Shown here in pieces: positions 1 to 34,673 of a stretch of 34,673 nucleotides of DNA. Source of the DNA: Arthrobacter sp. APC 3897 (GTDB lineage Bacteria > Actinomycetota > Actinomycetes > Actinomycetales > Micrococcaceae). The notes under the pieces were generated by a model. That model was given only the letters and a program-made list of their open reading frames with translations. It searched no databases and had not been told where the DNA came from. The position numbers were made by a program, and so were the translations under genes. The DNA lies in NCBI RefSeq assembly GCF_030407495.1, contig NZ_JASDDG010000039.1:1-34673 (forward strand), read 5' to 3'. Numbering within the stretch: position 1 is the stretch's first letter; every line of letters starts with the position of its first letter.

Positions 1-1
1 C

Positions 2-193
2 GACGGCCATGTGGCCTTCCTGCGCGATGTCATCGACGGGGGGCTCCGCAGGGGAAAGCGGCAGGGAACCGACGTCGTCCCCCTAGCCGCCGCCTCCCTG
101 CCGTCCCCCTCCCCCGCAGTGACAGACGGAAGGTCCCGCGAATACCTCGCATGTAAAGGAACCACCGGGTGTGAGCGGGTAGCCGGCACGTAG
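2..193 (+). CDS. Possible 3' end of an upstream gene (partial)
   Basis: An open frame enters from the left edge and stops with TAG at 191-193. The readable part begins D-G-H-V-A-F-L-R-D-V-I-D-G-G-L-R-R and then becomes a Pro/Ser/Ala-rich tail with no recognisable domain. It could be the C-terminus of a gene belonging to the polysaccharide locus that follows, or chance coding in GC-rich DNA. The other two plus-strand frames and the minus strand also stay open for much of this stretch, so the frame choice is weak. No function can be given. Confidence 0.25.
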   Translation, partial: DGHVAFLRDVIDGGLRRGKRQGTDVVPLAAASLPSPSPAVTDGRSREYLACKGTTGCERVAGT

Positions 194-378
194 GCTTTAC
201 TCTCGATTGCGGCACCGGCATCACTTTTACTGGAACCGGTATCTGCCGCAGGCGCCGGCCGGAGGAGCAGATATCACCCATCCGTAAGAGAGTCTTAAAT
301 GCTGCGTATACCGGTTGTGTTCAAAAAGGGGATCCCGCTATCAACTCGGATCCTGTGCCGAGTCAAAGGGGCAACCCC
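194..378 (+). promoter_or_regulatory. Leader region of the Pel-like operon
   Basis: This 185-nt stretch has no convincing gene. A small hairpin (ACTCGG 344-349, CCGAGT 358-363, 8-nt loop) ends just before a ribosome-binding site AAAGGGG (365-371). The RBS sits 7 nt before the GTG at 379 and so decides that start. The upstream in-frame GTG at 355 lies in the hairpin loop and has no RBS. I saw no clear -35/-10 pair. Confidence 0.4.
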
Positions 379-1932
379 GTGAGAATAGCCCTAATCACCG
401 AAGGCACCTACCCTATGGTCACCGGCGGTGTCAGCACGTGGTGCGACCAACTCCTGACGGGTTTGCCCGAGAATGACTTTGATGTGGTGGCCCTGACCGG
501 CAGCGGTGCCGGAAGGCCGGTATGGGAGGTGCCTCCGAATGTTCGATCGGTCCGGCTGATCCCGGTCTGGGGGTCCTCTGCCTCTCCGCTACGTCCTACC
601 CCCAGGCGCCGCTATTGGGTTGACGCCACCCAATATGAACTTGAGCGCCTGTGGGATGCTGCTCTCGGCTCCGAGCGGCAGGATCCCGTGGGAAGAACGG
701 CCAGCGCCCTGCAGCACCTCGTGGGCATCAGTGACCGGATTGGATTGGCCCGCTCCCTCGCAACCCGTGGATCCGTGGCAGCAATCATTGCCGCTTGGAC
801 CCGGCATCTGGTTAGCGTGGGCGAACCTCCCATCTCGGTCGCGGACGCAGTCATGGCTGCAAGTATCGTGGACCGTGCCCTCGCCCTCCTCGATCACCGG
901 CTGGGAGAGGTGAACGTGGTCCATGCCTCCAGCAACGGGCCCTCGTCGCTGCTTGCGCTGGCACAGTCCTGGCGGCACGGAACACCCATCCTGCTGACTG
1001 AGCACGGGGTATACCTCCGCGAGCGCTACTTGGCGCTTTACGGCGCTCAACTGTCCTGGCCGGTGCGACGCGCCGTAACCGCGTTCCTGCGGCGGTTGTG
1101 CCAAGTGGTCAACGTGCGGGCTCACATGGTCCTTCCCGTGAACCAGTTCAATGCCCGCTGGGAGCGCCGGCTCGGAGCACTTCCGGAGCGGATTTACACC
1201 ATTCCCAACGGAGTTGATCCGTTGACCTTCCGGCCCGTGACCACCGAGCCGGACCTTCCCACCATCAGCTTTGTGGGGCGGATCGACCCCCTGAAGGATT
1301 TGGAAACACTGATATCCGCTTTTGCACTGGTTCGTGAGCGGGTTCCAGATGCCCAACTGCGCATTTTCGGTCCAACGCCCAAAGAAAATGCAGCCTACAA
1401 GGAACTGCTGGTAGCCCTGACGCAGGCTCTCGGCGTGGCAGGGGCAGTCCATTGGGAAGGCCCCAGCCAAGGCAGCCGGCCGGCCATTGAAGCGGGTCAT
1501 GTGGTAGCGCTGTCGAGCGTGTCGGAGGGACTGCCGTTCACTCTGATCGAAGCGATGATGTGCGGACGTGCAACGGTCAACACCGATGTTGGAGGCGTAG
1601 CAGAATGCCTTGACGAGGAGCAGGCCACAGGCATGCTGGTTGCCGCCCGGGATCACGCGGCTTTTGCAGATGCCTGCGTCCTTCTGCTGACCGATCCGCA
1701 GCGCAGAACCGTGATGGGTGCCGCGGCACGGCAGCGGGCACTGTCCCGGTTCACGCTGGAGCGGTGCCTGGCCCGGTACCGGGAGGCCTACCTGGCCGCC
1801 CGTACCGGAAGGCTGCTGAAACCGGAGCAGGACACCCCCGTTTTGGCAACGGTGCCAACAGGCCCGTCCCTGACGGAAACACTCCATGACGGGGCTGCAC
1901 TGGACGCCGCTGCACTGGGGCTGTCCGCATGA
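379..1932 (+). CDS. PelF-like GT4 glycosyltransferase
   Basis: A 517-residue retaining GT-B glycosyltransferase, predicted cytosolic. It should polymerise a sugar nucleotide into exopolysaccharide; in the PelF family the donor is thought to be UDP-GalNAc/GlcNAc. Residues 5-21 carry the PelF-type N-terminal signature (TEGTYP, then GGVSTWCDQL). LLTEHGVYLRER is at about 205-216, PNGVD at 276-280, VGRIDPLKDLETLI at 299-312, and the GT4 E-x7-E pair is E383/E391 within SEGLPFTLIE. TDVGG follows at 402-406. The start is GTG 379, with RBS AAAGGGG 7 nt upstream; a longer form from GTG 355 is possible but unsupported. The stop overlaps the next gene (ATGA). The C-terminal 40 residues after the fold are low-complexity. 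The family assignment is firm; the polymer made is inferred from neighbours. Confidence 0.88.
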   Translation: MRIALITEGTYPMVTGGVSTWCDQLLTGLPENDFDVVALTGSGAGRPVWEVPPNVRSVRLIPVWGSSASPLRPTPRRRYWVDATQYELERLWDAALGSERQDPVGRTASALQHLVGISDRIGLARSLATRGSVAAIIAAWTRHLVSVGEPPISVADAVMAASIVDRALALLDHRLGEVNVVHASSNGPSSLLALAQSWRHGTPILLTEHGVYLRERYLALYGAQLSWPVRRAVTAFLRRLCQVVNVRAHMVLPVNQFNARWERRLGALPERIYTIPNGVDPLTFRPVTTEPDLPTISFVGRIDPLKDLETLISAFALVRERVPDAQLRIFGPTPKENAAYKELLVALTQALGVAGAVHWEGPSQGSRPAIEAGHVVALSSVSEGLPFTLIEAMMCGRATVNTDVGGVAECLDEEQATGMLVAARDHAAFADACVLLLTDPQRRTVMGAAARQRALSRFTLERCLARYREAYLAARTGRLLKPEQDTPVLATVPTGPSLTETLHDGAALDAAALGLSA

Positions 1933-3260
1933 GTGCGGACAGCGTTGCGGTGCCTGGAACAGGCGGACCCGTGGCAGCGTTCTCAAACGACCACGCCGGC
2001 TTCGACGCCGTTGACGTGTACGAGATAACCGCCCGGCTCGAGTCTTCCGGAGTCAGTGACCGTACCGCCCGCAGACGCCATGGAGCCAAAGATGTGTTCG
2101 AGTACGCCCAGTCCCTGGTCCAGGAACGCACAGTGGTCCGGGTCCCCGGCAGCCAGGATTCCTGGATGTCCCGGGACCCGCTGCTGGAGGCCGTCCGGCG
2201 CGGCGTTGTCCTGATCCTGGGTGCCTTTCTCGGCGGTCTCACGGCCACGGTGATGGCGGCCAACACCCGGGAAATCCTCATCGCAGGAATCGGCGCCTGG
2301 ATTATCGGCCAATCGGTATCGGGCATCGTTTGGGCCCAGGCCGGCGCTGGGCGCGTTAACCGGGGAATCGCCCGCGGAACCGGAGCAACCATTCTGGTGA
2401 TCCTGGCCCTGGCCTGTTACACGGCGGTCTCAATGGTCATCCCCGGCCACGATGGAAGCTGGGCCGGACTCCTGATGGCCTGGTGCTGGTACTCCTGCGT
2501 CGTCTCCATGCTCGTGATCCTCGGCCGCTCCCGGTTTTTGCTGGCGGTTCTGGCCGTTGCCGTCACGATTGTTGCCGCGGCGGTGGTTCTAAACCACAAG
2601 ACTGTCACAGCCGTCGTTGTGTCCGTGGCCGTCCTGGTGCTGGCAGCGGTCACCATCGTGCTGGCGATGCACCTGCGGAGCAGCAGCGACCGGCGGTTGT
2701 TCGGACGCGGAGGCTGGCTCGCTGCCGTCGCACCGGCCACCCAGGCTTCCTTCCTTGCCGCTGCCCTGTCACTGGCCCTCACCCGCTTGCCGGACTGGGA
2801 GGGAACAGCGCTTATCGTAGCCACAGTCGTTGCCGCGGCAGCCACGGATCCGGCCCTGGTGCTCATGCGGCAGCGGCTCGTCTGGTCCTCCAGCCGGACG
2901 CCGCTGCTGCGCCACGCAGCCAGGAATGCGCGCTCGCTCACCATGACCATGTCCGCAGCGATAGTAGTTATCTCCGCTTCTGCCTCCACCCTCGTCGTCA
3001 TCTTCCTGGTCGAGGACAACAGGGTTGCCACCACAGTGCTGGTGGCAGCTGCCTTCAGCTCCTTGGCCACTACGTCCACCACGCTGGCCGCCTTCGGACT
3101 CCCCGGCGGCGGAGTGGTTTTCGCCGGTGCCGCTTTCCTGTCGGCGGAGGCCTGGATTGCGGCAGGAAACTCCGCCGGCATACTCGCAGCCCTGGCATTC
3201 CTGGTGGTCGGCATCGGTGTGCTGCTCAGACGCGTCTCCGATCCGAGGACCTACGCGTGA
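1929..3260 (+). CDS. Polytopic membrane protein, candidate polysaccharide exporter (PelG-like role)
   Basis: A 443-residue protein I cannot assign to a named family. Residues 1-90 are hydrophilic and probably cytosolic, with a helical segment around 30-66 rich in charged residues. About twelve hydrophobic segments follow (roughly 92-111, 116-136, 153-171, 178-198, 202-221, 226-247, 264-285, 292-312, 339-361, 366-388, 393-412, 414-433). Length and helix number resemble PelG, the flippase-like partner of PelF, and the gene occupies the position pelG takes next to pelF. I infer that it anchors the glycosyltransferase and moves the polymer across the membrane. It starts at ATG 1929, overlapping the glycosyltransferase stop, and ends in a GTGA overlap with the next gene, so the two are translationally coupled to both neighbours. 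Confidence 0.75.
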   Translation: MSADSVAVPGTGGPVAAFSNDHAGFDAVDVYEITARLESSGVSDRTARRRHGAKDVFEYAQSLVQERTVVRVPGSQDSWMSRDPLLEAVRRGVVLILGAFLGGLTATVMAANTREILIAGIGAWIIGQSVSGIVWAQAGAGRVNRGIARGTGATILVILALACYTAVSMVIPGHDGSWAGLLMAWCWYSCVVSMLVILGRSRFLLAVLAVAVTIVAAAVVLNHKTVTAVVVSVAVLVLAAVTIVLAMHLRSSSDRRLFGRGGWLAAVAPATQASFLAAALSLALTRLPDWEGTALIVATVVAAAATDPALVLMRQRLVWSSSRTPLLRHAARNARSLTMTMSAAIVVISASASTLVVIFLVEDNRVATTVLVAAAFSSLATTSTTLAAFGLPGGGVVFAGAAFLSAEAWIAAGNSAGILAALAFLVVGIGVLLRRVSDPRTYA

Positions 3261-3940
3261 GAAAAGCACAGACAGCCATTCCCTGGTACGTCCATCCGGC
3301 CGAAGCTCCGCAGGAGTGGGACTGGCTGGCCTCCCAGCACCCAGAAGTCGCTTTCGCAGTGGTCAATGTCCACAACGGGCCGGGGCACGGCGACGATGAG
3401 TACTATCCCGCAGCTGTGGCCCGACTGAGGCCGCGGGTACGGCTGCTGGGCTATGTTCGGGTGGACTACGGCAACCGGCCGGTAGCGGACGTTGCCCGGG
3501 ACATCGACACGTGGCGAAGGGTGTACCGGCTCGACGGAATCATGCTCGATGAGCTTCCTTCCCTGCCGCAGAGCCTCGCGCGGTGCACACAGTATGCCGC
3601 TGCCGCACGGGCTGCAGGAATCAGCTTCCTGGCCGCCAACCCCGGCAGGTTTCCGTCGCGGGCGCATCTGAATCTGTTCGATGTCACGGCCGTGTTTGAA
3701 GGAACCGCAAAGGACTACACGGGTTTTCACCGGCCCGACTGGGCGCGCAGCGTTCCGCCGTCCCGGCTGTGGCATCTGGTCTACGGCTGCACCCCCGGCG
3801 ACATCGACGCCGTCCGGATTGCTGCCGGCAACCGTGGAGCCGGCTACGTCTTTGCCACCGACCGGTTCCTTCCCAATCCGTGGCTGGGCCCGTCAACCGC
3901 TGTCTCCGCGCGGTTGACGGGTGAGATGGTTTGTCCGTGA
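3257..3940 (+). CDS. Spherulin-4-like protein (GH135/Sph3 type)
   Basis: A 227-residue protein of the spherulation-specific family 4 type, a TIM-barrel group that includes fungal Sph3, a hydrolase needed for galactosaminogalactan synthesis. Visible hallmarks are IPWYVHP (8-14), VVNVHNGPG (35-43), LLGYVRVDYGNR (63-74), DGIMLDE (93-99) and VFEGT (146-150). The D98-E99 pair and E148 correspond to the acidic active-site positions as I recall them for Sph3. The start is GTG 3257, which overlaps the upstream stop (GTGA) and fits the 4-nt overlaps of this operon. The open frame runs much further upstream, but only as a shadow of the membrane protein gene. No signal peptide or membrane anchor is visible, which is unusual for a polymer-processing enzyme. 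Activity on N-acetylgalactosamine polymer is inferred. Confidence 0.85.
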   Translation: MRKAQTAIPWYVHPAEAPQEWDWLASQHPEVAFAVVNVHNGPGHGDDEYYPAAVARLRPRVRLLGYVRVDYGNRPVADVARDIDTWRRVYRLDGIMLDELPSLPQSLARCTQYAAAARAAGISFLAANPGRFPSRAHLNLFDVTAVFEGTAKDYTGFHRPDWARSVPPSRLWHLVYGCTPGDIDAVRIAAGNRGAGYVFATDRFLPNPWLGPSTAVSARLTGEMVCP

Positions 3941-4779
3941 GCAGACCTCTCCGGCATAACGCACGCCTGGTCCGGGCGTGCGGCGCCGCGTTTATCCCGT
4001 TCTTATTAGGTGCCTGCACGCCCGGCCCCGGTGTTATGGCCGATAACGCCGCGGAAGCACAGGCAGAAGCGGAGTCTGCACGATGGACCCCCCCACCCTC
4101 AGTCAGCTGGCAGTGGCAGCTCAGCGGTGCACTGGATCTGTCGGTGAATGCCGATGTCTATGACATCGACTACGAGAGAACAGCATCTGCCGACATCGAC
4201 GCCCTCAGGGACAGCGGCAGGCACTCGATCTGCTATCTCTCCGCCGGTTCGCTGGAGGGGTTCCGGGGCGATGCGGGAGTGTTTCCGGAGGCGGTTCTGG
4301 GCAACACCATGGAGGGCTGGCCCGACGAGCGATGGCTGGATATCCGGCGTACCGACGTCCTGCTGCCCATCATGGCGGCACGGATGGATCTCTGTGCGGC
4401 GAAAGGGTTTGATGCTGTGGAACCGGACAATGTGGACGGGTATGCCAATGACACGGGTTTCGCTCTGACACCGGAGGATCAGTTGTCCTATAACCGCGCC
4501 GTTGCTGATCTGGCTCATGACCGAGGACTGTCGGTGGGCCTGAAGAACGATCTCGACCAGATTCCCGACCTGGTGGAGACCTTCGACTTTGCGGTCAATG
4601 AAGAGTGTTTCCGGTACCGGGAATGCGAGGCGTACAAACCGTTTACCGACGCGGACAAGGCAGTGCTGCACGTCGAATATGAAGGGCCGCTCGACTTTTG
4701 CGCCGAGTCCCGGCAGATCGGATTATCCTCCCTGCTGAAACCGCTGGATCTGGGGCCGGCAAGGGAAGCCTGCGGGTGA
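3937..4779 (+). CDS. GH114-type endo-alpha-1,4-polygalactosaminidase, lipoprotein
   Basis: A 280-residue exported lipoprotein. A basic N-terminus is followed by a hydrophobic stretch and the lipobox LLGAC, with the acylated cysteine at residue 27. The GH114 hydrolase fold then shows WQWQLSG (58-64), VYDIDYE (74-80), CYLSAGSLE (99-107), GWP.ERWLDIR (127-137), KGFDAVEPDNVDGY (156-169), GLKNDLDQ (201-208) and NEECF (221-225). Acidic residues E162 and D164 in VEPDN and D77/D79 are the likely active-site group. The family cleaves alpha-1,4-linked galactosamine polymers. Acting outside the membrane, it could trim or release the polymer made by this operon. GTG 3937 overlaps the previous stop; TTG 3931 is an alternative with better RBS spacing. 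It is the last gene before a shared terminator. Confidence 0.88.
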   Translation: MSRPLRHNARLVRACGAAFIPFLLGACTPGPGVMADNAAEAQAEAESARWTPPPSVSWQWQLSGALDLSVNADVYDIDYERTASADIDALRDSGRHSICYLSAGSLEGFRGDAGVFPEAVLGNTMEGWPDERWLDIRRTDVLLPIMAARMDLCAAKGFDAVEPDNVDGYANDTGFALTPEDQLSYNRAVADLAHDRGLSVGLKNDLDQIPDLVETFDFAVNEECFRYRECEAYKPFTDADKAVLHVEYEGPLDFCAESRQIGLSSLLKPLDLGPAREACG

Positions 4780-4783
4780 AACA

Positions 4784-4820
4784 CAGCAGGTCCCGTCCGG
4801 CATCCGGACGGGACCTGCTG
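4784..4820. terminator. Bidirectional terminator between the Pel-like operon and pheT
   Basis: A perfect 17-bp inverted repeat (4784-4800 with 4804-4820) has a 3-nt loop. It starts 4 nt after the GH114 stop and lies 21 nt beyond the pheT stop. On the minus strand it is followed by TGTTTCA, so it suits pheT best. On the plus strand the U-tract is poor. Confidence 0.85.
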
Positions 4821-4841
4821 GGTAGCCTTCAGCGGCGGCGG

Positions 4842-7385
4842 TTACCGCTGGACGGCGCCAAAGCGCTCGGCGGCCAGCGCGACGGCGGCGGCACGGGACT
4901 CTGACGCCTCATCGGCGGTCAGCGTCCGGTCCGGAGCACGGAACCGCAGGGCGAAGGCCAGGGACTTGTGCCCCTCCTCGATACCCTTGCCGGCGTAGAC
5001 GTCAAACAGCGAGATGTCTTCGAGCAGCTCCCCCGCGCCTTCGCGCAGAGTCTCCAGCACGGTCTCGGCGGGAATCGATGCCTCCACCACCAGTGCCACA
5101 TCCTGGGTGGTGGCCGGGAACGAGGAAATCGCACGGGCCACAATCACCTCCGGTGCGGCGTCGAACAGGGCGTCGGCGTCGAGCTCCAGCGCCACTGTGC
5201 GCGCCGGCATGTCCCGGGCAGCCAGCAGCTTGGGATGCAGCTCGCCGGCGTAGCCCACGGTCTCGCCGCTGCGCAGTGAGAGCTTGGCCGTGCGGCCCGG
5301 GTGGAAGGCCTGGTGCTCGCCCTGGCTCACCACCAGTTCCACACCCAGCACATCACCCATCAGGCGTGCGGTGTCCACGGCATCGGCCCAGTCCCAGGCA
5401 CGCGGTGCGAAACCGGCTCCGGGCTGCGACTCGTGGCCGGTGAACAGCACGCCGATGTGCAGCGGCTGGTCCGGAACGCCCTCGTACAGGGCATCCAGGA
5501 CTTCCTCGGAGGGCTTCACGCCCAGCGGCGGAATGGACGCCGTGCCCAGCTGCTCACCGGGCAGGAAGACCGAGCCGGATTCAAACAGTGCCAGGTCGCG
5601 GAAACCGCGGGAGAGGTTGCGCTTGGCCACCTCGAACAGTCCCGGCAGCACCGAGGTGCGCAGGTAACCGAACTCCGCGCTGAGCGGATTTGCCAGCTTG
5701 ACCGCGGCAGGCACGGTACCGGCGTCGGGCGTGCCGAAGGTGCTGTTGTCTTCTTCCGTGACGAACGGGTAGGACAGCACCTCCGTCAGGCCGGAAGCGG
5801 CAAGAGCCTGCTGCAGGCGGCGGCGCTGCTGCTGGACCCGGGTCAGGCCGCGGCCGGGAGGGGCGGTGGGCAGGGTGGACGGAATGTGCTCGTAGCCCAC
5901 CAGGCGGATGATTTCCTCGGTGAGGTCCTCGCGGGTTTCCAGGTCCGTGCGCCAGCTCGGCGGAGTCACGGAGTAGCCGGCAGCCGTTTCCGCCACCTCT
6001 GCACCCAGGTCACGCAGTGTTCCGGTGATCTGGTCCTTGCTGAAGTCGTAGCCGATCAGCTTGGCGGCGAAGTCCGCAGGCAGGTCGATGGCCTTGGACT
6101 CGGGCCTGGTCCCGACGTCGGTCGCTGACGCATCGGCGGTGCCGCCGGCCAGTTCCACCAGCAGATCAACGGCACGCTGGGCCGCGATGTCCGCGACATA
6201 CCAGTCAACACCGCGCTCGAAGCGCTTGGACGCCTCCGAGGGGAGCTTGTGGCGGCGGCGCGAGCGTCCAATCGAGACTTCCTCGAAGTGCGCGGCCTCG
6301 ATCAGGACGTTCTGCGTCGCGTCGGAGACCTCGGTGGCGTTGCCGCCCATGACGCCGGCAATGCCAATGGCACCTGAGCCGTCAGTGATCAGCAGATCCT
6401 CGGGGTCCAGGGTGCGGACCTTGTCATCCAGGGTCTTCAGCGTTTCGCCCGGGGCGGCGCGGCGGACCACGATTTCGCCGGTGAGCTTGTCCAGGTCGTA
6501 GAAGTGCAGCGGCTGGCCAAGCTCGAGCATCACGTAGTTGGAGATGTCCACTACCAGCGAGATGGACCGCATTCCGGCCAGGCGCAGGCGCGAAGACATC
6601 CACGGCGGCGTCGGGCGGGTCGGATCCACGCCGCGGACGGTGCGGGCCACGAAGCGGTCGCAGCCGGCCTTGCCGTAGATCGGGGCGTCGTCGGCCAGGC
6701 GCACCGGGTACCCGGCGCCGTCGGCTTCCGGAACCTCCACTGCGGCGGCGGGGTCGGTGAACGTGGTGCCGGTCGCGTGGGCATACTCGCGGGCAGCGCC
6801 GCGGATGGAGAAGACGTAGCCGCGGTCCGGGGTGACGTTGATTTCAGCAGCCTGGTCGTAGAGGCCAAGCAGCTCCATCGCGTCGGTGCCGACCTCGGGA
6901 TCGAGCCCCAGGGTGGAGAGCACCAGGATGCCGTCGTGGTCTTCGCCGATGCCCAGTTCGCGGACGGAGGCGATCATGCCGGCGGAGACGTGGCCGTAGG
7001 TCTTGCGCGGGCTGATCCGGAAATCTCCGGGCAGCACGGCGCCGGGCAGGGTGACAACAACCTTGTCCCCCACCTCGAAGTTGTGCGCACCGCACACGAT
7101 GCCCTGCACCCCGGACGGGTCGATACCGTCACCGGTGAGCGTCTGCTCGGCACCCTCGGGCACCACGCGCACGGAGCACCAGTTGATGGTCTTGCCGTTC
7201 TTCTGCGGCTCGGGCTCCTTGGAGAGCACCTGGCCTACAACGATCGGGCCCGAGAGCTCGTCGGCGGGACGGTGGACGTCCTCTTCCTCCAGGCCAACCT
7301 TGACCAGCTCTGCCATGACGTCTTCGGCGGTTGCGTCCGCCGGAACCTGGGCATACTCGCGCAGCCAGGAAAGTGGGATTCTCAC
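4842..7385 (-). CDS. pheT: Phenylalanyl-tRNA synthetase beta subunit
   Basis: An 847-residue cytosolic subunit of the alpha2-beta2 enzyme that charges tRNA-Phe. The N-terminus (MRIPLSWLREY) is the standard PheT opening. An EMAP-II-like tRNA-binding domain spans about 40-155 (VVGQVL, VCGAHNF, MIASVRELGIGEDHDGI). The B3/4 editing domain lies around 215-390 (PLHFYDLDKL, IAGVMGG), the B5 domain around 410-480, a synthetase-like core follows, and a ferredoxin-fold anticodon-binding domain ends the protein (SSFPATTQDVALVV, LTFA-type ending with RTLTADEAS). Length is normal for actinobacteria. The GTG start directly abuts the pheS stop (TAAGTG), with GGAG in the end of pheS as RBS, so the two are co-translated. 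Termination is at the 4784-4820 hairpin. Confidence 0.98.
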   Translation of the reverse strand: MRIPLSWLREYAQVPADATAEDVMAELVKVGLEEEDVHRPADELSGPIVVGQVLSKEPEPQKNGKTINWCSVRVVPEGAEQTLTGDGIDPSGVQGIVCGAHNFEVGDKVVVTLPGAVLPGDFRISPRKTYGHVSAGMIASVRELGIGEDHDGILVLSTLGLDPEVGTDAMELLGLYDQAAEINVTPDRGYVFSIRGAAREYAHATGTTFTDPAAAVEVPEADGAGYPVRLADDAPIYGKAGCDRFVARTVRGVDPTRPTPPWMSSRLRLAGMRSISLVVDISNYVMLELGQPLHFYDLDKLTGEIVVRRAAPGETLKTLDDKVRTLDPEDLLITDGSGAIGIAGVMGGNATEVSDATQNVLIEAAHFEEVSIGRSRRRHKLPSEASKRFERGVDWYVADIAAQRAVDLLVELAGGTADASATDVGTRPESKAIDLPADFAAKLIGYDFSKDQITGTLRDLGAEVAETAAGYSVTPPSWRTDLETREDLTEEIIRLVGYEHIPSTLPTAPPGRGLTRVQQQRRRLQQALAASGLTEVLSYPFVTEEDNSTFGTPDAGTVPAAVKLANPLSAEFGYLRTSVLPGLFEVAKRNLSRGFRDLALFESGSVFLPGEQLGTASIPPLGVKPSEEVLDALYEGVPDQPLHIGVLFTGHESQPGAGFAPRAWDWADAVDTARLMGDVLGVELVVSQGEHQAFHPGRTAKLSLRSGETVGYAGELHPKLLAARDMPARTVALELDADALFDAAPEVIVARAISSFPATTQDVALVVEASIPAETVLETLREGAGELLEDISLFDVYAGKGIEEGHKSLAFALRFRAPDRTLTADEASESRAAAVALAAERFGAVQR

Positions 7386-8468
7386 TTAGATCTCCATCCC
7401 GAAGTGTTCGCTGAAACGTACATCGCCCTCGATCATGTCGCGCATGTCCCCTACTTCGTTGCGGAACATCAGTGCGCGCTCAATACCCATGCCGAAGGCA
7501 AAACCTGAATAGACCTCGGGATCAATGCCGGCCGCGCGGAGCACGTTCGGATTGACCATGCCGCAGCCGCCCCACTCAATCCAGCGCGGGCCGCCCTTGG
7601 CACCCGGGTGCCAGATGTCCAGCTCGGCACTGGGCTCGGTGAACGGGAAGTAGTTCGGGCGCAGGCGTACCTTGGCTTCGTCACCGAAAAGCACGCGGGT
7701 GAAGTGCTCCAGCGTGCCCACGAGGTCCGCCATGGTCAGGCCCTTGTCGATGGCCAGGCCCTCGAACTGGTGGAAGACCGGGGTGTGCGTGGCATCGAGC
7801 TCATCCGTGCGGAACACCTTGCCCGGGCACAGGACGTAGATCGGCAGCTCGCGTTCGAGCATGGAGCGCACCTGAACCGGCGAGGTGTGCGTGCGCATCA
7901 CCAGGTGGGCTTCGGGCGGCTCAACGAAGAAGGTGTCCTGCATTTCACGGGCCGGGTGGTCCGGTTTGAAGTTCAGTGCGTCGAAGTTGAACCACTCGGA
8001 TTCAACTTCCGGCCCCTCGGCAATTTCCCAGCCCATGCCCACGAAGACGTCTATAACGCGGTCCTGCAGGGTGGACAGCGGGTGGCGGCCGCCCATGCGG
8101 CGGCGGCGCGGGGCCGCGGTGACATCCACCGCTTCCTCGACCAGGATCCGCGCGTCGCGCTCTGCTTCCAGCTCCACGGTGCGGGCTGCGAGTGCAGCAT
8201 TGATGCGTCCGCGGGCGGGGCCAACGAGCTTGCCGGCGGCGGACTTCTGGTCCTTGGGGAGGGAACCGATGGTGCGGTTGGCCAGGCTCAGCGGCGACTT
8301 GTCGCCGGCGACGGCGATGCGGACGTCTTTGAGGCCGTCCAGATCCGCTGCGGCGGCAATGGCTGCGAGCGCCTGCTCGACGGCGGCGCCAACGGCCGCT
8401 TCATCGAGCGGGTTGGGCGGTTCGGGGACGGTGTCTGGGGAATGGGTCCCCGGTATGGAGTTCGACAT
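7386..8468 (-). CDS. pheS: Phenylalanyl-tRNA synthetase alpha subunit
   Basis: A 360-residue catalytic subunit. An N-terminal coiled-coil tRNA-binding arm (about 20-110) precedes the class II synthetase core. Motif 2 is visible as [20 protein letters not shown], and motif 3 near the C-terminus as [24 protein letters not shown] marks the usual start of the core. The ATG at 8466-8468 fits the family length; upstream on the minus strand a modest AGGTAAG serves as RBS. pheS leads the pheST pair. I looked in the 265-nt upstream spacer for a T-box or a Phe-rich leader peptide and found neither. Confidence 0.98.
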
Positions 8469-8721
8469 GTACAGTTCTTACCTATTTCCGGCCCTGTTGG
8501 TGGACGTTTTGATGGGCGTGGGTTGTATGACAGCAAGCGAAAATGCCCGTGCCTTCCAGTCTAACCAACACGGCCTGCGAACCGGGGCACGGCTCCCCGG
8601 GGTGATCGCTGCATGACACCGCGGCTTCATGTACCTGCCGCCGCTATGCCCGGCTCCCGAATCCCCGTCCCGGGGGCCGCTCCTACACCGGCCGTGCGGG
8701 GCTCCTACAGGGTGACGCGCC

Positions 8722-8727
8722 TACACT
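8722..8727 (+). promoter_or_regulatory. -10 box of a probable leaderless transcript
   Basis: TACACT ends 6 nt before the GTG at 8734. That spacing puts transcription start at or next to the start codon, the classic leaderless arrangement in actinobacteria. There is no Shine-Dalgarno sequence between them and no clear -35. Confidence 0.55.
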
Positions 8728-8733
8728 GGCAGG

Positions 8734-9126
8734 GTGAATCTGCGCCAGCTGCTGAACATCATGAACCTGACCACGCCGGCAGGGCTGTTCCTCGCCCGTG
8801 CGGGCCGCTGCACGGTGAAGCCGGCACCGGACGGCCTGCTGCTGGCCGGAGGCTGGACCTGGCCGCTGCCGCGGGCGGCCGCCTTCACCGTGGGCAATGT
8901 GATCCTGTACCGTTCCCGCGCCGCCCGGTTCTTGATGGATCCGGAGGGGCCCGGTCCCCTGCTGCGGCATGAGGCACGGCATGCCAGCCAATATGCCGTC
9001 CTCGGACCCGCTTTCCTCCCCCTGTACTTTGCCGCCGCCGGCCTGTCCGTGCTGCGGACCGGAAATCCGGCGTCGGGCAACATCTTCGAGCGCCTCGCCG
9101 GCCTGGCAGACGGCGGCTACCGCTAG
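8734..9126 (+). CDS. Small HExxH-motif protein, unknown function
   Basis: A 130-residue protein that I do not recognise by name. It carries a complete zincin-type motif H-E-A-R-H at about residues 78-82, within LLRHEARHASQYAVLG, followed by a hydrophobic stretch (LGPAFLPLYFAAAGLS) that could be a membrane or buried helix. The first 75 residues contain beta-like segments (TVKPAPDGLLLAGG, FTVGNVILYRS). HExxH suggests a metal-bound histidine pair and possible peptidase activity, but the protein is much shorter than typical metalloproteases, so it may only bind metal. The GTG start sits just after a -10 box and appears leaderless. The downstream radical SAM gene has its own LexA-type site, so the pair need not be co-regulated. 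Confidence 0.75.
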   Translation: MNLRQLLNIMNLTTPAGLFLARAGRCTVKPAPDGLLLAGGWTWPLPRAAAFTVGNVILYRSRAARFLMDPEGPGPLLRHEARHASQYAVLGPAFLPLYFAAAGLSVLRTGNPASGNIFERLAGLADGGYR

Positions 9127-9147
9127 CCGCACCATCTTCTCCATGGT

Positions 9148-9165
9148 TAGAACACATGTTCTAAT
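9148..9165 (+). promoter_or_regulatory. LexA (SOS) box upstream of the radical SAM gene
   Basis: TTAGAACACATGTTCTAA is an 18-bp inverted repeat with 8-bp arms. Its core GAAC-N4-GTTC matches the actinobacterial SOS box, and 14 of 16 positions (9149-9164) agree with TCGAACRYRTGTTCGA. It ends 7 nt before the ATG at 9173 and directly precedes the AGGAG ribosome-binding site, so bound LexA would block transcription. Confidence 0.75.
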
Positions 9166-9172
9166 AGGAGTC

Positions 9173-10234
9173 ATGAGATGGGAAGCGCAGGAACCAAAGG
9201 CGGCAGCCTCGCAGGATGCCCTGCTGGCCCTGCACGGCGTGGTCCGCAGCATCAAGACACCGGAGTTCGCCGGCATCACTTTTCACGAGGTGATTTCCAA
9301 ATCCGCGCTCAATAAAGTCGGCAAAACCTCAGGCATGCCCTTCGACTGGACCATTAATCCCTACCGGGGCTGCAGCCACGCCTGTGTCTACTGTTTCGCC
9401 CGGAAGACCCACACCTACCTGGATCTGGACAGCGGACTCGATTTCGACAGCCAGCTCGTGGTGAAGACCAACATCGCCGAGGTCCTGCGCCGGGAACTGG
9501 CACGTCCGTCCTGGCAGCATGAGCACGTGGCCATGGGAACCAACACCGACCCGTATCAGCGGGCCGAGGGCCGGTACCGTCTGATGCCGGACATCATCAG
9601 AGCACTGGCGGACTCCGGGACGCCGTTTTCCATCCTGACCAAGGGCACACTGCTGGCCAGGGATATTCCGCTGCTGAAAAGTGCCGGGCAGGATACCGAG
9701 ATTGGCATGGGGATTTCGCTCGCCCTGCTGGATCCGGAGCTGGCGCAGCGCGTGGAACCCGGCACTCCTGCACCCAGGGCCAGGCTGGAGCTGATCAGCA
9801 GGCTCCGCGAGGCAGGGCTACCCTGTTCCGTCATGGCCATGCCCATTCTGCCCTGGCTGACCGACGGGGACGAGTCCCTTGACGCCCTCTTCGGTGCACT
9901 GGCTGCTGCCGGAGCCACCGGGGTCACTGCCGGAGCACTGCATCTTCGACCCGGAGCACGGGAATGGTTCCTCGCGTTCATTGCCCGCGAGTATCCGCAT
10001 CTGTCAGGGAAGTACGCCCGGCTTTACGGCGGCGGAACCTATGCCTCCAAGGAATACCGGCAGTGGCTTGCCGGCCGGGTCCAGTTCTTCAAAAAGAAGC
10101 ACGGCTTCACCTCGCGGGCCCGGTTTCTGCCGTCCCGGAGCGCCGCGGACACCGGCCCGGAGAAACCAACCCGTGTCGCTGGACCATCCCGGGCCGCTGA
10201 GGCCTTGGCCCCCGCTGCGCAAACACTGTTCTGA
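9173..10234 (+). CDS. Rv2578c-family radical SAM protein (SplB-like)
   Basis: A 353-residue cytosolic radical SAM enzyme related to spore photoproduct lyase. The 4Fe-4S cluster motif CxxxCxxC is C67-C71-C74 within GCSHACVYCFARKTH. Typical family blocks follow: GTNTDPYQRAEG, the FSILTKGTLLARDIPLL region, MGISLA and MPILPWLTDG. The mycobacterial homologue Rv2578c is, as I recall, part of the LexA regulon, which agrees with the SOS box just upstream. I chose ATG 9173 because AGGAG (9166-9170) precedes it and because MRW is the usual opening of this family. A longer in-frame start at 8969 would run back through the upstream gene. The C-terminal 35 residues are disordered. Substrate is unknown; a role in DNA damage response is inferred from the family and the box. 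Confidence 0.9.
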   Translation: MRWEAQEPKAAASQDALLALHGVVRSIKTPEFAGITFHEVISKSALNKVGKTSGMPFDWTINPYRGCSHACVYCFARKTHTYLDLDSGLDFDSQLVVKTNIAEVLRRELARPSWQHEHVAMGTNTDPYQRAEGRYRLMPDIIRALADSGTPFSILTKGTLLARDIPLLKSAGQDTEIGMGISLALLDPELAQRVEPGTPAPRARLELISRLREAGLPCSVMAMPILPWLTDGDESLDALFGALAAAGATGVTAGALHLRPGAREWFLAFIAREYPHLSGKYARLYGGGTYASKEYRQWLAGRVQFFKKKHGFTSRARFLPSRSAADTGPEKPTRVAGPSRAAEALAPAAQTLF

Positions 10235-10280
10235 GCTGTGCCTGATCTGAACTGCGGCTGATCCGAGCTGCGGCTGATCT
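10233..10280. repeat. Three tandem 16-bp repeats between convergent genes
   Basis: Units at 10233-10248, 10249-10264 and 10265-10280 follow the pattern GARCTGYGSCTGATCY, with a few substitutions. They begin inside the radical SAM stop codon and fill most of the 80-nt gap to mutT. A weak stem (AGCCGG 10294-10299, CCGGCT 10306-10311) lies just beyond and may help termination. Confidence 0.7.
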
Positions 10281-10314
10281 AAACCGGCAGCTGAGCCGGG
10301 TCCCGCCGGCTGCT

Positions 10315-10749
10315 TCACCGCCGGAGGGCCGTGTCCAGCATGGCTTCGACAATCGGCAGGTCCGCAGGGATCCAGGCAAGAGACTGCAGCTCCCCGGGAT
10401 CAAGTGCCACCCACCGCAGTTCATCGTGATCCTCAAGCGGGGCCGGAGTGCCTTCGGTGACCTCGGCAAGCCACACCCGCATGGCAGCCTTCGCGTTCAG
10501 CGGCCACCCCTGAACGCCCGGTCCGGGCACCTCGGCTCCGAGCCGCACCCGGACGCCGAGCTCCTCGTGCAGTTCCCGGTGCAGCCCTTCCTCGCAGGTC
10601 TCACCCGCTTCCACTTTGCCGCCGGGGAATTCCCACATGCCTGCGAACTGTTCGGGGGCAGTGCGCCGGGCGGCCAGCAGTTTCGTGGGGGCAGCCAGGC
10701 TGTCCACGAGGGCGGCACCAACGACTTGCTTCACTTCGGAAATAGACAC
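10315..10749 (-). CDS. MutT-type Nudix hydrolase
   Basis: A 144-residue Nudix pyrophosphatase with a complete Nudix box at residues 44-66: G44, E50, R58-E59, E62-E63, G65. The sequence before it (LLAARRTAPEQFAGMWEFPGGKVE) is the MutT/CTP-pyrophosphohydrolase type. The probable role is removing oxidised nucleotides such as 8-oxo-dGTP, though substrate cannot be told from sequence. The GTG at 10747-10749 lies 6 nt after a TAGACT -10 box, so the message is probably leaderless and monocistronic. It converges on the radical SAM gene. Confidence 0.9.
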   Translation of the reverse strand: MSISEVKQVVGAALVDSLAAPTKLLAARRTAPEQFAGMWEFPGGKVEAGETCEEGLHRELHEELGVRVRLGAEVPGPGVQGWPLNAKAAMRVWLAEVTEGTPAPLEDHDELRWVALDPGELQSLAWIPADLPIVEAMLDTALRR

Positions 10750-10755
10750 GGAAAG

Positions 10756-10761
10756 AGTCTA
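10756..10761 (-). promoter_or_regulatory. -10 box of leaderless mutT-like gene
   Basis: On the minus strand TAGACT is followed by CTTTCC and then the GTG start. This TANNNT-N6-GTG layout leaves no room for a Shine-Dalgarno site. No clear -35 is visible. Confidence 0.55.
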
Positions 10762-10934
10762 CGGGCCGCTCTGGACTAAGCTGGTGCTGACAGCGCTGTT
10801 GCGGGAATCCCGCCCGGCACCCGGAGGCCATCGGCCCGGGGCCCTGCGCATCCTTCGCCACATTCTTTGTTTCGGCGCCTGCACCCTGCGGGCACCGGCC
10901 TCCCGCTTAACTGCATCCTTCCCGAAAGAGTTCA

Positions 10935-12179
10935 ATGTCTTCAGCACCCGCGCTTAATGCCAAGCGGGCTTCCCTGGCCATCTTCGCCCTCGCGGTGGGC
11001 GGGTTCGCCATCGGCACCACCGAGTTCGCGATCATGGGCCTGCTGCAGGAGATGGTCACCGACCTGGGCATTTCCGTGCCTGCGGGCGGCCACGTCATTT
11101 CGGCTTATGCCCTGGGCGTGGTGGTGGGGGCACCCGTCCTGGCTGCCGTGGGCGCACGGATGCCCCGCAAAAAGCTGGCCGTGGGCCTGATGATGCTTTT
11201 CGCTGTCGGAAATCTTTCCTCGTTTTTTGCTCCCGACTACCAGTGGCTGCTGGTCAGCCGCTTCATCTCCGGCCTGCCGCACGGCGCCTTCTTCGGCGTC
11301 GCCGCCGTCATCGCCGCCTCGCTGGTGGCTCCCACCCGCCGCGCCCGCGCCATCTCCATGGTGATGCTCGGCCTGAGCATTGCCAACGTCGTCGGCGTCC
11401 CGTTTGCCACGTGGCTGGGGCAGCTGGCCGGGTGGCGCTGGATGTTCGTCCTCGTGGGCCTGATCGGGCTCCTCACGGTCATCCTGATGATGCGGTTCGT
11501 TCCGCATCAGGCAATTCTTCCGGGAGCCAGCATCCGCCGTGAGCTGGGGGCCCTGCGCCGGGTGCAGGTGTGGCTGGCCCTGCTGGTGGGCACGGTGGGC
11601 TTCGGCGGGTTCTTTGCCGTGTATGCGTACATCTCGCCCACCATGACCAATGTCGCGGGTTTCGATACCGGCCTGCTGCCGTTGATCGTCGGCCTGTACG
11701 GCCTGGGCAACGTGGTGGGCAACATCGCCGGCGGACGGCTCGCGGACCGCAACGTCATGGGCAGCATTTACGGGATCCTGGCGGGTACGGTCCTGATTCT
11801 GGCTTCGTATGCCTGGCTCGTGCAGTACAAGGCCGGTGCGCTCGTCCTGGTCTTCCTGGTCGGAACCATCGGGTCCATGCTGGTTCCGCCGCTGCAGACG
11901 CGCCTGCTGGATGTCTCCCCCGATGCCCAGTCGCTGGCGTCTTCCCTGACCCACTCAGCGTTGAACATGGCCAACGCCCTCGGCGCACTGCTGGGCGGGC
12001 TCGTCATTGCCTGGGGCTGGGGCTACCGCTCCCCCGCCGTCGTCGGCGCCGTCCTGGCCCTGATGGGACTGGGCATCGCCCTGATCAGCGGCCGGCTGGA
12101 TCGGAAGAATCCGCCGCAGCCTGCTGCGGCGGACGGTCAGCGTACACATCCGGTTCCAGATAGATCAGCCGCACAATAG
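10935..12179 (+). CDS. MFS efflux permease (DHA1/AraJ-like)
   Basis: A 414-residue integral membrane transporter with about twelve hydrophobic segments. The first helix carries GTTEFAIMGLL, characteristic of the AraJ/YdhP-like sugar and drug efflux branch of the DHA1 family. A conserved loop GARMPRKK follows helix 2, and the helix 4-5 region has SRFISGLPHGAFFGVAA. It should export a small molecule by proton antiport; the substrate is unknown. The ATG at 10935 has a GAAAGAG RBS (10923-10929). The last 32 codons overlap tail-to-tail by 95 nt with the cation-transporter pseudogene on the other strand. This hydrophilic tail (PPQPAAADGQRTHP) may be a read-through addition. Confidence 0.88.
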   Translation: MSSAPALNAKRASLAIFALAVGGFAIGTTEFAIMGLLQEMVTDLGISVPAGGHVISAYALGVVVGAPVLAAVGARMPRKKLAVGLMMLFAVGNLSSFFAPDYQWLLVSRFISGLPHGAFFGVAAVIAASLVAPTRRARAISMVMLGLSIANVVGVPFATWLGQLAGWRWMFVLVGLIGLLTVILMMRFVPHQAILPGASIRRELGALRRVQVWLALLVGTVGFGGFFAVYAYISPTMTNVAGFDTGLLPLIVGLYGLGNVVGNIAGGRLADRNVMGSIYGILAGTVLILASYAWLVQYKAGALVLVFLVGTIGSMLVPPLQTRLLDVSPDAQSLASSLTHSALNMANALGALLGGLVIAWGWGYRSPAVVGAVLALMGLGIALISGRLDRKNPPQPAAADGQRTHPVPDRSAAQ

Positions 12180-12940
12180 GAACCGCTTCCCGGATCCGCT
12201 CCTCCGCTGCGTTGATGGCTCCGGCAATACGCGCACCCGTTTCATTCCGGTCAACGGAAATCTTTGCGGCCACCAGCAGTTCCTCGGGCCCCAGGTGCAG
12301 CGTCTTGAGGTGGATGATCCGGGTTCCGTCCGCGGTGAGGGCCGCCTCGATGCGGCGGGTGTCGTCCGCGGCGGCTGATTCCCCCAGGAGCAGCGATTTT
12401 GTCTCCACTGCCAGCACAGCCGCAATGGCCACGGGCAAAAGGCCGATCATGGCTGTTCCTGCGGCATCCCAGGCTCCGTTGCCGGTGATCAGGGCCAGGC
12501 TCACGCCGAACAGCGCGAAGAGCAGTCCGAGCAGTGCGCCGAAGTCCTCGAGCAGAACCCCTGGCAGTTCCGGCGCCTTCGCGGTGCGGACAAACTCGAC
12601 CCAGGACTTCCTGCCGCGGGTACGGTTGGATTCGCGCATGGCTGTCCGGAAAGAGAAACCCTCGGCCAGGATCGCACCAGCCAGGACGGCCAGCGGCACC
12701 CACCGTCTCTGGCCCTCGATCGGATGCGGATCCTGCCACTTGGAGTATGCCTCATACAGGGCGAAGAGGCCGCCCACCAAGAGAAGAACCTGGTTGCCGG
12801 AGGCTGCAAATCGAGTGAATCGCTTCGGCGAGCATTGACGAAGAACGCGTCAGGACAAAGGCAAGGAACTTCAGGAACGCAATGACGAGGTTCGCGGTCA
12901 GAGCCGCAACCACCGACTTATTACCGCCGCTGGCAGTCAT
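12085..12940 (-). pseudogene. Broken cation diffusion facilitator (CDF) transporter
   Basis: The start (ATG 12938-12940, MTASGGNKSVVAALTANL, then SSSMLAEAIHS) is a typical CDF N-terminus, but the frame fails. After residues HSI the sequence resumes as AASGNQVLLLVGG only in the next frame, pointing to a 1-nt insertion near 12803-12815. It then runs straight into GGLFALYEAYSKWQDPHPIE. In family members the two parts are separated by about 35 residues (the basic loop with HPFGYGRER and helix 3), so roughly 105 bp seem deleted at about 12769-12778, between two VGG-encoding stretches. The metal-site Asp of the HSxxD motif also reads Ala. The remaining 230 residues are intact, with TKSLLLGES, LHLGPEELLVAAKI and YLEPDVY. 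A frameshift alone could be a sequencing error; the deletion is less likely to be. Confidence 0.8.
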
Positions 12941-13119
12941 AACGGTACCCGTTTCACACGTATGGTTTCCCCGTCATCCGGGGAGTCATCCTGCGGCCGT
13001 GCTACCGGCAGGCAAGGGTACTTATCAGCCGCGAACGGCGCCGCCGGGGTCCTAGCCGTTCAAAGGATTCGGGCAGTGCTCCTGGAACCGGGCAGCGGTT
13101 CAGGGATTCAGGCTGTGCT

Positions 13120-14061
13120 TCAGCGGTTTTGTGCACGCGCCGAAGCGTACAGGCACACGGTGGCAGCGGTACCCACATTGAGGCTTTCTGCACGGCCGTA
13201 CACGGGCACCGCAACGCGGTAGTCGGCGTCGGCAAGCTGCGCGTCGGACAGGCCCTGGGCTTCATTGCCGAACAGCCAGGCCGTGGAGTTCTCCAGGCGC
13301 GGCTGGGAAGCGCCGGGGGCGGCGCCGGAAGCCGCGGCAGGACCGTCGTCGTCGGACCCGGTGTGAGCCGGAGCAAGGCACCGGATGGCACTTTCATCCT
13401 GCAGCCGGTCCAGGTCAACATTGCCGTATCCGTCGGCTGCCAACACGGTCAGGCCGTGGGCGCGGAAGGCTGACATCAGGAAGTCGAACTCGACGCCGGT
13501 GACTACCGGCAGGTGAAACAGGGAGCCTGCAGTGGAGCGCACGGCTTTGGGGTTGTGTATGTCCACGCTGGAGGACGTGAGAACCACGGCGTCGGCACCG
13601 GCTGAATCGGCGGCACGGAGGATGGTTCCGGCATTGCCGGGGTCCCGGACTTCGCACAGAACGGCGATCAGGCGGGCTCCGGAGGCCAGCACCTCATCCA
13701 GATCGTAGTCCTGGATACGGCACACTGCCACGATCCCCTGCGGAGAAATGGTGGTGGCCATCGCGCCGATGACTTCATCCGTGGCCAGCCGCAGCGACAC
13801 ATCTGCGGCTAGGTCCGACAGTTCGGGCAGCCGTTCCAGGCATGATTGGGTGGCAAAAACTTCAAGCACGACGCCGGTGCCGCCGCTTTGGACGTTCGCC
13901 CGGTGGGACAGCAGCGCCTCGCGGACGGCCTGCGGACCTTCGGCGACAAAGCGTCCGGTCTTTAAACGCGCTGGGCGCCCGGCCAGCTTCGCAACATCCC
14001 TGACCCGATCTGCTCGGGGATTGGACATTAACGGAGCCGGCGGGCGCCCATCGATACTCAT
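13120..14061 (-). CDS. TrmH/SpoU-family RNA 2'-O-methyltransferase
   Basis: A 313-residue SPOUT enzyme expected to use S-adenosylmethionine to methylate the ribose of rRNA or tRNA. An N-terminal substrate-binding domain includes GRFVAEGPQAVREAL (about 36-50). The knotted catalytic domain shows the three SpoU motifs: RDPGNAGTILRAADSAG, WLFGNEAQGL and VPVYGRAESLNVGTA. An Ala/Gly/Asp-rich insertion of about 30 residues (HTGSDDDGPAAASGAAPG) precedes motif 2. ATG 14061 lacks a good RBS; an internal ATG twelve codons on (MSNPRADRV) is an alternative. It sits 20 nt after rplT on the same strand and is probably the last gene of the infC operon, a common actinobacterial arrangement. Confidence 0.92.
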   Translation of the reverse strand: MSIDGRPPAPLMSNPRADRVRDVAKLAGRPARLKTGRFVAEGPQAVREALLSHRANVQSGGTGVVLEVFATQSCLERLPELSDLAADVSLRLATDEVIGAMATTISPQGIVAVCRIQDYDLDEVLASGARLIAVLCEVRDPGNAGTILRAADSAGADAVVLTSSSVDIHNPKAVRSTAGSLFHLPVVTGVEFDFLMSAFRAHGLTVLAADGYGNVDLDRLQDESAIRCLAPAHTGSDDDGPAAASGAAPGASQPRLENSTAWLFGNEAQGLSDAQLADADYRVAVPVYGRAESLNVGTAATVCLYASARAQNR

Positions 14062-14081
14062 GATCGGCTAATAACCGATTT

Positions 14082-14738
14082 CTAGCCCTGGAACTTCTGG
14101 CGGGATTCTCCGCCAGCAGGCTCCAGGCCGGCAGCCTTGGCTGCTTCCACGGAGTTGAACCAGTACTCAGCAACGGTCTGCTCGTACCAGGTGGAACCCG
14201 GAACGTGGTACTTGCCGGAGCCCAGGTTGCCCTTGATGACAAAGCCCTCGGGAGCGTCGCCCTCGGAGGCCTTGAAGCCACCCTGAGCGTCAGCAACAGC
14301 AGCGGCCGGCTTGGCAGCCTTGGCCGGAGCGGCCTTGGCGGCGGGGGCCGGAGCAGCAGCAACGGCCGGAGCCGAGGTGTCGGACGGCAGAGCGTTCTTG
14401 GCGATCTGGACCAGCGTGGCGAACGCGGCGGCGTCGTTGACGGCCAGTTCGGCCAGCATGCGGCGGTCAACCTGGATCTCAGCGGCCTTGAGGCCCTGGA
14501 TCAGACGGTTGTAGGTCAGGCCGTTGGCGCGGGATGCAGCATTGATGCGCTGGATCCACAGGCGACGGAAGTCACCCTTGCGCTTGCGGCGGTCGCCGTA
14601 GCTGTACACAAACGAGTGCAGCAGCTGCTCTTTGGCCTTACGGACCAGGCGTGAACGCTGTCCGCGGTAACCCTTGGCGCGCTCGAGAATAACCCGGCGC
14701 TTCTTGTGGGCGTTTACCGCCCGCTTCACACGTGCCAC
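14082..14738 (-). CDS. rplT: 50S ribosomal protein L20 with C-terminal extension
   Basis: The first 118 residues are a complete L20 ([49 protein letters not shown]). L20 binds 23S rRNA early in 50S assembly and represses its own operon in other bacteria. The usual length is about 120 residues; this protein has 218. The extra part is an Ala/Pro/Lys-rich linker (about 119-150) and a compact domain at about 160-210 with [28 protein letters not shown] and [11 protein letters not shown]. It resembles the small domain appended to other ribosomal proteins in Micrococcales. The GTG start has an AAGGAG site 8 nt upstream. A 20-nt gap separates it from the methyltransferase gene. Confidence 0.97.
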
Positions 14739-14823
14739 GTGCGTACTCCTTCAGATAAATCTTCCGTGCACCGCGAGGTGCTCTTGCCTGGTACTCAGGC
14801 CCGGAAAAGCTTGGTGGGGTGAC

Positions 14824-14843
14824 GGCGGCCCGGACGGGCCGCC
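14824..14843 (-). other. Hairpin in the rpmI-rplT spacer
   Basis: A perfect 8-bp stem (14824-14831 with 14836-14843) has a GGAC loop. No U-tract follows on the minus strand, so it is more likely an mRNA stabilising or L20-related regulatory structure than a full terminator. Confidence 0.5.
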
Positions 14844-14859
14844 TGTCGAGGGGAAAAGA

Positions 14860-15054
14860 CTAGATGCCCAGCATCTTCTTGATGACCTTGGCATCTGCCG
14901 GGGCAACAAGCTTGTCACTGGCGAGGCGGCGCGTCAGCGTGGACGGCTTGTGCTCGAGGTAGTGGCGGCGGTTGGCCTGCTGGCGCTTGAGCTTGCCGGT
15001 TCCGGTCAGCTTGAAGCGCTTCTTGGCGCCACTGTGGGTCTTCATCTTCGGCAT
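14860..15054 (-). CDS. rpmI: 50S ribosomal protein L35
   Basis: A 64-residue basic protein of the large subunit, complete and of standard length. The opening [20 protein letters not shown] and the block RRHYLEHKP are characteristic. The start codon is preceded on the minus strand by AAAGGAGA with 9-nt spacing. It lies between infC (115-nt gap) and rplT (121-nt gap), the conserved order of this translation operon. Confidence 0.98.
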
Positions 15055-15077
15055 GACTACCGATCTCCTTTAGGTTT

Positions 15078-15097
15078 CCGCGGGCCTGGACCCGCGG
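15078..15097 (-). other. Hairpin in the infC-rpmI spacer
   Basis: CCGCGGG (15078-15084) pairs with CCCGCGG (15091-15097) around a 6-nt loop. It lies just upstream of the rpmI RBS on the minus strand. Without a U-tract it is not a convincing terminator; it may protect mRNA ends or be part of L20 autoregulation. Confidence 0.45.
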
Positions 15098-15169
15098 GGC
15101 TTTGGGCACCTTTACAGATGCCAGGGGTTGTTACTGGACGCCGGGACGTCCTGCAGGAAAAGCTGAGGC

Positions 15170-16210
15170 TTACTCTGCAGTTCCGGGCTTGCTCTGGCTT
15201 GCTGCGCCCCGTGAAGGAGCAGCCTTGCCAGCAGGTTTGGGCGCAGCAGCCGGCTTGGGCCGGGCAGCGGGCTTCGGTGCAGGCTTCATTGCCGTGGGCT
15301 TGGGCACTGCGGCCGGCTTCGGAGCGGCTGCAGGCTTGGCTTCAGCGGCTGCGGCCGGAGCTGCAGGCGTTTCAGCTGCCGGCTGCGGAGCCGGAGCCTT
15401 GGCAGCAGCAGCTGCGCGGCGTGCGTCGGAAGCGGCCTTTTCGGCTGCTGCCTGTGCCCGCTTCTCCGCCATTTCCTTGTCAGCCTTTTCCTTCTCTGCG
15501 CGGGCCTTGTCGGCCTCCGCAGCGGAGGAACCCAGCCGCAGACCGTCCGGAAGGAGGTCTGCCAGGCTCTGCGTCATGGGCGCCTTGTTCTCGGCGGAAG
15601 TATCCACCCGAGCAGGAGCCTCGCCGTTCTTGGCTGCCTCGTTGGCTGCCTTGGCGTCGGCGCGCTGTGTTGCACGGCGTGCTTCGGCTTTGGCTTCGGC
15701 CTTGTTCTTCAGCGGGCCGATAACCATCACCATGTTGCGGCCGTCGATGCGCGGGGTGGACTCAACTACGCCCACCTCGGCTACGTCTGCTGCAAACTTG
15801 TTCAGCAGCTTCATGCCCATTTCCGGACGCTGCTGTTCGCGGCCGCGGAACTGGATCATGGCCTTGACCTTGTCACCGGCTGCGAGGAAGCGCATGGCGT
15901 GCCCGCGCTTGGTTTCGTAGTCGTGGGTGTCAATCTTCAGACGGAACCGGATTTCCTTCAGCACGGTGTTTGTCTGGTTCTTGCGTGCCTCACGGGCCTT
16001 GACGGCGGCTTCGTACTTGTACTTGCCGAAGTCCATTAGTTTGCACACCGGAGGCTTAGCCTGCGGTGCCACCTCAACAAGATCCAGGTCGGACTCAGCA
16101 GCGAGACGCAGGGCGTCTTCGATACGGACAACCCCAACTTGTTCTCCAGCCGGTCCTACCAGCCGCACCTCAGGGACGCGGATTCGATCATTGATTCTTG
16201 GCTCGCTAAT
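15170..16210 (-). CDS. infC: Translation initiation factor IF-3 (AUU start)
   Basis: IF-3 keeps the 30S subunit free and checks initiator tRNA and start codon. I place the start at ATT 16208-16210: AGGAG lies about 8 nt upstream, and the reading gives the canonical opening [14 protein letters not shown] before [14 protein letters not shown]. An AUU start is the known autoregulatory feature of infC; the next in-frame GTG (16168) would remove the conserved first 14 residues. The core (about 1-190) contains [25 protein letters not shown] in the linker region and the C-domain [18 protein letters not shown]. The total is 346 residues, against about 180-200 usual. The remaining 150 are an Ala/Lys/Pro-rich tail with a [19 protein letters not shown] helix. 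First gene of infC-rpmI-rplT. Confidence 0.96.
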
Positions 16211-16460
16211 GTTGCAGCTCCTGTTTGATTCAAAACGGCTACCGCCTGCAACTGAAGAAGGCCCCCAATTGCACGCGCAATCAGAGGCCTCGAGGGGTCG
16301 GCGGGTGCCGCATCAGCAGCAACCTCCCGGATTGATGAGCCAGGCAATGCCTGGCCCGCCACCGGGGGCCGACCATACCCGGCAACTCTGCTTCTGCACA
16401 GGCGCCCTAAGGCACGTGGACTGAAGATTCAGGCTGACGCGGGTGGGAGGAGTCTCCGCT
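16211..16460 (-). promoter_or_regulatory. Structured infC leader
   Basis: The untranslated leader of infC is about 250 nt and holds no gene. Reading the minus strand, it contains a 7-bp hairpin (16339-16345 with 16349-16355, 3-nt loop), a possible long-range pairing of 16368-16374 with 16296-16302, and then the attenuator-like hairpin at 16260-16289. Such leaders in other bacteria respond to L20 or IF-3. I cannot tell which ligand acts here. Confidence 0.5.
16260..16289 (-). terminator. Attenuator-like hairpin in infC leader
   Basis: On the minus strand a 13-bp stem (three G-U pairs) with a GCGU loop is followed by TTCTTC. It lies about 50 nt before the AUU start codon. The position inside a leader suggests premature termination control, not the end of a transcript. 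Confidence 0.55.
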
Positions 16461-16488
16461 TGCATACTGGCTGATGTGAGACAGTCAA
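16461..16488 (-). promoter_or_regulatory. Candidate infC promoter
   Basis: On the minus strand TTGACT (16483-16488) and TATGCA (16461-16466) are separated by 16 nt. The -35 is good and the -10 imperfect. Position fits a leader of about 250 nt before infC. Confidence 0.35.
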
Positions 16489-16552
16489 CATCTGCTGAAT
16501 GCAGGGCATTGAAAGTAACGACAACCAGTCGGTCTGTGACAAGCTTACCAGT

Positions 16553-16981
16553 ATGAGTACCCCACAGAGCAACCCGGCGGGCGAGCACACCCGCCATTCT
16601 TTCCCTGGAACCACCGAAGAGGTGCACGCCCGGTCCGCTGAAGAGCAGGAAGTGGCGGCCCAGATGCGCGACATCGCCGAGGTTCCCGCCATTGAAGTTA
16701 TCACCACTGCCGCAGTCCACCTGATGAGTGCTGCCGCCGTAAAGTGCGGTTTGGCCGACGGCGACGACGCCGAGGAGCTGAAGGACCTGGATGAGGCCCG
16801 CAAGCTGATTACGGCCCTGGCCGGCTTCGTCACTGCTGCCGCCCCCGAGATTGGCAGCCAGCATGCCGGACCGTTGCGCGACGGACTGCGTTCGCTCCAG
16901 CTGGCATTCCGCGAGGCCTCCGACATCCAGGATCCTCCGGGCAAGGGTCCGGGCGAGAAGTTCACCGGTCCCGTCAACTAA
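16553..16981 (+). CDS. DUF1844 family protein
   Basis: A 142-residue small, acidic, probably cytosolic protein of unknown function. The conserved DUF1844 core runs from about residue 35 to 110, with AEVPAIEVITTAAVHLMSAAAVKCGL, then LDEARKLITALAGFVTAAAPEI and a helical LRDGLRSLQLAFREAS. I chose ATG 16553 (MSTPQSNPAG); an in-frame TTG/ATG-like extension to 16499 adds residues unlike the family. It diverges from infC, an arrangement I recall as common in actinobacteria. The stop is followed by a strong terminator. Confidence 0.9.
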   Translation: MSTPQSNPAGEHTRHSFPGTTEEVHARSAEEQEVAAQMRDIAEVPAIEVITTAAVHLMSAAAVKCGLADGDDAEELKDLDEARKLITALAGFVTAAAPEIGSQHAGPLRDGLRSLQLAFREASDIQDPPGKGPGEKFTGPVN

Positions 16982-16997
16982 TTCTTCCGATTCTCTG

Positions 16998-17040
16998 AGC
17001 CCGGCGGGCGTGCCGTTTTCGGCAGGCCCTCCGGGCTTTT
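16998..17040 (+). terminator. Terminator after the DUF1844 gene
   Basis: AGCCCGG (16998-17004) pairs with CCGGGCT (17031-17037), with further inner pairing around a TTTT loop, and is followed by TTT. It lies 17 nt after the stop codon. Confidence 0.8.
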
Positions 17041-17114
17041 CTCTGCCCGCGCCCGTTGCGTAACCTGAACAGGATGCTCACTGGGACGCTCGGAACGGAA
17101 GGCGGTGACGCGCA

Positions 17115-17789
17115 ATGGCCGGCGGTGGTGCGGAAGGTTACCGCAAACGGTTGGAGGAGGCCTCCCGGCTCAAAGCTGCCGGAACCTCCCGGACAGCCGG
17201 ATACAAGCTGCCCGAGGGCCTGGGTGCCGCGGAATCGGAGGAGGCGCTGGAGAAACGCCGGAAGTTCAGTGAGGCACAGAAGGCGGACTACCTCATCAGG
17301 GACGCCATGGCGCACGGCGAGTTCGACAACCTGAAATACGCCGGCAAACCGATCCCCGGCCTTGATGATCCCGATCCGGACTGGTGGATCAAACGGCTGA
17401 TCAAACGGGAAAACATCAGCGGGCTGGGGCCGCCGGCCCTGCTGCTGCGGGTGGAGGACGAGGAATTCGAGGAGCGGCTGGACCAGCTGCCGTCCGAACG
17501 CCAGGTCCGCGGCGCCGTGGAGGACTTCAACCTCCGGGTCATCGAAGCACGCCGCCAGCTGCAGGGCGGACCTCCCGTCATCACCAAGCTCCGGGACGTC
17601 GACGACGAAGTGCGCGGCTGGCGGGCACGGCGCGGAATGACCCCGGAGGCGCCGGAACCGGAAACCGAAGGCCGCGCCGAGAACACTGCCGTCAGCGGTC
17701 TGCCGGCTCCGACGCACGCCGGACTGCGCGGCTGGGTGCACCGTCTGCGCAGGCGGCTGAACCGCGGCGTGCGGGACCGGTCGGATTAA
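17115..17789 (+). CDS. DUF1992 (DnaJ-C28-like domain) protein
   Basis: A 224-residue protein. The DUF1992 domain, related to the conserved region of DnaJ homologue C28, lies around 58-130: DYLIRDAMAHGEFDNLKYAGKPI, then DDPDPDWWIKRLIKRENISGLGP. No J-domain HPD motif is present, so it is not itself a J-protein; a chaperone-related function is only an inference from the family name. The C-terminus is basic and Arg-rich. ATG 17115 fits the reading; a GGAAGG sequence lies 11-16 nt upstream. It is separated from the DUF1844 gene by a terminator. Confidence 0.85.
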   Translation: MAGGGAEGYRKRLEEASRLKAAGTSRTAGYKLPEGLGAAESEEALEKRRKFSEAQKADYLIRDAMAHGEFDNLKYAGKPIPGLDDPDPDWWIKRLIKRENISGLGPPALLLRVEDEEFEERLDQLPSERQVRGAVEDFNLRVIEARRQLQGGPPVITKLRDVDDEVRGWRARRGMTPEAPEPETEGRAENTAVSGLPAPTHAGLRGWVHRLRRRLNRGVRDRSD

Positions 17790-17846
17790 GCGCCCGGTGC
17801 GCCGGACCCGGGGCCATGTCAGGCGGGTGTGTCAACCGGCGTCAGG

Positions 17847-19142
17847 TCACACTGCTGAAATCCGCTCCCCGCGCCGGCTGAACTTTCGCACGGTCAGGGT
17901 GACCAGCACCAGAAGCGACGCAGAGACCCCGGCGAAAGCAAAGCCTGCCCAGGGGCCCACGATGTCGATGGCGGCACCGGCCAGCGGAGCGCCGAGAGCC
18001 GTACCGGAGGTCAACGCGGATCCGTACCAGCCCATGGCTTCGCCCCGGCGCTCTTCAGACACCAGATCGGCCACCCGTTCGGATGCGGCGGACAGCACCG
18101 GGGCGCAGAGCAATCCGGCAGGGATGGACAGCAGTGCCAAGCTGATCGTGTCTGTGGCCAGGGCCATGGGAAGAGTCAGAACGGCCATTGCCAGCAGGAG
18201 CAGCATCGGTGAAATCCGCCGGTGCATGGACCCGTAGATCAGCCCGCCCACCACGGACGCGGCACACCAGGCGGCAAAGACAATGCCCACTTCCTGGGGG
18301 TTTCCGGAGGATTCCACCAGCGCCACAATGCCGACGTCGGAACTGGCCAGCAGCAGTCCTGCACCCACCGCCACGGCAAAAACCACAGCAACACTGAGGG
18401 TGAACCAGGAGAAGCCGGAGCGCAGCCGCTCCCGGCGGCTCAGCACCGCCAGCGGCTGAAGCTCCGCGGAGGCCTCCGCCAGGTGTGCCGGGGCGGCAGC
18501 GACGACGGCTGCGTTGGCCGCTTCCCGCTCCTGCACCTCGGTGGCGGCATTCCGGGGATTTTCGGACCTGGTGGGCGGGTTGAACCAGATCAGGAGCAGG
18601 CCGGCGAGCGACGTCGAGATCCCCACCAGCGTGAGTCCCACGACGGAGGAGAGCGAGGTGGCGAGGATTGCGCCCAGGGCCGGTCCTCCCATGAAGACAA
18701 GCTCGGTGGCGATGGAATCCAGGGCAAACGCCGTCCGCCGCTGGTCTCCTTTTGCCATCACGCCCAGTGACTGACGGACCACGCTGAAGACCGGAAGCGT
18801 GAAAACCCCGCCGATCAGGGCAAGCACCAGCAGCCACTCATAGCTGGCGTGCGGAGCAACGGACCAGATGACTGCCTCGGAAATCACCGAAGGAATCAGG
18901 GCCCGGCGCAGGCCTACGTTGTCCACGCGGCGCCCGCGCCAGGGAGCGCCAACGGCGATGCCCACAGTAACCACGGCAGCCACGGCGCCGGCCTTGGCAT
19001 ATCCCATGTCCATGGTCATGACCACGTGCAGGGTCAGCAGCACTCCGGCCGCGGAGTGCGGGAACCTGGCAATCATTCCAACCAGCAGGAGCCGGCGGAT
19101 CGGGGCAACACGGAGCAATTCCCCGTAAGCGGCAAAATTCAC
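17847..19142 (-). CDS. MFS permease
   Basis: A 431-residue transporter with about twelve hydrophobic segments split by a long hydrophilic loop (about 200-245) in the middle, typical of MFS halves. The segment MDMGYAKAGAVAAVVTVGIAVGAPWRGRRVDNVG has the helix 2-3 loop with the GxxxGRRVD-like pattern. The conserved region near the end, RRGEAMGWYGSALTSGTALGAPLAG, is typical of sugar/drug exporters. Substrate is unknown. The GTG at 19140-19142 has GGAAGAG 8 nt upstream. It lies 36 nt after the SseB-like gene and is probably the end of the his gene run. Confidence 0.85.
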   Translation of the reverse strand: MNFAAYGELLRVAPIRRLLLVGMIARFPHSAAGVLLTLHVVMTMDMGYAKAGAVAAVVTVGIAVGAPWRGRRVDNVGLRRALIPSVISEAVIWSVAPHASYEWLLVLALIGGVFTLPVFSVVRQSLGVMAKGDQRRTAFALDSIATELVFMGGPALGAILATSLSSVVGLTLVGISTSLAGLLLIWFNPPTRSENPRNAATEVQEREAANAAVVAAAPAHLAEASAELQPLAVLSRRERLRSGFSWFTLSVAVVFAVAVGAGLLLASSDVGIVALVESSGNPQEVGIVFAAWCAASVVGGLIYGSMHRRISPMLLLLAMAVLTLPMALATDTISLALLSIPAGLLCAPVLSAASERVADLVSEERRGEAMGWYGSALTSGTALGAPLAGAAIDIVGPWAGFAFAGVSASLLVLVTLTVRKFSRRGERISAV

Positions 19143-19178
19143 GGCATATCTCTTCCGGGCGGTCCTCCGCCCAACGGG

Positions 19179-20027
19179 TCAACGCGTGATTTTAAGTTCC
19201 AGGGAATCCACGCGCTCAACAAATAAGGAATCGGCAGCGAGCCGCTGCTGCAGCAAACCGGCGATGCTCTGCACCGCCTGCGCATCCAGTCCCGGTGCCA
19301 GGTGAAGAACCATTCTAAGCTCAGGACCGGCTCCTCCTCCGGCGATGACTGTTCCGCGCGCCGACCGGGTTGCCGTTGCCGGTCCCTGGACAAGCTCAAC
19401 TCCGGTGACGGACGGTTCAACGTCCACCGCAGCGGACACGGCCCGGGCAACGTCCTGGTCCGCGTAGGACGGAACCCAGTCCCGCTGCTGGGCCAGAGCC
19501 CACATGGCCGGGCGGCGCACCACAAAGGTGATGTCCGCGCCGGGGTCAACCACCAGCAGCTGAGCCTCCTCCGATACGGCGGAGAGTGCAGCACGTGCGG
19601 CATAGACGGCTACCGGACGGGCCTTCGGGTGCCAGTTCTGCAGCGCGGGAACGGAGGTGAACACCGGCAGGGCCTTGCGCCCGTCCGGCGCCGTCAGGGT
19701 GACCAGCGCCATGTCCGCTTCCTTGTCCGCAACCAGACCGGCGTCGGATTCGGCTTCCTCCGCCAGGCTGGCGACAATGGGGACGAACACGCGGGCGGTG
19801 GCCAGTGTGGCCACCACCTGCGCTTCGGTGCCGGTGCCGTCTTCGAGCGCGGCCAGCGCTGCGAGGTAACCGGCATCGGCGCTGCCGTCGTCGGCGTCGA
19901 AATTATGCAGCGGGTTGCCGTCGCCGGAGAGGTCCCTGCCCGCCCAGGACTGTCCGGCGGAATCGGCCGGACCGCCTGCCCCGGCGAGGGCAGCGGCAAT
20001 GTGGCCGGGAAGGGCGCGTTCAGTCAT
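19179..20027 (-). CDS. SseB-family protein
   Basis: A 282-residue cytosolic protein with an SseB N-terminal-type domain at about 50-180: ALEDGTGTEAQVVATLATARVFVPIV, DMALVTLTAPDGRKALPVFTS and WALAQQRDWVPSYAD. The C-terminal part (about 200-282) is a predicted alpha/beta region ending in LELKITR. The molecular role of the family is unknown. It starts 5 nt after hisA/priA, so it is translationally linked to histidine synthesis genes, an arrangement I recall from other Micrococcaceae. ATG 20025-20027 is the only good start. Confidence 0.85.
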   Translation of the reverse strand: MTERALPGHIAAALAGAGGPADSAGQSWAGRDLSGDGNPLHNFDADDGSADAGYLAALAALEDGTGTEAQVVATLATARVFVPIVASLAEEAESDAGLVADKEADMALVTLTAPDGRKALPVFTSVPALQNWHPKARPVAVYAARAALSAVSEEAQLLVVDPGADITFVVRRPAMWALAQQRDWVPSYADQDVARAVSAAVDVEPSVTGVELVQGPATATRSARGTVIAGGGAGPELRMVLHLAPGLDAQAVQSIAGLLQQRLAADSLFVERVDSLELKITR

Positions 20028-20032
20028 GGGTC

Positions 20033-20782
20033 CTAGCGCTCCGGGTGGCCGGCGACGTCGAAGGCCTGCGGCAGGGTGAAAGCACCGGCGTAGAGTGCCT
20101 TGCCGACAATCGTGCCTTCCAGCCCCAGCGGAACCAGCTCGCGCAGGGCAGCCAGATCTTCAAGGGACGAGATGCCGCCGGAGGCGACCACAGGGCGGTC
20201 GGTGCGCTGCAGCACCTCGCGCAGCAGTTCCAGGTTCGGTCCCCGCAGGGTTCCGTCCTTGGTGACGTCGGTGACCACGTAGCGCGGGCAGCCGGCGTCC
20301 TCCAGACGGGCCAGAACCTCCCACAGGTCGCCGCCTTCCCTGGTCCAGCCGCGGGCAGCCAGCGTGGTGCCGCGGACATCGAGTCCGACGGCGATGGCCT
20401 CGCCGTAACGGGCGATGGCGCTGGCGGTCCACTCCGGGTTTTCCAGTGCGGCGGTGCCGAGGTTCACGCGGCTGGCGCCCAATTCCAGGGCCATGTCCAG
20501 GGACGCGTCGTCGCGGATGCCGCCGGAGAGCTCCACCTTGATGTCCAGCTCATCGACAACGCGCTTGAGCAGGGGCAGGTTGGAACCGCGGCCGAAGGCT
20601 GCGTCCAGGTCCACCAAATGGACCCAGGCGGCGCCGTCGTTCTGCCAGGCCATGGCGGCCTCAAGCGGATCGCCGTAGCTGGTTTCGCTGCCGGCTTCGC
20701 CCTGGACCAGGCGGACAGCCTGACCGTCAGCTACGTCAACGGCGGGCAGGAGTTCAAGGACAGGTGTTTCAACAAGTGACAT
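20033..20782 (-). CDS. hisA: Phosphoribosyl isomerase A (HisA / bifunctional PriA)
   Basis: A 249-residue TIM barrel that isomerises ProFAR to PRFAR in histidine synthesis. In actinobacteria the same enzyme (PriA) also performs the TrpF step of tryptophan synthesis. The catalytic Asp residues are D16 (LLPAVDV) and D135 (GLDVRG). Phosphate-binding loops are seen at ELSGGIRDD and VVASGGISS. The strand-5 region [14 protein letters not shown] fits PriA as well as HisA, so dual activity is likely but not proven. ATG 20780-20782 has GGAAAG upstream. The gene follows a 52-residue membrane protein gene. Confidence 0.95.
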
Positions 20783-20820
20783 GTTTTGCTTTCCGTGGGA
20801 ATTCCGGCAGCGGCGGCTGG

Positions 20821-20979
20821 TCAGACGCTGCTGTCGATCAGGAGGTAGGCACCGAGCAGGGACATTCCCGCAAGAACCCAGAAACTAATGGTGATGATTT
20901 TGGACATGCCCTGACGGCGGAAGGAAATGGCGCCGCCGATCAGAATTCCGGCAAGGCCCATCAGGATGACGCTCCACAT
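20821..20979 (-). CDS. Small 52-residue membrane protein between hisH and hisA
   Basis: A short frame (ATG 20977-20979 to TGA 20821-20823) starts 4 nt after the hisH stop and encodes 52 residues. Two hydrophobic helices (about 3-20 and 30-49) are joined by a basic loop F-R-R-Q-G-M-S-K. It ends D-S-S-V. The tight spacing within the his run and the strong helix-loop-helix pattern argue that it is real, although it is short. Function is unknown; a link to histidine synthesis would be by position only. Confidence 0.75.
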
Positions 20980-20983
20980 CGCG

Positions 20984-21619
20984 CTAACCCAGCGTTTTCA
21001 GCCAGTTTTCCAGCAGCGCCGCACCGGCGTCACCGGACTTTTCCGGATGGAACTGGGTTGCGGTCAGCGGACCGTTCTCCACTGCGGCAATGAACCGGCT
21101 GCCGTGCTCGGCCCAGGTGACCTGGGGAGCCCGCATGGCCGGCTGGGTCACATCGAACTCCCACTTCTGCACGCCGTAGCTGTGCACAAAATAGAACCGC
21201 TCGTCCTCGATGCCGGCGAACAGCCGGGATCCCTCGGGCGGCTGCACCGTGTTCCACCCCATGTGCGGCACCACTTCGGCATCCAGGCGTTCCACGACTC
21301 CGGGCCACTCGCCCATTCCGGGAGTCCGTACGCCGTGCTCCACACCTTCATCAAACAGGACCTGGAGACCAACACAGATTCCCATGACCGGACGCCCGCC
21401 GGCGATGCGGCGGCCAATCAGGCGCAGCGCGTCGACCTCTTTCAGGCCCTGCATCACCGCGGCGAAGGCACCGACACCGGGTACGAGCAGTCCGTCGGCG
21501 TTCAGGACGTCGGCGGACTTGGAGCTCAGGGTGACGTTGGCGCCGACGTGTTCCAGGGCGCGGACAGCTGACCGGATGTTCCCGGAGCCGTAGTCCAGGA
21601 CTGTGACGTTGCGGCTCAC
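20984..21619 (-). CDS. hisH: Imidazole glycerol phosphate synthase, glutaminase subunit
   Basis: A 211-residue class I glutamine amidotransferase that feeds ammonia to HisF. The catalytic triad is C82 (MGICVGLQ), H191 and E193 (FHPEKS). [10 protein letters not shown] at 8-17 and PHMGWNTV at about 118-125 are typical HisH blocks. The partner hisF is not in the window. The GTG start overlaps the hisB stop by 4 nt (GTGA). Length is normal. Confidence 0.97.
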
Positions 21620-22233
21620 AGGGCACCCTTGGTGGAAGGGATGCCTTCAACGCGGGGATCCGATTCCACGGCAGCACGCAGCGCCCGGGCGAAGGCCTTG
21701 AACTGGGCTTCCACGATGTGGTGGGGATCCCGCCCTCCGAGGACGGTCATGTGCAGGCAGATCTGGGCGTGCAGGGTGATCGCCTCGAAGACATGGCGGG
21801 TGAGCGAGCCGGTGAAGTGCCCGCCGATCAGGTGGTATTCCTGTCCTGCAGGCTCCCCCGTGTGCACCAGGTAAGGCCGGCCGGAGATATCCACCACTGC
21901 GTTGGCCAGTGCCTCGTCCAGGGGAACCGTTGCCTCGCCGAAGCGCCGGATGCCCGCCTTGTTGCCCAGTGCCGTCCTGAGCGCCTCGCCGATGCTGATG
22001 GCGATGTCCTCCACGGTGTGGTGAACATCGATATGGGTGTCGCCGGTTGCCTGGACCGTGAGATCCATGAGCGAGTGCTTGGCCAGGGCCGTGAGCATGT
22101 GGTCATAGAACGGCACGGACGTGCTGATGTTGGACTGGCCGGTTCCGTCCAGGTCCAGCTCCACTACCACTGACGATTCACTGGTAACCCGTTCGAGGCG
22201 GGCTGTGCGGCCGGTGGTGGTTTCCACGGTCAT
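21616..22233 (-). CDS. hisB: Imidazoleglycerol-phosphate dehydratase
   Basis: A 205-residue monofunctional dehydratase that converts IGP to imidazole acetol phosphate, using Mn. The metal-ligand motifs are HHTVED (about residues 70-75) and [17 protein letters not shown] near the C-terminus, along with FYDHML and [16 protein letters not shown] 22231-22233 ([17 protein letters not shown]) is right for the family, with AAAGGA 6 nt upstream; the open frame extends 78 more codons only as chance. It overlaps hisH by 4 nt. Confidence 0.97.
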
Positions 22234-22325
22234 GGTTTTCCTTTGAAAGAAGATGGTCTCTGCTAACAGTTTAGTGTCTGCCCGCCGGTGCCGTTCCGGC
22301 CGCCGCGGGCCGGCGTCCGGCGCGG

Positions 22326-23435
22326 CTAGCGGATGCCCGCGGCCAGCAGGTCGCGGAGCCTGGCGAGGAAGGCGCTGGTCTCGGGCTCGGTACCGGCGGT
22401 GACGCGCAGATGGCCGGGGATCCCGACGTCGCGCACGAGGACGCCCGCCTCCAGCAAACCCTCCCACACCGCCCGCGGGTTCTCCATTCCGCCAAAGAAG
22501 ACGAAGTTTGCGTCTGAAGGTGCGGGCTTCAGGCCAAGATCCTGCAGCTCGGTGACGATCCGGTCACGCTGAACCTTGATGTCCTCGACGTTGGCCAGCA
22601 ACGCATCAGCGTGTTCCAGCGCAGCGTTGGCGGTGGCCTGCGTAATGGCGGACAGGTGGTACGGCAGCCGAACCAGGCGGAGGGCATCGGTGACCTCGGG
22701 GGCGGCGGCCATGTAGCCGATCCGGGCTCCGGCGAGCGCGAAGGCCTTGCTCATAGTGCGCGAGACAATCAGACGCTCACGACCGGGCAGCAGTTCCAGG
22801 GCGCTCGGGGTGCCGGCATGGAAGAACTCGCCGTAGGCCTCATCCACGATGACGATTGCCTGTGATGCGGCTCCCGCCTCATACACGGCTTCCACAACGT
22901 CCAGTGAAAGCGCGGTACCGGTGGGGTTGTTAGGGGTACAGAGGAAAACGATGTTCGGCGCCTGGGCACGCACCTGCTCGGCGGCTGACTCAGCCGTCAG
23001 TCCGAAGTCGTCGCTTCGGCGGCCCGTAACGTACCGGGTGCCGGTGCCGCTGGCGAGCAGCGGATACATGGAATAGGTGGGCGGGAAGCTCATGGCGGTC
23101 CGTCCGGGACCGCCGAAGGCCTGGAGAATCTGCTGCAGGACTTCATTCGATCCGTTCCCGGCCCAAATGTTCTCGGCGGACAGGCCGTGGCCGAGGTAAG
23201 CGGCAAGCCGGTCCCTCAGCTCCGTGAACTCCCGGTCCGGGTAGCGGTTCAGTCCTGCCACGGCCCGCTCCACGGAGAGCGTGATCGCTTCCCGCACGGA
23301 TGCCGGCAGGCCATGCGTGTTTTCGTTGACGTTCAGCAGGATGGGCACATCCAGCTGGGGTGCGCCATAAGGCGTCAGTCCGCGGAGGTCATCGCGCAGG
23401 GGAAGTCGGTTCAGTCTTTCCAGCTGTTCAGTCAC
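22326..23435 (-). CDS. hisC: Histidinol-phosphate aminotransferase
   Basis: A 369-residue PLP-dependent fold type I aminotransferase. The Schiff-base lysine is K230 within [24 protein letters not shown] (36-42), NPTG (170-173), VDEAYGEF (197-204) and PYHLSA are the other cofactor or substrate blocks. The GTG at 23433-23435 lies 6 nt after a -10 box and appears leaderless. hisB follows after a 92-nt gap, so this is probably the first gene of the hisC-hisB-hisH-hisA run. hisD and hisG, which often precede it, are not in the window. Confidence 0.97.
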
Positions 23436-23441
23436 CAGTAC

Positions 23442-23447
23442 AGCTTA
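23442..23447 (-). promoter_or_regulatory. -10 box of leaderless hisC
   Basis: Minus-strand TAAGCT is followed by GTACTG and the GTG start codon. There is no room for a Shine-Dalgarno site. Confidence 0.55.
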
Positions 23448-23547
23448 AGACTCGAAGGCGGAGCGCAAAGAATCTGTGCTGCGCGGCCCGCCTTATTACG
23501 CCCCGTGATTACGTCCGGGCTATGTCCTGCGCTGGCTGTGCCTGCTC

Positions 23548-23588
23548 TGCCGGGTCCGGCACTGGCCGATGCGCTGCCGGGTCCGGCA
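23548..23588. repeat. Two copies of a 14-bp palindrome
   Basis: TGCCGGGTCCGGCA occurs at 23548-23561 and again at 23575-23588, 27 bp apart. Each copy has 6-bp arms around GT. They lie in the spacer after the LysM gene and upstream of hisC, where they could act as a terminator or a binding site; neither is followed by a U-tract. Confidence 0.6.
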
Positions 23589-23606
23589 AGCGGGATTGTT
23601 GGACGC

Positions 23607-24101
23607 TCAGCGCTCCACGGGAACGTACAGCTGGGCGCCCAGGGCAAGGCGGGAATCGGTCAGGTTGTTGAGCTCCATGATGTCTTCCATCACATCTCTC
23701 GGGTCTCGCTCAGGAGCGAACTCCCGCGCCAGCCCCCACAGGGACTCCCCTGCAGCGACGCTGACCTGGACGGTTCGCGTGACATCCGGCCCGCCGCTCG
23801 AGGCCATGGCGGGAGCGGTAAAGAAGGCCAGCACAACGAGGGCGGCGGCTGCCGCGAGCATCAGCGGAAGGCCAATGAAGACCAGCCGCCCCCTGCGGGT
23901 CAGGTGCAGGGAAGTCGCCCTGGCCGGCGCGGGAGAACTCGACGGACGGGAAGAACCGAGGTGCTGTGACGGAGCTGGGGCTGGGGAAACCGCGGCGGGG
24001 GAAGCTGCGGTTGGAGCCGCTGCAGTTGAACCCGCTGAAGTTCGAGAAACTGTGGGGCTTACAGCAATTGCTTGAACTGCCGGGATTGTTGGGGTTGTCA
24101 T
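23607..24101 (-). CDS. LysM-domain membrane protein, probable SOS cell-division inhibitor
   Basis: A 164-residue protein with an Ala/Pro/Ser-rich cytosolic segment (1-67), one membrane helix (73-100, after a basic TRRGR), and a C-terminal LysM domain (about 109-161) that should bind peptidoglycan: VSVAAGESLWGLA, MEDIMELNNLTDSRLALGAQLYVP. lexA-adjacent divergent LysM genes such as YneA and Rv2719c/ChiZ are SOS-induced and delay septation; the location here and nearby LexA-type boxes point to the same role. I chose ATG 24101 because GAAAGG lies 7 nt upstream. A 47-codon extension to 24242 runs through a region with no family resemblance. Confidence 0.88.
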   Translation of the reverse strand: MTTPTIPAVQAIAVSPTVSRTSAGSTAAAPTAASPAAVSPAPAPSQHLGSSRPSSSPAPARATSLHLTRRGRLVFIGLPLMLAAAAALVVLAFFTAPAMASSGGPDVTRTVQVSVAAGESLWGLAREFAPERDPRDVMEDIMELNNLTDSRLALGAQLYVPVER

Positions 24102-24202
24102 TGCAACGCCTTTCCGGTTCGAACGCTTCAGGAACGACCCGAAACCATATTCGAACGATTGGAAGCTGATCGACGTATCCGAACCTCCGCTGAGGGTGGC
24201 TG

Positions 24203-24218
24203 TCGAAAGTATGTTCGA
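24203..24218. promoter_or_regulatory. LexA box 1
   Basis: TCGAAAGTATGTTCGA is a palindromic site agreeing with the consensus TCGAACRYRTGTTCGA at 15 of 16 positions. It lies 102 nt before the LysM start and 297 nt before lexA. Confidence 0.8.
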
Positions 24219-24269
24219 TTCTTGCTGAGTTATTTCTAGCACCTATTTACTAATAAAGTCGAGACTCGC

Positions 24270-24285
24270 TCGAACAAATGTTTGA
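24270..24285. promoter_or_regulatory. LexA box 2
   Basis: TCGAACAAATGTTTGA agrees with the SOS consensus at 14 of 16 positions. It flanks the AT-rich core on the lexA side, which suggests autorepression of lexA and repression of the LysM gene. Confidence 0.75.
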
Positions 24286-24514
24286 AAACGCCCTCCTGCT
24301 CACTTAATGTTGAGGACAGGAGAGAGCCTTCAGTGGTTCCGCGGATCGCCCCGACCGCAGTTCGCCGGAGCGGTTCCTCAGGATCACTGAATCAGCTGCC
24401 TCCGACATAACCGCCGGATGGTTTGCACGGCCATTCCGTTCCGGCCCGCACCGATGAGACATTTACCGCCAGCCCCGGCACTGCCGGGACCAGCTGACCC
24501 GAAGGGAACCCCAC

Positions 24515-25351
24515 GTGGCCCGCAGGACTGCTTCCGAAGACAGCACCAACAAACCAGCTGCCACAGGCACCCGTGCGCGTGCAAAGGGCCTCACCCCGCG
24601 GCAGAAGACTGTCCTGGAGATGATCCAGCGGTCCGTCAGCACCAACGGCTATCCGCCCACCATGCGCGAAATCGGCGACACGGTTGGTCTGGCCAGCTTG
24701 TCCAGCGTGACCCACCAGCTCATGCAGCTGGAGAAGCTCGGCTACATCCGCCGTGATCCGAAGCGTCCGCGCGCCATGGAAATCCTTATCCCCCTGATGC
24801 TTCGTGACGGAAGCTCCGGCCCGGCAACCGAAGAAGTGCCCGGAGACCCCGGGTCCGGAACGGACTCCCGCCCTTCAGCCGCTGCCGCAGCTGCAGGCAG
24901 CACCGGTGAGAGGCGTGACGAGAGCGCCGGTTCAACCCCGGCGCTGGCGTCGGTAACCGAGCTGGCCACCGCTGTCGATACCGCCATGGTCCCGCTGGTC
25001 GGCCGCATCGCTGCCGGCGGACCCATCCTGGCGGAGCAGGTCGTGGAGGACATCATGCCGCTGCCCCGCCAGCTGGTGGGCCACGGCGACCTCTTCATGC
25101 TGAGGGTTTCGGGAGACTCCATGGTGGATGCCGCCATCTGTGACGGTGACTGGGTGGTGGTGCGGCGCCAGCCGACAGCTGAGAACGGTGACATTGTGGC
25201 CGCGCTCCTCGACGACGAAGCCACGGTCAAGACCTTCCGGCAGCGCAACGGCCACACCTGGCTGCTGCCGCAGAACACCCGGTACGAGCCCATCGTGGGT
25301 GATCACGCCGTCATCATGGGCAAAGTTGTCTCGGTGATGCGCGCCCTCTAG
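24515..25351 (+). CDS. lexA: SOS transcriptional repressor LexA
   Basis: A 278-residue repressor-protease. The winged-helix DNA-binding domain spans about 26-92 ([52 protein letters not shown]). The C-terminal protease domain has the self-cleavage site A167-G168 (RIAAGGPI), nucleophile S202 ([10 protein letters not shown]) and K239 (DEATVKTF). The Ala/Gly/Ser-rich linker (about 98-155) is longer than in most LexA proteins. GTG 24515 has GAAGGGAA just upstream. Two LexA-type boxes lie 230-312 nt upstream, so autorepression is expected. RecA filaments trigger its self-cleavage, which should release the LysM gene and the radical SAM gene at 9173. Confidence 0.97.
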
Positions 25352-25378
25352 CGCGGGCGATGCGATAAAGGATGCAAA

Positions 25379-25412
25379 AAACGGCGGCCGGAAACTTTTC
25401 CGGCCGCCGTTT
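25379..25412. terminator. Bidirectional terminator between lexA and the DinG-type gene
   Basis: A perfect 16-bp stem (25379-25394 with 25397-25412) has A-tracts on one side and T-tracts on the other, so it works for both converging genes. The short loop is CT. Confidence 0.9.
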
Positions 25413-25464
25413 GCGCGCCTCATGCCATTTGGCGGGAGTTCGTGCGGCTGCTTCCGCCGCCGCC

Positions 25465-27507
25465 CTACCCCGCCGCAAGCTCCTCAGCGGCTGACTGCTC
25501 CGCCAGCCGCCCCAAAACCGAGAGCACCACGGAGCGGTCCGTGGTGGACCAGAACGGCGGCAGTGCTGCGCGCAGGAAACCCCCGTACCGGGCCGTGGCC
25601 AGCCGGGAGTCCAGAACCGCAACCACACCGCGGTCCCCTGCCGCACGAATCAGTCGCCCGGCGCCCTGTGCCAGACGCACGGCGGCATGGGTCGCGGCCA
25701 CGGACATGAATCCGTTGCCGCCGGCCTTGGCCACCGCACGGGTGCGGGCGGTCATCAGCGGATCATCGGGACGGGGAAACGGGATGCGGTCGATCAGGAC
25801 AAGCCGGCACGCAGCTCCGGGAACGTCCACGCCCTGCCACAGCGACATAGTGCCGAAGAGGCAGGTGTCCGGCTCCTCGGAGAACTGTTTGACGAGTGAA
25901 GCCATGGAGGATTCGCCCTGGCACAGGATGGGGAAATCCACCCGGCTGCGCATGGCATCGGCGGCGTCTTCAGCTGCCCGGCGGGAGGAGAACAAACCCA
26001 GTGCACCGCCGTTGGAGGCTTTGAGCAGCGCCTCGATTTCATCCAGCTGCGCTTCGGAGGTTCCCCGTTCCGGCTTCGGCAGATCCTTGGCCACATACAG
26101 AACCCCTTGGCGCGGATAATCGAAGGGGCTGCCGACGTCGGCCCCGGACCACGGCGGCGCACCAGGACCCAACAGGCCCAGGGCACCTGCCACCGGTCCA
26201 AACTCGGAGCCGATGGCCAGGGTCGCCGAGGTCAACACCACGGTGTGCCCGTCAAACAAACCTTCGCGCAGCCGTCCCGCCACCGACAGCGGGGCAACGT
26301 TCAGGGTGGCGGGAGCGGTCTCGTCGGGCGGTGAAAAACCTCCCGACGGAGAGAATGAACTGGGCCTGGATGCCCAAATCACTTCTCCTGCCGCCGGTGC
26401 CGAGGCCAGCCGCTCGCAGACAGCCAGCACGGCCATAAGCCGTGAACGCGCCGTCTGCCGGCCGCCGTCTGCGTTTTCTCCGGGCTCGGGCTTGGAATCG
26501 GAAAGCGCTACGCGGCAGGCCTCGCGAACGCGCCCCACCGCCTGTTCCTGCTCTTCGTTCAGTCCGCTGGCCAGCAGGCCCGAGGGAACACCCTCCATGG
26601 ACTGCTCAAAGGCACGCGCCGCCTGCGCCAGTTCTTCCACGCTGGCGGAGGTGTGCTTGCGGGCTGCGGTGACAGCGGCAGAAATCACCGTGCCGGAAAG
26701 CTGGCCGGTCACGGCACCGGTGACGCGGTCCTGCAGTTCATGCGCCTCGTCAATAACCACCACGTCATAGTCCGGGAGCACGGCCAGGCCTTCAAAGGCA
26801 GCAATCGCCAGCATGGCATGGTTGGTGATCACGACGTCGGCCACGGCTGCCTGCGCCCGGGCACGTTCGCTGAAGCACTCAGCGGCAACCGGGCACTTCT
26901 GGGCACCAAGGCACTCCATGGACGTCACCGATACCTGCCGCCAAGCCCGGTCGCTGACACCCGGGACCAGATCATCCCGATCACCGGTGTCCGTTTCCTC
27001 AGCCCATTCACGCAGCCGCACCACTTCACGGCCCATCGCCGAGGTGGGAGCCGGTGAAGGGTGGGAGACTCCGTGGTCATCGCCGAGAGTGAACAGGGCG
27101 CCGGCAGGATCCTCCTCTTCAGGGAATCCCCCGCCGGTCTTGTGCAGGCAGACATAGTTGCTGCGTCCCTTGAGCAGTGCCACGTCCACTTCCCGGGGAA
27201 GCTGCGGCTGAAGCGTCCTGAGCAGCCGCGGCAGGTCCCGACCCACAATCTGGGACTGCAGCGCCAGCGTTGCGGTGGACACCAGGGTTGGTTTGGTGCT
27301 CTCCAGCGAGTGATGGATCAGCGGCACCAGATAGGCCAGCGACTTACCGGTTCCGGTTCCCGCCTGAACCAGCAGGTGCTTTCCTTCGTCGATGGCCTGC
27401 GCAACCTGTCGGGCCATTTCATGCTGGCCCGGGCGGTTTTGTCCGCCCATGCCGGCAACGGCGGTGTCCAGAAGTTCCAGGACTTCGCCGGTGGTGTCTT
27501 TACTCAT
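25465..27507 (-). CDS. DinG/XPD-type iron-sulfur ATP-dependent helicase
   Basis: A 680-residue superfamily 2 helicase. Walker A is GTGTGKS (50-56) and Walker B is VVIDEAHEL. Between them lie four cysteines of a likely 4Fe-4S domain: one in NYVCLHK, then C, C and C in ECLGAQKCPVAAECF. Motif VI is near the C-terminus (RLAQGAGRLIRAAGDRG). Such enzymes unwind DNA with 5'-3' polarity and act in repair or replication; the gene is close to lexA, but no LexA box was seen in front of it. The ATG at 27505-27507 (MSKDTTGEVLELLD) gives the family start. It overlaps the hflX stop by 8 nt, so the two are co-transcribed. An upstream open extension is only a shadow of hflX. Confidence 0.93.
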   Translation of the reverse strand: MSKDTTGEVLELLDTAVAGMGGQNRPGQHEMARQVAQAIDEGKHLLVQAGTGTGKSLAYLVPLIHHSLESTKPTLVSTATLALQSQIVGRDLPRLLRTLQPQLPREVDVALLKGRSNYVCLHKTGGGFPEEEDPAGALFTLGDDHGVSHPSPAPTSAMGREVVRLREWAEETDTGDRDDLVPGVSDRAWRQVSVTSMECLGAQKCPVAAECFSERARAQAAVADVVITNHAMLAIAAFEGLAVLPDYDVVVIDEAHELQDRVTGAVTGQLSGTVISAAVTAARKHTSASVEELAQAARAFEQSMEGVPSGLLASGLNEEQEQAVGRVREACRVALSDSKPEPGENADGGRQTARSRLMAVLAVCERLASAPAAGEVIWASRPSSFSPSGGFSPPDETAPATLNVAPLSVAGRLREGLFDGHTVVLTSATLAIGSEFGPVAGALGLLGPGAPPWSGADVGSPFDYPRQGVLYVAKDLPKPERGTSEAQLDEIEALLKASNGGALGLFSSRRAAEDAADAMRSRVDFPILCQGESSMASLVKQFSEEPDTCLFGTMSLWQGVDVPGAACRLVLIDRIPFPRPDDPLMTARTRAVAKAGGNGFMSVAATHAAVRLAQGAGRLIRAAGDRGVVAVLDSRLATARYGGFLRAALPPFWSTTDRSVVLSVLGRLAEQSAAEELAAG

Positions 27508-29071
27508 GGGTGACGAACGGCTCCAGTTCAGCAGCAAGGCCTTCGCGGACCATGACGTGGAGCCGGGTTCCGGTTTCGGAGTGGTCCACGGACAGGATTT
27601 CGGTGTCGGGGCTGTGCAGCCGTGAGACCACGTCTCCGCGGTCATAGGGAACCATCAGCGTCAGGTCCACCGCGGGGCGGGGAATACCTTCGGAGATGGC
27701 CTGCAGCAGCTCGTCGATGCCTTCACCGGTGCGGGCAGAGACCACCACATGGCGGCGCTCCTTCTGCCGGAGGCGTTCCAGCACAAACGGGTCGGCGGCA
27801 TCGGCCTTGTTCAGGACAATGATCTCCGGCACGTTGCGGGCATCAACATCTGTCAGCACAGTGCGCACCGCAGCGATCTGACCCTCCGGATCCGGGTGGG
27901 AAGCATCCACCACGTGCAGGATGAGGTCAGCGTCCGCCACTTCCTCCAGCGTGGAGCGGAAGGCTTCCACCAGCTGCGTGGGCAGCGACCGGACAAACCC
28001 GACGGTGTCCGCCAGGGTGTAACCGATGCCGTCTTCGGTTTGGGCTTTGCGGATGGTGGGATCCAGGGTGGCGAACAGCGCGTTCTCCACCAGGACGCCT
28101 GCATCCGTCAGCCGGTTCAGCAGCGACGACTTGCCGGCATTGGTATATCCGGCGATGGCCACCGAAGGAACCTGGTTGCGCTGGCGGTTGGCCCGCTTGG
28201 TTTCGCGTGCAGGTTTCATGCCCGCGATTTCGCGGCGGAGTTTGGCCATCCGGGTGCGGATCTTCCGGCGGTCCAGCTCAATCTTGGTTTCACCGGGTCC
28301 GCGCGAACCCATACCGGCGCCCGCGCTGCCCACCTGGCCACCGGCCTGCCGGGACATGGATTCACCCCAGCCGCGCAGTCGCGGCAGCAGGTATTCGAGC
28401 TGGGCCAGTTCCACCTGGGCCTTGCCCTCGCGGGACTTGGCATGCTGGGCGAAGATGTCCAGGATCAGCGCCGTGCGGTCAATGACCTTGACCTTGACGA
28501 TGTCCTCCAGACCGCGCCGCTGGGACGGCGAGAGTTCGCTGTCCACAATGACGGTGTCCGCGCCCGTGGCAGCCACGATGTCCTTCAGTTCCTGAGCCTT
28601 GCCCGAGCCCAGGAACGTGCCCGGGTCCGGCTTGAGGCGTCGCTGGATGACGCCGTCGAGCACCTCCGAGCCTGCGGTTTCAGCGAGGGCAGCCAGTTCC
28701 TGCAGCGAATTCTCGGCGTCGGCCGCCGTTCCTTCGCTCCACAGTCCGGCCAGCACTACGCGCTCCAGACGCAGCTGGCGGTACTCGACTTCAGTGACGT
28801 CTTCGAGTTCGGTGGACAGGCCGGCCACGCGCCGCAGTGCATGCCGCTCGCGCAGGTCCTCCTGGTCGCCGTCGTGCACTGAATGCCAGGCGTCCTCGGA
28901 GGACAGGGCCTGAGCCCTGCCGCGCGGGACGTCCCGGGCGGGGGCCTTGGCCTCCGCAGCACTTTCCTTGGCGAGGATCCTGTCAATGACCCCCTGAATG
29001 TCTTCGGGGCTCAGCTCCGGTGTGGGCTGAGCGGAACCGGACGTACCAGGACGGGAATTGTTGATCGTCAT
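27500..29071 (-). CDS. hflX: GTPase HflX
   Basis: A 523-residue ribosome-associated GTPase that can split 70S ribosomes under stress. The N-terminal HflX domain is at about 90-290 (VVLAGLWSEG, GTFLGSGKAQELK, VDSELSPSQRRGLED, RGPGETKIELDRRKIRTRM). The G domain follows, with P-loop AIAGYTNAGKSSLLN, DTVGFVRSLP as G3, and VLNKAD as G4. The first 60 residues are a disordered extension. The start is uncertain: ATG 29071 (MTINNSRPG) has AAGGAG, but with only 3-nt spacing, and ATG 29098 nine codons earlier lacks an RBS. It precedes and overlaps the DinG-type gene. Confidence 0.95.
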   Translation of the reverse strand: MTINNSRPGTSGSAQPTPELSPEDIQGVIDRILAKESAAEAKAPARDVPRGRAQALSSEDAWHSVHDGDQEDLRERHALRRVAGLSTELEDVTEVEYRQLRLERVVLAGLWSEGTAADAENSLQELAALAETAGSEVLDGVIQRRLKPDPGTFLGSGKAQELKDIVAATGADTVIVDSELSPSQRRGLEDIVKVKVIDRTALILDIFAQHAKSREGKAQVELAQLEYLLPRLRGWGESMSRQAGGQVGSAGAGMGSRGPGETKIELDRRKIRTRMAKLRREIAGMKPARETKRANRQRNQVPSVAIAGYTNAGKSSLLNRLTDAGVLVENALFATLDPTIRKAQTEDGIGYTLADTVGFVRSLPTQLVEAFRSTLEEVADADLILHVVDASHPDPEGQIAAVRTVLTDVDARNVPEIIVLNKADAADPFVLERLRQKERRHVVVSARTGEGIDELLQAISEGIPRPAVDLTLMVPYDRGDVVSRLHSPDTEILSVDHSETGTRLHVMVREGLAAELEPFVTHE

Positions 29072-29177
29072 ATTCTCCTTATAAGCCGTGTTCTCCATGG
29101 TAAGTCAGGGCACGGACATTTGGGGGGCCGGGTTGCCCGCCGCTGAATCCGGTTTCCGCTGCCTGCCGAAGACCCAC

Positions 29178-29183
29178 TAATCT
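29178..29183 (+). promoter_or_regulatory. -10 box of a probable leaderless methyltransferase gene
   Basis: TAATCT ends 8 nt before the ATG at 29192, with no Shine-Dalgarno sequence in between. Transcription should begin at or within a base or two of the start codon. The -35 is weak. Confidence 0.5.
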
Positions 29184-29191
29184 GGTTTGTT

Positions 29192-29812
29192 ATGGGTTCA
29201 GACCATTACTTCAGTTCACAACCGTCCGGACCCGAGGTCCGGCGGCCGCTCCATGTCACGCTCGATGGCCGCGAGCGTACCCTCGTCACCTCAGGCGGCA
29301 TCTTCAGCCCCGACGGCATCGACAAGGGCACCGTGATCCTGCTGGACGAGGTTCCTTCCCCCTCACCGACGGGGAATCTGCTGGATATAGGCTGCGGCTG
29401 GGGGCCGGTGGCGCTGACCATGGCCCTGAAATCCCCCGCTGCCCGCGTGTACGCCGTGGATGTCAACGAGCGGTGCCTGGCCCTGACCCGGGACAATGCC
29501 GCCGCCCTGGGGCTGGACAATGTCACTGCCGGCCGGCCCGAGGACGTCGATCCGCAGCTGCGGTTCGACACCATCTGGTCCAATCCGCCCATCCGCATCG
29601 GCAAGGACGAGCTGCACGCCCTCCTGCTCCTGTGGCTCCCCCGGCTGGCACCGGATGGAACTGCGTGGCTGGTGGTGCAGAAGAACCTGGGAGCGGATTC
29701 ACTGCAGAAGTGGATGGCTGAACAGCTGGGGGCCGGATACTCGGTATCACGGCACAGCACCGCAAAGTCTTTCCGGATCCTGAAAATTACCCGGAGCTCC
29801 GAGGGCAGCTGA
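29192..29812 (+). CDS. RsmC/RlmG-like class I SAM methyltransferase
   Basis: A 206-residue Rossmann-fold methyltransferase. The SAM-binding loop is LLDIGCGWGPVAL (about 63-75), motif II VYAVDVNERCLALTRDNAA, and the N6-adenine/guanine-type active-site motif SNPPIR at about 130-135. The N-terminus (MGSDHYFSSQP) and the end (KSFRILKITR) match the short RsmC-like rRNA guanine-N2 methyltransferases, which are half the size of E. coli RsmC. The target, 16S or 23S rRNA, cannot be decided from sequence. It diverges from hflX. Confidence 0.88.
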   Translation: MGSDHYFSSQPSGPEVRRPLHVTLDGRERTLVTSGGIFSPDGIDKGTVILLDEVPSPSPTGNLLDIGCGWGPVALTMALKSPAARVYAVDVNERCLALTRDNAAALGLDNVTAGRPEDVDPQLRFDTIWSNPPIRIGKDELHALLLLWLPRLAPDGTAWLVVQKNLGADSLQKWMAEQLGAGYSVSRHSTAKSFRILKITRSSEGS

Positions 29813-29917
29813 CTGCTCAGCGGCGGACCGCACTGACACCGGTTTTGAATTCCATGTCAGCTTCAACGGCCCGCCGCCTGGGTTTATTCCGGATCTCGCC
29901 GGCGTGGGCAGGTCCTT

Positions 29918-30868
29918 CTAGAGCAGGGTTCCGCGTGCAACCAGAACGGCCGGGCCGCTGAGTTCCACGTGCTCGCGCCCGTCCTCGGCTGTCAGGAAGC
30001 GGACCCCGACGACGCCGCCGGGCACCGTGACTGCCCAGTCGTTCGGGGCATCCCGGCCGGCCCAGAAACGGATGGCAACGGCGGCGGCGCAGGCGCCGGT
30101 ACCGCAGGAGAGGGTCTCCCCCACGCCGCGCTCATGCACGCGCATGGTCAACAGACCCACGCCGTTTTCCACGAGCGGCTCGGCGGGGACCACAAATTCC
30201 ACGTTGGTGCCGTTCTCCGGCTCCGGCTGCACGGCCGGCGGAGCCGTCAGTTGAGTGGCTGCGAGTTCGGACAGCTCGGCCAGGGCCACCACGGTGTGCG
30301 GGTTGCCCATGCTGACGGAGAGCCCGGGGCGCGGAACTTCCAGCCCGTCGGCGTTGACGACGGCGTCCATGGCCTTCGCCGCGGCGTGGTCGGGGTAGAT
30401 GAATTCCCAGGGCCCCATGTCCACGGCGTATCCGCTGTCCACCCGGGTGATGGTCTTGATCCCGGCACGGGTGCCGATGGTCAGGGTTTCCCCTTCGGCC
30501 AGGTTTACCAGGCCCTCGGCGAGCAGGAAGTGCACGAAAACCCGTACCCCGTTGCCGCACATCTCGGAGATACTGCCGTCTGAATTGCGGTAGTCCATGA
30601 ACCATTCCGCAGCGGGATCACTCTGCAGCAGTGCCTGGCCCTCGGGCAGGTGCTCGGAACGCACGGCCCTGATGAACCCGTCAGCGCCAATGCCGCGGTG
30701 CCGGTCACAGATCGCCGCCACTTCCGCGGGCGTTACCTCGGGTCCCCCGCCGGGATCGGCCACCAGCACAAAGTCGTTGCCGGTGCCGTGGCCTTTGGCG
30801 AAGGGCAGACCGGCCAGGGATGCCGGCAGGCCGGATGCGGACAGAGCAGAGGAAAGAGTTGTGTTCAC
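29918..30868 (-). CDS. dapF: Diaminopimelate epimerase
   Basis: A 316-residue enzyme that converts LL- to meso-diaminopimelate for lysine and, where used, peptidoglycan. The two catalytic cysteines are C104 (EMCGNGVRV) and C255 ([12 protein letters not shown]). [13 protein letters not shown] (26-38) and HRGIGADG (57-64) are conserved substrate-binding stretches. It is somewhat longer than the usual 275 residues, with insertions such as about 205-220 ([13 protein letters not shown]). GTG 30866-30868 overlaps the miaA stop by 4 nt. Confidence 0.97.
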
Positions 30869-31785
30869 CGTTCAAGGATAGCGGCGGCGGCCTTGCCGGT
30901 CAGTTCCGGGTCATCCCAGTCGAGCCAGGTGATCCGCGGATCGGCACGGAACCAGGTGAGCTGCCGGCGGGCGAACTGCCGGGTGGCCACCACCGTCTGT
31001 TCAACTGCCTCGGCCACCGACGATTCCCCGTCCAGCACCCGCAGGAACTGGGAATAACCCAGGGCACGGCCTGCCGTCCGCCCCTCACGCAGTCCGCGCC
31101 CGGCCAGCGTTTCCACTTCGGCTAGCAGGCCGCGCTCCACCATACGGTCTACGCGGGCTGCCAGCCGCCGGTGCAGCAGAGTCCGCTCTACATTCAGACC
31201 CAGCTGGACGGCGGGCTGAAAGTACTCGCGGGCGGGCATAAAGGAACTGAACGGCCGGCCCGTCAGCTGGTGGACTTCCAGGGCGCGCACCACGCGCCGC
31301 CCGTCACCCAGACGGTCCGCCGAGACCGGGTCCACTGCACTCAGCTGCGCGCGCAGGGCCTCGAGTCCCTCTTCCTCCAGCCGGCGTTCCAGGGCGGAGC
31401 GCACTGCCGGATCTGTACCCGGAAAGTCCAGCACGTCCAGGGCGGCACGCACGTAAAGCCCGGATCCGCCCACGAGGATCGGATAGCGTCCCCGGTCCTG
31501 AATCTCAGAGATGAGACCTCGGGCGGATGTCTGAAAGGCCGAAACGCTGGCTTCCTCCCGGACATCCATGATGTCCAGCAGGTGGTGGGGGACGCCGCGG
31601 CGCTCCCCGACGGTGATTTTGGCGGTGCCTATGTCCATGCCCCGGTAGAACTGCATGGCGTCGGCGTTGATAACTTCCCCGCCCAGCCGCAGGGCCAGTT
31701 CCACGCCCAGATCCGACTTGCCGGATCCGGTGGGACCAACGACGGCGATGACCGGGTGCGTGCCGGCAGCGGCTGCGGCGCTCAC
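30865..31785 (-). CDS. miaA: tRNA dimethylallyltransferase
   Basis: A 306-residue enzyme that adds dimethylallyl to A37 of tRNAs reading UNN codons. The P-loop [30 protein letters not shown], the [10 protein letters not shown] block, and [11 protein letters not shown] are standard. GTG 31785 is chosen because GGAGG lies 5-6 nt upstream; the 46-codon extension is non-homologous and lies within miaB. Its product is the substrate of MiaB, encoded just upstream (28-nt gap), so the two modification steps are co-expressed. Confidence 0.96.
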
Positions 31786-31813
31786 CCCGCCCTCCGTATG
31801 CAAACCCGCAGCA

Positions 31814-33343
31814 CTAGGAGCGCGGGGGCAGCGCGGGCATGCCCAGCGAGACGCCAACCTTACCGCCGGCCGTACCGGCAGCGGGGACTCCGCAGGATTC
31901 TGCCTGCGACCGGTCCCAGGCATCCCCGGCGCGTGAACGGCGCAGCGAGTAATCCGCCGCCGTCGCGGGATCGGCGACCAGATGGAACGCCGCCGCCGAT
32001 GTCACGGGGACGGTGACGAGGTCTCCGGGCCGGGGAACCCCGCAGCCCTCGGGGACGGAGAAATGCACCAGCCGCTGGTCACGGGAGCGGCCCGAAAGCC
32101 GTCCGGTTTCTTCCGACTTGCGGCCGGAGCCGGCAGTAACCAGGACTTCCACCGTGGTTCCCACCTGCTTGGCGTTCTCCTCGGCAGCGATGCGGTCCTG
32201 CAGGGCGGTGAGCCGTTCGAAACGTTCCTGGACCACAGCCTTGGGCAGCTGGTCCGGCAGCTCTGCCGCGGGAGTGCCCGGGCGCTTGGAGTACTGGAAG
32301 GTGAAGGCCGTGGCGAAACGGGACTTCTCCACGACGTCGAGCGTGGCGGCAAAGTCCTCTTCGGTCTCGCCCGGGAAGCCCACAATGATGTCGGTGGAGA
32401 TGGCGGCGTGCGGCATCCGCTCGCGGACGCTGTCCAGGATCCCGAGGAACTTCTTGGACCGGTAGGACCGGCGCATGTCCTTGAGGACCTTGTCGGAACC
32501 GGACTGCAGCGGCATATGCAGCTGCGGCATGACGTTGGGGGTTTCCGCCATGGCATCGATGACGTCCTGGGTGAAGGCGGCCGGATGGGGGCTGGTGAAG
32601 CGCACCCGTTCCAGGCCCTCGATGGTCCCGCAGGCGCGCAGCAGCTTGGCGAACGCGCCGCGGTCACCGAATTCCACGCCGTAGGAGTTCACGTTCTGGC
32701 CCAGCAGCGTGACCTCAATGGCGCCATCGTCCACCAGTGCCTGGATTTCCGCGAGAATCTCGCCGGGCCGCCGGTCCCGTTCCTTGCCCCGCAGGGAGGG
32801 AACGATGCAGAACGTGCAGGTGTTGTTGCAGCCCACGGAGATGGAGACCCACCCCGCGTAGACGGAATCCCGTTTGGTGGGGAGCGTGGAGGGGAAAACG
32901 TCGAGGGATTCCAGGATTTCCAGCTGCGCTTCGTCATTGTGGCGGGCACGGTCCAGCAATGCCGGCAGCGAACCGATGTTGTGCGTGCCGAACACCGCGT
33001 CCACCCAGGGTGCCTTGCGCTGGATGGTGTCGCGGTCCTTTTGCGCCAGGCAGCCGCCCACGGCAATCTGCATGCCCGGACGCGATTCCTTGACGTGGGC
33101 CAGCATGCCCAGGTTCCCGTACAGCTTATTGTCCGCGTTCTCGCGCACCGCGCAGGTGTTGAAGACGACGACGTCGGCCTCGTCGCCCTCCGCGGGCACA
33201 TAACCCGCGTTTTCCAGCAGTCCGGAAATGCGCTCGGAGTCGTGGACGTTCATTTGGCACCCGAAGGTCCGCACCTGATAGGTGCGGTGATGCTGCTCGG
33301 ACGGGGCGGGGGAAGATGTCGGGGAAGATACTGTCAAACTCAC
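31814..33343 (-). CDS. miaB: tRNA-2-methylthio-N6-dimethylallyladenosine synthase
   Basis: A 509-residue radical SAM methylthiotransferase. The N-terminal UPF0004 domain binds one 4Fe-4S cluster through C29, C64 and C98 (TFGCQMN, NTCAVRE, GGCLAQ). The radical SAM cluster is C172-C176-C179 (GCNNTCTFC). A TRAM-type RNA-binding domain lies around 390-460 ([26 protein letters not shown]). The last 40 residues are an extra low-complexity tail. GTG 33343 ([11 protein letters not shown]) lies 6 nt after a -10 box; the longer frame to 33481 runs into the neighbouring gene on the same strand and is rejected. First of the miaB-miaA-dapF run. Confidence 0.96.
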
Positions 33344-33349
33344 AGTCCT

Positions 33350-33355
33350 AGGGTA
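33350..33355 (-). promoter_or_regulatory. -10 box of leaderless miaB
   Basis: Minus-strand TACCCT is followed by AGGACT and the GTG start. AGGA is too close to the start to act as an RBS, so leaderless initiation is more likely. Confidence 0.5.
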
Positions 33356-33399
33356 CCTGCCGCGGGCCGCCGAAGCAGGCGGCGTTTGTTGGCCGGGGT

Positions 33400-34317
33400 T
33401 TAGTACCAGTTGTTGGCGTAGTGGAAGTTCAAGGCACCGCAGGGGCTGCCGTACCGGGACTCGATATAGTCCAGGCCCCAATTGATCTGGGTCCTGGGAT
33501 TGGTGAGGTAATCCGCGCCGGAGGACGCCATCTTCTCAGCGGGCAGCGACTGGACAATGCCGTAGGCCCCGCTGCTGGCATTGGTGGCGCTGGTCATCCA
33601 GTTGGATTCCTTCTCCCACAGGGTGTCCAGGCAGGTCATTTCCGACGCTGCCCATCCGTGGCCGGCCAGGGCAGAGGCAGCATAGGCTTTAGCCCCGGCG
33701 GGATCGTCCGCGGGAACAGCCGCAGCGGCGGCTTCCTCTGCGGCGCGGTCCGCGGCAGCCTGGGCTTCAGCCGCCGCCTGAGCTGCAGCTTCCTGCTCGG
33801 CGGCCACACGGGCCTGCTCGGCAGCGGCAGCCTGGGCTGCTTCGCCGGCCTTCTGCTCTTCGGCCGCCCGGGCTTCTTCGGCCGCCTTCTCTGCGGCCGC
33901 CTTTTCTTCGGCTGCCTTTTCTTCGGCTGCCTTGGCCTCCTCTGCCGCCTTGGCGTCGGCGGCCCGTTTGGCGTCTTCAGCTGCAGCGGCGCCGGCTGCC
34001 TTCTGCTGTTCGTCGCCGTCTGCATTACCCGCTGCCGTGTCGGCAGCAGGAGCGCTCTCAGCGGTATCCGGTGCAGCGGTGGGAGAAGTCAGACTGACGA
34101 GGCTGGCCCGCAGCTGGTCGTTCTGCATGGAGGCGCCGGCGATTCCGAAGAAGGCCAGTCCGCCGGCGACCACTACAGCGCCGACGCGGAGTTTACGGGT
34201 CCGGCCGGACTGCCGGCGCTGCCGGGCGATCCCGCGCGGCGCGGGGATCTCTTCGGAGGTGTGGCTGTCGCTCTGGGTGTCTTCGTTGCCGAGGGCATCT
34301 TTGTGGAGGGAAGTCAT
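33400..34317 (-). CDS. Membrane-anchored transglycosylase-like protein with coiled coil
   Basis: A 305-residue protein: a 43-residue basic cytosolic tail, one membrane helix (about 44-62), a long Ala/Glu/Lys-rich segment (about 104-200) that should form an extended coiled-coil or helix across the wall, and a C-terminal lytic-transglycosylase-like domain (about 210-305). That domain shows [50 protein letters not shown] and the ending ANNWY; the Glu of the ES pair (E237) is the likely acid. Cleavage of peptidoglycan is inferred from the fold. ATG 34317 has no clear RBS. The adjacent gene on the same strand encodes a close paralogue of this domain. Confidence 0.87.
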
Positions 34318-34399
34318 AGAACCGAGACGGTAATGACCAACCCTGAGCGGCTATCTCAATTGCATAACAATCCACTTGACATGTGTGTCGCTACCGGGT

Positions 34400-34673
34400 T
34401 CAATACCACCCTTTGTCTTCGGAATGCTGCCATGCGGCGCAGGGACTGCCGTAGCGTGAGCCGATGTACCCCAGGCCCCATTGGACCTGGGTCCGGAAGT
34501 TGGTGCGCCAGTCTGCACCGACGCTGGCCATCTTGTCTCCGGGCAGCGACTGGGGGATCCCGTAGGCCCCGCTGTAGGGGTTGTTTGCGCTGGTCCGCCA
34601 GCCGGACTCACGCTGCCACAGGTTCACCAGGCACCGAAACTGATCCTGTCCCCAGCCATAGGCGGCAAGCTGT
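34400..34673 (-). CDS. Second transglycosylase-like protein (5' end beyond window)
   Basis: The last 90 codons of a gene entering from the right edge, with stop at 34400-34402. It encodes a transglycosylase-like domain with AAYGWGQDQFRCLVNLW, RESGWRTSANN, YSGAYGIPQSLPGDKMAS, RTQVQWGLGYIGSRYGSPCAAW and the ending KGWY. This aligns along its whole length with the C-terminal domain of the gene to its left, so the two are tandem paralogues. The frame stays open through the edge, including codons before the internal GTG at 34627. A secreted, wall-acting role is inferred. The 82-nt gap to the next gene holds no clear terminator. Confidence 0.85.
   Translation of the reverse strand, partial: QLAAYGWGQDQFRCLVNLWQRESGWRTSANNPYSGAYGIPQSLPGDKMASVGADWRTNFRTQVQWGLGYIGSRYGSPCAAWQHSEDKGWY

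Follow-up and report, generated by a model that had tools for sequence, protein, structure and literature searches.

A conserved four-gene operon in Arthrobacter predicted to make a GalNAc-containing exopolysaccharide with a membrane partner that is not detectably PelG

Polymers of the Pel and galactosaminogalactan (GAG) kind hold bacterial and fungal biofilms together. Three types of gene cluster that have been described for such polymers are relevant here. In Gram-positive bacteria the Pel operon is given as pelDEADAFG (PMC7112168, PMC7112194), and the fold of PelG has been reported as a 12-helix MOP-type (PMC13254593). The fungal GAG cluster, according to the descriptions in PMC7229062 and PMC11356417, consists of uge3, gtb3, sph3, ega3 and agd3, and an acquisition from bacteria has been suggested as its origin (PMC7229062). 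Finally, Bamford et al. (2020, PMC7229062) describe bacterial operons that contain agd3 and encode a cytoplasmic glycosyltransferase, a multi-spanning membrane protein and often a GH114 enzyme, with Spherulin-4 included in those of some Actinobacteria. Characterised members of GH135 (Spherulin-4) and GH114 act on GalNAc or GalN polymers (PMC12054363).

Here we compare these systems with a compact operon from Arthrobacter. The window, i.e. the whole stretch of DNA that was analysed, is an entire contig of 34,673 bases and the operon is located near its left edge (379-4779). The host is a soil bacterium. The features discussed below are:

2-193, plus strand: C-terminal tail of a truncated upstream ORF, cut by the contig end
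379-1932, plus strand: PelF-like GT4 glycosyltransferase with DUF3492 and GT4 domains (GT), from the ORF and family profiles; predicted polymerase
1929-3260, plus strand: multi-helix membrane protein (MP), from hydropathy and GT-MP fusions; predicted exporter/GT partner
3257-3940, plus strand: leaderless Spherulin-4/GH135 protein, Sph3-like (Sph); predicted cytoplasmic alpha-1,4-N-acetylgalactosaminidase
3937-4779, plus strand: GH114 (Ega3-like) endo-alpha-1,4-galactosaminidase, from a profile and a structure match; predicted lipoprotein
4784-4820, no strand assigned: 17-bp perfect hairpin (-39.7 kcal/mol, z -6.8)
7115-7426 of locus L045 (reverse-complement coordinates): 103-aa ORF upstream of the operon there

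The four ORFs of the original prediction are found at the coordinates given, all on the plus strand, and each of the junctions is a 4-nt overlap. The program-called ORFs start earlier for the GT (355 rather than 379) and for GH114 (3931 rather than 3937); the GT start at 379 is backed by tblastn matches in relatives, which begin at residue 1 of that start. The hairpin sits between the GH114 stop and a convergent gene (4842-7385) that we take to be pheT, and it is possibly a shared terminator of the two, while a terminator scan that requires a T-run did not include it among its calls. A sigma-70 scan gave no promoter. The first residues of the truncated ORF resemble, in a short match made by eye, the end of the L045 ORF, which looks regulator-like on our reading. 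We likewise assigned pheS, pheT, quinone oxidoreductase and the arg genes by our own reading of the sequences.

The operon is supported, and so are the family assignments, which rest on profile and structure matches. The GT scores 149 bits against DUF3492 (cut-off 23.3) and 165 bits against the NCBIfam PelF model (cut-off 100), and carries an EX7E motif (EGLPFTLIE, residues 383-391). A PelG-partnered PelF reaches 507 bits with the same model, so the sugar used by this GT could, to judge from the low score, differ from that of PelF. The call of an Sph3-like GH135 protein is upheld by 118 bits against Spherulin4 (cut-off 30.2) and by a match to the solved Sph3 structure 5c5g at 2e-14; in an alignment of 58 rows the catalytic-type acids are kept, D98 in all 58, E148 in 57 and E99, the second acid of the pair, in 47, with a replacement in the other 11. 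For the predicted GH114 polygalactosaminidase lipoprotein there are 284 bits (cut-off 27), a match to Ega3 (6ojb) at 4e-51 and an LLGAC lipobox. Its D164 and E222 are 58 residues apart, a spacing equal to that of D189 and E247, the Ega3 residues compared (PMC12054363). A more distant solved relative, 9ep6, carries an alpha-galactosidase label. This label and the replacements of E99 count against our best reading, which we still consider likely, that the product of the locus is a GalNAc-containing exopolysaccharide of the Pel/galactosaminogalactan kind. The GalNAc-type polymer that was originally proposed is supported at the level of sequence.

A membrane protein of roughly 12 helices had also been predicted, and a simple hydropathy scan agrees, with about 12 hydrophobic segments (the scan lists 12 stretches, some of which overlap, and counts 14) following about 90 N-terminal residues. 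Could this be a fast-evolving PelG, and the locus a reduced but canonical pel operon? The MP gene lies beside the GT as pelG does, the number of helices is similar and the GT passes the NCBIfam PelF cut-off. However, PF16933 (PelG) matches neither the MP of the window nor that of the related locus L040, against 464 bits for a PelG from the same phylum; hhalign gives MP and PelG a probability of 0.1%, with a shallow PelG profile of 4 rows, to which a single genome contributed two; and PelG was found in 0/29 genomes of the genus. Trees of the GTs also argue against a pel operon, as MP-partnered GTs are split from PelG-partnered PelF with an SH-aLRT of 100 and the window GT on the far side, in quick searches run without bootstrap and with long-branch warnings. 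Rows of poor GT coverage were filtered out ahead of the underlying set of 85. One tree has 79 rows, leaving out six second copies of loci; the other omits 12 of the 85, namely the same copies and L006, L107, L075, L078, P0108 and P0128. The split is unchanged between the two. L096, whose branch is very long, still clusters with PelG-partnered sequences in the 79-row tree. The identification of MP with PelG is not supported by these results, and we regard a canonical Pel locus as quite improbable.

MP has no family match in Pfam or NCBIfam, and no homologue of it is characterised. We do find natural fusions: among 45 long proteins in which the GT domain is strong, a sample selected by length, 29 have a GT-MP arrangement, and the MP profile matched 0/28 reversed and 0/280 shuffled control sequences. 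The search that exposed these fusions, which was aimed at fungal Gtb3, scored 8000 candidates and gave at least 65 long GT proteins, among which no fungal name was displayed, many rows being without an organism name. The GT, MP, Sph, GH114 and Agd3-like labels in related loci and fusions come from in-house HMMs built on few rows, and MP was compared by profiles only. By its sequence, MP is not detectably PelG and is a member of an unnamed family adjoining or fused to GTs distinct from PelG-partnered PelF. We pair MP with the GT because the two are adjacent here and naturally fused elsewhere and, by analogy with PelG, MP may have a role in export.

A search of actinobacterial genomes for the four-gene neighbourhood, as the original prediction proposed, shows that the genes do stay together. 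MP is present in 11 of the 29 genomes of the genus, all 11 carriers keep the four genes in the same order, and this order recurs in one genome of another genus and in one of another family. The gene overlaps are kept, and dN/dS is 0.10-0.21 across 12 gene comparisons with three relatives, i.e. purifying selection that includes the GT and MP. Conserved together and constrained in this way, the four-gene set is not a chance assembly. Across a family-wide sample Sph was found in 4/120 genomes, the window's own included; one of the four, a match in G045 (58 residues, E 8e-4), was set aside as probably spurious. A contig scan with the Sph protein as query gave two loci. In a sample of 396 genomes from the phylum, a DUF3492 GT exceeds the cut-off in 10 of the 11 genomes with Spherulin4 versus 16 of the 385 others (Fisher 2e-12), and 15 of 18 Spherulin4 places are within 10 kb of such a GT; the remaining three are G470:C13 and two in the fragmented genome G489.

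GH114 goes with the operon, being present in 11/11 MP carriers versus 3/18 non-carriers. Two non-carriers, however, have it at the site that it occupies in the carriers, in a 19-kb stretch that contains neither GT nor MP nor Sph, so its tie to synthesis is not a strict one. These two genomes are what might be expected if the locus served mainly to attack or feed on foreign galactosamine polymers, e.g. fungal GAG, the product of the GT being unrelated. That is very unlikely in our view: the Sph of these operons has no export signal and is unsuited to be an attack enzyme, and the GT and MP are overlap-coupled and under purifying selection.

The polymer was originally described as cationic, and this part of the prediction finds no backing. 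Family scans of the four operon genes detected no deacetylase. Our deacetylase search across the genus covered Agd3-like and CE4 proteins. An Agd3-like (CE18) gene was found in 0/29 genomes with profile A2, which in a check of five entries matched 3/3 known holders of the gene and gave no match in G000 and G522. CE4 is found in 7/11 carriers, barely exceeding the cut-off in one of them (G532), and in 7/18 non-carriers (Fisher p 0.26); it is absent from 4/11 carriers and, by these counts, is not linked to the operon as the missing deacetylase. The polymer could stay mostly acetylated, or an enzyme that we have not found could remove its acetyl groups. Ega3, the best-known GH114 member, cleaves deacetylated GalN stretches, a preference that fits poorly with a locus without a deacetylase. 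Other actinobacteria hold related operons, to which sugar-nucleotide genes are added and, in several, an Agd3-like deacetylase in or near the operon (relatives L039-L043, L099, L104, L105, L106 and L109).

The family scans also found no epimerase among the four genes, a UDP-glucose/GlcNAc 4-epimerase of the Uge3 type included, and therefore UDP-GalNAc would come from enzymes encoded elsewhere. The missing epimerase is one of three points in favour of a different, non-GalNAc polysaccharide, for which the donor specificity of the GT4 has drifted and on which both hydrolases act. The others are that the GT lies apart from PelG-partnered PelF in the trees, with a much lower PelF score, and that MP is not detectably PelG. 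Against this, the characterised GH135 and GH114 enzymes described in PMC12054363 act on GalNAc/GalN polymers, both families are linked to the GT here with intact catalytic acids, and sister operons add an Agd3-like protein. We consider a non-GalNAc product unlikely.

For the likely GalNAc-type polymer we propose the following route. By inference from PelF, the DUF3492 GT4 would build the polymer on the inner side of the membrane. MP would be its dedicated membrane partner and probably moves the chain outward, doing the job of PelG without detectable kinship. Least expected is that Sph, while keeping its catalytic acids, has no leader or export signal in the window or in the MP-type loci examined; without a leader it is expected in the cytoplasm with the GT. 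There it may act on the nascent chain, with trimming, release or clearance of growing or stalled chains as its possible tasks. Outside, the GH114 lipoprotein would release or remodel the exported polymer, its location being suggested by the lipobox and its activity by the family. A more specific and tentative idea is a core machine in which an intracellular GH135, beside the GT and an unnamed exporter, edits or releases the GalNAc chain on the cytoplasmic side before or during export, with an Arthrobacter polymer that lacks Agd3-type deacetylation.

If this is true, there are at least two types of bacterial GalNAc-polymer synthase, PelF with PelG and the present GT paired with, or joined to, a membrane protein of an unnamed family, and the Pel/GAG machinery of actinobacteria reaches beyond the published pel operons. 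Fungal Sph3 is assumed to remodel the polymer outside the cell, and a cytoplasmic GH135 enzyme would revise the model of Sph3-type hydrolases in synthesis. Carriers without CE4 or an Agd3-like gene could be used to test whether such polymers need deacetylation to work. Furthermore, the bacterial origin of the fungal GAG cluster, as suggested in PMC7229062, would become testable.

How, then, does the locus compare with the known systems? With the Gram-positive Pel operon, as presented in PMC7112168 and PMC7112194, it shares a PelF-like GT4 and a multi-helix membrane partner, and Pel is a GalNAc-type polymer. It differs in that MP is not detectably PelG and GH135 and GH114 are present instead; family scans of the four operon genes gave no PelD, PelE or PelA/PelADA. 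With the fungal cluster it shares a glycosyltransferase found together with homologues of Sph3 and Ega3, whereas the four genes include neither agd3 nor uge3, and the Sph of the window has no leader, in contrast to the transmembrane domain near the N terminus that PMC11356417 reports for fungal Sph3. The agd3-type operons likewise combine a GT, a multi-spanning membrane protein, often GH114 and, in some Actinobacteria, Spherulin-4, but the window operon is without agd3 and no Agd3-like gene was found in 29 genomes of its genus. The distinct Gram-positive route of the original prediction is partly prior art (PMC7229062), while the deacetylase-free variant does not figure in the description of the agd3-type operons there. 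Nor does that description mention a leaderless Sph, the fusion of a GT with MP or any split from PelG. Similar agd3-type operons were noted in 2020 (PMC7229062); the MP-type membrane partner and the apparently internal Sph are unlike the systems studied.

A GalNAc polymer, as originally predicted, is still the best reading of the locus and a likely one, with the donor sugar and the activities of the operon enzymes as we infer them. The window is one entire contig of its genome, and its four overlapping genes were assigned to the right families: family scores, solved relatives and junctions agree, each junction being a 4-nt overlap.

379-1932, + strand: GT4 glycosyltransferase (GT) with DUF3492 (149 bits, cut-off 23.3) and the PelF equivalog (165 bits, cut-off 100)
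1929-3260, + strand: multi-helix membrane protein (MP)
3257-3940, + strand: Spherulin4 protein (Sph; 118 bits)
3937-4779, + strand: GH114 protein (284 bits)

The GH114 protein has Ega3 as a solved relative (6ojb, 4e-51), and its D164/E222 align with the Ega3 pair D189/E247, with a spacing of 58 in both. Sph is related to Sph3 (5c5g, 2e-14). Its residues D98, E99 and E148 align with the Sph3 active site, and in an alignment of 58 rows they are kept in 58, 47 and 57, respectively. This alignment fits Asp166/Glu222 of Sph3, Asp166 being the number that we take the residue to carry. The acids are instead printed as Asp196/Glu222 in PMC12054363. A perfect 17-bp hairpin (window 4784-4820; -39.7 kcal/mol, z -6.8), absent from the terminator-scan output, lies between the convergent GH114 gene and a putative pheT.

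MP occurs in 11 of the 29 genomes of the genus. A neighbourhood search in actinobacterial genomes found the four genes kept together, in the order GT, MP, Sph, GH114, in all 11 carriers (the window and ten others). Two genomes from further afield share this order: L037, from a different genus of the same family, and L042, from a different family of the same order. In one carrier, L052, GH114 lies about 3.3 kb beyond Sph, with four other called genes between them (L052:4652-7936). Identities to the window within the family are 74-90, 63-87, 61-79 and 60-75% for GT, MP, Sph and GH114; for L042 they are 49, 27, 43 and 45%. GT and MP overlap by 4 nt in L037 and in each of the ten other carriers, and MP and Sph do so in all of these except L047 (in this comparison L006 and L049 are one genome). 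All four genes have dN/dS of 0.10-0.21 between the window and three relatives. Two loci of this kind are those of Arthrobacter sp. zg-Y769 and A. gandavensis, and among 44 matches to MP, those with an organism name are all from Arthrobacter. The putative pheT, named from its sequence, is inside the retrieved stretch in 7/11 carriers, window included, and a quinone-oxidoreductase-like gene and an apparent arginine-biosynthesis block lie upstream in 7/10 other carriers.

Equating MP with PelG is not supported. The window's MP has zero Pfam or NCBIfam matches, and hhalign gives a probability of 0.1% over 26 columns against a PelG profile of four rows, two from one genome; as judged from sequence, no kinship of MP with PelG is detectable. 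A search aimed at long proteins that contain a GT found 65, of which 45 have a strong GT domain. An MP match lies C-terminal to this domain in 29 of the 45, which is not a natural frequency because the sample was picked by length. The match is partial in one of these fusions (P0102), with no hydrophobic segment after it, and spans part of MP in several others. Reversed (0/28) and shuffled (0/280) C-terminal halves gave no matches to the MP profile. The profile matches 27 of the 55 multi-helix proteins called in loci (including profile members and one genome counted twice); 26 adjoin a GT, and that of L103 is one gene off. Finally, a 79-row GT tree, rebuilt from an earlier tree with rows restored, sets five PelG-partnered GTs and a distant GT from locus L096 opposite all MP-partnered or fused GTs (SH-aLRT 100). 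Because of the fusions, the adjacency and this split, we conclude that GT and MP form a dedicated pair; MP would export the polymer.

L096 belongs to the window's own genome (G000:C38, L096:6963-11298). Beside its DUF3492 GT (572 aa, PelF 243 bits) are a GHL15 putative glycosyl hydrolase and a 490-aa multi-helix protein that matches no Pfam family above cut-off. This appears to be a second, different polysaccharide locus.

In a phylum sample of 396 genomes, DUF3492 is above cut-off in 26, PelG in 7 and Spherulin4 in 11. A DUF3492 GT is present in 10/11 Spherulin4 genomes versus 16/385 others (Fisher 2e-12), and within 10 kb of 15 of the 18 Spherulin4 places. Sph was not seen in the DUF3492 neighbourhoods L096-L100, L103 and L110, therefore the GT is not invariably accompanied by Sph. 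The operons take several forms:

L040, L041, L043, L109: Agd3-like, GT, MP, SDR, nucleotidyltransferase, second SDR-type gene, Sph; plus GH114 in L109. L111 has this layout without an Agd3-like call
L104, L105: Agd3-like, GT, MP, Sph; plus GH114 in L042, L106
L101, L102, L107, L108: GT, MP, SDR, Sph
L039, putatively Rubrobacter-like and unlike the others: GAF+GGDEF protein, further gene, PelF (507 bits), PelG (464 bits), Agd3_CE (94 bits); Sph on the opposite strand

The label 'Agd3-like' comes from clustering and alignment with the L039 protein (28-33% identity), because the L042 protein scores 18.4 bits, under the Pfam cut-off of 27.6, and that of L040 has zero Pfam matches. P0131 (815 aa) joins part of an Agd3-like domain to a GT domain; it could be a further tie between deacetylation and this GT type, or a gene-call artefact. 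At G412:C5:92968-94974 the Agd3-like gene of that genome seems to be fragmented by in-frame stops, being either a broken gene or a poor assembly; close by are a GH114 gene, two GT matches and a weak match to MP.

The Arthrobacter form is without an Agd3-like gene, and a nine-row profile found none in the 29 genus genomes. In a five-genome control this profile recovered 3/3 known positives, two of them outside the profile, with no match in G000 or G522. CE4 (PF01522) is found in 7/11 carriers versus 7/18 non-carriers, which leaves four carriers with neither gene. The polymer either remains acetylated or is the substrate of some other deacetylase; the presence of GH114 argues for some GalN in the polymer. 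GH114 is found in 11/11 carriers versus 3/18 non-carriers. In two of these three (L120, from G522, and L122, from G535) it occupies the operon's pheT site, flanked by pheT and the quinone-oxidoreductase-like gene, and the 19-kb stretch shows no match to GT, MP or Sph. For the third, GT, MP, Sph and the pheT flank are all absent from the stretch. The L120/L122 genotype could be depolymerase-only, or could reflect decay of the operon.

The two hydrolases may act in different places. By eye, 14 of 16 GH114 sequences carry a lipobox-like motif (10 near consensus) preceded by a hydrophobic stretch, those of L042 and L122 missing it. In 54/57 Sph homologues, no more than about 30 residues separate the given start from the first strand motif; the others are two fragments and one with a longer non-hydrophobic N terminus. 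In-frame stops lie 13 (L042) and 28 (L047) codons upstream of the motif, and the Sph start overlaps the preceding gene by 4 nt in several loci, e.g. L104, L105, L109 and L111 (the L108 call is too short to judge a leader). Because MP-type Sph is leaderless on these grounds, we infer that it is intracellular, where it might trim, release or clear polymer. The PelG-linked Sph of the one Rubrobacter-like locus has a signal-like N terminus. Fungal Sph3 of the galactosaminogalactan cluster, in contrast to MP-type Sph, is reported in PMC11356417 to have a transmembrane domain close to the N-terminal end.

The original prediction also claimed a distinct route, and this stands in part: the partner is not detectably PelG and an Agd3-like gene is lacking, but the operon type is already partly described. 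According to PMC7229062, 30 of the 35 bacterial species in the published tree have agd3 within or close to an operon; every operon identified encodes a multi-spanning membrane protein alongside a cytoplasmic GT, GH114 is highly consistent, and Spherulin-4 occurs in some Actinobacteria. PMC7112168 and PMC7112194 describe Gram-positive pelDEADAFG, and operons where PelF and PelG alone were found. Among the matches listed in the open-licence PMC literature, no title dealt with such an operon in Arthrobacter. The locus is a deacetylase-less variant of the partly described actinobacterial type, marked by its partner and an apparently cytoplasmic GH135 enzyme; the operons of PMC7229062 contain agd3, whereas that of Arthrobacter does without an Agd3-like gene.
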